A stretch of 64,000 nucleotides of DNA from Natronosalvus rutilus (lineage in GTDB: Archaea; Halobacteriota; Halobacteria; Halobacteriales; Natrialbaceae), in NCBI RefSeq assembly GCF_024204665.1, contig NZ_CP100355.1, forward strand, positions 1,717,451 to 1,781,450, read 5' to 3'. Position 1 is the first letter of the stretch. Each line of letters opens with the position of its first letter. The translations under genes were made by a program, and so were the position numbers. The notes under the pieces were generated by a model. It saw only the letters and a list, made by a program, of their open reading frames with translations, did not search any database and was not told the DNA's origin. Of the stretch, positions 1-64,000 are shown piece by piece.

Positions 1-1
1 C

Positions 2-676
2 GTCGACGGCATCGTCGTCGAGAACTTCGGCGACTCGCCGTTTTACCCCGACGAGGTGCCGACTCACACCGTCGCCGAAATGGCCGCACTCGTGACGACG
101 ATCACGAGCGCGGTCGACGTTCCGGTCGGCGTCAACGTCCTGCGAAACGACGCCGAGGCTGCCCTCTCAATCGCGGCGGCAGCGGAGGCCTCGTTCGTCC
201 GGGTCAACGTCCACGTCGGCGCCGCGACGACGGACCAGGGCATCGTCGAGGGGCGAGCGCACGAGACGCTCCGGCTTCGCGACCGTCTCGAGACCGATGT
301 GGCGATCCTGGCGGACGTCCACGTCAAACACGCGACGCCCCTCGGGGAGGCTGGGCTGGCACAGACCGCCCTCGAGACCGCGGTCCGTGGACGGGCCGAC
401 GGGCTAATCGTCTCCGGAGCGGGCACCGGACAGGCGGCGGCGCTCGAGGACCTCGAGCGGGTGGCCGAGGCGCTGTCAACGGTCGACCGCGAGGTGCCGG
501 TACCGGTGTTCGTCGGCAGCGGCGTCACCTCCGAATCGATCGGCGACGCCTTTGCGGTCGGTGCGGACGGGGCGATCGTCGGGACAGCGCTGAAAGAAGG
601 CGGGGAGACGACGAACCGCGTCTCCCGAGAGCGAGTGGAGGCGCTGATGGAGGCGGCTCGAACGGCGGAACAGTAA
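2..676 (+). CDS. BtpA/SgcQ family protein (5' truncated by window)
   Basis: The reading frame is open from the first bases of the window and ends at TAA 674-676, so only the last 224 codons are present. The protein reads as a (beta/alpha)8 barrel of the BtpA family. It has an early VDGIVVENFGDSPF segment, then VPVGVNVLRND, a glycine-rich IVSGAGTGQ and a phosphate-binding-like end (FVGSGVT, GADGAIVGTALKEGG). BtpA was first described in cyanobacteria as a photosystem I assembly factor. The wider family includes SgcQ and many archaeal members whose substrate is unknown, so a photosynthetic role should not be read into this copy. The family is about 260-280 residues, so roughly 40-50 N-terminal residues lie outside the window. 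The next gene is convergent, 10 bp downstream. Confidence 0.85.
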   Translation, partial: VDGIVVENFGDSPFYPDEVPTHTVAEMAALVTTITSAVDVPVGVNVLRNDAEAALSIAAAAEASFVRVNVHVGAATTDQGIVEGRAHETLRLRDRLETDVAILADVHVKHATPLGEAGLAQTALETAVRGRADGLIVSGAGTGQAAALEDLERVAEALSTVDREVPVPVFVGSGVTSESIGDAFAVGADGAIVGTALKEGGETTNRVSRERVEALMEAARTAEQ

Positions 677-686
677 CGCTCGCTCT

Positions 687-1199
687 TTAGCGATCCACGT
701 CCCCTCGAGCGTCGACCGGTTCGGAACCGCCGGCCCTACCGGTTCGCGAGCCCTTGCCCGAATCGAGCGCCAGCAACGTCGAGACCCGTGCGTTCTCCTT
801 GATTCGAATACCTCCCGCCGGGACCGAGAGCGGGAGCAACGGGAGATGCGAGAACACGTGGACGGTCGGGTGAGAGCCTCCTCGAGCCAGCAACTCGTGA
901 CGGGGCTGGAGGACCAGCGGTCCGTCGTCCTCGGCGCCCGTCAGGAACTCGTTGTACTGGATGACGTACTGGCCGCCCTCGAGGGTCCACCACTCGTACT
1001 CGTCGCCTTGATTGCGGGGCTCGGTCGAGACTGGCTCGAGGTCGGCGTCCTCGAGTTCGTCGCCGCCGAAATCCAGGCGACCGGGTCCGGCGACCTCGTA
1101 GACGGCGGCCACCGTGAGGTCGACGCCGTGGTCGTGGACCTGTTCGGGTTCGTACACCAGGTTGTCGACGAACGGTAAGACGTCGTGCTCAACGGACAT
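687..1199 (-). CDS. dCTP deaminase/dUTPase-superfamily protein
   Basis: A 170-residue protein with ATG at 1199. The middle and end (LVLQPRHELLARGG, HVFSHLPLLPLSVPAGGIRIKENA, then STLLAL) resemble the jelly-roll trimer fold of dCTP deaminases and dUTPases, including the late glycine-containing VPAGGIRI segment. By family analogy it would act on deoxyuridine or deoxycytidine nucleotides in the cytoplasm. I cannot place the catalytic Glu or the nucleotide-binding motif of a true Dcd with certainty, so it may be a divergent paralogue. The C-terminal tail (GKGSRTGRAGGSEPVDARGD) looks disordered. It is transcribed alone, convergent with the upstream BtpA-like gene. Confidence 0.6.
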   Translation of the reverse strand: MSVEHDVLPFVDNLVYEPEQVHDHGVDLTVAAVYEVAGPGRLDFGGDELEDADLEPVSTEPRNQGDEYEWWTLEGGQYVIQYNEFLTGAEDDGPLVLQPRHELLARGGSHPTVHVFSHLPLLPLSVPAGGIRIKENARVSTLLALDSGKGSRTGRAGGSEPVDARGDVDR

Positions 1200-1293
1200 A
1201 CTGGTCGAGGCAACGGTCCCGGAGGTGAAAAAGCGTGGTGTCTCGAGCGTCCGCTGGACTCGAACCGCGGAAACCGACCTCGTCGCTCAGCGA

Positions 1294-2673
1294 TCAGTAG
1301 ACGTACTCGTCCTCGCGCAACTGGACGTACTTTCCGTTTCGGTACTTGAGTTTCCGTCGCCGGTAGGCCATCAGGATTTTCGCACCGCCGACGCCAGCCG
1401 TGAACTTCTTGTCCAGAATGGAGCCGTTGTTCCCGCTCGAGCCCTGCATCCCGCTGATGACGTCGAACGCCCAGTCCCAGTCGTCCGGCTCGTAGTCCTT
1501 GACGATGTCCGCGAACGCGACGTTCCGGAGGAGCTCGTCGCCGATTGCTCGCTTCCAGACCTCGTTGTAGTGCTCGAGGCCGTCCGTCGCCGCCAGCCGT
1601 CCGGCGATCTTGCCCGTGCGAACGGCGACGTGGTAGCCGCCCTCGTGGAACGCCGAGGTCGTCCCCATCGCGCCGCCCGCAACGGCGATGTTCGCGCCCA
1701 CGGGAGACTCGATCGGTCGCGTCGACGAGATGGGGTAGGTCTCTGTTCCCTTCGACTTCCCGCGATCCTCGACGATCGGGATGTCTTCCTCGATGTCGTA
1801 CTCGTCGCCGTACTCGAGTTCGAGCAGGCGACGGATGTACTCCGCACCGTTCGGAATGCTGTCGTCGCTCGGTTTCAGGAGCTTGTACGATTCCGGGTGG
1901 GCGACATCTTCGAGGTTCATCCCGATGGGCATCGTCAGGCCGACGCGGGCGACGGTGCCGTCGTTGGGGAAGATCCACGGGTAGGCGGTCTCGCCGGGCA
2001 TGTAGCCCCACCAGAACTTGAGGGTGTCCTCGAACTCGGCGAACAGTTCCTCGGGGAACTCGCGGTACTGCTGGTAGGCGATGTGGTTCGCCTTCGGGGG
2101 CGAGAGGTGGTCGGAGACGCTCTTGCTAACCAGAAACTGATCGAGCGCGTTCAGCGTGATCCGGCGCTGTGGCCCGTCGGCGAGGACGACGTGGCTCGCC
2201 TCGAGTTCGTCGCCGTTCGAGAGCGTCAGGGTGTGGGCCGGCTCGCCCGAGAGGTCGCTCTCGAGGTTCTTGACGCCCGTCCCGACGCGCATGTCGGCCC
2301 CCGCGTCCGCAGCGCGCTCGTGGAGCCAGTCGTCCATCCGCGCGCGGTGGAAGGTGTAGCCGAACTTGGGGTATCGGGCCTCCATGCCCGTCGTCTCGAG
2401 GCGAATCTTCGTCGTGGGACCGACGAACTCCGTGCCCTCGAGTTCCCGGAGGATCACCTCGTCGGGAATCTCCTCGTAGTCGAAGTCCATGATGTCGATC
2501 CAGTAGTCGAGCATCCCCGCGGCGTCGGTCGAATCCGGGCCGAGGCCCTCTCGATCCTCTCGAGGGACGCCCTGTTCGAACAGGACCGTCTCGGCGCCGT
2601 GGGCGGCGGCCCGTTCGGCCGCCGACGCACCCGCGGGCCCACCGCCGACGATCGCAACGTCAACGCGTTCCAT
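1294..2673 (-). CDS. Geranylgeranyl reductase family FAD-dependent oxidoreductase
   Basis: A 459-residue flavoprotein. ATG at 2673 is chosen because the FAD dinucleotide fold VDVAIVGGGPAGASAAE begins at residue 3; the frame stays open upstream but gives only arginine-rich, non-halophilic sequence. Later marks are the GRxxG-like ASHVVLADGPQ, the WWGYMPGETAYPWIFP segment common in this family, and a second FAD region, VGANIAVAGGAMGTTSAFHE. Archaeal members hydrogenate the double bonds of geranylgeranyl chains during membrane ether-lipid synthesis, or of menaquinone and other isoprenoids. The exact substrate cannot be told from sequence. It is monocistronic and faces away from the thioredoxin gene that starts at 2814. 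Confidence 0.88.
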   Translation of the reverse strand: MERVDVAIVGGGPAGASAAERAAAHGAETVLFEQGVPREDREGLGPDSTDAAGMLDYWIDIMDFDYEEIPDEVILRELEGTEFVGPTTKIRLETTGMEARYPKFGYTFHRARMDDWLHERAADAGADMRVGTGVKNLESDLSGEPAHTLTLSNGDELEASHVVLADGPQRRITLNALDQFLVSKSVSDHLSPPKANHIAYQQYREFPEELFAEFEDTLKFWWGYMPGETAYPWIFPNDGTVARVGLTMPIGMNLEDVAHPESYKLLKPSDDSIPNGAEYIRRLLELEYGDEYDIEEDIPIVEDRGKSKGTETYPISSTRPIESPVGANIAVAGGAMGTTSAFHEGGYHVAVRTGKIAGRLAATDGLEHYNEVWKRAIGDELLRNVAFADIVKDYEPDDWDWAFDVISGMQGSSGNNGSILDKKFTAGVGGAKILMAYRRRKLKYRNGKYVQLREDEYVY

Positions 2674-2813
2674 ACAGCGTGGGGACTCAGCGACCCCTAT
2701 TAAAGTGCCTGAAAGTCGATGCGACGAGACAGTCGGACTCGAGTCGGCGCCGACCGACGAACGCCCGATTCTCACGGCACAAGACAGACGTAGCCTCGAG
2801 CCCAATTTCTGGT

Positions 2814-3224
2814 ATGACCGACCCGACGGCAGGCGACGCAGGCGAGACGGCCGACGCTGGCGAGACAGCAGAGGCGAGCGACCAGGCAACCGAACGCTCG
2901 AAGCGCCCCGTCACCCTCGAGAGCGAGGCCGACCTTGAGGCGTTCGTCGCGGACCACGACCGCGCGCTCCTCGAGTTCTACACCGAGGGCTGTGGTATCT
3001 GCGCCTCGATGGAACCGGTGTTGAGCGGGGTCGCCCGGTCGACCGACGTCGCCATCGGCACGATCAATCCGCGGGACGACCCGCCGCTGATCGAGCGATT
3101 CGACGTCCAGAGCGTGCCATTGTTGGTGGCGTTCGTCGACGGCGAACCCGTCGCCCGCCGCGCGGACGGCTTCGTTCCTGCCGAGGAACTCACCGAGTGG
3201 CTCGAGTCGGAGACCGACGAGTAG
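2814..3224 (+). CDS. Thioredoxin-like protein
   Basis: A 136-residue protein. ATG 2814 is preferred over earlier in-frame codons because it opens an acidic, halophile-like N-terminus. The thioredoxin domain spans residues about 33-135: LLEFYTEGCGICASM carries the redox pair C60-G-I-C63, and VPLL at residue 102 supplies the cis-proline. The CGIC pair differs from the classical CGPC, which usually shifts the redox potential upward; that effect is inference here. The first 30 residues (repeated GETADAGE and GETAEASD) are a disordered acidic tail. No transmembrane segment is visible, so it should be cytoplasmic, reducing disulfides or peroxide-damaged proteins. It is divergent from the geranylgeranyl reductase, with a 140-bp shared promoter region. 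Confidence 0.88.
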   Translation: MTDPTAGDAGETADAGETAEASDQATERSKRPVTLESEADLEAFVADHDRALLEFYTEGCGICASMEPVLSGVARSTDVAIGTINPRDDPPLIERFDVQSVPLLVAFVDGEPVARRADGFVPAEELTEWLESETDE

Positions 3225-3386
3225 CGTTTCGTTGGCTGTACCAAAGACGGTGGGTGGTCGTGCGCCGATTCTGACCGACCGATCGATTCAGCTCTGTCGC
3301 AGACTATCGGCCGATAGGACAATACTATAGAATTGATATCTGCAGGGCAAATACTCGATTTCCCCAGGGATTCGTCGATCAACCAT

Positions 3387-3797
3387 TTACCGAACCACGG
3401 TAACCGGCATCGGGGCTCGGCGAACCACCTTCTCGGCCACGCTCCCGAGCAGCACGCGCGAGACGCCCTGTCGACCGTGGCTGCCGACGATGATGTGATC
3501 GACGGCGTTGTCTTCGGCGAACTCGACGAGCTCTCGAGCGGGGTCGCCGACGGCGGTCTCGATGCGGAACTCGACGTCTTCCTCGTCGAGTAACAGTCTG
3601 AGTTCTTCGGAGATCTCCGGCGCCTCCTCGTCCGCTTCGAACTGTTCTTTGAGGAGGTTATAGCCGGCGCCCGTGAAGCCGTCGGCGAGTTCGACGATGC
3701 GCAGGAGAATAATCTCCTCGTCGGCGTGTTTGCGAACTGCGTGTTCGACCGCCTCCTGTGCGGGGTCCGAGCCGTCGTAGGCGACGAGAATTGCCAT
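3387..3797 (-). CDS. Universal stress protein, UspA family
   Basis: A 136-residue single-domain Usp. MAILVAYDGSDPAQEAVEHA is the usual N-terminal strand and nucleotide loop. Near the end the ATP-binding signature G105-x2-G108-x9-G118-S119 is intact, so this belongs to the ATP-binding (MJ0577-like) branch rather than the non-binding UspA branch. Family members work as dimers in stress responses, and their precise targets are usually unknown. An AT-rich stretch follows the gene at about 3320-3345. The 200 bp upstream carry imperfect repeats, listed separately. Confidence 0.93.
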   Translation of the reverse strand: MAILVAYDGSDPAQEAVEHAVRKHADEEIILLRIVELADGFTGAGYNLLKEQFEADEEAPEISEELRLLLDEEDVEFRIETAVGDPARELVEFAEDNAVDHIIVGSHGRQGVSRVLLGSVAEKVVRRAPMPVTVVR

Positions 3798-3836
3798 ACG
3801 TGGACTCGACGGCGAGCGCTAATAAATGTCAGTACG

Positions 3837-3985
3837 GCACGTGCTCGAGAGTCAGAAAGGGAGCGACACGTACTCGAGGGTCGGAGAACAGACGACACGC
3901 GCTCAAGCAGTAGGCAGCGCGCCCGAGCGTCGAGGATCGGGCGACATGCGCTGGAGCCCGTTCTCGAGCGCTGAGCACTACACGA
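3837..3985. repeat. Imperfect ~30-bp repeats in a non-coding gap
   Basis: Between the UspA start and the Elp3 end, four blocks each open with CACG or CATG plus a CTC(G/A)AG-like core. The first three end in GCGA or ACGA, at about 3842, 3870, 3899 and 3949. The first two units align almost base for base over about 29 bp; the third is expanded. No reading frame is shared between units, so this is a decayed non-coding repeat next to the UspA promoter. A regulatory role is only a possibility. Confidence 0.45.
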
Positions 3986-3994
3986 TCGAGCCAG

Positions 3995-5656
3995 CTAGAA
4001 CCGCTTGCTCACGTACGGCCCGTCCTGATGGTACCCCAGTTTGTTCCGGTAGTACTCCCGCGCGCCGATACCCGAGATGACGCTGATCTTGTCGTAGCCC
4101 GCGTCGGCTGCCAGTTCCTCGGCGCGGGTCATCAGCCGGCGGCCGTACCCCTGGTGTTGGTGCTGGTCGCCCTCACTCGCGTCGCCCACCGACACTTCGC
4201 TGCCGTAGACGTGCAGCTCGCGCACGAGGGCCGCGTTCTCGAGTTCCGGTCTCACGGGATCGTTGGGGAACCGGAGCCGGCAAAAGCCGATCAGGAGGTC
4301 CTGCTCGAAGTCCTCGATCGAGATGAAGTGCTCGGTGCCGCCACAGACCTCGTAGGTCATGACGTCGAGGTCGATCTCTTCGGGTTCGGCGTCGTTCATG
4401 CCCACCTCCCGACAGCGGATACAGTCGCAGGTCCAGCCGTGTTCGTCCATTCGCTGGCGAGCCAGCTGGCGGAGGTTCGACTTCCAGACCCCGGCGTCGA
4501 TGAAGTCCGCCGGGATGTCCCGCTGGACGCGCTGGAGGCGGGTGTACCGGGGGATCATGTCCTTGATCTCCGCGACCAGGTCGGCGGCCTCCTCGTTGGT
4601 CAGCGGCTCGTACTCGTCGTTGTACCACCAGTCGTACGTCGCCGTCCCGCGCACCACGAGCGTCGGATAGATTTTGAGGTAGTCTGGGCGCCACTGGGTC
4701 GACTCGAACAGTTCGCGGAAGTCCTCGAGGCACAACTCCTTGCTCATCCCTGGCTGGCCCGGCATCATGTGGAAGCCGACCTTGAACGCCGAGTCCCGGA
4801 GCCGTCGATTGGCGTCGATGGAGTCCTGGGTGCCGTGGCCGCGGTGCATCTCGCGGTTGATGCGTTCGAAGGTGGTCTGGACGCCGACCTCGACCTTCGT
4901 TCCGCCGAGATCGAGCATCCGGTCGATCTGTTCCGGGTCACACCAGTCGGGCTTGGTCTCGAAGGTCGTCCCGATGTTGCGGACGTCGTTGGTCTCGTTC
5001 TCGGCAATCACGTCCTCGAGGTACCGGAATTCGTAGTCCTCGATGTTCTGTGCAAAGCTCTCGCCCTCGGCCGGTTCGGGATCCTTCTCGACGTCGTAGT
5101 CGTTCATTGCCTCGAGGGCGCGCTTGACGAACCACTCCTGGTAGTCGTGGCTGCGGGCGGTCATCGTCCCGCCCATCAGGATAAGTTCGACCTTGTCGAC
5201 GGGGTGGCCGATCTCGCGCAACTGCTCGAGGCGCAGGGTGACCTGGCCGTAGGGGTCGTAGTCGTTCTGGACGCCGCGGGCGGCGGCGGGTTCCTGGCCG
5301 GTGTAACTCTGGGAACTCGAGAACTCCGAGTCCGGGCCGCCAGGACAGTAGAGGCACTTCCCGTGGGGGCAGCGCTCGGGACTGGTCATGATCGCGACGG
5401 GGGAGACGCCCGAGGCGGTGCGGACGGGCTTACGGCGGAGGAGGCCCTCGAGGTCCTCGCGACGCTCGCTCGGGGCGAAGTCGAGGAGTTCGGAGTTCTT
5501 CGGCACCTTCGGCGCGGAGTGTTCCGAACAGACCTCGAGTTTGGCCTTCTCGACCTCCTCGCGTTCGATGTCGCCCTCGAGCAGGCGCTCGACGAGTGCC
5601 TCGCAGGCGCGCTCGAACGCGTCGGTGTCAGTCGGATCGGGCGTCTCGGTACTCAC
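3995..5656 (-). CDS. elp3: Elp3-type tRNA uridine(34) acetyltransferase (radical SAM/GNAT)
   Basis: A 553-residue protein from GTG 5656; starting further upstream would add repeat-derived sequence. Domain order is a short N-terminal helical domain, a radical SAM core with the cluster ligands C96-x4-C101-x2-C104 (RCPHGKCLYCPGG), and a C-terminal GNAT acetyltransferase (HQHQGYGRRLM for acetyl-CoA, ending YYRNKLGYHQDGPYVSK). Cysteines in TCDCIRC fit the zinc site between the domains. Archaeal Elp3 works without the other Elongator subunits and makes the cm5-type modification on wobble uridine 34 of tRNA. It lies divergently from the Mrp operon, across a 148-bp gap holding a 14-bp tandem repeat. 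Confidence 0.95.
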   Translation of the reverse strand: MSTETPDPTDTDAFERACEALVERLLEGDIEREEVEKAKLEVCSEHSAPKVPKNSELLDFAPSERREDLEGLLRRKPVRTASGVSPVAIMTSPERCPHGKCLYCPGGPDSEFSSSQSYTGQEPAAARGVQNDYDPYGQVTLRLEQLREIGHPVDKVELILMGGTMTARSHDYQEWFVKRALEAMNDYDVEKDPEPAEGESFAQNIEDYEFRYLEDVIAENETNDVRNIGTTFETKPDWCDPEQIDRMLDLGGTKVEVGVQTTFERINREMHRGHGTQDSIDANRRLRDSAFKVGFHMMPGQPGMSKELCLEDFRELFESTQWRPDYLKIYPTLVVRGTATYDWWYNDEYEPLTNEEAADLVAEIKDMIPRYTRLQRVQRDIPADFIDAGVWKSNLRQLARQRMDEHGWTCDCIRCREVGMNDAEPEEIDLDVMTYEVCGGTEHFISIEDFEQDLLIGFCRLRFPNDPVRPELENAALVRELHVYGSEVSVGDASEGDQHQHQGYGRRLMTRAEELAADAGYDKISVISGIGAREYYRNKLGYHQDGPYVSKRF

Positions 5657-5698
5657 TGGTAGGTACTGGTGCCCGTTCGTGAATAAGCGTGTCGGACT

Positions 5699-5732
5699 CT
5701 CGAGGGCCGATACTCGAGGGCCGATACTCGAG
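5699..5732. repeat. 14-bp tandem repeat in the elp3/mnhA divergent promoter
   Basis: The unit CTCGAGGGCCGATA occurs twice in exact tandem (5699-5712, 5713-5726), and a partial third unit begins CTCGAG at 5727. The array sits 43-105 bp upstream of elp3 and about 75 bp upstream of the mnhA start, outside both coding regions. Confidence 0.8.
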
Positions 5733-5767
5733 TCCGAAACCCACGGGCCGAAACCCGAAAGGTAATC

Positions 5768-5788
5768 GTTTAAGGACGGCCTCGTCCT
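5768..5788 (+). promoter_or_regulatory. TATA-like box and small hairpin before the Mrp operon
   Basis: GTTTAAG at 5768-5774 lies about 34 bp before ATG 5805, the usual spacing for a nearly leaderless haloarchaeal transcript. AGGACG-GCCT-CGTCCT at 5773-5788 is a perfect 6-bp inverted repeat just after the box. The box assignment is by position and composition only. Confidence 0.5.
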
Positions 5789-5804
5789 ATCGTCGGCGTA
5801 TCGC

Positions 5805-8378
5805 ATGTCTCCCGACCTGCCGGTCGTTCTCGCGGCCGTTTTTCTCCCCTTTCTGGCGGCCGGGTTCGCCCCGCTATTGGTTCGTTTCCTCGGCGACGAA
5901 ACGGGCTACGTCGGCGCCCTCGTCGCCCTCTGTTCGTTCGGACTGCTCACCACCCAGTACGAGACGGCGACGACCGACCCGGGTACGGTCGAGCTATCCT
6001 GGATACCCACCCTCGATATCGCGCTCCGGTTCACCGTCGACGGCTGGGGGTTGCTGTTCGCCCTGCTGGCGAGCGGCATCGGCGTGCTCGTCTTCTCGTA
6101 CTCGCCGGCGTACGTTCGCGGGTCGGACGGGCTGAGTCGGTACTACGGGGCGTTGCTCGCGTTCATGGGCTCGATCATCGGCGTCGCGCTGGCGGCCGAC
6201 CTGATCGCGATTTTCGTCTTCTGGGAACTCACGAGCGTCTGGTCGTTCCTCCTGATCGGCTACTACACGTCGGATCCGGGTTCGACGCGGGCCGCTCGTA
6301 TGGCCATGATCGTCACCGCCGGCGGCGGCCTGTTCTTGCTGGTCGGCCTCCTCCTCCTCTCGCTGGTCGCCGGCGACGTCATCGGCTCGACCGCCGCGTT
6401 CGACCTCGCGGCGATGCTCGAAAATCCCGACGCGATGGAGACGGGCCTTCGCGAACGTGGCCTGTTCCTCCCGGCCCTCGGCCTGATTGCCGTCGGCGCG
6501 GCGTCGAAGTCCGCACAGGTCCCTCTGCACTTCTGGCTACCGAACGCAATGGCCGCGCCGACGCCTGTCTCCGCGTTCTTGCACTCCGCGACGATGGTCA
6601 AGGTGGGCGTCTACTTCGTCGGCCGGGTTCGACCGATCTTCGTCGGCTCCGAGTGGCTCCTCCTGTTCGTGACCCTCGGCCTGACGACGATGGTCGTCTG
6701 TGCGATTCTGGCGCTGGCGGCCACCGACATCAAGGAACTACTGGCGTACTCGACGGCCAGCCACCTCGGCCTGATGATCGCCGGCTTCGGCGTCCCGTCG
6801 TACCTGGGCGCCGAGACGGGCGTCTTCCACCTGCTCAACCACGCGCTGTTCAAGGCCGCCCTCTTCCTCATCGCCGGCATCGTCGCCCACCAGATGGGGA
6901 CCAGACGCCTCTCCGAGCTGCGCGGCCTCCGTCACCACCTGCCGATCACGGCCGGGATGACGACCATCGTCGCACTCTCGATGGCCGGCATCCCGCCGTT
7001 CAACGGCTTCTACTCGAAGGAACTGCTCTTCGAGGCGGTCCTCGAGGTCGGCACCTACCACGACGTCGGCGCCCTCGAGTGGGTCTACCCGGTGGTCGCC
7101 GTTTTCGGGAGCGTGATCACCGTCCTCTACTCGCTGCGGTTCCTGTCGATTTTCTTCGGTGGCCGCGTCTCTACGCCCGAGCACGCGGGTCGACCGGCGA
7201 TCCCGCTGCTCGCTTCGCCGGCCGTCCTGACGCTGCTCGCCGTCGTCGTCAGCGTCGATCCCGACATCGCCGTCCAGGCAATCGTCCAGGCGGGCTTCGA
7301 CGCGACGGCGACCGATCCCCACGAGATGCACGTCGGGCTTCCCACGTACCTTAGCCTCCCCGTCGGCATGAGCGCGGTGACGATTGCCCTCGGCGTCGGC
7401 CTGTTCCCGTTCGTCGACCGACTCCACCTCGGAGCGAGTGGACTCGTCGGCCGAACGCGCGCTATCAACCCGTCGCGCTGGTACGACGGCAGCGTCGACG
7501 GCCTCGAAGTCCTGGCCGACCGGCTTGACGCGACGGTCCACGACGGCCTCCTCCGGACCTACGCGACGTGGACGCTCCTCGGCATCTGCGCGCTCGTCCT
7601 CGGCGGCTTCGTCGCGACCGGCGCGATCACGCCGTTCGAACTCGGGACGGACGTCCGCCTCGAGGTTGCCCTGATCCTGCTCGTCGCAGTGCTGGCGAGC
7701 GTCGCCGTCGCCGTCGCTCGCAGCCACGTCTCCGGGGTGCTGACGCTCTCGATCCTCGGGTTCATGCTGGCGATCTTTTATATCCTGGCAAGCGCGCCCG
7801 ACCTCGCGTTGACCCAACTGGTCGTCGAGACGCTGGTGCTCGTGCTCTTCTTGCTCGTCATCGAGGAGGTTCCCGAGTTCGTCGAGACGGGCCGTTCGTT
7901 GGTGGGGGAGATCCGGGACGTCGTCCTCTCGGCGATTGTCGGCGTCACCGCCTTCGTCACGGTGCTCGTGACGACCGGTGCCCGTCCGGACGGGACCACC
8001 GACGTCGCCCGCCAGTACGTCCAGTGGGCCGTTCCGGAGGGCGGTGGGACGAACATCGTCAACGTCACCCTCGTCGACTTCCGCGGGTTCGACACGCTCG
8101 GCGAACTCGTCGTGGTCGCGCTCGCGGCCATCTCGATCTCGACGCTGATCACGATGCGCTCGAACACCGAACGCACGGGCGACCGGGCGAAGCGAGCGCG
8201 ACTCGAGGCGGAGGACTACCCGGACGACATCGACGTCCTCGAGCGCGGGCTCGGCGGCGACGCACAGGGGTTCTACACGACGAATGGTGAGACGGATATG
8301 GACGGGGATACGGACGAAGAAACTGGCGACACAGAGACGGACACGGACACAGACGACTCGAGGGGCGACGACCGATGA
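5805..8378 (+). CDS. mnhA: Mrp antiporter subunit A
   Basis: An 857-residue polytopic membrane protein. The first ~500 residues are a NuoL/ND5-like proton-conducting domain (ELTSVWSFLLIGYY, KSAQVPLHFWLPNAMAAPTPVSAFLHSATMVKVG, LLNHALFKAALFL). The C-terminal part carries the MbhD/DUF4040 segment (ILASAPDLALTQLVVETLVL) and an MbhE-like segment (GFDTLGELVVVALAAISI), the normal layout of a full-length MrpA. It ends in an acidic tail rich in Asp, Glu and Thr, likely cytoplasmic. Together with subunits B-G it should exchange Na+ for protons across the cell membrane. Its stop overlaps the start of mnhB by 4 bp (ATGA), which implies translational coupling. Confidence 0.95.
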   Translation: MSPDLPVVLAAVFLPFLAAGFAPLLVRFLGDETGYVGALVALCSFGLLTTQYETATTDPGTVELSWIPTLDIALRFTVDGWGLLFALLASGIGVLVFSYSPAYVRGSDGLSRYYGALLAFMGSIIGVALAADLIAIFVFWELTSVWSFLLIGYYTSDPGSTRAARMAMIVTAGGGLFLLVGLLLLSLVAGDVIGSTAAFDLAAMLENPDAMETGLRERGLFLPALGLIAVGAASKSAQVPLHFWLPNAMAAPTPVSAFLHSATMVKVGVYFVGRVRPIFVGSEWLLLFVTLGLTTMVVCAILALAATDIKELLAYSTASHLGLMIAGFGVPSYLGAETGVFHLLNHALFKAALFLIAGIVAHQMGTRRLSELRGLRHHLPITAGMTTIVALSMAGIPPFNGFYSKELLFEAVLEVGTYHDVGALEWVYPVVAVFGSVITVLYSLRFLSIFFGGRVSTPEHAGRPAIPLLASPAVLTLLAVVVSVDPDIAVQAIVQAGFDATATDPHEMHVGLPTYLSLPVGMSAVTIALGVGLFPFVDRLHLGASGLVGRTRAINPSRWYDGSVDGLEVLADRLDATVHDGLLRTYATWTLLGICALVLGGFVATGAITPFELGTDVRLEVALILLVAVLASVAVAVARSHVSGVLTLSILGFMLAIFYILASAPDLALTQLVVETLVLVLFLLVIEEVPEFVETGRSLVGEIRDVVLSAIVGVTAFVTVLVTTGARPDGTTDVARQYVQWAVPEGGGTNIVNVTLVDFRGFDTLGELVVVALAAISISTLITMRSNTERTGDRAKRARLEAEDYPDDIDVLERGLGGDAQGFYTTNGETDMDGDTDEETGDTETDTDTDDSRGDDR

Positions 8379-8839
8379 CCACCGTGATCATGCGGACCAC
8401 CGCTCGCGTCGTGGTCCCCATCATCCTCGTTGTCGCCGCCTCGCTGTTCGTCGAGGGCCACAACCTCCCCGGCGGCGGCTTCATCGGGGGCGTCCTCGCC
8501 GCGACCGCCTTCGTCGTCATCTATCTCGCGTTCGACCTCGACTTCCTTGAGCGCGGCGTCCTCGGGCGGGAGGTCGAACCCGGCGGGCCACCCTCCCGGG
8601 ATCGCGTCGTCCTCGCCTACCGTCGACTGTTCGAGTACGGGCTGGCGATTGCTGTCGTCAGTGCCCTGGTCCCCATGGCTCTCGGCTACCCGTTCCTCAG
8701 CCAGACGTTCTGGGTGTTCGAGGGGGTCCCGATCTACCACCACGTCGAGATCGCCAGCGCGCTGGCGTTCGACTTCGGGGTCATGTGCGTCGTGCTCGGC
8801 GGTCTCCTGACGATCCTCTCGGTGGTGGGCGACGAATGA
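8375..8839 (+). CDS. mnhB: Mrp antiporter subunit B
   Basis: A 154-residue membrane protein with about four hydrophobic segments. The opening (MRTTARVVVPIILVVAASLFVEGHNLPGGGFIGG) is the hallmark of MnhB/MrpB. Its glycine-rich HNLPGGGFIGG turn is shared with MbhF-type hydrogenase subunits. It overlaps both neighbours by 4 bp, so it belongs to one tightly coupled operon. Confidence 0.94.
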   Translation: MTTVIMRTTARVVVPIILVVAASLFVEGHNLPGGGFIGGVLAATAFVVIYLAFDLDFLERGVLGREVEPGGPPSRDRVVLAYRRLFEYGLAIAVVSALVPMALGYPFLSQTFWVFEGVPIYHHVEIASALAFDFGVMCVVLGGLLTILSVVGDE

Positions 8840-9198
8840 CCGCCATCGTCGTCGCGACCGTCGTCGGGGCGCTGTGTGCCATCGGGACGTACCTGTTGCT
8901 CCAGCAGGACCTCGTGCGCGTCGTCTGGGGGCTGTCGCTGCTCAGCCAGGCGGCGAACGTCTACCTGCTGGCGATGGGCAACGTCTTGCCGGGTGGCCCC
9001 AACACGGTACCCGTCCTGGCGGGCCACGGCGAGCCGCCGTCGGGCGTCACCGACCCACTGGTCCAGGCGCTCGTGCTGACGGCCATAGTCATCGGCTTCG
9101 GGATGACCGCGTTCGCCCTGTTCCTCTCGTATCGGGTCTACCAGGAACACGGGACGCTCGCGCTGGCCGAATTGGCCGAGGCGGGTGATCGGCGATGA
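8836..9198 (+). CDS. mnhC: Mrp antiporter subunit C (NuoK-like)
   Basis: A 120-residue protein from ATG 8836, which overlaps the mnhB stop by 4 bp; an earlier in-frame start would overlap mnhB by 55 bp and adds arginine-rich sequence. Three transmembrane helices and the motif GLSLLSQAANVYLLAMG, followed by DPLVQALVLTAIVIGFGMTAF, are typical of the NuoK/MnhC family. NuoK-type subunits contribute to the proton path next to the larger A and D subunits. Confidence 0.94.
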   Translation: MTAIVVATVVGALCAIGTYLLLQQDLVRVVWGLSLLSQAANVYLLAMGNVLPGGPNTVPVLAGHGEPPSGVTDPLVQALVLTAIVIGFGMTAFALFLSYRVYQEHGTLALAELAEAGDRR

Positions 9199-10856
9199 TC
9201 GCGCTGTGGGCGCCGATTCCGGCGGCGACAGGGACCGACGCGGCCTCCACCCTCGTCGTCGCTCCGCTCCTGATCGCCCTCGTGACCGCCGTCGCCAGCC
9301 TGCTCTCCGGCCGCCAGCACCGCGGCCGGATCGGTGTCAGCGTCCTCGGCGCGGTCGCGTACCTGATCGCCGTGGTGGCGATCGACTGGTATCTCGTACT
9401 CGCGCCCGACGCGCCGGGGATCGCGACCTACCAGGTCGGCGGCTGGGCCGCCCCCTTCGGGATTACGCTGGTCGTCGACGGACTCTCGGCGTTCATGCTG
9501 ACGATGGTCGCCGTGATCGGGATAGCCTCGCTGCTCTCCTCGATCCGGGTGTTGCCCGACCTCGACCGCCACCGGTACTACTTCCCGCTGTTTCACTTCT
9601 TGATGGTGGGCGTGACCGGAGCCTTCCTCACGGGCGACCTGTTCAACCTGTTCGTCTGGTTCGAGGTGATGCTCATGGCCAGCTACCTCTTCGTTGCCTA
9701 CGACGGCGGCCCCCTCCAGACCCGGGCGGCGTTCTGGTACGTCAGCCTCAACCTCGTCGCAAGCGCCGTCTTCCTGCTCGGCGTCGGGGGGCTCTACGCC
9801 ACGACGGGGTCGCTCAACATGGCCGACCTCTCGAGACGCCTCGCGGAGCCGGCGGCCTACGGCATCGACCCCGTGCCGGTCGTCGGCCTGTTCGGTCTCC
9901 TGCTCGCGGTCTTCGCCATCAAGGCGGGACTCGTCCCCTTCCAGTTCTGGATTCCGTCGGCGTACCAGGCCGCGCCGCCACAGATCGCCGCCCTCCTCGC
10001 CGGGGCGACGAAGAAGGTCGGTATCTACGCGATCATCCGGCTCTCGTTCACGGTCATCGGCGACGCGCCGGTTGACGTCTCCCTCGCGGTGCCGTTCACA
10101 GGCCCCGAGCTGGCCGGCGACTCGCCGCTCGTCTTCGTCGGCGCGGCGCTGTTCGCCATGGCCGTCGCGAGCATCTTCGTCGGCGGACTCGGCGCCATCG
10201 GCGGCCGATCTATCGAGTCGGTGCTCGCGTACTCGAGCATCGGCCAGGTCGGGTTCATCGCGCTCCCCGTCGCTATCGCGGCGGCGGTCCCGGGGCTCCG
10301 AACGCTCGGCATCGTCGCCGCACTCGTGTATGCGCTCAACCACACCCTGGCGAAGGGGCTGCTCTTTCTCGCGGTCGGGGCAGTCCGGACCGCGACGGGA
10401 ACGAGCCGCCTCGCCGACCTGGGCGGCCTCGCCGGACGTAGTCCGTCGATCGCGGTGCCGTTCTTCGTCGGCTCGCTCGCGATCGTCGGCATCCCGCCAC
10501 TGTCGGGCTTCTTCGGGAAGTTCCTCGTCTTCGACGTCGCCGCGCGCACGGCCTCGAGCGCGCTCGTGCTCGTGGTCGTCGCCGGGTCGGTGCTGTCGCT
10601 CGTGTACGCGACGCGCCTGTGGACGCGGAGCTTCTGGGGCCCGCAGTCCCCGGCGGTCGAGACGGCGGTAACCGACCACGTGCAGGCGGCCGTCCTCCTC
10701 GCGCTCGCCCTCGCAATCGTCGGCGTTGGCGTCGGATTCGAGCCCGTCTACGCCTTCGCCGAGGCCGGGGCCGAGGCCGCACTGGACACCGACGCCTACG
10801 TCGAGGCCGTCGATCCGTCCGACGAGGTCTCGACGGGATCCGGGGGTGATCACTGA
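9195..10856 (+). CDS. mnhD: Mrp antiporter subunit D (NuoN/NuoM-like)
   Basis: A 553-residue protein with about 14 hydrophobic segments. Family marks include LFVWFEVMLMASYLF, IKAGLVPFQFWIPSAYQAAPPQIAALLAGATKKVG and YALNHTLAKGLLFL, all seen in the proton-translocating antiporter module shared with complex I. Conserved charged residues in the membrane (E in WFEVMLM, K in FAIKAGLVP, K in TKKVG) are those expected to carry protons. It overlaps mnhC by 4 bp and abuts mnhE. Confidence 0.95.
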   Translation: MIALWAPIPAATGTDAASTLVVAPLLIALVTAVASLLSGRQHRGRIGVSVLGAVAYLIAVVAIDWYLVLAPDAPGIATYQVGGWAAPFGITLVVDGLSAFMLTMVAVIGIASLLSSIRVLPDLDRHRYYFPLFHFLMVGVTGAFLTGDLFNLFVWFEVMLMASYLFVAYDGGPLQTRAAFWYVSLNLVASAVFLLGVGGLYATTGSLNMADLSRRLAEPAAYGIDPVPVVGLFGLLLAVFAIKAGLVPFQFWIPSAYQAAPPQIAALLAGATKKVGIYAIIRLSFTVIGDAPVDVSLAVPFTGPELAGDSPLVFVGAALFAMAVASIFVGGLGAIGGRSIESVLAYSSIGQVGFIALPVAIAAAVPGLRTLGIVAALVYALNHTLAKGLLFLAVGAVRTATGTSRLADLGGLAGRSPSIAVPFFVGSLAIVGIPPLSGFFGKFLVFDVAARTASSALVLVVVAGSVLSLVYATRLWTRSFWGPQSPAVETAVTDHVQAAVLLALALAIVGVGVGFEPVYAFAEAGAEAALDTDAYVEAVDPSDEVSTGSGGDH

Positions 10857-11554
10857 TGCGGACCAGAACCTGGCCCCTCGCCGGCGTCGTCTTCGCGCTC
10901 CTGTGGGTGCTCGTTCGCGGGGTCACCCTGACGCCGTCTGCCGTCCTCGGACAACTGCTCCTGGGACTCGCCGTCGGCTTTCCCGTCGCGTTCGTCTTCC
11001 GTCGGCTCTACGACAAGTGGGTCGACGTCCCGCGGAGCGTTCGCGCGATTCCGTCCGCTCTCTCGTACCTTGGGATCTTCACCTGGGAGATCTTGCGGGC
11101 GAACGTCGACGTCACGAAGCGCGTCCTCTCGCCCTCGATGCCGATCGAACCGGAGGTGTTCCTGTTCCCACTACGCGTCGAGACCGACCTCGCGATCACG
11201 ACCATCGCCAACAGCGTCTCGATCACGCCGGGGACCGTCACGCTCGACTACGACGGCGAGACGAACGCGCTCTACATCCACGCGGTCGACGGCCGCGACC
11301 CGGAGGCGATCGCCAGAACGATCAGGACGTGGGAGGAGTACGCACTCGTGATCTTCGACGAGCGAGCGAGTCCCGAGGATCCGACGCGAGACATCGTCGT
11401 CTCCGGCGGAACCCGGGAGAGCACGCCGACCCCGCCCGACGAGCGCGCCGACGAGACATCGGCAGTGAACCAACTGCCGGCGGACGAGTTGGCCGACGAA
11501 CTCGAGGCCGCCGACAGGGCCGAGCGGGAGAACGGAGGCGAGAACCGTGACTGA
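10856..11554 (+). CDS. mnhE: Mrp antiporter subunit E
   Basis: A 232-residue protein. Two or three N-terminal hydrophobic segments are followed by a soluble domain with the MnhE motif NSVSITPGTVTLDYDGE and then YIHAVD. The family is about 160 residues; the extra ~65 residues here form an acidic C-terminal tail (ERADETSAVNQLPADELADE), a common halophile extension. It shares one base with the mnhD stop and overlaps mnhF by 8 bp. Confidence 0.92.
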   Translation: MRTRTWPLAGVVFALLWVLVRGVTLTPSAVLGQLLLGLAVGFPVAFVFRRLYDKWVDVPRSVRAIPSALSYLGIFTWEILRANVDVTKRVLSPSMPIEPEVFLFPLRVETDLAITTIANSVSITPGTVTLDYDGETNALYIHAVDGRDPEAIARTIRTWEEYALVIFDERASPEDPTRDIVVSGGTRESTPTPPDERADETSAVNQLPADELADELEAADRAERENGGENRD

Positions 11555-11876
11555 CCCCGCCATTCTCGAGGTACTCTCGGCCACGCAGCCGAGCGCTCCG
11601 TCGGCCGTCCTCGAGATGACTATCCGTGGGGCACTGGTGCTCACGGCTATCCTGTGTGTGCTCGCGAGCTACCGGGTCATCCGCGGGCCGACGGAACCGG
11701 ATCGCGTCATCGGACTCGATGCCATCGCGACGAACGTGGTGGCCATCGCCGTCCTCGTGGCCCTGCTGACCGACCGCGGGCTGTTCATCACCGTGAGCCT
11801 CGTCCTGGCGATCATCGGCTTCATCGCGACCGTCGCCGTCGCGAAGTTCCTCACCGAGGGGGAGGTGATCGAGTGA
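11547..11876 (+). CDS. mnhF: Mrp antiporter subunit F
   Basis: A 109-residue protein starting at GTG 11547. It has three hydrophobic helices and the family signature YRVIRGPTEPDRVIGLDAIATN. MnhF homologues are also reported to help cholate or Na+ efflux in bacteria. The start overlaps the end of mnhE by 8 bp, and its TGA overlaps the GTG of mnhG. Confidence 0.93.
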   Translation: MTDPAILEVLSATQPSAPSAVLEMTIRGALVLTAILCVLASYRVIRGPTEPDRVIGLDAIATNVVAIAVLVALLTDRGLFITVSLVLAIIGFIATVAVAKFLTEGEVIE

Positions 11877-12304
11877 TCCGAACGACCCTCGTGATCGGTC
11901 TGGTCGTCGTCGGGACGTTCTTCCTGACCGTCGGCACCATCGGCCTCCTGCGATTGCCCAACGTTTACAACCGGATGCACGCGACGAGCAAGCCGACGAC
12001 CCTCGGAACCGCCTCGATGTTCCTCGCCGGGTTCGTCCACTTCGGCCCCGGCGCCGAAGGACTGACCGCGCTCGTCGGCATCCTCTTTCTGTTCCTGACA
12101 ATTCCGACGGGCTCGCACATGATCGCCCGCGCCGCCGAGCGCATTGGGATTCCCTTCGTCGAGGGGGTCACCTGGCCCGATCCCGACGCGCTCGAGCGAC
12201 CGCCCGAAGGGACCCGTGACGAACGAGCACCCGATTCTGGCGACTCGAGGCGATATGAAACGGGCGCGAACCGGTCGGGGGAGCCTGGCGACGCCGAGGA
12301 CTGA
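11873..12304 (+). CDS. mnhG: Mrp antiporter subunit G
   Basis: A 143-residue protein from GTG 11873, which overlaps the mnhF stop as GTGA. The MnhG family marks are FFLTVGTIGLLRLPNVYNRMHA and GTASMFLAGFVHFG. About three helices are followed by a hydrophilic tail of some 50 residues. This is the last gene of the operon; a 31-bp gap separates it from the convergent SHOCT gene. Confidence 0.93.
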   Translation: MIRTTLVIGLVVVGTFFLTVGTIGLLRLPNVYNRMHATSKPTTLGTASMFLAGFVHFGPGAEGLTALVGILFLFLTIPTGSHMIARAAERIGIPFVEGVTWPDPDALERPPEGTRDERAPDSGDSRRYETGANRSGEPGDAED

Positions 12305-12335
12305 CCCCGCAGTCGATTCTCGTCGGACCGGCTGC

Positions 12336-12923
12336 TCACTCGCGCTCGAGCGATCGCTTCCGTTCGTCCGGTTCCGACCCCTCGTCTGTCGTTTCGTCGC
12401 GCTTGCGCACCCAGACTTCAGCGTCCTCGAGCGTCTCGACCTCGAGTAAGCGCTCGAGTTTGTGTTCGAACTGCTCGTCGGTCAACTCGCCGGCGGCGTA
12501 CCGGGTGCGAAGCGTCGCGAGCGCGTCGATCCGGTCTTCTGACGACGGGGCTCGAGATGCGGGTTGTCGTTGGTTTGGTTCGTGTGTGCCAGTTGTGCCA
12601 GTTGTGCCAGTTGTGCCGGTTGTGCCAGTTTCGTCCGTTTCGCCGGGGACGTTCGGCCAGTCCGCATCGTCAGCTTCGACAGCTTCATCGGTTTCGTCCG
12701 CTTCGTCCACTCCGTCCAATCCGTCCGCTTCGTCCCCATCGTCGTCGAAGAGCATCGACACCGCGGGAACGATCCCGACGTACCCGACGATGAGCACGGC
12801 GAGCCACAGGTCGCCGCCGATATCCCCGACCAGCAACCCGAGCCAGAGACCAGTGACGAGCGTCGACGCGATTCCGGCCGCGTTCGCTCGAAATCGCTCC
12901 CACAGATCCTCGTCCATGTACAC
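12336..12923 (-). CDS. SHOCT-domain membrane protein with Gly-Thr repeat linker
   Basis: A 195-residue protein; ATG 12917 (two codons in) is an equally good start. Two transmembrane helices at residues about 15-60 (TLVTGLWLGLLVGDIGGDLWLAVLIVGYVGIVP) are followed by a highly acidic stretch, then a pure Thr-Gly run encoded by a 9-bp tandem repeat. At the end is a SHOCT domain (DALATLRTRYAAGELTDEQFEHKL). SHOCT is a short C-terminal oligomerisation helix-turn module found at the ends of many membrane proteins. The function of this class of haloarchaeal protein is unknown; the domain suggests membrane-associated self-assembly. Confidence 0.75.
   Translation of the reverse strand: MYMDEDLWERFRANAAGIASTLVTGLWLGLLVGDIGGDLWLAVLIVGYVGIVPAVSMLFDDDGDEADGLDGVDEADETDEAVEADDADWPNVPGETDETGTTGTTGTTGTTGTHEPNQRQPASRAPSSEDRIDALATLRTRYAAGELTDEQFEHKLERLLEVETLEDAEVWVRKRDETTDEGSEPDERKRSLERE
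12585..12629. repeat. 9-bp tandem repeat, five units, in frame
   Basis: TGTGCCAGT is repeated five times head to tail (the fourth unit has one change, TGTGCCGGT). It codes on the minus strand for the Thr-Gly linker of the SHOCT protein. Because the unit is a multiple of three, slippage changes linker length without breaking the frame. Confidence 0.9.
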
Positions 12924-13043
12924 GCCTGCGTCCCCTCAGTAAAAAGACGTTTCTCTCGATGGCGTCTCGTGTCCGTACGGTTCGGTGAAATGGTACCATC
13001 TCGTTGCGTACCCCCGCCAGGCGCACACTGCTATATCTGGTAC

Positions 13044-15487
13044 CTACTCGGTAGTGGCTGGTACCGGAATGGACAACGAAAACGTCGCACCCTCACCTGG
13101 CTCCGAATCGACCCAGATGTCGCCGCCGTGGCGTTCGACGATTCGCTTACAGAGTGCGAGTCCGATACCCGTACCGGCGTATTCTTCCTGCGTGTGAAGT
13201 CGCTGGAATACCTCGAAAATTCGATCCTGGTCCTCCTGGTCGATTCCGATCCCCTCGTCACGGACCGACACGACCCACTCGTCACCGTCTCGTGTGGCCG
13301 AGACGTAAACGCGTGGCGGTTCGTCACCGCTGTATTCGATAGCGTTATCGAGCAAATTCTGGAATAACTGGCGAAGCTGACTCGCGTCACCCTCGACCTC
13401 CGGGAGATTGTCAATCGTGATGGCAGCGTCGTGTTCTTCGATCTGGAACTGGAAATCAGCCAACACATCCTCGAGAACTGTGTCCAGTTCCACCGGTTCG
13501 AACGCATCGCCCTCCGTCTGGATACGGGAGTACTCCAGCAAGTCCTGGATCATCGACCGCATCCGGTCAGCACCATCGACCGCGAACTCGATGAATTCCT
13601 CACCGTCCTCGTCGAACTCACCAGCATATCGATTCTCGATCAACTGGAGATAACTCGAGACCATCCGTAACGGCTCCTGGAGGTCGTGAGAGACCGCGTA
13701 CGCGAACTGCTCGAGGCGCTCGTTCGACTCCTGAAGTTTGCGTTCTTAGGTCTTCCGTTCAGTAATGTCACGAGCCACACCGACCACTCTGGTCGACCCG
13801 TCGTCATCCTGTACGGGGTATCCAGGCGCTTCGATCCACCGTACGTTTCCGTCTCGAATAATCCGAATCTCTTCGTGCTTTGGCTCACCTGTTTCGAGAG
13901 CCTTCTCGATACCCTGTTGTGCTCGTTGCCGATCGTCTGGATGAATCACGTCGACGAACTCCTCCCACGTCTCGACTGTCGTCCCATAGAGCGATTCTGC
14001 GGAGGGATAGAACGACGCTTCGTCGTCCTCGACGTCCCAGTCCCAGACGACCGAATCGGTGGCATTGAGAGCGAACTCCATCCGGTCCCGGATGCGCTGG
14101 AGTTCCCACTCCCGTTCTTTTCGTTCGGTGATGTCCTGGAGTGCGCCACGGAGCAAGACGACTTCTCCGTCATCGAGTCGGGGTCGCCCTTGACGTGTAG
14201 CCAGCGTACCTCGCCGTCGGGTGTTCTGAACCGAACCTCCACGTCGAACGACTCGCCAGAGTCGAGTGCCTCCTCGACGGCGTGCTCGATGATCGATCGA
14301 TCCTCCTCGTGGTAGACGTCGAGGGCTTCGTCCAGCGGTGGTTCTTCGTCGTCGGGTATCGCCAGAATCTCGAAGAGGTGGTCGGTCCAGAACACCTCTC
14401 GAGTGTCGGTGTCAATCTCCCAGCCGCCGACGTCCGCGATGCGTTCGGCCTTCTCCAGGAGTTCGCGCGTCAGTTCGAGCTCTCTTTCGCGCTCCTTCCG
14501 CTCAGTGATGTCCCGGAAATACACGGAGAGACCGGACTCGGAGGGGTATACCCGGACCATCGCCCAGATTCCCAGTGGGTCGGAGTACCGCTCGAAGCTC
14601 ATCGGTTCCTGGGTGACCATCGTCGTCTCGAACTTCTCGAAGAGCGAGTCGGATTCGTCGACGTCGAGTACTTCCCAGGGTTTTCGCCCGAGAAGTTCCC
14701 GTTCCGACGTGCCGAAAAACGCCTCGGCGCGCTCGTTTACGTATTCGAACTGGAACTCATCGTCGAGCGCGTAGAACGCGTCGTCAATTCGCTCGAAGAC
14801 GTCGTCGAGTTCCCGCTTGAACTCGTCTCGCTGCTGTTCGAGCCGCTCAGCTTGCTGCTCGAGTTGCTGCTCGTACTCGCGACGCTCGGTCATGTTACGC
14901 GTGACCTTGGTAAATCCTCGAAGCGTGCCTTCGCTGTTGCGGATGGCAGTGATCGTGACGTTTGCCCAGAACCTTGAGCCGTCCTTGCGGACCCGCCACC
15001 CCTCGTCCTCGACACGACCCGCTGTCGCTGCGGTTTCGAGGTTGTGATCGGGGACCTCGTCGGCGATATCGTCCTCGGTATAGAACGTCGAGAAGTGTTC
15101 GCCAACGATTTCCGCTTCGGAATAGCCCTTGATCTGCTCGGCTCCCTCGTTCCAGGTGACGACCGACCCCTCGGGATCGAGCATGAAAATCGCGTAATCT
15201 TTGACGGCACTCACGAGGGCGCTGAACTGCGCTTCGTCCTGGTGTGGGTCGTCAGCGAGATTGTCCGCAGCCTTCCACCAAATCCTGCTCGTGTCACCTC
15301 CCTGTTTGGTCTGAATCTCGCCTCGTTCGGCGAGGGCCTCCAGACAGTGACGGACGGTTTGACGGGGGCACTCGAGTGCCTCGGCGACTTCCTCGGTGAA
15401 CACTGGCGTCGATGCCTGATCTGTTCGACTGAAGAACTCCTGGACGTCCGCTATCGTACGTTCCGGTGGTGGTCCAGGCGAAACCAT
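13044..15487 (-). pseudogene. Broken wHTH-PAS4-histidine kinase
   Basis: Read end to end this is one sensor kinase of about 815 codons. It has an N-terminal winged helix (residues ~10-70), PAS domains at about 80-195, 225-335 and 340-440, a fourth PAS in another frame (14156-13749), then the HisKA H-box FAYAVSHDLQEPLR and an HATPase ending DIWVDSEPGEGATFSL. Two lesions break it. One base is missing in a run of four G (14180-14183), where GDP then jumps frame to RLDDGEVVLL. An in-frame TAA sits at 13746-13748, where homologues usually have a Tyr codon (TAC) between ITERKT and ERKLQES. No ATG, GTG or TTG occurs between the TAA and the phosphoaccepting His, so a restart (ATG 13664) would lack that His. 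Sequencing error could explain one lesion, less easily both. Confidence 0.85.
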
Positions 15488-15642
15488 TGCTTCCGGATAT
15501 CGCCGTGACCCTAAAAGTTTGCTGTTCTAAACGTCGTTTCTGACAGATCGCCCCTCTCTACGCACACGACGTGGACTGTTTTTCGATTCTCGTCTTCCCC
15601 GTCGATAGGCCAGGGCGAAGGGATTGCTCGATTCTCCCTGTT

Positions 15643-18507
15643 TTAACGGAGTTCACCCCACGTGCCCATGAGGTCACCGTCGACGTAGCGGCGCTGCTCG
15701 AACCCTAAGGCATTACAGATCAGCGTGTGACCCATGAACGAGAGGGTGTAGTCGGCCATGCCGAACGGGTGGAGTTCCCGCTGGTTCGCCGGCGGCAAGA
15801 GCGAGCCGATAACGTTGATCTCGGCGGAACCCGCCGAGAGGGTCCCCGCTCCGACCTCGCCAGGGACGTATATCTGTTCCCAGTTCCCGTCTTCGTCCTG
15901 TTCCCAGTCCGTCTCCTGGCCGAGTTCTCCAGCAACAGTGCCACCGGCGGCCTCGAAGGCAGCAGTATCGACGGTCCAGGCGGGCGAATCGTCGCCCGTC
16001 GTATACCCGAGCTGTGACACTTTCCAGATTTCCTGTTGAATGGGCCTGACGTCCGTCAACAGCGCGTGCTCGAGGTCCCGACTTCCGAGGTTCGGGATGT
16101 CCATCGTCTCGTAGGCGATGTCGTCTGCATCGAGTTCCGCGGCGTCGCCGACCTCGAGTTCGGCGAGGAGGTTCAGCCCCGAGTCGGTGAGCACGAGGTC
16201 ACCCCCGGCTTCGACGAACGCCTCGATAGCCGACACGTACCGCGGGTCGTCGATCCCATCGTCGTGTGAGACGACGAGGTTGTCGTAGCGTCGCTTTCCG
16301 GAGTCTCCCAGCATCAACCGGCCGATGCGGACGTCGTGGACCCGGAGCCCATCGATTGCTCCTTCGTCGAGGTAGGGGTGGAGGTCCTCGAAGAACTGCA
16401 TCGGATTGACAACGTACTCTCGCTGGGAGTAGCCCAGCGTCTCCTCGGGATTGGGATATTCGTCCTCGGTCTCGAGGAGGACGAATTCGACGTCGATGTC
16501 GACGTCGACGTCACCAGTGTACTCGATCGACCAGTCACCACTGTCCGGACTGGGCACGTAGAACGCCCCTTCGTCGCCGGAGTCGGACGCTGCAAGGTCG
16601 ATCGCACGGACGGTCTTCCCTGCGGGATTGACGAGTCTGACGACGCCGTCGCCGACGTCGTGAGCGTCGAATTGTGCCGCCAGCGACGCTGTAGTGCTGT
16701 CCGACGCAACGCTCGCGCTGGCGCCAGGGCCTGGCTGGACGGTGTCGTGGCGGCGTTTGACCTTGCTCGCGCGAGACTGCCCATTGCCGCCGCCCTGTCC
16801 GGGGGCCTCGTCCGTGAACGGGAGGTCAGCCGAACGTCGCGTCAACGATTCTGAACTGACGTAGGCGGTGTCCTGCCCGCCGGTAGCCACGACCGCCTCG
16901 GTTTCCGCAGCCGTCATCTCGGCGTACTCGCGCATGGAGAGGCGATAGGCCATTCCCAGGTGACGCTCCATGTACGGCTTGAAGTCGTAACCATCCCGGA
17001 GGACCAGTTCGGGGGCAACGGTGACTGCACCGAGGCCGCCGAACTCCTCTGGTTGACCCGCCCAGCCGAGCAGGCCGCCGGTGATCTGGTAGCCCAGCGA
17101 GTCGTAGATCGTCCCGTAGTCGAGCAGCCGTTCGGGGACGTAGCCCTCGACGCCGTGGATATCCTTGCCGGCGCGCTTCGTATCGTCGGCGATGGCCTCG
17201 GGGCCGCCCCAGAAGTCAACCATCGCGTCGCCGATACGGATGTTCACCTCGTCGAGGTTGTGCGTCCCTGCCTGCTCGTACGGGGCGTTGGACTCGAGGT
17301 TCAACACCATCGAGTCCGACGTGTCCATCATGTGGTAATCACAGAGGTACTCGACGTTGTCGTACCCCCGGAAGTGCTCGACGACCGCGAGCGCGTCCGG
17401 CACCATGTCTTCGTAGCCCCGACCCTGCGGGTCGTCGGGCCGAACGTCGGGCGTCCCGTCGGGCTCGGCTGGCCAGTACCCGGGGTTGACCCACCCCATC
17501 GTCGGATACTGCCGGTTCGTGTCCTGGACGGCCGCGTTACCACGCTTGTAACGGAACCGCTCGTTCCCACCCCAGTACGTCTCGTACTCGTACTGGGGAT
17601 TGCGAACGGTCCAGCCGTCGGGATTGGTGAAGACGAAGACGAGAGCGATGTCGTCAAGGACGTCCTCGAAGTCGTCGGCCTCACCCTTCGCGGCCTCCTC
17701 GATGATCCGCGTGGCGGCTACCCGGCCCGCAGGTTCGTCGCCGTGGATGGCGAGTGAGAACACGGCCTTGTCCTTCTCCTGGAAGGACGCCTTGTCCTGG
17801 ATGTCCTTCGTGACCTCGGCGACGGAGACGTCCTTCGGGTCCACCGCTCCTGTCCGCATGTTCTCGAAGCCCGGACTCTGGCCGATGGAGTGAAAGCGCA
17901 GGCGGTCTGCGTACTCGTCTGCCAGGTGCTCGAGTCCCTCGGCGAGTTCGGCATGGGAGACGTAGTCCCGGGCACGCTCGATTTCAGGAAAGACGCGCTC
18001 GGCATACGCGTCACCCAGCTTCCAGAAGGGGTTCGCGCCTGGCGAGAAGTCGACGAGTTCGACGTCGGCGACCTCCAGTGCGTGCTCGAGTTCGTCGGCC
18101 GTGAGGTAGGCGTGGCCTGCCGGGGTGGGTTCTTCGCGGATGACCGCCTTCTCGGGATACGAGTCGTCCTCGATGTCCCAGTCAGGGTCGCCAAACCCGT
18201 CGTAGAACGCGTGGGCATCGTCGACGCTCGCGAACTCGAGGACGAGCGTCGCCTCGTAGTCTTCGGGGGTGGCGTTGACGACGTATTCGGCGACGTCTGT
18301 CAGCGAATCGTCTGAAACCTCGGCCGATACGGCGCTCGGCAGGATTAGTGCAGCACCCGTCGCTGCGGCAACGCTCAAGAACGTACGGCGGCCGATTGGG
18401 CCGTCAGTGAAGGCATCGTCGTCCAGTTCCGCTGCATCCTGGTGAGTATACCGCTTCGGCGTGTCGCTCGAGGGGGTTCGGTCGGGCGAGTGTTGATCGT
18501 TACGCAT
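15643..18507 (-). CDS. Tat-exported M14 family zinc carboxypeptidase
   Basis: A 954-residue protein from ATG 18507; an upstream TTG would start inside a palindrome. A Tat signal lies at residues 39-63 (GRRTFLSVAAATGAALILPSA), so it is secreted folded. The M14 domain is at about 160-540: zinc ligands H255-G-D-E258 in LAIHGDEPAGR, TNPDGW at 295-300, the substrate-binding DTNRQYP at 329-335, and the third ligand H392 in CDYHMMDTSD. The C-terminal ~400 residues hold a small beta domain and an alpha/beta region (HDVRIGRLMLG to LVLTDSGLNLL) of a kind often seen fused to peptidases in haloarchaea. It probably trims peptides outside the cell in brine. The gene stands alone with an elaborate promoter. 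Confidence 0.88.
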   Translation of the reverse strand: MRNDQHSPDRTPSSDTPKRYTHQDAAELDDDAFTDGPIGRRTFLSVAAATGAALILPSAVSAEVSDDSLTDVAEYVVNATPEDYEATLVLEFASVDDAHAFYDGFGDPDWDIEDDSYPEKAVIREEPTPAGHAYLTADELEHALEVADVELVDFSPGANPFWKLGDAYAERVFPEIERARDYVSHAELAEGLEHLADEYADRLRFHSIGQSPGFENMRTGAVDPKDVSVAEVTKDIQDKASFQEKDKAVFSLAIHGDEPAGRVAATRIIEEAAKGEADDFEDVLDDIALVFVFTNPDGWTVRNPQYEYETYWGGNERFRYKRGNAAVQDTNRQYPTMGWVNPGYWPAEPDGTPDVRPDDPQGRGYEDMVPDALAVVEHFRGYDNVEYLCDYHMMDTSDSMVLNLESNAPYEQAGTHNLDEVNIRIGDAMVDFWGGPEAIADDTKRAGKDIHGVEGYVPERLLDYGTIYDSLGYQITGGLLGWAGQPEEFGGLGAVTVAPELVLRDGYDFKPYMERHLGMAYRLSMREYAEMTAAETEAVVATGGQDTAYVSSESLTRRSADLPFTDEAPGQGGGNGQSRASKVKRRHDTVQPGPGASASVASDSTTASLAAQFDAHDVGDGVVRLVNPAGKTVRAIDLAASDSGDEGAFYVPSPDSGDWSIEYTGDVDVDIDVEFVLLETEDEYPNPEETLGYSQREYVVNPMQFFEDLHPYLDEGAIDGLRVHDVRIGRLMLGDSGKRRYDNLVVSHDDGIDDPRYVSAIEAFVEAGGDLVLTDSGLNLLAELEVGDAAELDADDIAYETMDIPNLGSRDLEHALLTDVRPIQQEIWKVSQLGYTTGDDSPAWTVDTAAFEAAGGTVAGELGQETDWEQDEDGNWEQIYVPGEVGAGTLSAGSAEINVIGSLLPPANQRELHPFGMADYTLSFMGHTLICNALGFEQRRYVDGDLMGTWGELR

Positions 18508-18517
18508 AGGTGGGTGA

Positions 18518-18534
18518 TGTGGCAATGTGCCACA
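18518..18534 (-). promoter_or_regulatory. 17-bp palindrome in the leader of the M14 gene
   Basis: TGTGGCA-ATG-TGCCACA is a perfect 7-bp inverted repeat ending 11 bp before the start codon. Given a TATA-like element at 18558-18563 (minus strand GATTATACG), transcription should begin near the distal edge of this palindrome. It may therefore be an operator at the start site or a 5' mRNA hairpin. Confidence 0.6.
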
Positions 18535-18539
18535 TTCTC

Positions 18540-18893
18540 ACGGATCACACAACTTCGTATAATCGTTATGGATTCTCCTAGAACAAAACCAATGACTAGA
18601 CGGTATCTGTTGTAACGTGTCTGAATACGAACGTTACATTCCAGAACGCTCAAAGTTATTTGTACTCGAGTGCGGAAGCCCTGAACGCTAACGTCTCGAC
18701 AGGTTATCTGTGTGCGGGCTGTCTGGGTTCTGGGATAACACCAAGGCTCACATACGCAGGAAACCATCGGTTTCGGGTGTGTCGGATACTTCCCACCCCT
18801 GGAGGTGAGCGTCCTCCTTCTATGTGAACGGCTTCCGCCTCGTCGACGATCCACTCGAGTAGTCCGCTCCTCGGTGAGTGCACACACTGGACG
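18540..18893. other. Gene-free stretch with promoter elements of the M14 gene
   Basis: About 350 bp of lower GC. On the minus strand it holds a TATA-like box (18558-18563). It also has a perfect 8-bp dyad, TGTAACGT (18611-18618) and ACGTTACA (18631-18638), separated by 12 bp. A short GGAGG/CCTCC hairpin near 18804-18820 may end transcription of the nuclease gene that stops at 18894. I see no gene in it. Confidence 0.6.
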
Positions 18894-20280
18894 CTATTGT
18901 CGTTTGACCAGGGGACCCGGGAAAGCACCCGCAGGTTCCTCACCGAACACTTCCAGATACGTCTGTTCGAAGACCTCGTTGATCGTTACCAGAAGACCAT
19001 TTTCATCACAACAGAACTCGTCGACGGCTCTTTCGAGCTGTTCGAAGTACGAACCCGTCAGATTGTGTGGGTCGAGCCGGTAGTTCTTCACGACGAGTGC
19101 TGACGCACTCCCGAGTCGGCGTTCGTCTACGCCTATCGTCTCGAGTGACTCGTGTAGTCTCTCTTCGTACTCGATCGTACATTTTTCGGCGAACACGTCG
19201 TTGAACGACTGTCCATCGTAGCGTTTCTCCGTATGCACGTTCCTCGCTGGAGGGAGTCGAAGCCTGAACGTGAGTCGTCGATTCCGGAGGGACTCGGTGG
19301 TCGGTGAGTGTCGGAAGTAGAGTTTGATGGTACTCGACCTGCCGAGGGGATTTTGATCCCAATACGCCGGGAGGATGCCCTGCCACTTCGGGTTGCTGGA
19401 TGGCGATGCTTTCCAGCCAGACTCGTCGAAATGGTATTTCTCGATAATCTCGCTCTCCCAGCTGTTCTTCAGGTAGGTACTCACATTCTCGAAATCACTC
19501 TCGAATTGACTGTTCGCCTTCTCAACCTGTCGAATCAGCCTGTCGTGTTCGAAGTACAGGTTGAGACGTTCGTTGAGTTCGTCTTCGTCTATTTCTGAGT
19601 CCATGCCCTCTGTCTCCTTTAGCGATCGAATGAAGTCTGTGAATTGAATAACGCTCCGATTGGGATACTCGAAGAGGGAATCTCGAATCTCGACTTCGAA
19701 TCTCTCGACGAGACCTGCCCAGTCGATACCGTCGAATTTGCCGGTCCTGTCGGTGGGACCGTCAGCAACTGCCCGTTTCAGATACACGTACTTTGCGTCA
19801 TCAAGTCGATCGACGGTTACTGTACCCGTGTCGAACCAGCTGAGGTTCCACTCGTCCGCCTCGGCGTACGTCGTTGTCTGTCGATCCCCTTCATCAGCCC
19901 CGACCTTCAATTCAAGGAACACCGCCCACCGTGGGTGGTCGGCCAGCGCGTTCCCGCCGCATATGACCAGGTCGATTCGCCTCTCTGAACCATCGTCCGC
20001 GATCCTGACCTCGTCACCAATCTCGATATGCTGTGCAGTGAGATTGAATTCCTGCAAGCCGACACAGTATAGAAACGTCTCGAGTAGCGAGTACCCGAAA
20101 CCGTGGGGTTTCTGCGGATTCAGGAAGTACTCGAGTGTGTACTGGTACTGTCTCTCCCTCGACCCCGGAAGTATCGAAAAGATCCCCTTGTGGCTGTTGA
20201 ATTCCCCGATCGACCTCCATGTACTTCTGTATGAACTCTTCCAGTTCATCAGCCTCGAAGTCAACGGTATCACTGCTCAT
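18894..20280 (-). pseudogene. PD-(D/E)XK nuclease family protein, frameshifted near its start
   Basis: The natural start is ATG 20280 (MSSDTVDFEADELEEFIQ), which runs about 25 codons and then leaves the frame. The rest, GEFNSHKGIFSILPGSRERQ onward, is open in the neighbouring frame to 18894. One extra base in the CCCC run at 20204-20207 accounts for the break: with three Cs the join reads VDREFNSHKGIF. The order (acidic helix, FN-x-IL-like start, TLEYFLNPQKPHGFG, then RRIDLVICG and AVFLELKVGADEGDRQ) matches the PDDEXK_4 family, with nuclease residues D in IDLVI and E-x-K in LELKV. Translation from GTG 20273 is possible but gives a basic N-terminus unlike a halophile. GC content is clearly below that of its neighbours, suggesting transfer. 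It could be a single-gene defence nuclease or a relic of one. Confidence 0.75.
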
Positions 20281-20634
20281 GATCGAATTCCGTGTCGTTC
20301 CTCTCAGGCTTACTTACCGGTAGAGCGACTTATCTTATTCCCCTGAACGTGTTGCAGAGTACCTGTTGACACACGAACAACAGAGTGAAAATCACCACTT
20401 CTGACTATATGATTCTGGTTTACCAGTTTCGCTGTGTCAGTTGGCCACGACTACAGTACCGGCCGCGTGACCTGGCCTCCCCCGTCAGATTCAAACCGAA
20501 CGCTCCTGACTCAGCAAGCCTCGGTTAGTGGGAAGCCTCGTGGTATATGGCGAGGAGAGGGGGTCACCCGTCGTACGCTCCTGCTGAACTACCTCGATCG
20601 GTTATCGAGACTCAGCACGATCAGGGCGCGTGTA
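20281..20634. other. Gene-free stretch
   Basis: About 350 bp between the frameshifted nuclease gene and the DUF6176 gene, both on the minus strand. The nuclease side is AT-rich and should contain that gene's promoter. No frame with halophile-like composition is visible on either strand. Confidence 0.55.
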
Positions 20635-21027
20635 TCAGGACTCCTCGACGTACTGGTGAACGTCGAAGTCGTTCGGGCGGTTGGGACTCACACCGTGAAG
20701 CAGGGGTTCGAAATCGCCACTCTCGTTCGGATTTTCTAGGACGTCCTCCATCATCGCGTCTTCGACGTCGTGTAGCGGATGTGTCGAGGCACGTCGAGCG
20801 TCGATGAGCTGGTCCATCGAGTCCGCCTCGAGATACCAGACGAAGTAGTCGCCATCCGCAGCGTGCTCGATGAACAACGATATCGTGTGGAGGCTCTCCG
20901 CTGACCAGATGTCCTGGACGCCCTGGCTGTCGGCTTCGGCTTCCTCGTCCATCCTCGCCATCCACTCGCGGAGGCGTTCGGCTTTGCCGGGGCGAATCTT
21001 CTGTTTTCGGATGAAGATTTCAGCCAT
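20635..21027 (-). CDS. DUF6176 family protein
   Basis: A 130-residue protein from ATG 21027; the codon further upstream is TTG. The sequence (IRPGKAERLREWMARM, then GDYFVWYLEADSMDQ and HPLHDVEDAMMEDVLE) matches the small haloarchaeal DUF6176 family, predicted as a ferredoxin-like alpha+beta barrel of the dimeric type. No catalytic residue is known. It is strongly acidic and has no membrane segment. It stands alone. Confidence 0.75.
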   Translation of the reverse strand: MAEIFIRKQKIRPGKAERLREWMARMDEEAEADSQGVQDIWSAESLHTISLFIEHAADGDYFVWYLEADSMDQLIDARRASTHPLHDVEDAMMEDVLENPNESGDFEPLLHGVSPNRPNDFDVHQYVEES

Positions 21028-21203
21028 CAGGGACAACTTTGGTCGGCGAGATGATAGTTTTTCTGGGCGAGACGTACTCTCGAGATTCGATGCGGCCGCT
21101 CGACTAAATATCTCTCGCCCGAGAATTTCGACGGGACCGCTCGTGTCTGTATCCGTATTCGTTACCGGTACCGCTCGAGCTAAACGAGACGAGAGAAACC
21201 GAC

Positions 21204-23369
21204 TTACGCGAGCGTCTCGCCGAGCGCCTCGAGCGCCGCCTCGCGAACGGCTTCGCGTTCGCCAGAGAGGAACTCGATGTAGCCGTCACGCCCGCCGACG
21301 ACGGTGATGCCAGCATCGGGGACGGTGGTCTCGAGTGTCGAACCGAGTTCGCGGACGTCGACGTCGTCGTCCGAGCGCACGTAGAGTTCGTCCTCGCCGA
21401 CGCCGAGGGTGATCGACTCCTCGCCGCGTCGGTGGAGTTCGTCGAGTAACAGCGTCGTCGTCGGGAAGTCGAAGCGGTGGATGAACGCCGCGGTGTCGAT
21501 CACGGCGACCGAACGGCCGTCGACGTCGCGAACCTCGAGGTTCTCCCGGGCCGTCTCGAGTTCCGTTTCGAGTTTGGCGCGGAACTGAGCGGCGACGTGC
21601 GCCGCGAGGTCGCCGTCGCCGGCGCCGTCGAACAGCAAGTCGGCGACGAGTTCGCGCTTGTCCTTGTAGGACTGGTAGTACGCCTCGAGGGCGACGGCCT
21701 CCCGTCGCTCTGTGCAGGCCTCGGCGTCGTAGCCGGCGTTTTCCGCCAGGTCGGCATAGGCTTCCGGAACATCGTCCCAGAAGCTCACGGCGGGCAGGTG
21801 CTCCAGGTCGGCACGCACGTCGTCGTTGACGTGGGCGGCGACGTTCGCCGCGAGCGTGCTCGTGGTGATTGCCGAGAGGTCGTTACTGGCGTCTACGTCG
21901 GCGAGCGACGGCGAGACGACGACGTTTACGGCGTCGGCAACCGCCGCGTCGGCGCGACTGTCGTCGATCACGAGTCGGTCGGCGCCGTAGATGTCGAGCA
22001 GTTCGTAGCCGTCCAGCGAGTCGGTCGTTCCGCCGGCGTCGACGAGCACGATCAGCGGCAACTGCTCGCCGTGGCGGTCGCGGGCCTCGAGCATCGAGGT
22101 CACGTCGCCCGTGGCGGCGTCCATGTCGTAGACGTGGCCGTCGAGCGGTCGGCGCTCGACGTAGTGGTAGACGGCGTCGTCGCGGGTGTGTTTCTCCTCG
22201 ATCAGCGGCAGGATGGCGCGCTCGAGGGCGGCGCCGGCGACGTAGCCATCGGCGGTCGCGCTGTGGCGCACGACGATGGGTCGTGCCTCGACGACCGCAC
22301 GGCGGATGGCCGTTGCGGCGTCAACGATCTCGTCCTCGACCGTCTCGACGACCGGGTCGTCGACGAGCGGAGCGACGATGGTCGGGCGCGCCTGCTGGTC
22401 GATGGCGTCTTCGAGGCGCTCGGTGATGGTCTCGCGGTCCTCGCCCTCGAGGACCTCGAGAGTCTCCGTTTCGATCTGGAGGTCGCCGTAGTGGCGCTCG
22501 ACCTCGCCCTCGAGGGTGACGACGTCGCCGATCTCGACGGCGGGGTAGGCGCGAACGCCGGCCTCTTCGAAGGCAGCAGACTCGACGGTGCCGGTCTCGT
22601 CGCTGAGTTCGAAGACCGTCGGGCCGCTGGTCTGGCGGACGCCCGTGATCTCGCCTTCGAGTCGGACGATGGAGCCAACTTGATTCTCGATCGCGTCGAT
22701 CGTGGTCCGGTTGAGCGGGGTCGAGGGCGTCGCTTCCTCGGTCGCGGTCGCTGCGTGGGCGCTCGAGCCCGAACTCGAAGTCGAGTCCGAACTCGAACTC
22801 GAAGCGGAACTCGATTTCGAGTCCGAACCGTGACCAGCATCGTCGCTCGAGGTCGAGGTCGATGCAGCGGCAGATGCCGGTGTCGATTGCTCGTCGGCGC
22901 TCGACGTCGTCTCGGTGGCGACGTCGGCAGTACCGCTCGGTTGCGTCTCGTTCGATTCGTCAGAAGACTCGCCACCGTCGTCGGCTCGTTCGTCCGGCAG
23001 GACGTCGCCGTCGGGGGTCTGGATGACCTTCCCGCGGAACTCGCGGTCGTCCTGGCGGATCGACCAGCCGAGGTCGATGTTGCCGTTGTCTCTGACGTCC
23101 AATACTTGTACGTAGACCGGATCGCCGGGTTCGAGATCGAGACTCTCGAGGCGACGATCCAGCTCGCTTCGGTGGAGCAAACCCGTGACGTGGTCTCCGA
23201 TGTCGACGAAGAGACCGAAGTCAGCGTAGCCGTCGACCGAACCCCGGTAGTACCGGGAGGTGACGAGCTCCGACGCGGAGGTGCCTTCGAATTCGAAGGC
23301 GACGTCCTCCTCGTGGAACTCGCACACGTGGTCTTCGACGGGTTTGCCACAGATGATACAGGTACCCAT
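21204..23369 (-). CDS. DHH-superfamily protein with zinc finger, S1 and OB fold
   Basis: A 721-residue protein. Domains in order are a small zinc knuckle (C4, C7, C16, H19), an S1 RNA-binding domain (about 35-100, GYADFGLFVDIGDHVTGLLHRSEL), and a long Ser/Thr-rich linker (about 110-205). An OB fold follows (about 215-305, EGEITGVRQTSGPTVFELSDETG), then a RecJ-like DHH/DHHA1 region. Archaeal RecJ-like proteins act as single-strand nucleases or as partners of the replicative helicase (GAN). Here the motif that should read DHH is VIDDSRAD, although D in TADGYVAG and VDAGG are kept, so catalysis may be lost or altered. The final GGRDGYIEFLSG is the DHHA1 substrate loop. A non-catalytic nucleic-acid-binding role in replication or RNA handling is plausible. 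Confidence 0.85.
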   Translation of the reverse strand: MGTCIICGKPVEDHVCEFHEEDVAFEFEGTSASELVTSRYYRGSVDGYADFGLFVDIGDHVTGLLHRSELDRRLESLDLEPGDPVYVQVLDVRDNGNIDLGWSIRQDDREFRGKVIQTPDGDVLPDERADDGGESSDESNETQPSGTADVATETTSSADEQSTPASAAASTSTSSDDAGHGSDSKSSSASSSSSDSTSSSGSSAHAATATEEATPSTPLNRTTIDAIENQVGSIVRLEGEITGVRQTSGPTVFELSDETGTVESAAFEEAGVRAYPAVEIGDVVTLEGEVERHYGDLQIETETLEVLEGEDRETITERLEDAIDQQARPTIVAPLVDDPVVETVEDEIVDAATAIRRAVVEARPIVVRHSATADGYVAGAALERAILPLIEEKHTRDDAVYHYVERRPLDGHVYDMDAATGDVTSMLEARDRHGEQLPLIVLVDAGGTTDSLDGYELLDIYGADRLVIDDSRADAAVADAVNVVVSPSLADVDASNDLSAITTSTLAANVAAHVNDDVRADLEHLPAVSFWDDVPEAYADLAENAGYDAEACTERREAVALEAYYQSYKDKRELVADLLFDGAGDGDLAAHVAAQFRAKLETELETARENLEVRDVDGRSVAVIDTAAFIHRFDFPTTTLLLDELHRRGEESITLGVGEDELYVRSDDDVDVRELGSTLETTVPDAGITVVGGRDGYIEFLSGEREAVREAALEALGETLA

Positions 23370-23468
23370 CTACTTCACACAAGTAGGTTCGTCCTAAAAC
23401 GGTTGTCGAAATCCACTCGCGTCGTGACGGCACGGTTCGTTCGCCGAAATCGATAGCCGTGGGCGCGA

Positions 23469-23735
23469 TCACCCCTCGAAGACCGGTGATTCCGCCTCGA
23501 GCGCCTCGAGGTCGTCGGCGATCGCACGAGCCTCCTCGGGGAAGAGCGCGGCCTGGAGTTCGTTCCCGTCGTCGTCCTCGAAGACGAGTTTGACGCGCTT
23601 ATCGCCAAACTCGCGGGCCTCCGCGCTGGAGACGTCGAACAGCTTCGCGGTCGCCGACTTGTTCGTCGGGCCGACGTTCTTCACCGAGCCGTCTTTGAGC
23701 TCGATCATGAAGTCCTCGAGCGAGAGGGTGAGCAT
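23469..23735 (-). CDS. Small conserved acidic protein, function unknown
   Basis: An 88-residue protein from ATG 23735; upstream in-frame sequence is not halophile-like. It reads as a compact alpha/beta domain (MIELKDGSVKNVGPTNKSAT, AREFGDKRVKLVFEDDDGNE, FPEEARAIADDLEALE). No catalytic motif, cysteine or membrane segment is visible. It is immediately downstream of, and co-directional with, the next minus-strand gene (99-bp gap), and divergent from the metal-dependent hydrolase. I do not recognise a named family. Confidence 0.6.
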   Translation of the reverse strand: MLTLSLEDFMIELKDGSVKNVGPTNKSATAKLFDVSSAEAREFGDKRVKLVFEDDDGNELQAALFPEEARAIADDLEALEAESPVFEG

Positions 23736-24066
23736 ACGCTGTATCCTCGTGGCGACCGCTGTAAAGATTGATGATTGACGGTGTGTGGTACTCGTTCGGC
23801 CCACGTCCGGGACTCGACCGTCCATCGACAGTAGGCCAATAAAAGACACGGCATCGCCGTGTGTCGCTCCCGGTTCGCGCGAACCGGCAGTCCCCGTCTC
23901 CCTGATCGGTTTGACCGCGTGGTGTGTCAGCAATGCGGTCACCGACTATCGAGCACATCGCCACATAAACATTCGTGATCGTACGCATCCGCGGTTGACG
24001 AGCGGAGCCAACCGGCACACGGCCGCGCCCACCTTTATGCCGATAACGCGAGTAGGTCGACTCGCA
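23736..24066. other. Divergent promoter region with two palindromes
   Basis: This 331-bp gap holds ACACGGC-ATC-GCCGTGT at 23846-23862 and the perfect 18-bp palindrome CCGGTTCGCGCGAACCGG at 23870-23887, seven bases apart. A TTTATG box near 24033-24038 suits the hydrolase gene at 24067. No gene is supported in it. Confidence 0.75.
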
Positions 24067-24789
24067 ATGGAGCTCACCTGGCACGGCCACTCGACGTGGC
24101 ACGTCACCGTCGGCAGTACCGACCTGCTGATCGACCCGTTCTTCGACAACCCAAAGACGGACCTCGAGGCCGACGACCTTGAGACGCCGGACTACGTGTT
24201 GCTCACGCACGGCCACGCCGACCACATCGCTGACGCCGGCGCCTTTTCGGATGCCACACTCGTGGCGACCCCGGAACTCGTCTCCTACTGCCAGGACGAG
24301 TTTGGCTTCGAGGACGCCGTCGGCGGCATGGGCATGAACATCGGCGGGACCGTCGAGTGCGGCGACGCCTTCGTCACGATGCACCGCGCCGACCACACCA
24401 ACGGCATCATGAGCGAGTACGACGTCGACGCCGGGATGCCCACCGGGTTCGTCGTCTCGAACACGAAGCCGACCCAGGTCGCAGACGAGGAGTCGACGAC
24501 GTTCTACCACGCTGGCGACACCGGCCTCATGACCGAGATGCGGGAGGTCATCGGGCCGTATCTCGAGCCCGACGCCGCAGCGCTGCCCATCGGCGATCAC
24601 TTCACGATGGGGCCGTGGCAGGCAGCCATCGCGGCCGACTGGCTCGACGTCGACTACGCGCTCCCGATGCACTACGATACGTTCCCGCCGATCGAGCAGG
24701 ACCCCGATGACTTCGCTCGAGAGGTGAAAGCGACGGGGAGCAGTGCGGAGGTCGTCGCTCTCGAGGGCGACGAGACGTTCGACCTCTGA
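24067..24789 (+). CDS. Metal-dependent hydrolase, UPF0173 family (MBL fold)
   Basis: A 240-residue protein from ATG 24067. The metallo-beta-lactamase core is clear: HGHSTW near the start and the metal motif H48-x-H50-x-D52-H53 (THGHADH), followed by a distal FYHAGDTGL (Asp ligand) and MHYDTFP (last His). UPF0173 proteins are widespread in archaea and Firmicutes and no substrate is established. Length matches the family. A TTTATG element about 30 bp upstream suggests a nearly leaderless transcript. Confidence 0.9.
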
Positions 24790-24878
24790 ATCGGCCGTTC
24801 GACACCTCGAGGCGGACTCCGGTCGTTCCGTCCGAGAGAACAACGTTTACGCCGCGGGGGCACGATTGTCGACGTGCA

Positions 24879-25274
24879 ATGACGAAAGAAGTCACCACTA
24901 TCTCCGAGGAGGGGTTCAGTGCGACGAACGAGGTCCGCGACTTCAGCGTCGACATCGACGCCACCGGCGAGGAGGCCCCGGACACGCTCGAGAGCCTGCT
25001 CGCGGCCTACGGCTCCTGTTACGTCCCTGCCCTGCGCGTCGGCGGCCAGCAGCGCGGCGTCGAGGAACTGGGGAAAATCGAGATCGACGTCTCCGGTGAC
25101 CTGAACGACGACGACAAACTCGAGTCGACGGCCTTCGACATTCGCGTCGAAGCCGACGTCGACGACGAGACGGGCCAGAAGATCCTCGACCGCGCGTTCG
25201 AACTCTGCAAGGTTCACGACGCGCTGAAGGACAGCCTCCACGCCGAGACGTCGTTCCAGGGCGACGCATTCTAA
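24879..25274 (+). CDS. OsmC family protein
   Basis: A 131-residue OsmC-fold protein. The two family cysteines appear in AYGSCYVPAL and FELCKVHDAL, the positions of the peroxidatic and resolving cysteines in Ohr/OsmC. Ohr-like members reduce organic hydroperoxides. The resolving motif is usually VCPVH or similar, and the LCKVH here keeps Cys and His but lacks Pro. It lies 89 bp after the UPF0173 gene, on the same strand, with its own TTTACG-like element near 24846. Confidence 0.88.
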   Translation: MTKEVTTISEEGFSATNEVRDFSVDIDATGEEAPDTLESLLAAYGSCYVPALRVGGQQRGVEELGKIEIDVSGDLNDDDKLESTAFDIRVEADVDDETGQKILDRAFELCKVHDALKDSLHAETSFQGDAF

Positions 25275-25408
25275 GCGCAACGACCACAGTTCGACGGTTC
25301 GACGTTTTCACGGCCCACTGGTGCTGTTTTTCGCCGTCCTGGAACGGGTCGTCGTCCCACCCAGGACGCAGTCGGTTCACGGCTATCGAGAACCCGTACT
25401 CGAGCCGA

Positions 25409-25855
25409 TCAGAGCAGGGTCGATTCCGCGAGGTTCCCGACGACCGGGATTCGAGTGCGCTTGCCCTGGAACGCCGTGACGACCAGGTACAGCCAGACCA
25501 GGAAGAGCGCGAACCAGACGAACAGCGAGACGATCGAGAGTCCAGCCCCGACAAGCCACCCGATCAGGAAGACGTCGCCCAGGACGACCGAGACCGTCAC
25601 CCCGACGATCGTCAGGCCGGCGTACAGGGCGATCACACCGACGCAGAGGGCGATGCTCTGGGCGGCGTGGAACCTGGCGAACTCGTTTTCGTCCTCGAGC
25701 AGGTAGACGAGTAATCCGCTGACGATGCCGAAGACGTACGACAGCGCCCCGAGGACGTTCTCGTCCGGTCCGAGGCTCGTCTCCTGGGTTCGTTCGTCGG
25801 CGATCGTCGTCTCCGCGACGTCCGTCACGTCAGGTGCGGGAGTGTCGTTTGACAT
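25409..25855 (-). CDS. DUF4870 membrane protein
   Basis: A 148-residue protein. An acidic cytoplasmic N-terminus is followed by three or four hydrophobic helices with the DUF4870 signature NVLGALSYVFGIVSGLLVYL and FARFHAAQSIAL. The family is small, found in bacteria and archaea, and has no established function. Its promoter region faces the pelota gene. Confidence 0.85.
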   Translation of the reverse strand: MSNDTPAPDVTDVAETTIADERTQETSLGPDENVLGALSYVFGIVSGLLVYLLEDENEFARFHAAQSIALCVGVIALYAGLTIVGVTVSVVLGDVFLIGWLVGAGLSIVSLFVWFALFLVWLYLVVTAFQGKRTRIPVVGNLAESTLL

Positions 25856-25994
25856 GTGCGTACGTCCTACACCACGTCGACCCTGATATCCTCATCTCGT
25901 GAAATTTGTTCACGGTGTGACGCGCTTGAGCCGGTTCGACACCGGACCGCGGCCGACCGCAGGTAACTTACCCCATCGGCGTCCATCACGGAGT

Positions 25995-27062
25995 ATGCAG
26001 ATCAAGAGTCGCGAGCCCCTCGAGGGCGGGCGCGAGCGGGTGACGGTCGTCCCCGAGAGCGTCGACGACCTCTGGCATCTCCAGTACGTCCTCGAGCCGG
26101 GCGACCGCGTCGCCGGCGACACCACCCGGCGGATCCAGCGCGACGACGAGCAGATGCGCGACACGGGCGGCGAGCGCGAACACATGTGGGTCGCCATCGC
26201 CGTCGACGACATCGAGTTCCACAAGTTCGCCAACCGCCTCCGTGTCGGCGGCGAGATCGTCGCCTGTTCCCGTGAGGACCAGCTGGGCTTTCACCACACG
26301 CTGAACGTCGAGGCCCGCGACGAACTTTCGATCGACAAGCGGTTCAAACCCGACCAGAATGAGCGCCTCGAGGAGGCTGCCGAGGCCACGGAGAACCCCG
26401 ACGTCGCCATCGCGACCGTCGAAGAGGGCGAGGCTCACGTCCACACGGTCGCCCAGTACGGGACCGAGGAACGAGCCTCGATCACGGGCCCAACGGGGAA
26501 AGGCGAGTACGCTCGCGACCGCTCGGAACTGTTCGCCGAACTCAGCACCATCCTCTCGCGGCTCGAGGTCGACGCGATCATCCTCGCGGGGCCCGGATTC
26601 ACGAAACAGGACGCGCTGAAGCACCTCGAGCGCGAGCACCCCGACGTCGCCGAGTTGGTGACGATGGTCGACACCGCGGGCGTCGGCGACCGCGGGGTCC
26701 ACGAGGTGCTCAAACGCGGCGCCGTCGCGGACGTCCAGGAGGAGACCCGGATCGAGTCGGAGGCCGCCTACATCGACGAACTCACGAAGCGGATCGCCGA
26801 GGGAGCGAAAGCGGCCTACGGCCCCGAGGCGGTCGCCCAGGCCGCCGAGTACGGGGCCATCGAGCGACTGCTCGTCCTGGACGAGAAGCTCCGCAAGGAA
26901 CGCGGCCCCGAAGGCGACTGGGCGATAAACGTCGACGACGTCGTCCGGACGGCCGAGCAGAAAGGCGGCGACGTGACGGTCTTCTCGAGCGAGTTCCCGC
27001 CTGGGGAACAGCTCTCGAATCTCGGCGGTATCGCGGCGTTGTTGCGGTATCGACTCGAGTAA
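25995..27062 (+). CDS. pelA: mRNA surveillance protein pelota
   Basis: A 355-residue protein from ATG 25995, where the pelota N-terminal Sm-like domain begins ([29 protein letters not shown]). The central eRF1 domain 2-like part ([21 protein letters not shown]) has no GGQ loop, as expected for pelota. The C-terminal domain ([14 protein letters not shown]) completes the family length. With an aEF1A- or ABCE1-type partner it rescues stalled ribosomes. It is convergent with the TrmB regulator, 25 bp away. Confidence 0.96.
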
Positions 27063-27087
27063 GCTGTCCTGGCCTCGCGCCAGCCAG

Positions 27088-27852
27088 CTACTCCGCCCGT
27101 CCGCGCGCTTCGCTATTGGCCTCGATCAACTGGATCAACACCGAGGCGAACAGCGAGTTGGCGCTCCAGATGGCGGTCTCGCTCCCGTCCTCGTCGACGA
27201 CGCTGAGCAGAATCGTCTGGTCGTCGACGATCAGGATCCGCCCCGACCGATCGTCGGCCTGGCGATGTTCAGGGGACTCGAACACCGCGATGCCCTCGAG
27301 CCGTTCGAACCGCGACCGAACTTCGGGCGCGGCGCTCACGGCTGTCACCTCGAGTCTGTCTGCAGCACAGTTCTCGAGCAGTTGCTCGATCTCGTCGGTG
27401 ACGAGCGGCGGGAGTCGGGCACCGAAGATGATGCGCGCTTCGGCGCGCGAGCAAAGGTCGACCACGCGGTCGTCGATGCGTGCTCGGCCGCGAACCGTCC
27501 AGATGTCTTCCTGTTCTTCCTCGCCCCCGGGTTCTTCCCGGACGCGCTCGACGTAGTCGAAGGCGCGCTCCTGTTCTGACTCGAAGCGCGAGCGGAGGAT
27601 CGAGCGCGCTTCCTCGAGGTTCACCGGTCGATACCGGATGGGACTGGACTGTTGCATCTCGAGGAGTCCGCGGTCGGCGAGGCTCTCGGCCACGCTGTAG
27701 ACCTGCGATCGAGGGACGTCGGCGACGCTCGCGACGTCTCGAGCGGTGCCCGAGCCGAGTTGCTGGAGCGCGATGAACACCCGGGCTTCGTAGCTCGTGA
27801 GTCCGAGTCGTTCGAAGGACTCGATGGCATCGTTCTCGGTCGGCGCGCTCAT
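27088..27852 (-). CDS. TrmB family transcriptional regulator
   Basis: A 254-residue regulator. The winged helix occupies residues about 8-75 (FERLGLTSYEARVFIALQQLG, then DVPRSQVYSVAESLADRGLL). It is followed by a coiled linker and a C-terminal TrmB-like sensor part (VGARLPPLVTDEIEQLL-like, ILIVDDQTILLSVVD). Its ATG overlaps the stop of the RND exporter upstream by 4 bp (ATGA), so it is made from the same transcript and is the obvious candidate regulator of that exporter. TrmB members usually sense sugars; haloarchaeal relatives can sense other ligands or redox state. Confidence 0.9.
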   Translation of the reverse strand: MSAPTENDAIESFERLGLTSYEARVFIALQQLGSGTARDVASVADVPRSQVYSVAESLADRGLLEMQQSSPIRYRPVNLEEARSILRSRFESEQERAFDYVERVREEPGGEEEQEDIWTVRGRARIDDRVVDLCSRAEARIIFGARLPPLVTDEIEQLLENCAADRLEVTAVSAAPEVRSRFERLEGIAVFESPEHRQADDRSGRILIVDDQTILLSVVDEDGSETAIWSANSLFASVLIQLIEANSEARGRAE

Positions 27853-30800
27853 TCGTCGTCGCCTCCGGTGATCGCGTCACTGGCCTCGCGGCCCCCATCG
27901 CTGGCCGGCGTCGGCCGATCGGTCGACCAGTCGGCGCTCGACAGGTCGGGGCCGAGGTAGCGCGTCCAGAGCACCAGGAGCGTCGGGAGGACGATGACGC
28001 TCGCGAGGAACGCGTAGATGATCGTCAGCCCGGTGATGATCCCGAACTGGCGCAGGACCGGCAGGATGGCGAACGCGAGGACGCCGAACCCGCCGACGGT
28101 CGTCGCGGCGCTGCCCAGCAGGGCGCCGCCGGTGCCGGTCACGGTGGTTTCCATGGCCGTCCAGACGTTCCCGTGGCGCTCGAGTTCGAGCATGTACCGG
28201 GAGCTGACGTGGATGCTGTAGGCAATGCCGAGCCCGATGGTGAGGCTGGTGATCATCCCCGTGAGGACGTTGAACGACATCCCCAGCAGGTACATCGAGC
28301 CGAGGATCCAGCTCACGGCGAGTGCGACCGGTAGCAGTGTCACGACGCCCAGTGTCGCGCCCTTCCCCGTCAGCCAGTACGCGACCGAGAGGAAGACCAC
28401 GACTGCGACGAGCGTGATCAGCAGGCTCTCCAGGACGGTCTGCATCAGGTCGTTCTCGACGACGTGGTTGACGACCGGGTCGCCAGTGGCGGTCGCTTCC
28501 CAGCGTGAGTCGGTGCCGCCGTCGTCGATGTCGTCGGCGATGGCCCGCATCTCCGCGGTGACGTCCGCGAGGTCGGCGTTCCCCTGGACCGCGATAGACA
28601 ACTGGACCGCCTCGTACTCACCGTCGTCGGTCCGGTAGACGTACTGGGAAGCCGATGGTTCGACCTCGAGCAGGTGGTCGTAGACGCCCTCGAGGTTCTC
28701 GGTCGGCACTGAATCGGGCCCCCCGCCGGCGGCGGTGAACGTCTCGTTGAACGACTCGTTCTCGGCGGCCACGTCGCGCATGGTCGACAGCGGCCCGGAG
28801 ACGTCGGCCTCGCCGTTCGGCAGGACGTAGACGACGTCCTCGTTTGCGGCGGCGGCCGATTCGGCTGCGTCCAGGCGTTCGAGCGTCTCCGGATCAGTCA
28901 CGTCGCCCTCTACGAGAACCTGGGCGCGGACGTCCTGGCGCTGGAAGTGGTCGTTGACGTAGTCCAGGTTGGACTTGGCGGTGTACTCGCCGGGACTCAA
29001 CGGCCCCAGATTCTCGGTCCAGGCGGGCGGACTCTCCGCGAGGAAGTCCTCCTCGCTGAAGGAGGTGTCGACCTGGCTCGCGCCGTAGACCCCGCCTGCG
29101 GTAAACAGGAGTGCCACGACGAGGATCACGAGGGGCGCTTTACGCGCGGCCGTGGATCCGAGGGTGAGTGCATCACTGAACCGGCCGTTCCCCGTTCCGA
29201 ACGCCCGTTTTCGCCGGTCGAATCCGCGGGACTCGAGCAGGCCGTCGAGTTCGACTTTTGCGGCCGGGATAAGGACGCCGAAGATCGCCAGCGCCGCGAC
29301 GATGCCGAACGAACTGACGATGCCGAAGTCGCGGATGGGTGCGATGGGGCTGATGAGGTTCGAGAGGAACCCGATGACGGTCGTCGCGGTCACCCAGACG
29401 AGGGCGACGCCGACGCCGGCGAGCGCGACGCGCATCGATCCGCGGACGTCGTCGGTCGTTCCCGCCTCCTCGCGTTGCTCGCGGTGTCGCATGAAGACGT
29501 GAATGGCGTAGTCGATCGACAGCCCGATCAAGAGGACCGGAACGGCGACGAACATCTGGTTGAACGCGATGTCGGCCCAGCCCATGAAGCCGAACGTCCA
29601 GACCAGCACCAGCAGGATGCCGAGGACGCCCAGCGTGATGTCGATCAGGTCGCGGTAGGCGATGGCGAGCGCCGCGACGACGAACAGCAGTGCCAACGGA
29701 CCGACGATAGCCAGGCTGTCGCCCATCGATCGATCGATCTCGTCCGTGATGACGCCCGCACCGAAGATGAGGTACTCATCTCCGCCGTCGTCCTCGCTCG
29801 CGAGCGTCTGCATGTCGAGCTGGGCGTCGAGCGCGGGTCCACCGCCACCGCCCATCTCGGCCATGCCGCCACCCTCGGAGTTCTGGGTGACGAACAGCAT
29901 TCGCGCCTCGGCGGACGTCTCGCCCGGCTCGTAATCCGCGGGCATGAACGAGAGCGCGGCGGTGTCCTCGCCGTCGTCGGACAGGACGTCTGCGATGAGC
30001 TCCTCGTACTCTTCGTCGTCGAGCCCCTCGAGGGCCTCGATCTGGTCCTCGAGTGAGGGCTGGTCGGCGGTCCGGAGGGCCTCCTGGTCCGCCTGGAGCG
30101 CCTCGCTATCTTCCTCGAGTTGAGCCCAGTCTTCCTCCAGGGCCTCGCTGTCCTCCTCGAGTTGCTCGAACTCGTCGGCGAGCACGCCGGCGGTGCCCTG
30201 CTCGAACAGTTCCACGCGTTGCTCGGCGAGTTCGGCGGACTGGGTCTCGTACTCGTCGTCGCTCACGTTGCCCGCTTCGTACTGACGCTCGAGCTGAGTC
30301 TCCTCGTTGACCACCTTGCGGAGGTCGCTCACGGTCGCCTCGAAGGTCGCCGTCTGTTCTGCGTCGAGGTCCGCCGTCGTGGTCGCGACCGTCTCCTCGA
30401 GTCGACTCTCGAGGGCGGCCGACTCCTCCTGGTAGGTCGACTCGTCGATCTCGCCCGCCTCGTAGGAGGCGTTGAGGGCGGCGTACTCGCGCTCGAGGCC
30501 GACGACGGTCACCAGCGACTCGTTGAGCCCTTCGACCGTCTCGTTGAGCTGTTGACTTCGTTGCTCGAGTTCAGCGGTCGTCTCGTTGAGCCGTTCGGTT
30601 CGATTCTCGAGTTCGGCGCCGCGTTCCTGGAGGTCGGCGGCTTCCTGGCCCCGAATGTGGGTGATCGCGGCGATGTTCTCGACGCCGGTGATGGCGTTTT
30701 CGTCGGCGAGGGTCGCGTTGATCGACTCGTTCTCGCGAAGGGACTGCTGGAAGCGAAGCGAGTCGACCAGCGACTCCTGGGAGAGGACGTTCTCGCCATT

Positions 30801-31037
30801 GCCACGGACGATCACCTGCACGGTCGTCATGTTCTCGGCGCCCTCGACGGTGAAGTTCTCGGCGATGTACTCGGACGCTTTGACTTCCGGCGACTCGCTC
30901 TCGAACTGCCCGAGCGAGGAGTCGTCGTCGACCATCGGTGCGCCGGCGCCCACCACGAGCGTGAGCACGAGCATGACCGCGAGCGCCGCCTTGCTGTGGC
31001 TCGTGATCGTTCCGGCGAGGCGATCGGCGAGACTCAT
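27849..31037 (-). CDS. RND/MMPL-family exporter with long coiled-coil loop
   Basis: A 1062-residue protein. Helix 1 at residues ~18-36 leads into a large external domain, then two bundles of about five helices (LFVVAALAIAYRDLIDI, GLSIDYAIHVFMRHREQREE, GLGIAYSIHVSSRYMLELER) typical of MmpL/HpnN-like RND proteins. The first external loop (residues ~130-330) is mostly coiled coil. It contains two copies of a SHOCT-like YxAGExxxxxY unit (SYEAGEIDESTY, QYEAGNVSDDEY) and a duplicated QLEEDSEAL. Such proteins usually move lipids or hydrophobic molecules by proton motive force. It is co-transcribed with the TrmB regulator and paralogous to the next gene. Confidence 0.9.
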   Translation of the reverse strand: MSLADRLAGTITSHSKAALAVMLVLTLVVGAGAPMVDDDSSLGQFESESPEVKASEYIAENFTVEGAENMTTVQVIVRGNGENVLSQESLVDSLRFQQSLRENESINATLADENAITGVENIAAITHIRGQEAADLQERGAELENRTERLNETTAELEQRSQQLNETVEGLNESLVTVVGLEREYAALNASYEAGEIDESTYQEESAALESRLEETVATTTADLDAEQTATFEATVSDLRKVVNEETQLERQYEAGNVSDDEYETQSAELAEQRVELFEQGTAGVLADEFEQLEEDSEALEEDWAQLEEDSEALQADQEALRTADQPSLEDQIEALEGLDDEEYEELIADVLSDDGEDTAALSFMPADYEPGETSAEARMLFVTQNSEGGGMAEMGGGGGPALDAQLDMQTLASEDDGGDEYLIFGAGVITDEIDRSMGDSLAIVGPLALLFVVAALAIAYRDLIDITLGVLGILLVLVWTFGFMGWADIAFNQMFVAVPVLLIGLSIDYAIHVFMRHREQREEAGTTDDVRGSMRVALAGVGVALVWVTATTVIGFLSNLISPIAPIRDFGIVSSFGIVAALAIFGVLIPAAKVELDGLLESRGFDRRKRAFGTGNGRFSDALTLGSTAARKAPLVILVVALLFTAGGVYGASQVDTSFSEEDFLAESPPAWTENLGPLSPGEYTAKSNLDYVNDHFQRQDVRAQVLVEGDVTDPETLERLDAAESAAAANEDVVYVLPNGEADVSGPLSTMRDVAAENESFNETFTAAGGGPDSVPTENLEGVYDHLLEVEPSASQYVYRTDDGEYEAVQLSIAVQGNADLADVTAEMRAIADDIDDGGTDSRWEATATGDPVVNHVVENDLMQTVLESLLITLVAVVVFLSVAYWLTGKGATLGVVTLLPVALAVSWILGSMYLLGMSFNVLTGMITSLTIGLGIAYSIHVSSRYMLELERHGNVWTAMETTVTGTGGALLGSAATTVGGFGVLAFAILPVLRQFGIITGLTIIYAFLASVIVLPTLLVLWTRYLGPDLSSADWSTDRPTPASDGGREASDAITGGDDE

Positions 31038-31081
31038 CTCGGGCCTCCACTTTCGTCTCGAACTGCTGGGGATACCATTCT

Positions 31082-31137
31082 GTTGTTACGATCCTACTAA
31101 ATCAGTGCATAAATATCCGTTGTTATGATTATACTAA
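31082..31137 (-). promoter_or_regulatory. Paired direct repeat in the RND exporter promoter
   Basis: GTTGTTACGATCCTACTAA (31082-31100) and GTTGTTATGATTATACTAA (31119-31137) agree at 16 of 19 positions and start 37 bp apart. They sit 45-100 bp upstream of the exporter start, around an AT-rich TATA-like segment (31108-31116). The similarity continues into ATCAGTG after each copy. This looks like a pair of operator sites, most simply for the TrmB protein made from the same operon. Confidence 0.6.
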
Positions 31138-31194
31138 CAGAATCAGTGGCTGACAGGCCGCTGGTGGACGGGTGATTCACACGACGACCGCTGC

Positions 31195-34100
31195 TCACTC
31201 CTGATCGTCGTCTCGAGTCGGTCGAGACCACAGCGACGTCCTCCAGGGGACGTCCGCGAGCGACGGAACGCGATAGGGTTCCGGAGCTAGATACCGCGTC
31301 CAGGTTGCGAGTAGCGTCGGCAGGACGAGGATGCTCGCGAGGAAGGCATACCCGATCGTCAGCGCTGTCACCAGCCCGAACTGCCGAAGCAACGGAACGA
31401 GGGCGACGACGAGGACGCCGAAGCCACAGCCGGTCGTCGCCACGCTCCCGGCCAGCGCACCGCCGGTCGTCGACAGCGTCCGCTCGAGGGCGTCCCACGC
31501 GGTTACGCCGGCCTCGAGTGCCTCGAGTTCGCGCGTGTACCGGGTCGTGACGTGGACGCTGTAGTCGATCCCGAGGCCAATCGTTAAGCTCGCCACCATT
31601 CCGGTCAGGACGTTGAACGGGAGGCCGAGGAGGGCCATCGTCCCCAGCGTGGCGCCGAGTGCGACGAGGACGGGAATCGCGGCCACGGCGCCCAACGTCG
31701 CTCCGCGCCCGGTCAGTCGGTAGCCGACTGCAAGCAGGGCGACGATTGCCCCGAGTGCGACCGCGAGCGCGCCGACGACGCTCTCGAAGAGGGTTCGCTC
31801 GAGTGCGTAGGTGTTGAGCGGCCCGCCAGTCGCGACGGCGTCGCCGGAGTCGCCATCGCCCTCGAGCACCGCGGCGACCGCCCGCATTTCCGCGGCCGTC
31901 TCGTCGCTCTCGGCGCTGGTCTGCACCCCGACGAGCAGTCGAATCGCCTCGTACTCGCCGGACTCGCTGCGGTAGACGAGATCGCTCGCCGAGTCGGGGT
32001 TGTACTCGAAGAGGCCGTCGTAGAGCCCCAGATGGTTCTGGTTGGGTACGCGGTTTCCGGTCCGGTCGGCCAGCGAGAACGTCGCATTGAAGGATTCGCT
32101 CTCGTCGGCCGTCGCCCGCATCACCGACAGGGGCGAACGAACGTCGGGTTTGCCGTCCGGGAGTACGTACACCACTTCGCTCGCCTCTGCACGCGCCGTC
32201 GCGTCCTCGACTCGCTGGAGGGTGCCACCCGCCGTGACGTCGCCACGCAACAGGATCTGCACCTGTCCGCCCTCGCGCTGGTAGCGCTCCTCGAGCACGT
32301 CGAGCGACGACTGCATCCGGTATTCGCCGGGGGCGAGCGGGCCGAGGTTACCTGTCCACGACGGAGAGTCGCCCGCCAGGAACGAGCGTTCGTCGAACGT
32401 GGTGTCGACGTGGGTCGCCCCGTAGGCGCCGCCGGCGGTCACCAGGAGGGCACAGACGAGGACGACGAGCGGCGCTTTCCGGGCGGCGATCGCGCCGACG
32501 GCGAGCGTTCCGGCGACGCGGTCGCTCCCGCCGATCGCCCGTCGACGACGGTCGAAGCCTCGCGCCTCGAGGGCGGCGTCGAGTTCGACCTTCGCGGCCG
32601 GAACCGCGGCCCCGAAGACGACGAGTGCGGAGACGATACCGAAGGCGCTCACGGCCCCGAACTCCCTGATGGGGTCGATCGGACTGACGACGTTGGCGAG
32701 GAAGCCGATGGCCGTCGTCGTGGTGACCAGCACGAACGCCGTTGAGAGCCCTGCGAGCGCGCCGGCCATCGACGTTCGAACGTCGTCTCCACCCTCGCGT
32801 TCCTCGCGGTGGCGCATCACGACGTGGATCGCGTAGTCGATCGAGAGCCCAATCAGCAGGACGGGCACGGCCACGAACACCTGCGTGAACGCGACGCCAG
32901 CCCACCCGGCCATCCCGAGCGTCCAGACGAGCACCGCCGCCGTGCCCGCGACGCCCAGCGCGATGTCGAGAACGTCGCGGTAGGCGATGGCGAGCGCCAC
33001 GATCACGAAGAGCAGCGCGAGCGGGCCGACGATCACCAGGCTGTCGCTCACCGCACGGTCTACTTCGTCAGCTACCAGCCCCATCCCAAAGACCAGATTC
33101 TCCTCGCCGCGCTCGAGCACGCGCTCCTCGAGGGCAAGTTGGCTCTCGACGACGCCGGGACCGATTTCGCCGGGCGGTCCCGACCCGCGGTCGAGCGACT
33201 GGGTCACGAGCAACAGTCGCTCGTCGGATTCCAGAGATCCCGGTTCGTACGACGACGGGAGGAGGCGAAGCGCCGCCGCACTTCCCGGGCCGTCCTCGGC
33301 CAGCACCAGGGTGATCGCCCGGTCGAACCGGTCGTCGTCGGCGCGTTCGAGGGCCGAAATCTGCTCCTCGAGCGGCGGGCGGTCGAGGCGCTCGATTGCG
33401 TCGCGTTCGTCCTCGAGTTCCTTCGCTTCCTGCTGGAGGGACTGGTGTTCGTCGCCGAACAACCAGCGCGAGCCGTCGACGACGGTCTGCTCGCGGTCGT
33501 CTACGAGCACCTCCATTCGAGCCTCGTACTCCCGGTCCGTGACGGTGCCCGCGGCTCGCTGGCGCTCCAGATCGGCCATCTCGGTCTCTATTGCCCGAAC
33601 GGTCGCGGCCGCCCGCTCGAACTGCGCAGTTCGTTCGCTCTCGAGGTCGGCGGTCGCGTTCGAAACCGTCGCGTCCAGATCGGCCTCGATGGCGGTTGAC
33701 CGTCGGTCGTACTCTTCGTCGCTGACCTCGCCGGCCGCGTAGGAGTCGTTCAGGACCTCGTAGTCGGCCTGGAGCGAGCCCACCCGCTCGAGGGCGGCGT
33801 CGAGGTCGTCGATCCGTTCCTCGATGTCGCTCACCCGGGTTTCGAGGTCGTCGGATCGATTCTCGAGTTCGTCCGCCTGTTCCAGCCGGATGATCGCCGT
33901 AGCAACGACGTTCTCGACGCCGATCGTCGAGTCGTTCTCGACCAGCGTCGGTCCGATCGTCTCGTCCTGGCGGAGCGACTGCTGGAACCGGAGGCCCTCG
34001 AGCAGCGACTCGCGCTCGAGGGCGTTCTCGTCGGTGACGACGACGTGAACGGCCGTCGTGTTCTCGTCTCGTTCCTCGAAGTGGCGATCGGCGTATGCGA

Positions 34101-34263
34101 GCGCCTCGCTCTCGGGCGTGTCGGTCCGGAACTGCTCGAGGGTAGTGTCCGTCTCGAGAGCGGGAATCCCCGCGCCGAAGCACAGCGTCGCGAGGAGACA
34201 GCCGACCAGCACGAGACGCGCGTGGGTCGCGATCGCCTCGACCAGTCGGGAGCGTCGCCTCAC
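31195..34263 (-). CDS. RND/MMPL-family exporter, paralogue
   Basis: A 1022-residue paralogue of the neighbouring exporter with the same order of domains: one N-terminal helix, a large external domain, and two helix bundles (GLSIDYAIHVVMRHREEREG, GLGIDYSVHVTTRYTRELEA). Its first loop is also coiled coil with two SHOCT-like units (SYAAGEVSDEEY, QRAAGTVTDREY). The two genes are separated by 157 bp that hold the paired repeat, so they are probably separate transcripts. A TATATA element at 34328-34333 suits this gene. A heteromeric pair or a tandem duplicate with divergent cargo are both possible. Confidence 0.88.
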   Translation of the reverse strand: MRRRSRLVEAIATHARLVLVGCLLATLCFGAGIPALETDTTLEQFRTDTPESEALAYADRHFEERDENTTAVHVVVTDENALERESLLEGLRFQQSLRQDETIGPTLVENDSTIGVENVVATAIIRLEQADELENRSDDLETRVSDIEERIDDLDAALERVGSLQADYEVLNDSYAAGEVSDEEYDRRSTAIEADLDATVSNATADLESERTAQFERAAATVRAIETEMADLERQRAAGTVTDREYEARMEVLVDDREQTVVDGSRWLFGDEHQSLQQEAKELEDERDAIERLDRPPLEEQISALERADDDRFDRAITLVLAEDGPGSAAALRLLPSSYEPGSLESDERLLLVTQSLDRGSGPPGEIGPGVVESQLALEERVLERGEENLVFGMGLVADEVDRAVSDSLVIVGPLALLFVIVALAIAYRDVLDIALGVAGTAAVLVWTLGMAGWAGVAFTQVFVAVPVLLIGLSIDYAIHVVMRHREEREGGDDVRTSMAGALAGLSTAFVLVTTTTAIGFLANVVSPIDPIREFGAVSAFGIVSALVVFGAAVPAAKVELDAALEARGFDRRRRAIGGSDRVAGTLAVGAIAARKAPLVVLVCALLVTAGGAYGATHVDTTFDERSFLAGDSPSWTGNLGPLAPGEYRMQSSLDVLEERYQREGGQVQILLRGDVTAGGTLQRVEDATARAEASEVVYVLPDGKPDVRSPLSVMRATADESESFNATFSLADRTGNRVPNQNHLGLYDGLFEYNPDSASDLVYRSESGEYEAIRLLVGVQTSAESDETAAEMRAVAAVLEGDGDSGDAVATGGPLNTYALERTLFESVVGALAVALGAIVALLAVGYRLTGRGATLGAVAAIPVLVALGATLGTMALLGLPFNVLTGMVASLTIGLGIDYSVHVTTRYTRELEALEAGVTAWDALERTLSTTGGALAGSVATTGCGFGVLVVALVPLLRQFGLVTALTIGYAFLASILVLPTLLATWTRYLAPEPYRVPSLADVPWRTSLWSRPTRDDDQE

Positions 34264-34386
34264 GCGACCACCTGCCGACCGTGCGACCCGTCTCCCTGCA
34301 TTCGATGAGCCGTTGACAGGCCGCGAGTATATAACTTGATGACGGCGCGTCTCGAGACGACGCTGGTTCGATCGGGCCCAAGACGG

Positions 34387-35121
34387 CTACTCGACCGAAA
34401 CCGTCTGGAGGTCCTCGGCGAATCGCACGTCGCCGTCGTAGTGGCGAGCGATCGACTCGCGCATCTCCGTGTGACGGCCGTCGGTGTGGGGGTAGAGGTG
34501 GCTCAGGTAGACGCGACCGATTTCGTGACCCTCGAGGACCTGCCCGAGTTCGCTCGGCGTGGGATGGTTCGAGACGTCGACGTCGTCGGGGAACGAACAG
34601 TCGTGGATCAGGATCGCCGAGCCGTCGGCGAAGTTCGCCAGCCCCGCGAACGCCTCCGTGTCGCCGCTGAAGGTGACGTAATCGCCGAAGCGGTAGGCCA
34701 GACACGGCAGCGAGTGACGCGTCTCGTAGGCCTCGACGTCGAAGTCAGCCACCGTGAACGAGCCCGGAACGACCTCTCTGATCCGCAACTTGAGTCTGTC
34801 CTGCATGTACTCGTGGACCTCGAGCAAGCCGTCGACGAGCGCCTTCGTTCCCTGCGGGCCGACCACCTCGAGGTGCTCTTCGCCGGCGAGCCACCGCGCC
34901 TTCATCAATGGAAGCAGGTCGGAGACGTGATCCAGGTGGTGGTGGGTCAGGAGGACGCTCGAGACCGCCTCGAAGCCGACGCCAGACTGCTGGAGGCGCT
35001 GGAGGACGCCGGCGCCGCAGTCGACGAGGACGGTCCGTCCCGCGTCCTGGACGAGCAACCCGGTCTGGAAGCGTTCACCGGTCGGGATCGCGCTGCCGGT
35101 GCCGAGAAACGTGACGCGCAT
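34387..35121 (-). CDS. MBL-fold hydrolase, RNase Z-like
   Basis: A 244-residue protein from ATG 35121, where the family N-terminus MRVTFLGTGSAIPTGER begins. Metal ligands are H60-x-H62-x-D64-H65 (THHHLDH), the later YVTFSGDTEA (Asp) and SHLYPHTDG (His). The pattern resembles the tRNase Z/ElaC branch, but the flexible arm that grips tRNA is not evident, so it may be an RNase Z paralogue acting on another phosphodiester. It is divergent from the DUF7344 gene. Confidence 0.85.
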   Translation of the reverse strand: MRVTFLGTGSAIPTGERFQTGLLVQDAGRTVLVDCGAGVLQRLQQSGVGFEAVSSVLLTHHHLDHVSDLLPLMKARWLAGEEHLEVVGPQGTKALVDGLLEVHEYMQDRLKLRIREVVPGSFTVADFDVEAYETRHSLPCLAYRFGDYVTFSGDTEAFAGLANFADGSAILIHDCSFPDDVDVSNHPTPSELGQVLEGHEIGRVYLSHLYPHTDGRHTEMRESIARHYDGDVRFAEDLQTVSVE

Positions 35122-35218
35122 ACTCGTAGATGTGGCCGGATCACGGATATATGTTCGCTGACGGCTCGAGACCGTGCCGTCGTTCGGTCGATCTGGTGAA
35201 ACGATGTGCGCCGACCGT

Positions 35219-35257
35219 CCTATCAAAAGTGATAGGTGAAACCATCAATTTATATAA
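35219..35257 (+). promoter_or_regulatory. Operator-like hairpin and TATA box of the DUF7344 gene
   Basis: CCTATCA-AAAG-TGATAGG (35219-35236) is a perfect 7-bp inverted repeat. Twelve bases later comes TTTATATAA (35249-35257), a strong archaeal TATA box 31 bp before ATG 35286. A dyad just upstream of the box is where activators or repressors commonly bind in archaea. Confidence 0.7.
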
Positions 35258-35285
35258 TGTGATTTACGTATCGGGTAACGTACAA

Positions 35286-35942
35286 ATGAGTCCCGGGGAG
35301 TCCAACCCGCCGGATCCGGCGTTAGCGGTCAGGGAAGCGTCAGCGACCGCCGGGCGTCGTTCGGGTGACTCTCCACCGTCGCTTCCGCCCGACGACCGGT
35401 ATCACATCTTACAGACGCGTCGTCGGCGCGATACGCTCCGGTACCTCCGTCGGCGCGACGAACCCGTCGACGTCCGGGAGCTCGCCGAGTGGGTCGCTGC
35501 ACGCGAACAGGAGACGACGCCGGAGAGACTGACCTCCCGCCAGCGCCAGCGGGTCTACATCTCGCTCTACCAGACGCACCTGCCCAAACTCGACGAGTAC
35601 GGGGTCGTGCGCTATCACAAGGACCGCGGGGCCGTCACCCCGCTGGCGCTCGTCGAACACTTCGACGAGTACCTCACCACGTCCGAGGCCGGGGGCGGAG
35701 TCGAGGACGAGGACGAGGACGGAATCGCTCGAGCGTGGTGGCGACCGTACCTCACCCTCTCCGGTCTCGGCGTCGCCCTGGTCGGTCTGGCGGCGGGCGG
35801 CGTTCTCCCGTTCCCCGCGCTTGCCGCCGCTGGTTTCGTCGTCTCCTCGTTCGCAATGCTGTCGATTTTCCACGCACTGGTGGCAACGGGATGGATGAAC
35901 GGACTCGACCTCGAGGCGATACAAACCAGAATCAGTCGGTGA
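35286..35942 (+). CDS. DUF7344 (winged-helix) protein with two membrane helices
   Basis: A 218-residue protein; ATG 35286 fits the TATA spacing. Residues about 38-135 form the DUF7344 winged-helix domain (DRYHILQTRRRRDTLRYLRR, VYISLYQTHLPKLDEYGVV). After an acidic hinge, two hydrophobic helices follow (LTLSGLGVALVGLAAGGVL, LAAAGFVVSSFAMLSIFHAL). A DNA-binding-type domain tied to the membrane suggests a one-component sensor, but this is inference. It may bind the dyad in its own promoter. Confidence 0.7.
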   Translation: MSPGESNPPDPALAVREASATAGRRSGDSPPSLPPDDRYHILQTRRRRDTLRYLRRRDEPVDVRELAEWVAAREQETTPERLTSRQRQRVYISLYQTHLPKLDEYGVVRYHKDRGAVTPLALVEHFDEYLTTSEAGGGVEDEDEDGIARAWWRPYLTLSGLGVALVGLAAGGVLPFPALAAAGFVVSSFAMLSIFHALVATGWMNGLDLEAIQTRISR

Positions 35943-36039
35943 CGGCGGTAGTATGATCGGTCGCCGACCCTAATCGCGCTGCAACGTGGGCGACTCGGCT
36001 TCGTTGAACCCCTCGAGCGGTGATCGGTTTCAGTATGAC

Positions 36040-36066
36040 TGCTGAATACAGAGCGCGAATGTTGCA
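36040..36066 (+). repeat. 27-bp dispersed element, copy A
   Basis: Begins TGCTGAATACAGAGCGCGAA and ends GTTGCA. It matches copy B (36442) at 22 of 27 positions; the two terminal pentamers form an imperfect inverted repeat. Confidence 0.55.
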
Positions 36067-36136
36067 CTGCATATTGGAGGCTTTTAACGAAGCTATCGAC
36101 GGCAAATGCAGACACTACGGCTACTACGTTGGCGTA

Positions 36137-36307
36137 TCAGGCCTTTGCTCCTGCTACACCGCCGCCGATTGCCGCGCCGCAGTGCCCACACGCAATCAGG
36201 TAGAATCGTTTTGACGCTGCGAAAAACCCAGTAGTAGCGTCCATTTCTACGAACTCGACATCCTCCTTCTCCGAGAGCGTTACTTCACAGTCAGGGCAGT
36301 GTACCAT
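36137..36307 (-). CDS. Small zinc-ribbon protein, 56 residues
   Basis: A short gene found by reading the minus strand: ATG at 36305-36307, TGA at 36137-36139. The protein opens MVHCPDCEVTLSEKEDVEFV, continues FFAASKRFYLIACGHCGAAI and ends GGGVAGAKA. The pairs C4-x2-C7 and C40-x2-C43 make a rubredoxin-like zinc ribbon. The body is acidic, as expected for a halophile cytoplasmic protein. Small one-domain zinc-finger proteins of this size are common and mostly uncharacterised in haloarchaea; some affect motility or biofilm. The codon use and both intact knuckles argue for a real gene. Confidence 0.75.
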   Translation of the reverse strand: MVHCPDCEVTLSEKEDVEFVEMDATTGFFAASKRFYLIACGHCGAAIGGGVAGAKA

Positions 36308-36653
36308 GCTCTATCTCATTTTGATAAGAAATAATAAGTTTTGTCCACAATTCTTCCGTTTGAACTCTACGGACATGCTGACTACGTCCTCTAAATCGGT
36401 CACGCCACTCCTGACAGGAACTGAGTAGTTCGAACAACCCGTGCTGAACTCAGAGCGCGAATACAGCATGAGAGCTTTCCTCAAGGTGATGGACAGTGCC
36501 ATCGCTCAGTACAGATGAGGTAGCGAGCACTGTCGTATTCGGTTGTACTCTACCAGCACTGATTTTATAGTCAAACATCTCTAATGTTTGTGCAAGATTT
36601 ATGATTTACTGGCACGAGCACCGAATCATCACAGACTCAGAAGAGTGGTATTT
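36308..36653. other. AT-rich stretch with repeat copy B
   Basis: A low-GC segment between the zinc-ribbon gene and the EamA gene. It contains copy B of the 27-bp element (36442-36468). It also has a TATA-like TTTTATAG near 36563-36570 and ATTTATGA near 36597-36604, which may serve the EamA gene. A short frame through copy B (NSEREYSMRAFLKVMDSAIA, ending at TGA ~36520) looks like the tail of a lost gene. No full gene is supported. Confidence 0.5.
36442..36468 (+). repeat. 27-bp dispersed element, copy B
   Basis: Begins TGCTGAACTCAGAGCGCGAA and ends TACAGCA, with TGCTG/CAGCA as perfect terminal inverted repeats. Confidence 0.6.
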
Positions 36654-37067
36654 GTGAGCTACGTCCTGTGGGCCCTGCTAGCGATGGTCTGCTATTCGTT
36701 TGCCTTTCTGTTCATGAAAATAGCACTGCAGGGACTGCCAGCGTTCACCGTCATGCCGATCGCAGTCATCACACTGGCTGTCGGAGCGACGACCGTGGCA
36801 GCGCTGTTTGGCGACTGGTCGGTTCAGTCTCTGACGAGTCGGTCTGTCCCGTTCGCACTTGCGGCTGGGCTCTGTCTTACCGGTGCTATGGTTGGGTATT
36901 TCCGCGCACTCTCGACCGGCCCCGTGAGCATCGTCGTTCCGGTTTTTGGGATGTTCCTCGTCGGTGGGGCATTCCTCGGCATCATCATTTTGGGAGAAGC
37001 AGTTACAGCGAAGAAGGCGCTCGGCATCGCCTTCGGTGGCGTCGCAGTCATCCTGATTGCTACGTAA
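36654..37067 (+). CDS. Single-domain EamA-type transporter
   Basis: A 137-residue protein from GTG 36654, which begins directly with the first membrane helix (SYVLWALLAMVCYSFAFLFMKIA). It has four to five helices and the EamA ending FLGIIILGEAVTAKKALGIAFGG. Most EamA carriers have two such domains (~300 residues); single-domain forms act as SMR-like dimers. The substrate is unknown. The gene is AT-richer than most neighbours and sits between repeat remnants, so recent arrival is possible. Confidence 0.8.
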   Translation: MSYVLWALLAMVCYSFAFLFMKIALQGLPAFTVMPIAVITLAVGATTVAALFGDWSVQSLTSRSVPFALAAGLCLTGAMVGYFRALSTGPVSIVVPVFGMFLVGGAFLGIIILGEAVTAKKALGIAFGGVAVILIAT

Positions 37068-37139
37068 TTTCTCTTCAACGAACACTCATGCTGAATCGTC
37101 GGGCAAGAACCAAACGATAGGCAGGACTATTGACCGGTT

Positions 37140-37240
37140 GATTCAACAGAGGATGCCCGCAACAGACAAAGTCAGTTTGCTGTATCCACTCTCTATATTC
37201 AGCACGCGATTCCTATCAACTACGAAGGGATTCAACAGAG
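37140..37240. mobile_element. Possible small non-autonomous insertion (copy C inside 12-bp direct repeats)
   Basis: GATTCAACAGAG occurs at 37140-37151 and again at 37229-37240. The 77 bp between them contain copy C of the 27-bp element, inverted (37178-37204; its ends are TGCTG and CAGCA). The arrangement looks like a target-site duplication around a MITE-like insert, but no longer terminal inverted repeat abuts the direct repeats, so it is tentative. Confidence 0.4.
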
Positions 37241-37248
37241 CTGGCGAC

Positions 37249-37920
37249 TCAGTAGATGAGTTCGTCGTCGTTCTCGACCATGTACAGCGTCCGGGCGGCG
37301 ATGTTGACCGCGTGGTCGCCCACCCGTTCCAGGTCTCGAATCGTCAACAGGAGGCGAGAGACGTCCTGGAGGAGGGTCTCGACCTCGTCTGGTGCGTCGA
37401 GTTCCCGCTCGATGAGATCGCGGACGACAATCTCGCTCGCCCGTTCGGCGAAGTGGTCGAGGTCGTCGTCTCGCACCGCGAGTTCACGGCAGGCGTCGAC
37501 GTCCTCCTCGTCGTAGGCCTGCATCGCGTCGTCGATCATCTCTAGGGTGAGTTCGCCCATCGCCTGTACGTCGACGTCGGGAAAGAGATCCTGTTCCGCG
37601 TCGATGGTGTACTCCCCGAGGTTGACCGCCAGGTCGCCGATCCGCTCGAGGTCGGTGATAACCTTGAACGACGAGGCGATGAACCGCAGATCGCTGGCGA
37701 CTGGCTGCTGGAGTGCCAGGAGGTCGATACACTGTTGCTCGAGGTCGAGGTACATCCGGTTGATCTCGCCGTCGCCGGTGATGACCTCGTTGGCGAGGTC
37801 CTCGTCCTTTTGCTCGAGTGCGTCGAGGCCCATCCGGAGGCGTTCCATGACGACTTCGCCCATGTAACAGATGTCCGATCGGAGTTCCAGAAGCTGTTCC
37901 TGGTAGGAGGTTCTGGCCAT
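37249..37920 (-). CDS. phoU: Phosphate signalling complex protein PhoU
   Basis: A 223-residue protein from ATG 37920 (MARTSYQEQLLELRSDICYM). Two PhoU three-helix repeats are clear, with the metal-binding motifs DLERIGDLAVNL (first half) and DLERVGDHAVNI (second half). PhoU links the Pst transporter to phosphate signalling. No pst genes lie beside it here, so it may be an orphan copy. A GGTATTT element about 28 bp upstream (37946-37952) suits a leaderless transcript. Confidence 0.93.
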   Translation of the reverse strand: MARTSYQEQLLELRSDICYMGEVVMERLRMGLDALEQKDEDLANEVITGDGEINRMYLDLEQQCIDLLALQQPVASDLRFIASSFKVITDLERIGDLAVNLGEYTIDAEQDLFPDVDVQAMGELTLEMIDDAMQAYDEEDVDACRELAVRDDDLDHFAERASEIVVRDLIERELDAPDEVETLLQDVSRLLLTIRDLERVGDHAVNIAARTLYMVENDDELIY

Positions 37921-38232
37921 GCAAGAATCACCACGGCGGGCGTCCAAATACCTTACGTACGTGTGGGTCGCCGCCGCGTCGTCGGTCCGTCCTCCGAGCG
38001 CGTCGATCACGCCCGACCGGACCCTCGTTTGCTACGGCAGAAACGATTATACACCCTATATGTGATCGTTGTACTGACGGAAAATCGCCGCTACGGCCCG
38101 TTTTATCGGTTTCAGGCTCGAAGCGTGTCAATCACAGTGTATCGACGTATAGTGACCCCATAGTTCCGTGAACGATGGGGGCCGTTGATAGTGGGATCCG
38201 TGGTCTGTCGACGTACCGACCCGCCTCGACCA
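37921..38232. other. Divergent promoter region, phoU and winged-helix gene
   Basis: This 312-bp gap holds the phoU TATA-like box (37946-37952), an AT-rich segment near 38042-38062, and a 25-bp imperfect dyad at 38156-38180. No gene is seen. Confidence 0.6.
38156..38180 (+). promoter_or_regulatory. 25-bp dyad upstream of the winged-helix gene
   Basis: The arms CCCCAT-A-GTTC and GAAC-G-ATGGGG are separated by CGT. Ten of eleven arm positions pair. It ends 53 bp before ATG 38233, just upstream of where the TATA box should be, a natural place for an autoregulatory operator. Confidence 0.55.
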
Positions 38233-38499
38233 ATGAGCGTCACAGATACCGAACACACTAGCGACGAATCGACGCAGAGTACACTGGTCAGCGACCTCCC
38301 ACCGAGTGCCAAGCTGGTTTACAAGGTACTCGAGTACGAGGGCGCGATGACCCAGGAAGAGATTGCGACGGAGTCTCGGCTGTGCGCGCGGACCGTCCGC
38401 TACGCGCTCACGAAACTCGAGAACGTCGACTGTATCGACAGCCGCCCGTCACTTCGCGACGCGCGCCGGTCGATCTACACGGTCGACGGCGAGTTGTAA
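38233..38499 (+). CDS. Small winged-helix transcriptional regulator (MarR-like)
   Basis: An 88-residue protein from ATG 38233. After an acidic leader of about 30 residues comes a full winged helix: LPPSAKLVYKVLEYEGAMTQ, EEIATESRLCARTVRYALTK (helix-turn-helix), and a wing ending RRSIYTVDGEL. There is no separate effector domain. Small wHTH proteins of this kind are common in haloarchaea. It is divergent from phoU; whether it regulates phoU is unknown. Confidence 0.85.
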   Translation: MSVTDTEHTSDESTQSTLVSDLPPSAKLVYKVLEYEGAMTQEEIATESRLCARTVRYALTKLENVDCIDSRPSLRDARRSIYTVDGEL

Positions 38500-38516
38500 C
38501 GGCCGATTCGGCCGTT
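38498..38516 (+). terminator. Perfect hairpin at the stop codon of the winged-helix gene
   Basis: AACGGCCGA-T-TCGGCCGTT is a perfect 9-bp inverted repeat that starts inside the TAA stop. There is no T-run after it. It may end or stabilise the transcript. Confidence 0.55.
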
Positions 38517-38765
38517 CGCTCCGGTTCGGGGGTGGCCCACCCCGTCGACCCTGTCACAGCATCGCACCACCATACCGGGCCACCCATTCTTCGATCGCTC
38601 GTCTGGTGAGCGGTCGGTTTGTCTCTCGAGTAGTGTCCCGCCGGCATGTCCATTGTGTAGTGACCTGCCGGTCCACCCCTCGAGTAGTGGCTCGCTTGTA
38701 TGCACTTCGCGCGTCGACCGCTTCCTCACGCGCCGACCGCCTCATCGCGAGCGACCGCTCCCGTC

Positions 38766-39782
38766 TCACTTTCGCTTCCGATACCTGTCGATCAACACGT
38801 CGAGTCCGAACGCCCCAGACGTGACCGTATAGTGGGTCTCGAGACGCGGGTTGAACTTCGCCTTGTAGCGGTTGATGCTCGGCACTCCCGCTCCGACCAG
38901 GTCGTAGCGCTCGAGGCCGGTCTCGAGACCGTCGCGCATGACCTGCCAGTCGAGCAGATCGTTGACCGGTAAGTCGACGTCCGCGTCCGGTTTCACCCCT
39001 CCCTGCCAGCGATACCGCGTCGAGTCCGACTCGAGCACCAGGATGCCGCCCTGGAAGTCACCGTTCACGCGACAGACGTAGGGCCGGACCGACCCCCGGG
39101 GGAGTTCTTCGTATAGCGATCGAACGAACCCAGCGGATAGGTGAAACGACTGCCCCTGGCTCGCGTAGCGCGACCGGACCTGCTCGACGATTCGGTCGAT
39201 GTCGTCGATGGACCCCTCCTCGATCACGTACACGCCCTCGAAGTCGTCGGCGCTTCGCACGTTGGATCTGGCGTCGCCGCTGAATGTATCGAGCAAGTGG
39301 TCGAGGTCGTCCCCGAGGTCGACGACGTAGGTGTACTTCGGCTCGACCTCGTAGCCGTTCCAGACGAAGGGGCGAACGTCGCCGATGCGAACCGACTCGA
39401 ACTTGGCGTACATCGGCGAGAGGTTTGCCTCGACCCACGCGAGGCTCTCCTCCAGGAACGCCTTCGTTCGCCGGTCCATCTTGCGCCGTTTCAGCTTCTC
39501 GAGGTTGCACGTGACCGGTCCGAGGTAGCAGGCCCATGAGTACGGCGCCGGCGAGAACGCGCCCGTAACCGGCCCCTTCCTGAACTCGAATACGGGAAAG
39601 AGACCGACGACCTCCTGCCCCTTGAACCCGACTAGCGGGTGGACCGTCGTGTTCGTGTCCTCCGCCTGCAGCGCGAGCGATTCGGCCCGGTAGAGCGGGT
39701 GCGTCCGGTCTGCGCGCTCGACGTACCGGTTCCACTCGTCGGCATCCTCGCGGACGTCCAATCGCTCGATTTCGATGCCCAT
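38766..39782 (-). CDS. FemAB-like GNAT acyltransferase
   Basis: A 338-residue protein. It reads as a double-GNAT FemAB/BioF2-like enzyme: HPLVGFKGQEVVGLFPVFEF in the first half, SNVRSADDFEGVYVIEEGSI at the hinge, and RVNGDFQGGILVLESDSTRYRWQGG in the second. FemAB enzymes transfer amino acids from aminoacyl-tRNA to peptidoglycan; archaea lack that polymer, so the acceptor here must differ, perhaps a surface glycan or lipid. It follows the phosphodiesterase-like gene downstream on the minus strand with a 2-bp gap, so they form an operon. Confidence 0.82.
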   Translation of the reverse strand: MGIEIERLDVREDADEWNRYVERADRTHPLYRAESLALQAEDTNTTVHPLVGFKGQEVVGLFPVFEFRKGPVTGAFSPAPYSWACYLGPVTCNLEKLKRRKMDRRTKAFLEESLAWVEANLSPMYAKFESVRIGDVRPFVWNGYEVEPKYTYVVDLGDDLDHLLDTFSGDARSNVRSADDFEGVYVIEEGSIDDIDRIVEQVRSRYASQGQSFHLSAGFVRSLYEELPRGSVRPYVCRVNGDFQGGILVLESDSTRYRWQGGVKPDADVDLPVNDLLDWQVMRDGLETGLERYDLVGAGVPSINRYKAKFNPRLETHYTVTSGAFGLDVLIDRYRKRK

Positions 39783-39784
39783 GG

Positions 39785-41398
39785 TCAGAGGTACCCCAGG
39801 TCCGTCAGTCGGTCCTCGACGACTGCGTCCTCGGTGGCCGTGATTGCGTCCGGTTCGTAGCTCGGGTACTCGGCGCGCTCGCTCGCCTCGACCACCGGGA
39901 GCGCCTCGCCGTCCATCGCCGCGTCGACGTTCACGTCGAAGAACGAGCAGATGGTCGGAGCGACGTCGAAGATCGTTGCACCCGAGAGCGAGGCGTCCTC
40001 GTCAAAACCCGTCCCGGCCGCGGCGATCACGCCCGTTCGCTTGTGGTTCCACGACTCCCAGGGCTCGGCGAAGTGTTCGCCCTCGAGTCCCTCGACGACC
40101 GCGTTATCGAAGCCTGCCGGGACCGTCACGATGTCGGGCGCTCGTTCGAGTTCGGGACCGTCGAAGACCGCCTCTCGCGGCTCGACGGCCTCGAACATCA
40201 CCTCGCCGTCGGGCGTCTCGACGGCACGGAGGTCCTCGATGAGGGCCTGCCGATAGGCGTCGTACTCCCCGGTCGACACCTGCCCGTTGGGCTCTCGTCC
40301 CTCGAGGTTGATCCTGACGCCGAGTTCGCTTTTCGAGCGGAGGTACGCCTTCGAGTTCGGGAAGTCGACCTGCTCGCTCGCCGACCGGATCACGTCGTTC
40401 GGCACCCGCTTACCCACGGCCTCTTTCAGTCCGACACGGTCGAGCACGTCGGCGACGCGCTGGGTCGTAATCCCAGCCCGGGCCGCCAGGTTCGTCGCTC
40501 GCTCGAGGGCGCTTCGGTCGTGGGCACCCGCCGACTCGCCCTCGAGCAGGTCGTTCTGCCAGGCTCGCGACCAGGTGGGCATCCCATCGCCGCCTTGCTT
40601 TGCGACCACGTCGCCCCGATCGCGGAGGAACTCGTTGATGCGAAACTCCCAGCCCTCGACCCGGCCCATACCGTGGTCGCTGACGACGAGGACGTTGTCC
40701 GGCTCGAACTCGAGGATGATCCGGGCGAGCTGGTCGTCGACGGCCCGATAGACCGCCTCGATGGCTCGCTTCTCGCCCGGGCGCTCGTGAAACACGGAGT
40801 CGGTCTGCTGGAACTGGAGGAAGGCGAACGCGGGTTCGAATCGCTCGAGGAGGTACCGAAAGGCCCGGCCCCGTCCCGCTATCGTCCGCTCGTAGCTCTC
40901 GATCGACGTCGCGGGTTCGGGGCCGCTTCGGGGATAGACCCGGTACTCGCCACACTCGGCTTCGATTTCTTCAAGGATCCCTCCCGGATGACACGGCGGA
41001 TCCTCCGGCGCGGTCATTCCCGGAATCAGCGCGCCATCGAACTCCCGCGTTGGGTGGGTCACGGGCACGTTGACGACGACGCTCGAGAGGCCGTGGTCGC
41101 TCAGCAGTTCCCAGACCGGCCGGGCGCGGACGTGCGAGGCGTTGACGACGTCCCAGTCGTAGCCGTCAAACCGGAGGAAGTCGTAGACGCCGTGTTTGCC
41201 CGGGTTCTGTCCCGTGTAGAGGCTGGGCCAGGCACTCGCCGTCCACGGCGGCAGTTGTGACTCGAGCGGGCCGCAGGCACCGACCTCGAACAGGCGACGA
41301 AGCGTCGGCGTCGTTCCCGCCTCGAACAGTGGCTCGAGCACCGGAAAACAGCCCGCGTCGAGCCCCACGACGAGCAGTTGTGGTCCGTCGTCATCCAT
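39785..41398 (-). CDS. Alkaline phosphatase superfamily (type I phosphodiesterase/NPP-like) enzyme
   Basis: A 537-residue protein from ATG 41398. The metal and nucleophile sites are visible: VVGLDAG (D14), the nucleophile region PPWTASAWPSLYTGQNPGKH (T53), VVSDHGMG, and the late AAAGTGFDE and IFDVAPTICSFF. This arrangement belongs to the phosphodiesterase/pyrophosphatase and phosphoglycerol-transferase branch. No signal peptide is seen, so it should act in the cytoplasm or at the inner membrane face. With the FemAB-like gene and the divergent DegT-like gene it suggests surface-polymer or glycolipid chemistry. Confidence 0.87.
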   Translation of the reverse strand: MDDDGPQLLVVGLDAGCFPVLEPLFEAGTTPTLRRLFEVGACGPLESQLPPWTASAWPSLYTGQNPGKHGVYDFLRFDGYDWDVVNASHVRARPVWELLSDHGLSSVVVNVPVTHPTREFDGALIPGMTAPEDPPCHPGGILEEIEAECGEYRVYPRSGPEPATSIESYERTIAGRGRAFRYLLERFEPAFAFLQFQQTDSVFHERPGEKRAIEAVYRAVDDQLARIILEFEPDNVLVVSDHGMGRVEGWEFRINEFLRDRGDVVAKQGGDGMPTWSRAWQNDLLEGESAGAHDRSALERATNLAARAGITTQRVADVLDRVGLKEAVGKRVPNDVIRSASEQVDFPNSKAYLRSKSELGVRINLEGREPNGQVSTGEYDAYRQALIEDLRAVETPDGEVMFEAVEPREAVFDGPELERAPDIVTVPAGFDNAVVEGLEGEHFAEPWESWNHKRTGVIAAAGTGFDEDASLSGATIFDVAPTICSFFDVNVDAAMDGEALPVVEASERAEYPSYEPDAITATEDAVVEDRLTDLGYL

Positions 41399-41642
41399 AG
41401 TCGAGTGTTGGTCGTCGGCACCATTGTTATGCAACTGTATTGACCGTGTACGTCGAGACTTCCCCTGGTCGGCGGACGATACAGCTGGGTTCTGGGAGGC
41501 TGTAAGCCGACGTTGAACGACCGAATCGATCCGTATCGTCCGCATCACTAAGCCGGTGGCTGTCCATGGTTTCACCGATGATGGCAGGGCGGGTGGCTTC
41601 GCCAATGGTGGCAGGACGGAAATCGATCGACGGCAAGCGGGC

Positions 41643-42890
41643 ATGGACGAAGCAATGATCGGGGGAACGCCGTCGGTACTCGCGTCGATACGCGACGGCG
41701 GACGCCCTCTCCTCGAGCAGGCGTTCATCGCGCCGACTCGATTCCGAGCCACGGGTGCGCTCGCGGACGACACCCCTCTGGCGTCTCACCCGAATCGCCC
41801 GACCGTCGCCGCCTACCTCGAGGGACGTGCCGACGAAATGGCGTACTACGGCTCGAGCAAGGCGGCGCTCCGCGACGGCCTCGCGACGCTCCTGGCGTTG
41901 GACGAAGGAGCGGCCACGAACGTCCTCCTCCCCGCGTACCTGCCCGACGCCGTCGTCGAACCGATTCGCGAACTCGACCTCGAACCCCGGCACTACGCCA
42001 TCACCGAGTCGCTCGCGCCAAACCGGCGGGACCTGGAGTCCCGCATCGACGACCGGACGCTCGCCGTCGTCTCCGTGAACTACTTCGGGTTCCCCCAACG
42101 GGGGTTCGACGTAATCGAATCGCTGGTCGACGAGTACGACTGCTCCCACGTCGAGGACAACGCACACGGCCCGCTCAGCCTCGAGCGTGGTCGATTGCTC
42201 GGAACGCGAGGCGACGTCGGCGTGACCAGCCTGTGGAAACTGCTGGCGATCCCGAACGGGGCGGCACTCTACCTCTCGGATCCGGACGTTTCGGCGCGAT
42301 TCGAGCCGTCCACCCTGGCCGGCGTCGACGGTCGCGTTCGACGGTCGGACCTCGCGTTCGTCTGTAAATCGCTCGCGACCAACGCCTTCGCTCGACGTCC
42401 GTCACTCGAGGACGCTGCCACCAGGGTCTCGAGGACCAATCGTGGCGGCGAGGAGATTCCCGATTCGAATCGTCGATACGAGGCGTCGAAGCGGCGTCTG
42501 TCGCGGCTCTCTGCGTCGGTACTCGCGGGAACGGACCCCTACGAGATCCGCTCGCGTCGACGGGAGAACTACCGCGCCTGGTCCGCGTTGTTCGCGAACC
42601 GTCCCGACGTCGACCCCCTCTTCGAGACGCCCCCGCCGGGGGTCTGCCCCCAGGTCTTCCCCGTCCGAACCGATCGACCCGAACGGCTCCGTCGCCTGCT
42701 CGAGTCCCACGGTGTCCGCGGCGTGCACACCTGGCCGCGGCTCTCGCGGTCGGTGCTCGAGAATCCCGCCTACGAGACGGCCCACCGGCTCTCCGAGACG
42801 GTCGTCCTCCTGCCGGTTCACCAGCACATCGATCCGGACTCGATTCGTGCGGTAGAACGGGCTATCGAGCGCCGCCTCGAGCCCAGGTGA
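41643..42890 (+). CDS. DegT/DnrJ/EryC1-like PLP aminotransferase
   Basis: A 415-residue protein; ATG 41643 or 41655 are both possible starts. A fold-type I PLP core is visible: MAYYGSSKAALRDGLATLLA at the start, TLAVVSVNYFGFPQRGFD, VEDNAHGPLSLERG (the cofactor Asp), and GVTSLWKLLAIPNGAALYL with the Schiff-base lysine. It is shorter on motif identity than true DegT proteins that make amino-sugars, so the substrate is uncertain. It is divergent from the phosphodiesterase/FemAB operon, with a 244-bp shared region. It may have a role in surface-sugar synthesis. Confidence 0.82.
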   Translation: MDEAMIGGTPSVLASIRDGGRPLLEQAFIAPTRFRATGALADDTPLASHPNRPTVAAYLEGRADEMAYYGSSKAALRDGLATLLALDEGAATNVLLPAYLPDAVVEPIRELDLEPRHYAITESLAPNRRDLESRIDDRTLAVVSVNYFGFPQRGFDVIESLVDEYDCSHVEDNAHGPLSLERGRLLGTRGDVGVTSLWKLLAIPNGAALYLSDPDVSARFEPSTLAGVDGRVRRSDLAFVCKSLATNAFARRPSLEDAATRVSRTNRGGEEIPDSNRRYEASKRRLSRLSASVLAGTDPYEIRSRRRENYRAWSALFANRPDVDPLFETPPPGVCPQVFPVRTDRPERLRRLLESHGVRGVHTWPRLSRSVLENPAYETAHRLSETVVLLPVHQHIDPDSIRAVERAIERRLEPR

Positions 42891-42919
42891 CGAGCGTTCG
42901 ATTCTCGCCTCACGACGCG

Positions 42920-42937
42920 CCAGGACGGATGTCCTGG
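42920..42937 (+). terminator. Hairpin after the DegT-like gene
   Basis: CCAGGAC-GGAT-GTCCTGG is a perfect 7-bp inverted repeat 30 bp after the stop codon, with no gene in between. Confidence 0.5.
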
Positions 42938-42944
42938 TAGCCGC

Positions 42945-42973
42945 GCTACATCATTTACTATATAATTTGTAGC
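42945..42973 (+). promoter_or_regulatory. AT-rich promoter of the TRIC gene framed by an inverted repeat
   Basis: GCTACA (42945-42950) and TGTAGC (42968-42973) flank an AT-only core, TTTACTATATAATT. The core looks like a TATA box. It lies about 105 bp before the GTG start, so the leader would be unusually long for a haloarchaeon. Confidence 0.5.
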
Positions 42974-43074
42974 ATTGGCTTCGGGCTCGAGGTGCGAAAT
43001 TCTCCTGAAAAGCGCCTCAAGTCGCGAACGATCGTCCGACACAGTCAATACCGTCTCGCTCGTGGCCACTCGTA

Positions 43075-43728
43075 GTGAGTCGATTTCAGACGCTCGTCGT
43101 GGACCCCTTCCTCGTGATGAATGCGATCGGGCTGGTCGCGTTCGCCCTGGTCGGATCCGCCAAAGCGATTCGGGCGGAGTTCGACCTCTTCGGCGTCACC
43201 GTCGTCGGCCTCGTGACCGCGTTCGCCGGCGGTGCGACGCGCGACGTGCTGGTCGGCCGCGTCCCGCTCGCCCTGCAGAACGTGGGGGAGGTCGCTCTCG
43301 GACTCCTCGGCGTCTGTCTGGCGGTCGTCCTCTACGCCTGGCTCGAGGCACCCGACGACCGACCGATCACGCTGTACGCCGACGCTATTGGCCTCGCGGC
43401 GTTCGCCACGGCGGGAGCGATCGTCGCCATCGAAATCGGTTTGCCGGCGTTCGGCGTCGTCGCCATCGCCACGATCAACGCCGTGGGCGGCGGCGCGTTC
43501 GCCGACCTGTTGCTGGATCGGTCCCCGTTCATCCTCTTCGAGGACTTCTACGCCAGTTGCGCCGTCCTCGGCGGGAGCGCCTACTGGCTCTTCACGGCGC
43601 TCGCCGCCGACGCGACCCTGGCGGCTGCGGCCTGTGCGACCGTCACCGTCGGGACCCGGGTGCTCGCCCTCTCGCGGGGCTGGACCGTGCCAACGGCCCA
43701 GCGACTCGAGGCCGTCACCGGCGAGTAG
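43075..43728 (+). CDS. TRIC-type cation channel family protein (UPF0126)
   Basis: A 217-residue protein from GTG 43075. It is built from two repeats of three helices plus one final helix, as in TRIC and UPF0126 proteins. Each repeat has a glycine-rich break in its second helix: FAGGATRDVLVGRVP in the first and VGGGAFADLLLDRSPFIL in the second. The usual RD of the motif is kept in the first repeat and is AD in the second. Prokaryotic TRIC channels conduct monovalent cations as trimers. Confidence 0.88.
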   Translation: MSRFQTLVVDPFLVMNAIGLVAFALVGSAKAIRAEFDLFGVTVVGLVTAFAGGATRDVLVGRVPLALQNVGEVALGLLGVCLAVVLYAWLEAPDDRPITLYADAIGLAAFATAGAIVAIEIGLPAFGVVAIATINAVGGGAFADLLLDRSPFILFEDFYASCAVLGGSAYWLFTALAADATLAAAACATVTVGTRVLALSRGWTVPTAQRLEAVTGE

Positions 43729-43766
43729 GTCTCTCCTCGAACTCGAGACTGTCGCCGGTGAGTAGG
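43704..43766 (+). repeat. Tandem duplication of the 3' end of the TRIC gene
   Basis: The last codons and stop of the gene (43704-43729, coding LEAVTGE-stop) recur 37 bp later (43741-43766, LETVAGE-stop) with 22 of 26 bases identical. The second copy is outside the reading frame's stop and untranslated. Confidence 0.7.
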
Positions 43767-43908
43767 GACTTTGTCCTCCCGAGAGCCTCGACGCGTACCT
43801 CGAGTCCCAGTATCTGCTCGCTAGCTGCTCTGACACCACCGATAACGACAGCGCTGGCGCCGCCGCTCACCGGCTCGAACTCGCGGAAAACACGATCGAA
43901 ACGCGGCC

Positions 43909-44712
43909 TTACACCAGGCTCTCGAAGTCCTCGAGCGCGTAGCTGGGCTCTGCACCGCGGCGGTCGAGGGTTTCGTTGGCCAGCAGCCAGTAGACGACCG
44001 ACAGCGCCTTGCGCCCCTTGTTGTTCGTCGGGACGACGAGGTCGACGTTGCTCGTCTGGTTGTTCGAGTCACACATCGCGATGACCGGAATGCCCACCGT
44101 GATGGCCTCCTTGACGGCCTGGGCGTCACCGATGGGGTCGGTGACGACCACGACATCTGGCTCGATGTAGCCGTCGTACTTGGGGTTGGTCAGCGTCCCC
44201 GGGATGAACCGCCCGGTGCGGGCGCGTGCACCCACGGCCTCGGCGAACTTCTCGGCGGGGAAGCGACCGTACTGGCGACTCGAGGTCACCAGAATCTGTT
44301 CGGGCGCGTAGTTCGCGAGGAAGTCCGCGGCCGTGCGGATGCGGCCGTCGGTCTTCGAGACGTCCAGCACGTAGAGGCCGTCGGTCCGGACGCGGTGGAT
44401 GAACCGCTCCATGTCCTGGGTCTTCTGCTGGGTCCCGATGTGGACCCCGGCGCCGAGGTAGTCCTCGACAGGGATGAGGAGGTCGGCCTCCTCGTCGCTC
44501 ATGACGTCGTCGTCGAGCGTGGGTCCGGCTGGCTCCTCTTCTTCCTGTTCGTCCGCGGCCGCCGCATCGCCGGCCTCGGCGTTCTGTTCGTCTACTGGCT
44601 CGACGTCCTCGTCGGCGGATTCGGCGGCGGGGCCGGCCCCTTCGGCTGGCTCCTCGTCGATCTCCGCCTCGGCGGCGTCGAGTCCGTCCTGTTGTGCGTT
44701 GTCCTCAGTCAT
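43909..44712 (-). CDS. rps2: 30S ribosomal protein S2
   Basis: A 267-residue protein. The conserved S2 core begins near residue 82 ([21 protein letters not shown]) and includes [27 protein letters not shown]. The first ~75 residues are an acidic, Ala/Glu/Asp-rich extension that is common in halophile S2. It is the last gene of the ribosomal/RNA polymerase operon; its ATG overlaps the enolase stop by 4 bp. Confidence 0.97.
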
Positions 44713-45914
44713 GTCGCATCGTCTGCAATTCGGATGAGTTCGTTGAGTTTGGCGGTTCGCTCGCCGCCGACGGCGCCCGTCTTGATGAACGGGACGTCCG
44801 TCGCCACGGCGAGGTGTGCGATGGTCGTGTCCTCGGTCTCGCCCGAGCGGTGGGAGACGATCGACTCGTAGCCGTTCGCGCGGGCGAGTTCGATCGCGTC
44901 GAAGGCGTCGGTGAGCGTCCCGATCTGGTTGGGTTTGATCAGGATGCTGTTTGCCGCACCCTGTTCGATCCCCTCGGCCAGTCGCTCGGTGTTGGTGACG
45001 AACAGGTCGTCACCACAGACGAGCGTCCGGTCACCCACCTTCTCGGTGAGTTTCGCGAAGCCCTCGTAGTCGTTCTCGTCGAGGGGGTCCTCGACGTAGA
45101 CCAGGTCGTACTCTTCGACGAGGTCGGCGACGTAGGCGATCTGTTCGTCGGTGTCTCGAGTCGTGTTGCTGTACTCGTAGACGCCGGCGTCGTCGTCGTA
45201 CATCTCGGCAGCGGCGACGTCCAGGCCGAACCGGATCTCGAAGCCGACCTCGTCCTCGATGGTCGATACCGCTTCATCGACGATGTCGAAGGCCTCGGCG
45301 TCGTCGATAGACGGTGCCCACGCGCCCTCGTCGCCCTTGCCGGCGGCGACGTCGCGCTCGTGGAGCAGTTCCGAGACCTCGGCGTGGACCGCCGCGTTCG
45401 CGAAGACGGCCTCGGCGACGCTCGGGGCGCCGACCGGTGCCGAGAGGAACTCCTGGATGTCCGTCGCGTCGGCGGCGTGTTCGCCACCGCCGACGACGTT
45501 TCCGAGCGGAACCGGGAAGTTGTCGCCGCGGAAGGTACCGCCCAGATGCTGAAACAGCGGCGCACCGAGTACGTCGGCGCCTGCCTTGGCGGCGGCCATC
45601 GAGATGGCGACCGCGCTGTTGGCGCCGATTTCCGAGAAGTCGTCGGTACCGTCGGCCGCCCGAAGGATGCCGTCGACCTCGCGCTGGTTGCCGGCGAAGG
45701 CCTCACCGACGAGACGCGGGACGGCGGTTTCGCGGGCGGCGGCGATGGCCTCGCCGGCCGGCCGCTCGATCGCTTCGTACTCGCCGGTGCTGGCTCCCGA
45801 GGGGGCCGCGGCGCGGCCGAATCCGCCACTCTCGGTGAGGACGTCGGCCTCGACCGTCGGGTTCCCTCGCGAGTCCAGCACTTCCCGGAGTCGAACGTCG
45901 GTGATGCGCGTCAT
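44709..45914 (-). CDS. eno: Enolase
   Basis: A 401-residue phosphopyruvate hydratase. Typical segments are [13 protein letters not shown] at the start, [11 protein letters not shown] and CGDDLFVTN (magnesium ligands), [12 protein letters not shown] (catalytic Lys) and [10 protein letters not shown]. It interconverts 2-phosphoglycerate and phosphoenolpyruvate. Its place between RpoK and S2 is the conserved archaeal arrangement. It overlaps both neighbours by 4 bp. Confidence 0.97.
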
Positions 45915-46090
45915 TTCCCTCCTCGATGGACGGTGAAGGGCAACACGCCCTCGTCGTACTCCTCGGCCGCGATCAGGATCGGTTCGGACTGATCCGTGTC
46001 GATCAACACTGGTGCCCCGTAGGACACCTGCAGCGCTCGAGCGCCGAGGATGCGCGCTTTCTCGTATCGGTTGTGGCGTTGTTGCATCAT
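45911..46090 (-). CDS. rpoK: DNA-directed RNA polymerase subunit K (Rpo6)
   Basis: A 59-residue protein. ATG 46090 overlaps the rpoN stop as ATGA; ATG 46087 directly after it is nearly as good. The core [26 protein letters not shown] is the RpoK/RPB6 signature. It stabilises the clamp of archaeal RNA polymerase. Confidence 0.95.
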
Positions 46091-46281
46091 TGGTAGGGTG
46101 AGACGACGTCGACGAGGTCGGTGTGACTGACGAGCATGCGTCGGCAACAGAAGCGGTCGACGCCGAGATCGTCGAGGACCTCCTGTGGGTCCTCGCCGCC
46201 CTCGTTCGCTCGCTCGTCGAACGCTTCCCAGTGTTCGCCGACGACGTTACCGCACGTGAAACACCGGACCGGTACCATCAT
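46087..46281 (-). CDS. rpoN: DNA-directed RNA polymerase subunit N (Rpo10)
   Basis: A 64-residue protein with the zinc ligands C7-x2-C10 and C45-C46 ([28 protein letters not shown]), identical in pattern to eukaryotic RPB10. It helps assemble the D/L/N/P platform. It lies 12 bp after rps9. Confidence 0.96.
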
Positions 46282-46293
46282 ATCTTGATCACC

Positions 46294-46692
46294 TCAGCGG
46301 TAGGACTTCTGGTAGCGGGCCCGTGCGCCGGGGCCGCCCCACTTCTTGGGTTCGGACTGTCGAACGTCGTTGACCAGCAGCGAGCGGTCGAACTCCATGT
46401 ACGCGTCGCGGAGTTCGGCGTCGTTGGCGTGCTGGACGATGCCGCGCGCGATGGCGGTGCGGACGGCGTTGGCCTGTCCGCTGACGCCGCCACCCTCGAC
46501 GTGGACTTCAACGTCGATCCCGTCGCGGAGGTCGTCGCCCGCGATGCGGAACGGCTCGAGCATCTTCAGTCGGGACATCTCGGGTTCGACCAGCTCGACC
46601 GGCTGGGAGTTGATTCGGACGCGACCCTCACCCTCGCGCACCGTGGCGCGGGCGACGGCCGTCTTCTTCTTTCCACTCGTGTTCGTTACCAT
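46294..46692 (-). CDS. rps9: 30S ribosomal protein S9
   Basis: A 132-residue protein with the S9 N-terminus [20 protein letters not shown] and the basic C-terminus [17 protein letters not shown], which reaches into the decoding site. It overlaps the end of rpl13 by 7 bp. Confidence 0.97.
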
Positions 46693-47135
46693 GTGACGTT
46701 AGCACCTAACTGTTCGGAGACTTCGTGCAGGTGGACGAAGCGGATGTTCGAGAGTCGGTCCAGCGACGTGCCCTCCAGGACCTCGGCCTCGTAGTCATCG
46801 TCGCCCTCGTAGGGGTTGCCGACGTAGACGCGGACGTTCGAGAGCGCCTCGCGGCCGCGGGGCTTCTTCGCGGGAAGCATGCCGCGAACGGCGCGCTTCA
46901 GGATGGCGTCCGGACGACGCGGGTAGTACGGCCCGTTGTCGGAGCCGAGTTGCTGGCGCGTCCGGTAGGTTTCGAACACGTCGTTCTTGTCGCCGGTGAT
47001 CACGGCGTCTTCGGCGTTGACGATGGCGACGCGCTCGCCGTCGAGGGCGCGCTGGGCGACCTCGCTGGCCACGCGGCCGAGGATGCAGTCGCGGGCGTCG
47101 ACGACGACGTCGGCGTCGTATTCGGCGACGCTCAT
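46686..47135 (-). CDS. rpl13: 50S ribosomal protein L13
   Basis: A 149-residue protein from ATG 47135, which overlaps the rpl18e stop by 1 bp on the same codon boundary (ATGA-like). Core motifs are [20 protein letters not shown] and [19 protein letters not shown]. Confidence 0.97.
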
Positions 47136-47488
47136 CAGGCGATCACCCGGACGTTCGACCCGTCGGGGTTCTCCTCGAGCAGCTGCTCGAGCGAGACCGA
47201 CTGGCCGACCTGTTCGATCTTCGTCTCGGCCGACGACGAGAAGTCGACGGCGGCGACGGTAACGTTCTTTTGCAGTGCGCCGGACCCCAGCACCTTGCCG
47301 GGGACGACGACGGTCTCTTCCTCGCGTGCGTACCGCTCGATCCGCCCTAGGTTGACTTCCGCGTGGTTGCGGCGGGGCTTCTCGAGACGGTCCGCGATGT
47401 CTCGCCAGACGGCCGCGTCCCGCTGTCGGGACGTCGACTTCAACTCGGCGATGAGATCGGTGAGTCGCGGATTGGTCTTTGTACTCAT
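47135..47488 (-). CDS. rpl18e: 50S ribosomal protein L18e
   Basis: A 117-residue archaeal/eukaryotic-type ribosomal protein (L15 superfamily): [20 protein letters not shown], then [20 protein letters not shown]. It begins the second half of the ribosomal cluster, after the tRNA-Leu gene. Confidence 0.97.
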
Positions 47489-47514
47489 TGATTTCCTCCA
47501 GATTCGGTCTGCGT

Positions 47515-47585
47515 CGCGATTGCAGGTGCAGTCGAAGTCGCAGCCGCAATCGCGGTCGTAGTCGCAATCGTAGTCGTAGTCGTCG
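47515..47585. repeat. 6-bp quasi-repeat ahead of rpl18e
   Basis: Runs of GTCGCA, GTCGTA and AATCG alternate in the gap between rpl18e and tRNA-Leu. This is a simple repeat of unknown meaning, outside any gene. Confidence 0.45.
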
Positions 47586-47662
47586 AGACGCCGACGAACG
47601 CTCGAGACTCGGCCGAAACCGTTCCTCGAGCGGTCGGCGTCCGATTTCGATCGGAGAAGTGA

Positions 47663-47747
47663 TGCAGGGAGCAGGATTTGAACCTGCGGACTCCTACGAG
47701 ACAGCGCCCTGAACGCTGCGCCGTTGGCCTGACTTGGCTATCCCTGC
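47663..47747 (-). tRNA. tRNA-Leu (CAG)
   Basis: The acceptor stem GCAGGGA (47747-47741) pairs with TCCCTGC (47670-47664), discriminator A. The anticodon loop reads TTCAGGG, with anticodon CAG. A long variable arm (class II) and the T-arm GGTTCAAATCC are present. It is inside the ribosomal cluster, between rpoD and rpl18e. TTTTAC near 47776-47781 may be its promoter. Confidence 0.96.
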
Positions 47748-47925
47748 TCGCACTCCTCCGTACCCGTCGCCCCGTAAAACCCCTTTCGATTTGGGAGTCC
47801 GATCGGCTGCCAGTTTCGCCGCTCGCGGCCTCGACGGCCGTCGATGGCGACCCAGCGTGTGTGTGAACGGGGGTGGGACGTCGGATCATTGGTGGTTCGT
47901 GTGTTGTTCGTTGTTCGGGGGACGC

Positions 47926-48675
47926 TTACAGCTGAACGGCTTCCTCGAGTTCGGCCGCGCGGCGGTCGATCGAATCGACCGCGCGCGTGACGAGTTCCTC
48001 GACGCTGAACGAGCCATCGGTCTCGACGTGGAAGACGAACGCGCCGGCCACGTCCTCGACGCGCACTTGCTTGCCGGGGTAGCGCTCGGAGAGGTCGTGG
48101 CCGAACTCGCTCGTGGGAACGAGTTCGCCGTCCTCTTCGATCACGCCGCGGACGATCTGGGTCTCCTCGTCTTCGAACTCGGAGAGGTCGTCCTCGACGG
48201 TCACGCGCTGTAAGTGGCGGTAGCCGACGGCCACGCCGCCCTGGTGTTTGGCGTGGTCCTTGCCGCGGTCGATCACGGCGTCGGCCTCGGCCTCGAGGCG
48301 CTGTCCGTCCTTGAGATCGATGATCGGGACGTTCTCGTCGGCGGGCCGAACGAGGTCGTCGCTCGTGACCAGGTCGCCCGAGTAGGCGGTCGCCGGTCCT
48401 TCGACGTCGATCGAGAGGGTGACGGTGTCGTCCTCGACGAACTCGCCTTCCGGGGGCGTCGTCAGCGGGACGAGCCCCAGTCGAAGCGCGAGTTGCTCGT
48501 CGAACATCACCGACGAGTTCTCGATGAAGCGAACCTCGTCGATCGCCATCGTGGGTACGTCCGCGATCATCGCCCGGCGGATGCCGTTGGCGAACGCGGG
48601 TGTGAGGCCGCGGACGAGAAAGCGCGCGCTCCGGTCGTCGCGTTCGACGAACTCGACGTCGTACGCTTCAGTCAT
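47926..48675 (-). CDS. rpoD: DNA-directed RNA polymerase subunit D (Rpo3)
   Basis: A 249-residue protein with the alpha-like dimerisation motif [28 protein letters not shown]. Some archaeal Rpo3 proteins carry an Fe-S cluster; this one contains no cysteine at all, so the cluster is absent. The insert domain is otherwise acidic. It follows rps11 with a 3-bp gap. Confidence 0.97.
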
Positions 48676-48678
48676 GAT

Positions 48679-49065
48679 CTAGTAGCCGCCCTTGCCTTTG
48701 GGTGCGCGCGATCCGTCGTGGGGGATCGGCGTGACGTCTTCGATGCGGCCAATCTCGAGACCTGCACGGGCGAGCGCGCGGATCGTCGCCTGTGCGCCGG
48801 GTCCGGGGGACTTCTGTAGGTTGCCACCGGGACCGCGAACGCGGACGTGGAGGCCGGTGATGCCGGCCGCCTTGATCTCGTCGGCGATGGACTCGGCCAT
48901 CTGCATGGCCGCGTACGGCGACGCCTCGTCGCGGTTCTGCTTGACCGCCGTCCCGCCGGAGGACTTCGCGATCGTTTCCGCACCCGTGAGGTCGGTCACG
49001 GTCATGACGGTGTTGTTGAACGATGCGTGTACGTGGGCAATGCCCCATTTGTCGTCGTCTGCCAT
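48679..49065 (-). CDS. rps11: 30S ribosomal protein S11
   Basis: A 128-residue protein: [21 protein letters not shown] at the start and [22 protein letters not shown] at the basic end are S11 hallmarks. One base separates it from rps4. Confidence 0.97.
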
Positions 49066-49066
49066 G

Positions 49067-49588
49067 TTATTGACCCTCCGCTCGTGCCGGGTGGAGTTCG
49101 TCCGCGATCGGACTGTTCTCGTCGATGTCGACCAGGTCCTCCTCGTCGACGTCGACGACGTACGACGGGATTCGCTGGCGCTGACCGTCGAGGACGATGT
49201 GGCCGTGCGTGATGAACTGGCGCGCCTGCTGTGGCGTCTGGGCCAGTCCCTTGCGGTAGGCGACCGTCTGGAGACGGCGCTCGAGGACGTCCTCGATCTC
49301 GAGGCTTAGGACGGCGCCGAGTTCGTCGCCTTCGTTGAGGATCCCGACGCGCTTGAGGCGTCCGAGGAACTCCTCGGTCCGGTTGATGACGGTCGCTTCG
49401 TCCTGTGGCTGGGCGAGCAGATCACGAGCCTCGCGTCGGTACGAGCGAAGTTCGGACTGGGCTCGCCAGAGCTCTTCTTTGTTCTTCAGGCCGTAGCGGT
49501 CGAGCAGCGCGTGCTCGCTCGAGATGCGCTCGCCCTGGTAGGGGTGATTCGGCGTCTCGTACTGTTTGGTGTTGGATCCCAGCGGCAT
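49067..49588 (-). CDS. rps4: 30S ribosomal protein S4
   Basis: A 173-residue protein with the S4 RNA-binding domain [20 protein letters not shown]. The ATG overlaps the rps13 stop as TAATG. Length is normal for archaea. Confidence 0.97.
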
Positions 49589-50109
49589 TATTCGTCATCC
49601 TCCGCTTCCGCCGCGGCTTCCTCGGCCTGTTCTTCACGGATTTCCTCGACGTTGACGCCGATGGTTCCTTCCGTACGACCGGTGGACTTCGTCCGCTGGC
49701 CGCGGACCTTCTGACCGCGCTTGTGACGGACTCCTCGGTAGGAGTCGATCATCTTCATGCGGTTGATGTCGTGTTGACGGGTCAACTGGAGATCGTTCCC
49801 GATCTCGTGGGTCGATTCGCCGGTGTAGAAGTCCTTCTGGCGGTTGGTAAGCCACTCCGGGACGTCCTCGGCGTAGTTCTCTACGTGCGTGACGACTTCG
49901 TCGATCGTCTCTTGATCGAGGGCACCGAACGTCGCCGTACGGTCGACGCCGGCTTCCTCCGCGATGATCCGGGCGGCACGTCGGCCGATCCCGTTCATCT
50001 CGGCGAGCGAGCGTTCGACGGACTTCGTGCCGTCGAGGTCGGTCTGCCCGATCCGGACGAAGTACTGAAGCTCGTCTTCCTCCTGTTCTTGCGGTTCTTC
50101 CTCACTCAT
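49588..50109 (-). CDS. rps13: 30S ribosomal protein S13
   Basis: A 173-residue protein. [20 protein letters not shown] and [20 protein letters not shown] are the family start and helix-turn region. Acidic extensions lie at both ends. It is the first protein gene of the cluster, 106 bp after tRNA-Ser. Confidence 0.97.
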
Positions 50110-50215
50110 GTGTTGTAGGTCGTCTGTGGTTCGTTGATCGGCTCTCGCCGGCGACGGATCACGGGTTGTATGTTTGGGTCCCGTGACTCGTGGCCGGCTG
50201 CGAGTGGGTGATCGA

Positions 50216-50298
50216 CGTCGTGGCGGGGATTTGAACCCCGGAGGCTTGACGCCACATGGTTAGCAACCATGCGCCTTGGGCCGCTTGGCTACCACGAC
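50216..50298 (-). tRNA. tRNA-Ser (GCT)
   Basis: The acceptor GTCGTGG (50298-50292) pairs with CCACGAC (50223-50217), discriminator G as usual for tRNA-Ser. The anticodon stem CATGG/CCATG encloses TTGCTAA, with anticodon GCT for AGC/AGT codons. A long variable arm is present. It heads the ribosomal cluster; TTAAGTA near 50374 may be its promoter. Confidence 0.96.
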
Positions 50299-50447
50299 AC
50301 CGTGGTCATCGTCGCCCTTCCGGACTCGGGGCCGACCCCCTACATTCGTATTGCACCCGTCACTTCCCGTGGCCAGTACTTAAGGGCAACGAAAGGCCGT
50401 GATTCGTCAGTCTCGCGCCGCGTGCTACCACACCGAAATGCTACGAC

Positions 50448-50453
50448 TTATTA
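50448..50453 (+). promoter_or_regulatory. TATA-like box of the DUF4129 operon
   Basis: TTATTA lies 29-34 bp before the GTG start at 50482, the standard spacing for a leaderless transcript. Confidence 0.5.
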
Positions 50454-50481
50454 GGAACTAGGAACAACGGACTGACAATCG

Positions 50482-51441
50482 GTGCCTTCCAAAGAAGCGC
50501 TCCTCCGTCTGGCGGTTGCCCTCCTCGTGATCGTCGCGATCGGTCTCGTCGCCGCGACTATAACCACGCCCACCGATCCCGGGAGCGACGGCGTCGGCAC
50601 CGGCGAAGGCGTCGGTGAAGGGCCGGGCGAAGGAGAAGGTGACCCGTACGCCGATTCGGGTGCGGGCGAGCCCGGCTCGACACCGGCATTTCTCCAGTAC
50701 CTCGTGTACGCGTTACTAATCATTATGGCGCTCGTGGTGGTCTGGTACCTGATCAACTACCGGCGCGAGGTCGTCAAGATGGGAGCTGCCGCGGTGCTCG
50801 CGGCACTGGTCCTACTCGCGCTCGCCTATCTCATCCTCGAGCTCGGTGCGCCGCCGGAGTTCCCGAACGAGAGCAACAGGGTCGAGCCGCCAAACAACAC
50901 CTCCGGCGGCAGCGGCAGTCCCGGGAGCGACGCCCAAAGCACGGACACCTCGTTCGATTTCGGCCCGCTCCTCGGCGCTCTCGCCGTCATCGCGACGATA
51001 TTCGTCGGTGGCCTCGTCGCGAGCAAGCGGTCCTCGTCGACGGATGATGCCACGGCACTCGAGGACGCGGCGGACGCGCAAAACGCCGAACAAGCGGCGG
51101 TCGCTGCTGCCGCCGGTCGCGCTGCGGATCGAATCGCCGACGAGTCCTCGACGGGAGTCGACAACGAGATCTACCGCGCCTGGCTCGAGATGACCGACCT
51201 CCTCGAGGTCGACCGTCCCGAGTCGACGACGCCCCGCGAGTTCGCGGCCATCGCGATCGACGCGGGCCTCGAGCGCGACCATGTCGAGGAACTCACGGAC
51301 CTGTTCGAGGCCGTTCGCTATGGCCACGAGGACACGACCGACGAACGCGAGGAACGGGCGGTCTCGATCCTGCGATCGATCGAGTCGACGTACGGCGAAA
51401 CGGACGCAGCAGGCCGAACCGATCGAGGTGACGGTCGATGA
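50482..51441 (+). CDS. DUF4129 membrane protein
   Basis: A 319-residue protein from GTG 50482. It has an N-terminal helix, a Gly/Glu-rich loop, two more helices (LVYALLIIMALVVVWYLI, AAVLAALVLLALAYLIL), a fourth near residue 165, and a C-terminal DUF4129 domain (NEIYRAWLEMTDLLEVDRPES, TPREFAAIAIDAGLERDHVE). DUF4129 is usually fused or linked to transglutaminase-like and DUF58 proteins in a secretion or cell-envelope module. It overlaps the next gene by 4 bp. Confidence 0.85.
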   Translation: MPSKEALLRLAVALLVIVAIGLVAATITTPTDPGSDGVGTGEGVGEGPGEGEGDPYADSGAGEPGSTPAFLQYLVYALLIIMALVVVWYLINYRREVVKMGAAAVLAALVLLALAYLILELGAPPEFPNESNRVEPPNNTSGGSGSPGSDAQSTDTSFDFGPLLGALAVIATIFVGGLVASKRSSSTDDATALEDAADAQNAEQAAVAAAAGRAADRIADESSTGVDNEIYRAWLEMTDLLEVDRPESTTPREFAAIAIDAGLERDHVEELTDLFEAVRYGHEDTTDEREERAVSILRSIESTYGETDAAGRTDRGDGR

Positions 51442-53405
51442 CCCGCCGTCTGCCACTCGTCGTCGGCGTATTCGCCTTTCTCGCCGGCGTGTTCGTTCTC
51501 GTCGGTGCGACCAGCTTCAACGCCGGACAGAGCCTGATCGGCCTGATAGGCGTGCTGGCGATCCTGGTCGCAGTGAGCGGATTCAGCCGCCGCCGCACTG
51601 AACGCGACCTGACGACGACGACGGATCCCGAACACCGGACGACCGTTCCCGTGCCCGGACGGACGCTCTCGAGCGCCATCGCTCAGTTTCGAACCGACTC
51701 CTACGGATTCATCTCCGGCTCGAGACGCATCGTCGACGGGCTCCGTGAGGCTGCGATGGCGGTTCTCACGCGGTTCGATGGGCTCTCGACGGAGGACGCG
51801 CGCGACCGCATCGAATCGGGCACCTGGACGGCCGACGAACGCGTCGCTGCGTTTCTCTCGCCGGAGCTCGACCCCCCGGAGACGTCCCTCCGGAATCGGG
51901 TCGTGGCTGCACTCGACCGCGAGACGACCTTCCGGCAGAACGTCCAGCGAACGGCGGCCTCGATCGCGGCGATCGGGTACGGCGGCCTCGGCGATCAGGT
52001 ACTGCCCGACTCGATCCCGCAGTACGACCCGGAAGAACTGGAGGACGTCACCCCACGGACGACCCAGGACTCGTTCACCGGTCGGGTCGAACGGTCGATT
52101 CGCGAGACCGGGTACTGGACGGGCGTCGGCGGTCTCGCGCTCTTCGCCGTCGGCGTCGGCGCCGTCGTCCAGTCACCGGGTACCGTCCTCGCCGGCGTCG
52201 TCGGGGTCGGCTACGCTGGCTTCGCCCACCTTCGGGACGCCCCAGACCCCGACCTCACCCTCGAGCGCACGCTCAGTGACGACCACCCTGATCCGGGCGA
52301 GGAGGTGACGGTAACGGTGACGATCACCAACGACTCGGACGGGTTCGTCCCGGATCTCCGGTTCGTCGACGGGATTCCCGCGGGACTCGCACTCGAGTCG
52401 GGTTCGGCACGGCTCGGGACGTCGCTTCGCCCCCACGACTCGGTGACTCTCGAGTACACCGTCACGGCCCGCCGCGGCAGACACGGGTTCGACCCGGCAC
52501 TCGCGCTCACGCGCGACCTCTCGCGCTCGAGCGAACGCGAATCGTATCTCACGACCGAGACGGAGACGGCCATCGTCGCCGAACCGACGCTCCAGCCGCT
52601 CACGACCGCGGTCCCGCTCAGACCCGCCGCCGCGGCGTTTTCCGGTCAGCTGACGACCGCCGACTCGGGGGAGGGGATGCAGTTTCACTCGGTTCGCGAG
52701 TATCGGCGCAACGACCCGCTCAACCGGATCGACTGGAATCGTCACGCCCGGTCGGGCGAACTCGCAACCCTCGAATTCCACGAGGAACGGGCCGCTCGAG
52801 TCCTCGTGTTGATCGACGCGCGGAAGACCTCCTACCTCGCACACCAGCCCGACGCCGCTCACGCGATCGATCGGTCCGTCGAAGCGGCCGGTCGGATCGC
52901 CGCGTCACTGCTCGATGCCGGCGATACAGTCGGGCTAGCCGCGCTCGGCCCCGTCAACCGGGAAGCCAATCGGCGGCTCAACTTGCGCGAGACGTGCTGG
53001 ATCGCTCCCTCGTCGGGACAGCACCACCGAATTCGGCTCAGCGAGGCGCTCGCGTCTCACGAGCAGTTCTCGACGGAACCGCCTCACGAGGAAACCCAGT
53101 GGCGACCACAGCTGCGGATGATCCGTCGCCGTCTCGCCGCCGAGACCCAGATCGTCTTCCTCAGTCCCCTGTGCGACGCCGCCGCGGCCCGGATCGTCCG
53201 TCGCCTGGACGCCAGGGGCCACGCGCTCACCGTCATCAGTCCGAATCCAACGGCCGAACGGACGACCAGTCAGCAACTGGCCCGCGTCGCCCGCCGCATC
53301 AGGCGGTTCGACCTCCAGCGAGCCGGCGTCCCCGTGATCGACTGGGAGCCATCGGAGACGATCGACGAGGCGGTCGCTCGAGCGAACGCGGGTGGTCGCC
53401 GATGA
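51438..53405 (+). CDS. DUF58 (VWA-like) membrane protein
   Basis: A 655-residue protein. Two N-terminal helices and another pair near residues 225-265 surround a cytoplasmic part. Next is a CARDB/DUF11-like beta domain (DPGEEVTVTVTITNDSDGFV), then the DUF58 signature EYRRNDPLNRIDWNRHARSG followed by the Rossmann-like VLVLIDARKTS. DUF58 genes normally pair with a MoxR AAA+ ATPase; none is adjacent here. It overlaps both neighbours by 4 bp, so the trio is one operon. Confidence 0.88.
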   Translation: MTRRLPLVVGVFAFLAGVFVLVGATSFNAGQSLIGLIGVLAILVAVSGFSRRRTERDLTTTTDPEHRTTVPVPGRTLSSAIAQFRTDSYGFISGSRRIVDGLREAAMAVLTRFDGLSTEDARDRIESGTWTADERVAAFLSPELDPPETSLRNRVVAALDRETTFRQNVQRTAASIAAIGYGGLGDQVLPDSIPQYDPEELEDVTPRTTQDSFTGRVERSIRETGYWTGVGGLALFAVGVGAVVQSPGTVLAGVVGVGYAGFAHLRDAPDPDLTLERTLSDDHPDPGEEVTVTVTITNDSDGFVPDLRFVDGIPAGLALESGSARLGTSLRPHDSVTLEYTVTARRGRHGFDPALALTRDLSRSSERESYLTTETETAIVAEPTLQPLTTAVPLRPAAAAFSGQLTTADSGEGMQFHSVREYRRNDPLNRIDWNRHARSGELATLEFHEERAARVLVLIDARKTSYLAHQPDAAHAIDRSVEAAGRIAASLLDAGDTVGLAALGPVNREANRRLNLRETCWIAPSSGQHHRIRLSEALASHEQFSTEPPHEETQWRPQLRMIRRRLAAETQIVFLSPLCDAAAARIVRRLDARGHALTVISPNPTAERTTSQQLARVARRIRRFDLQRAGVPVIDWEPSETIDEAVARANAGGRR

Positions 53406-53896
53406 ACGAACTGACCAGGCGACCGACGCTGATCGCGAGCCTCGGGGCGGCTCTCGCCGCGGTGATCGTCGTCGGAGCGACCGCCGTCGGGTCGCCAGCC
53501 GGTGCGGTCCTCGCTGTCGTCGGAACCGCCTCGCTCGTCGCGGGCCTGGTATGGGGGATCACCGACGCGACCGACGCCGGCGCCGGATTGCTGTTCGTCG
53601 CCGTCGTCCTCAGCGGGTTGCAGGGGATGCCCCCCGAAGTGACGGTCGTCGGTGCCATCGCCGCCCTCGTCGCCCTGGACCTCGGCCGGAGCGCCGTCGA
53701 ACTCGGCGAGCAACTCGGCCGAGAAACCGATACCCGCCGCCTCGAGGGCGTCCACGTCGTCTCGAGTCTCTCGGTCGGGCTGGTCGCGGCGACCCTCGGG
53801 TACGGCGTGTACGTCTTCGGCGGCGGCGGACAGCCCGCTGGCGGCGTCGTATTGCTGTTGCTCGCTGTCGTCTTCCTCGTAGCTGCGCTCAAGTAG
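53402..53896 (+). CDS. DUF7519 family membrane protein
   Basis: A 164-residue protein with about five helices (LIASLGAALAAVIVVGATAVG to VVLLLLAVVFLVAALK), ending in a two-helix hairpin. It matches small haloarchaeal DUF7519 proteins encoded beside DUF58. The function is unknown; the operon suggests a partner of the DUF58 protein. Confidence 0.7.
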   Translation: MNELTRRPTLIASLGAALAAVIVVGATAVGSPAGAVLAVVGTASLVAGLVWGITDATDAGAGLLFVAVVLSGLQGMPPEVTVVGAIAALVALDLGRSAVELGEQLGRETDTRRLEGVHVVSSLSVGLVAATLGYGVYVFGGGGQPAGGVVLLLLAVVFLVAALK

Positions 53897-53941
53897 CGTT
53901 CGTCCTGGTGGCTGCGCCAGGGCACCAAGTAGCGTTCTTCC
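53891..53941 (+). repeat. Repeat of the gene tail with hairpin between
   Basis: AAGTAGCGTTCGTCC (53891-53905, spanning the stop) recurs as AAGTAGCGTTCTTCC (53927-53941), 14 of 15 bases the same, 36 bp apart. Between them CCTGG and CCAGG can form a hairpin that may end transcription. Confidence 0.55.
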
Positions 53942-53953
53942 ACGAGTCGCGAA

Positions 53954-54937
53954 TCAGGCGCCGACGTCGATGTATTCGTCGTTGAGCTCCCACTCTCCAC
54001 TCGCGTTCCGGACCATGTACTCGCCGTAGTAGGGCACGCGATTGGCGACGACCTCGCGGAACGCCTCGCGAATCTCGGGTCTGGTCATCTCGCCCATCGG
54101 ACGCAGGTCGTCGTTGCGGTTGAGACACCCCTTGAGGTACCCCTCGTGGGTGACGCGAACGCGGTGGCAGTTCGCACAGAACGTCGGGTTCTCGACGGGA
54201 TCGACGATCTCGACCATCCCGCGACCGTCTCCGTCCTCCTGGCCGATCCAGTAGCGCTTCCGGTCGTGCATCTCGCGGTGTTCGATTGCCTCGGCCTGGT
54301 CGGCCAGCCAGTCGTGGACGCGCTCGATCTCGACGTTCCACTCGGGCTTGCCGGTCAACTCCGGCATGTACTCGATCAACTGGAGTTGCAGGCCGTCGTT
54401 TTCGGCCACGTGCTCGACCATCTGCGGGACGTACCCCGCGGTGTGTTCGAACACGACCATGTTGAGTTTGACCGGATCCAGGCCGGCCTCGAGTGCCGCC
54501 TCGACGCCCTCGATCACCCGGTCGTAGGCCCCGCTCTTCGTCACCGCGGCGAACGCCTCCGGATCGAGGGCGTCCTGGGAGACGTTCACTCGCTCGAGTC
54601 CGGCGTCGACGAGTGCTTCGGCGCGGTCGGGCAGGAAGGTACCGTTAGTCGTCAGCGAGACGGCCATCGAGTCGGGCGTCCGCTCGATAATCTCCTCGAG
54701 GTCGTCCCGTAACATCGGCTCGCCGCCGGTGAACTTGACGGCCTCGACGTCGAACTCGGCGGCGACCTCGAGAAAACGGACGACGTCGTCGGTCCCCATC
54801 TCGTTTTCTCGCGGGTCCATCGGTCCCCGCGTGTCCCCCAGTCCTTCGTTGTGACAGTAGATGCAGTCGAAGTTACACCGATCGGTGAGCGAGATACGTA
54901 CCCCGGAAACCTCGCGCCCGAAGTCGTCGGTGAGCAT
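53954..54937 (-). CDS. moaA: GTP 3',8-cyclase MoaA (molybdenum cofactor synthesis)
   Basis: A 327-residue radical SAM enzyme. The N-terminal cluster C21-x3-C25-x2-C28 ([11 protein letters not shown]) and the C-terminal cluster C254-x2-C257-x13-C271 ([15 protein letters not shown]) are both intact. It rearranges GTP to 3',8-cyclo-GTP, the first step of pterin synthesis. The protein ends VGA, while characterised MoaA proteins end in an essential GG pair. No other mo genes are adjacent. Confidence 0.94.
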
Positions 54938-55133
54938 GCGACTGTCTTACGCACGAAACCGCTTAAACTCGAGGGTACATTCGGACGAGAGGTAACCGCT
55001 TGTGGTTACTTTTTAGGCGCGTGCGTAGTTTTCCCTCAGGAGCATGCGGGCAACCACCATCGACGAGGCAGCCGATTCCTCGGCGATCGGCGTGGTAATA
55101 TTTACTCCGTCCTGGGCTGTCACGGCCGGGCGC

Positions 55134-55140
55134 TTTATTA
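55134..55140 (+). promoter_or_regulatory. TATA box of the DUF7504 gene
   Basis: TTTATTA is centred 26 bp before ATG 55163, so transcription should begin at or next to the start codon. Confidence 0.6.
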
Positions 55141-55162
55141 CGAGGACCGACGAGGGGTTCCT

Positions 55163-55804
55163 ATGGGACGTTCTCCTCCGGCAGCGCTCGATCAGTACGA
55201 CCCGGGCTCGAGCGTACTTGTCGTCAGCCCCTCCATGGACGCGTCCGACATCGTTACCACCGTCGAGGGCATTCGTTCTCCCGATCCGACCGACAAGGCC
55301 GACGACGAGCGGCCGACGGTCGTCGTCTCTCGCGTCCACACGGCCGAGGCCATACTGGACGCCTGGCGGTCGCGCATCGGCGACTTTCCGAGTCAATTCA
55401 GCATCGTCTCCATCGGCGAGGTTACCCGTTCGATAACCGCCGGCACCAGTTCTGTGGAACTCCCCCAGGCGCACATCCTCACCGTCGGTACCGAGGACGT
55501 CACCGGCATCGGCATCGCGATCGGCGACGCACTCTCGCGGTGGGACGAGGGCAAGGGTGAAACCGAGGACTCGAACACAGACTCGAGCCCGAACCAGCAC
55601 CCCATCCTCTGGTTCGAATCACTCACACCGCTGCTTGAGCGCAAAGGTCTCGAGATGACTTTCCGATTCCTGCACGTGACCCTTGAGGAAATCCGTCGGG
55701 CCGACGCCGTCGCGTACGTCCACGTCGACTCGTCGGTCCACGACAGGGAGACGATCATGACACTTACGCATCTCTTCGACGACGTCGTCGAATTCGAGCC
55801 GTGA
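55163..55804 (+). CDS. DUF7504 family protein
   Basis: A 213-residue protein from ATG 55163, fixed by the TATA box. The fold appears to be a RecA-like alpha/beta domain without a Walker A motif (GSSVLVVSPSMDASDIVTTV at the P-loop position; LTPLLERKGLEMTFRFLHVT later). Such proteins are common beside signalling genes in haloarchaea, and no function is known. The response regulator at 56005 lies on the opposite strand. Confidence 0.65.
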   Translation: MGRSPPAALDQYDPGSSVLVVSPSMDASDIVTTVEGIRSPDPTDKADDERPTVVVSRVHTAEAILDAWRSRIGDFPSQFSIVSIGEVTRSITAGTSSVELPQAHILTVGTEDVTGIGIAIGDALSRWDEGKGETEDSNTDSSPNQHPILWFESLTPLLERKGLEMTFRFLHVTLEEIRRADAVAYVHVDSSVHDRETIMTLTHLFDDVVEFEP

Positions 55805-56004
55805 GTATGAGTTCGACGCTCTGCGGATAACGCTTGAGTCTCTGCGACTACCGCTCGAGTTCGGCCCTGTGTACGACGGCGCGAAAACTGCTACTACCGA
55901 AAACCCCTTCTGAGGCGAAGCGGCGGCAGGTATCGACGATCGATTAGCGTCGACAGTGAGCGGACGCGACGGGACGCGACGATCACCGCCGACAGCCCTC
56001 CGCC

Positions 56005-56457
56005 TCAGGACTCGATCGGCGGGTGTTGTACCGACTCGATCCAGAAATCCTCGACTGCTCGCACCATCGAATCGAACTCGTCCGGCGAATCGGGTTTGGT
56101 CAGGTAGGCGTTGGCGGCCCGTTCGTACGATTTGATGATGTCTTCTCTGGCCGTCGAACTCGAGAGGACCAACACCGGCGGGGACGGGTGATCGAAGTCG
56201 TCTTTCAGCATCTCGAGAATTGAAAACCCATCGAGCCGAGGGAGGTTCAGGTCCAGTAAGATCAGATCGGGAAAGGGCCGTTCGTCGTCCTGTTGGCACT
56301 CGTGTAAGATTCGAACGGCTTCCTCGCCGTCCGTCGCAATCTGAAAGCGCACCTCGTTCAGAGCCGATTTGAACGCCTCCTCGGTGAGCCGAATGTCTCC
56401 TGGGTTGTCCTCGATGAGGAGAATATCGACGGGCTCCGTTGGTCTGAACGTCTGCAC
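56005..56457 (-). CDS. Single-domain response regulator (Rcp1-like)
   Basis: A 150-residue receiver-only protein: acidic pocket E16-D17, phosphoacceptor D69 (LLDLNLP), switch residues near S100-S101, and K121 (TKPDSP). It has no output domain, as in Rcp1, so it may relay or sink phosphate from a histidine kinase. The nearest kinase in the window (13-15 kb) is broken. Confidence 0.93.
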   Translation of the reverse strand: MQTFRPTEPVDILLIEDNPGDIRLTEEAFKSALNEVRFQIATDGEEAVRILHECQQDDERPFPDLILLDLNLPRLDGFSILEMLKDDFDHPSPPVLVLSSSTAREDIIKSYERAANAYLTKPDSPDEFDSMVRAVEDFWIESVQHPPIES

Positions 56458-56573
56458 ACACGTCCTTTCTTCCAGACCTGCCTAAAGGTGGTCCCTAAGC
56501 ATGTGGGGTAAGCACCGACACGCGTCGATTTCGTGTGGAAGAACCGCAAGCGACGACGTACGCTCGTGACGGC

Positions 56574-57413
56574 TCACGCGATTCCGACGCGAACCGTGAC
56601 TCCGTCCGGATCGGTAGTCTCGAATCCGTTCTCACGGTCCGTCACGGAGACGTCGGTGGCGACCAGTCGGTCGTGGATCGTCTCGAGTGCCGCCGCGCTC
56701 GGAACGAGGAGTTCGAACCACGCCAGCCCGCGGCCGTCCACCGGTCGTGGCTGCGATCGACCGGCCCACGTGTTCACGCCCAGGTGGTGGTGGTAGCCGC
56801 CCGCCGAGACGAACAGGGCTCTGTCGAGTTCGGTCTGTACTTCGAATCCCAGCGTATTGACGTAGAACTCGCGAGCGGCCTCGAGCGAGGTCGTTTCGAG
56901 GTGGACGTGACCGACCGTCGTCCCGTCGGGAACGGTCGCCGCTCCGTCCGACTCGGCGGCGACACCCTCGAGATCCAGTGGAATCGTGCCGATCCGAACC
57001 GTTCCGTCGTCGCGACGCGGCCACGCCGACTGCGGTCGGTCGCAGTAGATCTCGACGCCGTTGCCGTCGGGGTCGTCGAGGTACAGCGCCTCGCTGACGT
57101 AGTGGTCGGAGGCGCCGTTCAGCGTCCACCGGTCGCGAATCCGCTCGAGGGCAGCCCCGAGCGCGGCTCTCGAGGCGACCTCGAAGGCGTTGTGGAACAG
57201 CCCCGCCTGGCTCCGATTGCGTGGTGTGGCATCGGCGTCTCGGCGAAGCTCGAGCAACGGTTCCGTCTCGGTGCCGAGCGTCGCCGCCGTCTCGCTGTTC
57301 GCTCGGACGACGAGCCCGACGACGTCTCGATAGAACTCGATCGATTCCTCGAGGTTCGCGACGGTCAGCGCGGTGCGACCGATGCGCGTCGAATCCGGGA
57401 GGTGGTCAGTCAT
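56574..57413 (-). CDS. VOC family dioxygenase-like protein (two glyoxalase domains)
   Basis: A 279-residue protein made of two VOC modules (about residues 8-135 and 150-275). TRIGRTALTVANLEESIEFY and VGHVHLETTSLEAAREFYVN are the starts of the beta-alpha-beta units. H in GHVHLE, HHHLGVN and E in WFELLVP suit one metal site, as in catechol-2,3-dioxygenase. The substrate is unknown. Confidence 0.87.
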   Translation of the reverse strand: MTDHLPDSTRIGRTALTVANLEESIEFYRDVVGLVVRANSETAATLGTETEPLLELRRDADATPRNRSQAGLFHNAFEVASRAALGAALERIRDRWTLNGASDHYVSEALYLDDPDGNGVEIYCDRPQSAWPRRDDGTVRIGTIPLDLEGVAAESDGAATVPDGTTVGHVHLETTSLEAAREFYVNTLGFEVQTELDRALFVSAGGYHHHLGVNTWAGRSQPRPVDGRGLAWFELLVPSAAALETIHDRLVATDVSVTDRENGFETTDPDGVTVRVGIA

Positions 57414-57661
57414 GCGATTCGGAATCCTCGTCGGCGGCGGGCGGTGTTCGTCGGTCGTCGATCCGGCTGGTGGCTGTCACGATGTTCTGTTAGATATTCG
57501 GGCGTGAATCCGATATACTTTCGCGAACACCAGTTTCACCTGGTTACGCCGATGTCATCCGGCGGTTGCTCGAGGGAGTGCGTTCGTCTGGTTCTTCCGA
57601 CTCTCCTAGCTCGTTCGGGAGGCGGAAATCGTCCGGAGACGTCTCCAATGGCCCAGACTGG

Positions 57662-58798
57662 TCACGCGAGCCGATTCGAAGCGAGTTCCGCACCCTGGAC
57701 CAGCGACTCGAGTTTCTTCCAGACGAGCGCCGGATAAACGAGGTTCGCGGTCATCACCGTCTCGAAACCGCAATCGCAGCCGGCGACTATTCGCGACGGA
57801 TCGCCGACGCTCTCGGCGAATCGCTCGAGTCGGTCCGCGACGACCTCGGGGTGCTCGACGACGTTCGTCTTCACGTCGATCACGCCGGGAACGAGCGTCC
57901 AGTCGTCGGGGAGCGGGTGCTCTGCGATCGTCCGGTACTCGTGGTTGTGCCGGGGATTCGCGCCTTCGACGACCAGACCCGAAACGTCGGCCTCGTAGAA
58001 TTTGTCGATGACGTCGCCAAGCGCCACGTCGTGGTGGTGAGGACCCGGGTAGTTCCCCCAGCAGGCGTGGAGTCGAACGCGGTCGGACGGGACGTCGCCG
58101 AGCGCGACGTTGATCGCCTCCACGTAGGTTTCGACCTGGTCGCGGAACTCGTCGGTCGAGGCGTCCTTGTAGGTGATCGTGAACCCGGCGAGCAGTTCCG
58201 GCGCGTCGATCTGTAACTGTGCGCCGCTGTCGACGATAATCTCGTACTCGGTCCGGAGCGACTCCGCGAGGTCGAAGATGTACTCCTCGTTTGAGTCGTG
58301 ATACGTCGAGTCGGTGAACCGGAGCACGGCCCCCGGCGACGGCGCGGTGTGGAATCGATCGCTGAAGGAAACGCCCGTCTCCTCGACCGCCTCGCCGAAG
58401 CGAGCCAGGTCTCGTTCGAGGGCCTCCTCCCCGACGTACTCGATGGGACCCGTCGCGATCGGTCCGCCGATGTTGTCGATGTCACCCAGCGCGTGTTCGG
58501 CGAACTCGGGATACTCCTCGAGGTCGGCCGGCAGGTCGCGCTCGGCGAACCGGTCCGAGTACCCGGAGAGGCGATTCGTCACGTCGACGGAGTACGCGAG
58601 CCGACTCTGTTCGCCGTCGTTCGCGACGTCGATTCCCGCTTCGGCCTGTTTGCGAACCACGTCGCGGACCGCCTCGCCGACGGCGGTCTCGAACGCCTCC
58701 GAACGCGAATCGTCGTCGCGTCGCAACACTTCGCGGAGGGCGTCCGACCGGGGAAGGCTTCCGACGTGCGTCGTCTGGATGGAGAGATCACTGGACAT
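57662..58798 (-). CDS. MetE-like cobalamin-independent methionine synthase family protein
   Basis: A 378-residue protein that corresponds to the C-terminal catalytic half of MetE. Zinc ligands are in LHACWGNYPG (His, Cys) and GCDCGFETV (Cys). HVGSLPRSDALRE near the start is the family N-terminus. Archaeal short MetE forms use methylcorrinoid or unknown donors; related enzymes include epoxyalkane:CoM transferase, so homocysteine is only the likeliest acceptor. A TATA box and a dyad precede it. Confidence 0.85.
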   Translation of the reverse strand: MSSDLSIQTTHVGSLPRSDALREVLRRDDDSRSEAFETAVGEAVRDVVRKQAEAGIDVANDGEQSRLAYSVDVTNRLSGYSDRFAERDLPADLEEYPEFAEHALGDIDNIGGPIATGPIEYVGEEALERDLARFGEAVEETGVSFSDRFHTAPSPGAVLRFTDSTYHDSNEEYIFDLAESLRTEYEIIVDSGAQLQIDAPELLAGFTITYKDASTDEFRDQVETYVEAINVALGDVPSDRVRLHACWGNYPGPHHHDVALGDVIDKFYEADVSGLVVEGANPRHNHEYRTIAEHPLPDDWTLVPGVIDVKTNVVEHPEVVADRLERFAESVGDPSRIVAGCDCGFETVMTANLVYPALVWKKLESLVQGAELASNRLA

Positions 58799-59241
58799 CT
58801 ACGTTCACTCGTGTCACGTGAACGTGCTCGAGCCACGTTTATATTCTCTTCTCCGACGTCCGCGTGGCGTACGGAAGGCCGTCGACTATTTCGCCGGCCG
58901 GTCCCCCAGAGAGGGGGAGTCCGTCGCCGTCCTCGAGAGCGAAATCGACTACGATCAACGGCGACGATCCGTCGGCGTCACCAGTCACTCGGTGCGTTCG
59001 AAGTAAACGCGCTGTTACGTCCGATCCGGAGGCGCGAAGTGGTCCAATACGACCACGGGAGGATCTATTGGGCGCCGCAATCGCGACGGAGCGGGTTCGA
59101 CGATGGCACCGGGTAACTCGGCGTTACGGACGCGTCCACTGGTGGCCCTCGTACAGTACAGGAACAACAGCCGATTGAGCGAGAAAATTACGGGAACGAT
59201 TGGTGGCGTTTATCCATTCGTCTATCGCCGTCTCGAGCGTT
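58799..59241. other. Gene-free stretch, divergent promoters
   Basis: This 443-bp gap carries the operator-like dyad and TATA box of the MetE-like gene on its left. TCCCCC-AGAGA-GGGGGA is a hairpin at 58902-58918. GTTTATC (59208-59214) serves the sugar dehydrogenase on the right. A weak frame around 58830-59005 (KAVDYFAGRSPREGESVAVL) may be a remnant, but no gene is supported. Confidence 0.5.
58801..58845 (-). promoter_or_regulatory. Dyad and TATA box of the MetE-like gene
   Basis: ACGTTCAC and GTGAACGT (58801-58808, 58818-58825) form a perfect 8-bp inverted repeat with a 9-bp spacer. It starts 3 bp before the start codon and covers the expected transcription start. AATATAAAC (58837-58845, minus strand) is a good TATA box. 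Binding here would block transcription. Confidence 0.7.
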
Positions 59242-61368
59242 ATGAACGAACAGCCAGGCGACGACGAGCGAACCACTCGTCCGTACGAATCCGGGACCGG
59301 GAACTCTCGCTGGTGGCCGACCACGCGGCGACGACTGCTCCAGGCGACCGCCGCTGCGGGTGGCCTCGCCGCAATCGGTAACTCGACGCTCGCCCAGGAG
59401 AGCGAGACGATCGAACTCGGGGGTGAGACCAGCGGATGGCAAGGAGTCGCTCCGGACGAAATCGAAGGCGAAACCAACCCAACGCTGGAACTCGAGGAGG
59501 GGACGACGTACGAACTCACGTGGGAGAACCTCGACGGCCAGGCGCACAACATCGTCATCGTCGACGGCGACGGCGAGGAACTCGAGCGCACCGAACTCCT
59601 GGCCGAGGAAGGGGAGACCCAGACGCTCGAGTTCGAGGCGACGAGCGAGATGGCGGAGTACTACTGCGAACCGCACGCAGGAACGATGCGCGGGGAGGTC
59701 TCGATCGACGGTGAAACCGACGACGAAACAGGTGACGAGTCGGAAGACGGCGAGGTACCGGCGTTCTTCGATCCGGGGGCCGAAATCGGGCTCCAGTCGG
59801 TCGCGGAGGGGATGACGGCGCCGACCGACTTTGCCGTGATCGGTGGGGGTCAGGACCAGGACCAGGACCAGTACCTCGTCGCCGATCAAACGGGCGAACT
59901 ATGGCTCGTCGACGGCGACGGACGGCGAGAGGAACCGTTCCTCGACGTGAGCGACCGGCTGGTCGAACTCGGGACGTTCGAAGGATCGTACGCCGATCCG
60001 AACCAGGACTACGACGAACGGGGTCTCCTCGGCGTGGAGGTCCACCCGAACTTCGCCGAGAACTGTCGCTTCTTCGTTCACTACAGCGCGCCGCCGAACG
60101 ACGAGACGCCCGAGGGCTGGAGCCACGTCGAAGTCATCTCGGAGTTCCACGCGTCGGGCGACCGGAGTGAAGCCGACCCGGACTCGGAGACCGTCCTCCT
60201 GGAGTTCCAGAAACCGCAGTACAACCACGACGCGGGTCCGATGGCCTTCGGACCTGACGGCTACCTGTACGTCCCGATGGGCGACGGCGGCGGCGCGAAC
60301 GACGACATGGAGGGCCACCTCGAGGACTGGTACGACGAGAACGCCGGCGGTAACGGACAGAACGTCACCGATACCCTCCTCGGTGGCATCCATCGGATCG
60401 ACGTCGACGCGGAGAGCGACGACAAACCCTACGCCATCCCGGACGACAATCCCCTGGTCGACGTGGACGATGCCATCGACGAGTACTACGCGTGGGGGTT
60501 CCGGAACCCGTTCGGCATCTCGTTCGACAGCGACGGGCGACTGTTCGTTTCCGACGCCGGGCAGGACCTCTACGAGGAGGCGAACCTCGTCGAAGCCGGC
60601 GGCAACTACGGCTGGAACGTCAAGGAGGGGACCCACTGCTTCAGTACGGATAGCCCGAGCGATCCGCCCGCAGACTGTCCGGACGCCGCTCCCGACGAAC
60701 CGCCGTACAACGGCCAGGAACTGCAGGATCCGATCGTCGAATACCCCCACGTGTACGAGGGCGAGACGGTCGGGATCACGATTATCGGCGGCCACGTGTA
60801 CGAGGCCGACCAGCTCGAGGAGTTACAGGGCAAGTACGTCTTCGGCGACTGGACGTCCGATCCGGCTCGCCAGGCGCCGGCGGGTCGACTCCTCGCGGCG
60901 TCAGAGCCTACCGACGACGACGGGGGTTCGGGCGACGACGGGGGTTCGGACGACAACGAGACGGCGGATACCAACTCGAGCGACGATGCTGACGGCGGGG
61001 AAGAGGACGTCGAGGCCATACCCCGTGACGAACTCTGGGAGATGGAAGAACTCCAGGTCTCGGGGACCGACGACGGTTCCTTCCCCTACTTCGTTCGGCA
61101 GTTCGGCCAGGACGGCGACGGTAACGTCTACGTCCTCGCAAATCGAGAGGGTGTGCCGTCGGGCGACACGGGAGTCGTCATGAAGATCGTGCCATCGGGC
61201 GAGGGAGACGACATCTCGGTATCCGAGGATGGGGCTGACGAACAGGAGTCGGACGAGGAGGCGACCGAGGACACGCAGGATGAAGATGAAGACCAGGGTG
61301 ACGGGACTGACAGCAACGAAACAGATAACAACGAAACTGACGGTAACGAAACCGACAACGAGACGTAA
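59242..61368 (+). CDS. Tat-exported cupredoxin-sugar dehydrogenase fusion
   Basis: A 708-residue protein from ATG 59242. A Tat signal (RRRLLQATAAAGGLAAIG, residues 29-46) precedes a blue-copper domain (about 55-157) with ligands H102 (GQAHNIVI), C142, H145 and M149 (YYCEPHAGTMRGEV). After an acidic hinge comes a PQQ/sorbosone dehydrogenase-type beta propeller (about 180-560: RGLLGVEVHPNFAENCRFFV, YNHDAGPMAFGPDGYLYVPM, YYAWGFRNPFGISFD). The C-terminal ~90 residues are acidic and end in four NET sequons, likely glycosylated. Copper may accept electrons directly from the sugar-oxidising domain at the cell surface. GTTTATC 28-34 bp upstream fits a short leader. Confidence 0.88.
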   Translation: MNEQPGDDERTTRPYESGTGNSRWWPTTRRRLLQATAAAGGLAAIGNSTLAQESETIELGGETSGWQGVAPDEIEGETNPTLELEEGTTYELTWENLDGQAHNIVIVDGDGEELERTELLAEEGETQTLEFEATSEMAEYYCEPHAGTMRGEVSIDGETDDETGDESEDGEVPAFFDPGAEIGLQSVAEGMTAPTDFAVIGGGQDQDQDQYLVADQTGELWLVDGDGRREEPFLDVSDRLVELGTFEGSYADPNQDYDERGLLGVEVHPNFAENCRFFVHYSAPPNDETPEGWSHVEVISEFHASGDRSEADPDSETVLLEFQKPQYNHDAGPMAFGPDGYLYVPMGDGGGANDDMEGHLEDWYDENAGGNGQNVTDTLLGGIHRIDVDAESDDKPYAIPDDNPLVDVDDAIDEYYAWGFRNPFGISFDSDGRLFVSDAGQDLYEEANLVEAGGNYGWNVKEGTHCFSTDSPSDPPADCPDAAPDEPPYNGQELQDPIVEYPHVYEGETVGITIIGGHVYEADQLEELQGKYVFGDWTSDPARQAPAGRLLAASEPTDDDGGSGDDGGSDDNETADTNSSDDADGGEEDVEAIPRDELWEMEELQVSGTDDGSFPYFVRQFGQDGDGNVYVLANREGVPSGDTGVVMKIVPSGEGDDISVSEDGADEQESDEEATEDTQDEDEDQGDGTDSNETDNNETDGNETDNET

Positions 61369-61443
61369 TCAGCAACGAACCGACTCGCACCAATACGGCT
61401 CGAAGAGGCGTTCTCCTCGCTCCCACTCGAGCCGATGGAAGAT

Positions 61444-61623
61444 CTACGACTGCTGATTTTCCGGCCAGCCGGCGTCGATGCCCGCACCGAGGACGATTCC
61501 GAGAGCGATCCCGATAGCCAACTCGTCCATCGCGACGCCGATGGCGACGCCGAGTACGAGCCCGATCGACATCCCCGTCCCGGGCGCTCGTCGGGACTCG
61601 TCCTCTCCGTCTCTGGAAGCCAT
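61444..61623 (-). CDS. Small glycine-zipper membrane protein, 59 residues
   Basis: A short gene read on the minus strand (ATG 61621-61623, TAG 61444-61446). After a charged start (MASRDGEDESRRAPGTGM) comes a glycine-patterned hydrophobic stretch: SIGLVLGVAIGVAMDELAIG, then IALGIVLGAGIDAG. Small residues at every fourth position are a glycine-zipper pattern able to pack two helices closely. The opening 17 residues are polar and halophile-like. Very similar small proteins are common in haloarchaea but not characterised. Confidence 0.7.
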   Translation of the reverse strand: MASRDGEDESRRAPGTGMSIGLVLGVAIGVAMDELAIGIALGIVLGAGIDAGWPENQQS

Positions 61624-61790
61624 GAGGACATACTCGCTGTATCTGGAGATAATACTATCGCTGAACGTACGGAAAGCGGTTGTGCGAATTGGACCTCTCG
61701 GACTGAACGAACTCTCGGGGAGAAGTACGTTTTTCGCCCTGAGCCCCGAGCGACTCGCTACGCTCGTCAGATTGATTCAGTGAAAATGTA

Positions 61791-61808
61791 CTGACTGGGA
61801 TTTGAACC
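61791..61808 (-). other. tRNA-Gly 3' fragment, possible attachment-site relic
   Basis: CTGACTGGGATTTGAACC matches the T-arm/acceptor end of the tRNA-Gly gene (61949-61966) at 17 of 18 bases and in the same orientation, 158 bp away. It has no other part of a tRNA. Such duplicated tRNA tails are left by site-specific integration. Confidence 0.55.
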
Positions 61809-61943
61809 ACGCTCGAGAACCTGTTCGCGACGCTCACAGAACCTCTCGGTCTGATTCAAATCTTCGGGTGACTTCACGGCTCACCGATGGCGGATGGCGA
61901 GCACACGCTACGCGGTGCTCGTCGGTATTGTTCTCCGTAGAAG

Positions 61944-62014
61944 TGCGCTGGCTGGGATTTGAACCCAGGTTGTGACCATGGCAAGGTCACGTGATACCAC
62001 TACACTACCAGCGC
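61944..62014 (-). tRNA. tRNA-Gly (GCC)
   Basis: The acceptor GCGCTGG (62014-62008) pairs with CCAGCGC (61951-61945), discriminator A. The anticodon loop holds GCC between GTGACC-like and GGTCAC arms, and the T-arm is GGGTTCAAATCCC. Length is 71 nt with a short variable loop. CTTATAC (62047-62053, minus strand) 33 bp upstream is its promoter box. Confidence 0.97.
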
Positions 62015-62165
62015 CCGGTTGCACTCTCACCTACACCGGCAAGGGTGTATAAGGGTTGCGAATTGGGAGGGGTGTGGGCTACGACTGCACGACTCACACC
62101 GCGCGCCCGGACGGCGATTTACCGACTCGATAAACACCCTCGAGGCTCGCGGCGACGGCGTTGGC

Positions 62166-64000
62166 TCACTTGATCTCGAACGACCAGTCGCCGTCGGCCT
62201 CGATGTCGATCCAGCAGACGTTGGCGGCGTCGTACGACCGCGAGCCCTGGAACTCCCCGCTCTGGTTCACCAGTTGTTCCCAGCTGCCGTCGACTCCCCA
62301 GCCGTCCACGATGACCGACCCGTCCCCGCTGTAACTGCCATCGACGCTGAGGTCCTTTTCGGTCCACAGCGGGCCGACGAACGACGGCCCCGTTCCGGAC
62401 GCCGAGGTCGGGATGTCGGTCAGGTCGTCGGCGTGAACTTCGGGTTGATCGAGGTCAATCTCCCACTCGCCGTCGGCCTCGACCTCGAGTTCGTAGGAGC
62501 CCCCGCCGACGACCATCATCGATTCGCCATCGGCACCGCCGGCGGTCTGTGCCAGCAGGTTGTCAGCCAGGTTGTCGTCGCTCGACTGGAGCCTGGCGAC
62601 GAACTCGCCGTCGGCAGAGAAGTCTCCCACGAGAATTCCTTCCGAGAGGTCGAACGAGTCCGACGTCGCCGAACCATCCCCATCGAAGGAGAGCGAGCGG
62701 CCGCTCTCGAAGATCGTTCCCTCCGGCCGTTCGGCGGTTTCGTCTTCTTCGCCGTCACCGTCGCCGCCGTCGTCACCGCCACTCAGGTTGCCGTCGACCA
62801 CGTCTGACAGCGTCACGACATCGAGACCACGCTGTTCGATGTGGTTGAGCAAGTGCTCCAGGTCGTCGATCGACATGCTGTTCGAGGTCGATTCGCCCTC
62901 GACGATCCGCGGAATGCGAAGGATGGAGAGCTGGTTCCACTGGTCGACGTTGTTGATATGACGGCGAACGCCCTCGTGAAGGGCCGGCCCCCAGATCTGT
63001 GGGAGGGTGTGAATGGAGGTCGGATTGCCACTGGTCGGTCCGCCGCCGAACAGCAGCCCCGACTCGTAGTGCTCGCGGAGTGCCTTGTGAGTCTCCTGGG
63101 TCATCCTATCCTCCGGGACGACGAAGTGCCGGGCGCCCTTTTCGAAGCCCCGCTCTTCGAGCGCGGTTCGGGTGACTTCGAGGACGCGCTTCTGGCGCTC
63201 GATTGGCATCTCCGGAAGCGCACCCTGGCTTACGGGATAGGCACAGACGTCCCAGCCCTGGTCCCGCAGTTCCTCGAGTTGCTCGAGCGACATCTGGCTG
63301 CGCCCGCCGATCTGTTCGGGATCGACGGCGACTGCTGCAGACCAGCCGCGTTCTTCGAGCATCGGCGCGGCGCGCTCGTACTGGGTACGGTGGCCGCCGT
63401 AGAACGCCAGGATTGCCTTGCCGTTGTCGACGCCCTGCTTCTTCCGGAGGTCGTCGACCACAAGTCGCGTGGGTCCGTCCTCGGGGCCGTACCCGATGAT
63501 GTTTAGCCGGGTGACGTTCGGAAGGTCGAGTTCGCCGTACTTCTGGCCGTATCCGAAGTCGATGCGGAGCCAGCCTTCGTACCCGCCAGGGACCACGCGG
63601 ATGCTCTTCAGTCGGTTGTCACGGCTGCCGGTTTCGACCTCGAGGGCGACCCGGTTAGCTGACTCCACCTTGACCGCCAGCGAGACGTCGTAACCGCCGA
63701 GGTCGAGCCGATCCGGGAATGGCGTCGTAGCGATGACCTGACTCGAGTCGCTCTCGAGGACCGCCGCCTGCGACCCCGTTCTGGCCTCGTCAGGTGCGGC
63801 CTCGATCGTCCCTTCCGTCGTCCGCCAGTGCTCGAGATTCTCGAAGGTGTCGATGGGTTCGCCAGTTTCGATCGCGGGCCACGCGATGTTGCCACCGTCG
63901 TCGTCGCCGTTCCCGGTTCGATCGCTGTCGCCGTTCCCGTTGCCGTTGCCCGAGGTTCCGTTTCCATTTCCGTTCCCGTCTCTTGGGTCGCCGCCAGGGA
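62166..64000 (-). CDS. Polysaccharide deacetylase-like protein (5' truncated by window)
   Basis: The frame is open from the right edge of the window and stops at TGA 62166-62168; 611 residues are seen. A Gly/Asn-rich linker (DGNGNGNGTSGNGNGN) near the edge precedes a beta-sandwich (NLEHWRTTEGTIEAAPDEAR, GGYEGWLRIDFGYGQKYG). A NodB-like barrel (KAILAFYGGHRTQYERAAPM, MSLEQLEELRDQGWDVCAYP, ARHFVVPEDRMTQETHKALR) and two more beta domains follow. The metal motif that should read TFDDG is AFYGGH, and the HxxxxH-like SHPQ is AYPV, so hydrolytic activity is doubtful. It should be secreted; the signal peptide is off the window. Confidence 0.8.
   Translation of the reverse strand, partial: PGGDPRDGNGNGNGTSGNGNGNGDSDRTGNGDDDGGNIAWPAIETGEPIDTFENLEHWRTTEGTIEAAPDEARTGSQAAVLESDSSQVIATTPFPDRLDLGGYDVSLAVKVESANRVALEVETGSRDNRLKSIRVVPGGYEGWLRIDFGYGQKYGELDLPNVTRLNIIGYGPEDGPTRLVVDDLRKKQGVDNGKAILAFYGGHRTQYERAAPMLEERGWSAAVAVDPEQIGGRSQMSLEQLEELRDQGWDVCAYPVSQGALPEMPIERQKRVLEVTRTALEERGFEKGARHFVVPEDRMTQETHKALREHYESGLLFGGGPTSGNPTSIHTLPQIWGPALHEGVRRHINNVDQWNQLSILRIPRIVEGESTSNSMSIDDLEHLLNHIEQRGLDVVTLSDVVDGNLSGGDDGGDGDGEEDETAERPEGTIFESGRSLSFDGDGSATSDSFDLSEGILVGDFSADGEFVARLQSSDDNLADNLLAQTAGGADGESMMVVGGGSYELEVEADGEWEIDLDQPEVHADDLTDIPTSASGTGPSFVGPLWTEKDLSVDGSYSGDGSVIVDGWGVDGSWEQLVNQSGEFQGSRSYDAANVCWIDIEADGDWSFEIK

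What the first reader, a model, noticed from the sequence alone, without database searches (positions are those of the whole stretch)
59242..61368. Blue-copper domain fused to a PQQ-type sugar dehydrogenase
All four type-1 copper ligands (H102, C142, H145, M149) lie in front of a sorbosone/glucose dehydrogenase propeller on one exported chain. That would carry electrons from sugar oxidation straight to copper and on to the membrane. No PQQ synthesis genes are in the window, so cofactor supply is open.
Basis: partly seen in the sequence, partly recalled or inferred. Interest (0 to 1): 0.5.

Follow-up and report, generated by a model that had tools for sequence, protein, structure and literature searches.

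The report
Copper domain fused to sugar-dehydrogenase-like propeller
A salt-loving archaeon exports one protein that joins a blue-copper electron carrier to a sugar-oxidising-type propeller; the pairing is widespread in its relatives and occurs in more than one layout, but whether it really uses the cofactor PQQ is untested.

Summary
The ORF 59242-61368 (+, 708 aa) carries a Tat signal, a plastocyanin-like domain (PF00127) with all four type-1 copper ligands (H102, C142, H145, M149) and a six-bladed GSDH propeller (PF07995). It is no oddity: at least 26 of 145 sampled Halobacteria genomes, and 44 of 80 loci kept from the named-genome scan, hold such a fusion, mostly named "PQQ-dependent sugar dehydrogenase" where annotated. 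Copper ligands are invariant in 68 of 68 fused sequences. In 6 proteins the copper domain sits inside the propeller, and in one locus the two parts are neighbouring genes, which argues for real functional coupling. The PQQ reading is only partly supported: the catalytic His (H329), the Arg-Asn pair (R421, N422) and a calcium-loop Gly (G440) are kept, but the basic residues that hold PQQ's carboxylates in sGDH/Asd are not conserved, and the closest solved structure by sequence is hedgehog-interacting protein. pqqC is absent from the genome and reaches its cut-off in 0 of 145 Halobacteria, so any PQQ must be imported. The window protein has no membrane anchor. Best reading: a secreted copper analogue of fungal quinohemoprotein pyranose dehydrogenase. 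New variant of a known kind.

The parts
59242..61368 (+). whole gene, 708 aa, ATG to stop
59242..59394 (+). Tat signal region (residues 1-51; RRR at 29-31; no lipobox Cys)
   Evidence: TIGR01409 22.1 bits, cut-off 16.7; sequence; cleavage after A51 is inferred
59398..59715 (+). plastocyanin-like type-1 copper domain (residues 53-158)
   Evidence: PF00127; strands 55-156
59545..59547 (+). H102, copper ligand
59665..59676 (+). C142 and H145, copper ligands
59686..59688 (+). M149, copper ligand
59770..61200 (+). six-bladed GSDH/HHIP-like propeller (residues 177-653)
60226..60228 (+). H329, equivalent of the sGDH catalytic His144
   Evidence: 32 of 32 rows; alignment to YliI
60502..60507 (+). R421-N422, equivalent of sGDH Arg228-Asn229 at the PQQ ketones
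   Evidence: 32 of 32 rows
60559..60561 (+). G440, equivalent of the Ca-loop Gly (sGDH Gly247)
   Evidence: 32 of 32 rows
60916..61026 (+). acidic disordered insert in the propeller (residues 559-595)
   Evidence: pLDDT under 50
61201..61365 (+). acidic Asp/Glu/Asn/Thr-rich tail, no anchor
   Evidence: sequence; pLDDT under 50 at 664-708

Best explanation
A secreted two-domain redox protein of haloarchaea. Shown: Tat signal, complete type-1 copper ligand set, GSDH-fold propeller with the catalytic His, the Arg-Asn pair and a Ca-loop Gly in place, no anchor, recurrent pairing of the two domains. Inferred: the propeller oxidises an aldose or related compound outside the cell using PQQ taken from the environment plus Ca2+, with the PQQ carboxylates held by residues other than those of sGDH (candidates from sequence position only: H503, the W537 loop, R260, K461); electrons pass one at a time to the copper domain and from there to a membrane-bound cupredoxin (halocyanin, or the lipoprotein cupredoxin coded at L005) and a terminal oxidase. 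It would thus be a copper counterpart of the fungal cytochrome-fused pyranose dehydrogenase.
For: Both domains over their cut-offs. Copper ligands in 68 of 68 and His, Arg and Asn each in 68 of 68 fused sequences. Fold: PQQ-enzyme structures 3a9g Z 38.0, 2g8s 37.6, 3das (PQQ-bound) 35.4, sGDH 31-32. The pairing exists in three layouts: copper domain N-terminal in 65 of 79 sequences examined, inserted between blades 1 and 2 in 6 of 79 (the other 8 of 79 being unfused), and as neighbouring genes in L045. 8 of 46 loci compared carry an 8-bladed PQQ-type dehydrogenase near the gene. Precedent: fungal CcSDH/CcPDH lacks several sGDH PQQ ligands and is PQQ-dependent (PMC4133262, passages), with Lys377 replaced by a Trp-containing loop (PMC6881789, passages). 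Haloarchaea use a copper protein, halocyanin, as one-electron carrier (PMC8305020, passages).
Against: The Arg pair of blade 6 is not conserved: 50 of 109 branch members have Arg at neither candidate position and 32 of 109 have no basic residue in the stretch, whereas 21 of 21 Asd sequences keep the pair. The Lys is absent, though it is also absent in 20 of 21 Asd sequences. The nearest relative by sequence among solved structures is HHIP, which is not an enzyme (recalled). TIGR03606 scores 66.4 against a cut-off of 434.55. No pqqC in the genome. The window gene has no evident sugar or respiratory neighbour. The PQQ-type neighbour of some relatives scores below the TIGR03075 cut-off and also matches an 'empty quinoprotein' family.
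Confidence: 0.5

Rival explanations
1. The propeller oxidises its substrate but with a different or no quinone cofactor, or acts on another substrate class such as a secreted prenylated or phenolic metabolite; copper still takes the electrons.
For: Carboxylate ligands of PQQ not conserved; pqqC over its cut-off in 0 of 145 genomes; 9 of 46 loci lie by TIM-barrel, inositol-phosphate-synthase or TatD genes and, in L120, a UbiA-type EboC-like gene; weak hit to ScyD/ScyE.
Against: The His and the Arg-Asn pair that act on PQQ's ketones are kept in 109, 108 and 109 of 109 branch members; the EboC and EboE matches are below their cut-offs; the window gene is not in that context.
Confidence: 0.22
2. 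The propeller is a non-catalytic, HHIP-like binding module that anchors or scaffolds the copper domain in the brine or on a surface polymer.
For: HHIP is the best sequence and Foldseek match.
Against: HHIP aligns His-Asp where this family has Arg-Asn, so this family keeps the active-site pair that HHIP lacks; 109 of 109 branch members keep the catalytic His and the Asn.
Confidence: 0.15
3. Two domains on one chain with no electron transfer between them; copper serves a separate task such as copper or oxidant handling.
For: Linker 158-172 is predicted disordered; no interdomain contact could be tested.
Against: The pairing exists in three layouts and the copper ligands are never lost.
Confidence: 0.1

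Closest known systems
Coprinopsis cinerea pyranose dehydrogenase CcSDH/CcPDH (AA8 cytochrome b + AA12 six-blade quinoprotein + CBM1)
   Same: Secreted chain joining a one-electron carrier domain to a six-bladed PQQ sugar dehydrogenase fold; catalytic His and Arg-Asn kept; Lys377 absent, with a Trp-bearing loop at that place
   Different: Carrier is haem b, not copper; propellers are distant (AA12 structures Z about 26, 13-14% identity); no cellulose-binding domain here; [quoted passage not shown]
Soluble aldose sugar dehydrogenase (Asd; E. coli YliI 2G8S, Pyrobaculum 3A9G, Streptomyces 3DAS)
   Same: Propeller fold (Z 35-38), catalytic His, Arg-Asn, Ca-loop Gly
   Different: No copper domain; blade-6 Arg pair present in Asd (21 of 21) and not conserved here; Asd is a separate clade in the tree
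Acinetobacter sGDH (1CRU/1CQ1)
   Same: Fold (Z 31-32) and catalytic core residues
   Different: Lys377 and the C-terminal Arg set not conserved; no copper domain
Human hedgehog-interacting protein (HHIP)
   Same: Best sequence and Foldseek match to the propeller
   Different: HHIP lacks the Arg-Asn pair in the alignment; no copper domain
Halocyanin and the halocyanin-cbaD fusion of haloarchaea
   Same: Type-1 copper electron carrier fused to a redox partner in haloarchaea (PMC8305020, passages)
   Different: The window protein is not hit by the halocyanin model TIGR03102 at E 1 or better; halocyanin is predicted lipid-anchored (title of a reference seen), this protein is not

Membership tests
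type-1 copper (plastocyanin/azurin family, PF00127) | score over the curated cut-off | tested here: met
   36.0 bits against 21.2
type-1 copper (plastocyanin/azurin family, PF00127) | His-Cys-His-Met ligand set | tested here: met
   H102, C142, H145, M149; 68 of 68 fused sequences
type-1 copper (plastocyanin/azurin family, PF00127) | copper bound, blue band near 600 nm | not testable with these tools
   needs protein
halocyanin domain (TIGR03102) | match to the curated model | tested here: not met
   not among hits up to E 1
GSDH fold family (PF07995) | score over the curated cut-off | tested here: met
   103.1 bits against 25; fold Z up to 38
PQQ sugar dehydrogenase (sGDH/Asd) | catalytic His | tested here: met
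   H329, 32 of 32 rows, aligned with YliI H147
PQQ sugar dehydrogenase (sGDH/Asd) | Arg-Asn at the PQQ ketones | tested here: met
   R421, N422, 32 of 32 rows
PQQ sugar dehydrogenase (sGDH/Asd) | Ca2+ loop Gly-Pro carbonyls | tested here: inconclusive
   Gly kept (G440, 32 of 32); the Pro position is Q441 here, but Glu in 20 of 21 Asd sequences; carbonyl ligands do not show in sequence
PQQ sugar dehydrogenase (sGDH/Asd) | C-terminal Arg pair binding PQQ carboxylates | tested here: inconclusive
PQQ sugar dehydrogenase (sGDH/Asd) | Lys377 | tested here: not met
   T538 in a W537 loop; the Lys is also missing in 20 of 21 Asd and in fungal AA12, so it does not define PQQ use
PQQ sugar dehydrogenase (sGDH/Asd) | PQQ binding and PQQ-dependent activity | not testable with these tools
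   needs protein
glucose/sorbosone PQQ dehydrogenase subfamily TIGR03606 | curated cut-off 434.55 bits | tested here: not met
   66.4 bits
AA12 pyranose dehydrogenase | sequence membership | tested here: inconclusive
   no AA12 model among Pfam hits up to E 1; fold Z 26

The most novel reading that the evidence does not exclude
A class of extracellular 'quinocupro-' sugar dehydrogenases of haloarchaea, in which a blue-copper domain is placed at two different points of the same propeller and feeds electrons from imported PQQ straight into the copper level of the respiratory chain, with a PQQ clamp unlike that of sGDH and Asd.
Probability: 0.38. Interest if true: 0.6.

Novelty: new variant of a known kind. 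Interest (0 to 1): 0.4.

Why it matters
Sugar quinoproteins fused to haem carriers are known and valued for direct electron transfer to electrodes; a copper-fused, salt-tolerant version would be a new module of that sort and would show how haloarchaea, whose one-electron carrier is a copper protein, oxidise substrates outside the cell. A 2016 survey says that glucose/sorbosone dehydrogenase had, to its authors' knowledge, not been characterised in any member of the Halobacteria (PMC4766312, passage).

Tried and rejected
Operon partner for the window gene: none found; neighbours are a MetE-type synthase, a glyoxalase-fold protein, a response regulator and a polysaccharide-deacetylase-like protein below its cut-off. 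Relatives sit in three different contexts, so gene context gives no single substrate.

Membrane anchoring of the window protein: rejected on sequence. By regular expression, lipobox in 0 of 47 fused and 24 of 38 unfused proteins; C-terminal membrane segment in 6 of 47 and 1 of 38 (L096 shows a similar tail, that the expression missed).

'No complex III, so this bypasses it': considered because Natrialbales are reported to lack bc1, but the window's genome has a cytochrome b match (154.8 bits), so I do not claim it.

PqqE as a marker: uninformative; it rings below its cut-off in the genome and in 14 of 14 controls.

A PDB search with an 84-residue piece returned mostly designed propellers.

PMC13384848 (passages) concerns a PQQ-stimulated eukaryotic protein that the paper likens to PQQ alcohol dehydrogenases; set aside. 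No paper on the fusion itself was seen in the listings (open-licence PMC full text only), so 'not in print' is limited to those searches.

Full report
What is there. Window 59242-61368 (+) is one open frame of 708 aa from ATG. From the N terminus: Tat signal (TIGR01409 22.1 bits, cut-off 16.7) without lipobox; plastocyanin-like domain (PF00127, E 9.4e-9) with H102, C142, H145, M149; a six-bladed GSDH propeller (PF07995, E 2.4e-29) with an acidic disordered insert at 559-595; an acidic tail without anchor. AlphaFold2 on 32 relatives gives mean pLDDT 76.4, with both domains high and the signal, linker, insert and tail low.

How common it is. In 145 Halobacteria genomes drawn by the tool, 65 have a match at E 1e-40 or better; by my hand count of that table at least 26 of 145 have one frame that covers the copper domain and reaches into the propeller (a lower bound: at most 7 candidates per genome were scored, and insertion-type layouts would be split). 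The window's own genome has a second fusion (L010 5461-7767, 769 aa) and an unfused, lipobox-bearing paralogue (L011 5057-6364, 436 aa). In the plasmid collection 169 records match, 5 over at least 80% of the query; the five listed with such coverage are haloarchaeal, four annotated 'PQQ-dependent sugar dehydrogenase' and one 'plastocyanin'. So the gene is in public databases, usually under half of its identity.

The copper half. All four ligands are kept in 68 of 68 fused sequences. That set joins the 32 A1 rows, named-locus ORFs longer than 400 aa and 22 Asd-type sequences, exact duplicates removed; the short ORFs of the frame-broken loci L076 and L109 were dropped by the length limit, and some organisms may enter twice under a G handle and a name. 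The halocyanin model TIGR03102 does not hit the protein. The genome also codes a Tat lipoprotein with a 56% identical copper domain (L005 1492-2094 minus) and two further relatives (L006, L007).

The propeller half. By sequence the nearest solved structures are HHIP (E 3e-21), then sGDH (same order with the profile). By fold, sugar dehydrogenases and HHIP tie (7cdy Z 38.4, 3a9g 38.0, 7pgm 37.9, 2g8s 37.6; sGDH 31-32; AA12 26). In the tree, Asd-type sequences separate from this HHIP-like branch. Residues: E259, H329 and N422 in 109 of 109 branch members and R421 in 108 of 109. Papers name His144, Arg228, Asn229 and the Gly247/Pro248 calcium loop for sGDH (PMC6881810, passages), and Lys377 and Arg408 for PQQ binding (PMC6881789, passages). 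The Lys position is T538 here, beside W537 (W in 82 of 109). The blade-6 position that I align by hand with Arg408 is R619 here, but R in only 31 of 109; the one I align with the other Arg of the pair is F617. About half of the branch (50 of 109) has Arg at neither 616 nor 619. Canonical Asd relatives from the same class of archaea keep the Arg pair: 21 of 21 with YliI included and L009 left out. Thus the catalytic core is there and the usual carboxylate clamp is not seen. Fungal CcSDH is a warning in both directions: its authors note that several PQQ-binding residues are missing in it and in HHIP, yet it is PQQ-dependent (PMC4133262, passages).

Cofactor. PqqC (TIGR02111) gives no match in the genome and passes its cut-off in 0 of 145 Halobacteria, with one 19.4-bit sub-threshold match; pSymB as positive control gives 428.2 bits. 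PQQ would have to come from outside.

Evidence that the two halves work together. In 65 of 79 sequences examined the copper domain precedes the propeller; in 6 of 79 (L102, L103, L104, L114, L120, L123) it lies between blade 1 and blade 2; 8 of 79 are unfused. In L045 the two are separate ORFs on one strand about 0.2 kb apart, and that propeller nests among fused ones. The insertion types fall in a well-supported clade that also holds N-terminal types (9 of 9 fused, support 0.987; its printed members include both), so relocation and independent gain cannot be told apart; the fusion label changes at least 8 times by parsimony on a tree with weak deep nodes.

Contexts of relatives. Of 46 loci compared (44 named loci, the window and L010), 9 share methylmalonyl-CoA mutase and a glyoxalase-fold, epimerase-like gene, 9 share TIM-barrel genes (6 of them also inositol-phosphate synthase and TatD genes), and 8 share a PF01011-type dehydrogenase and an unknown Tat protein. 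In the two of these loci whose frames I read (L120, L095) the fused gene is convergent with its downstream neighbour. The window copy has none of these neighbours.

Verdict. Real, widespread, not found as studied in the papers searched, and mostly annotated by its propeller alone.

Noticed in passing
L102, L103, L104, L114, L120, L123: The copper domain is inserted inside the propeller between blades 1 and 2 instead of at the N terminus.
   Followed up: partly
L120 5931-8576 and similar loci (L085, L090, L094, L097, L102, L103, L114, L117): Fused genes beside an Ebo-like set (in L120 a UbiA/EboC-like protein at 196 bits, below its cut-off of 250; TIM barrels, TatD, inositol-phosphate synthase), hinting at a secreted metabolite rather than a sugar.
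   Followed up: partly
L095 6970-9915 and seven similar loci (L089, L093, L098, L100, L101, L105, L115): An 8-bladed PQQ-type dehydrogenase and an unknown Tat protein lie near the fused gene; the dehydrogenase also matches an 'empty quinoprotein' family.
   Followed up: partly
L010 7969-9501: The genome's second fusion lies next to a multicopper oxidase gene on the same strand.
   Followed up: no
C termini in L075, L092, L094, L096, L097: Some fused members end in a PGPGF-type tail with a membrane segment, as archaeosortase substrates do (motif recalled), while many unfused members carry a lipobox.
   Followed up: partly
L009: An Asd-like paralogue of the genome keeps the Arg pair but has Thr in place of the catalytic His.
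   Followed up: no
L006 1495-2214 minus: The same kind of copper domain is fused to the C terminus of another, unidentified domain.
   Followed up: no
L076 (Haladaptatus halobius plasmid), L109: The gene appears split over two frames.
   Followed up: no
genomes G044 and G073: Two genomes of one genus carry six matches each, an expansion of the family.
   Followed up: no
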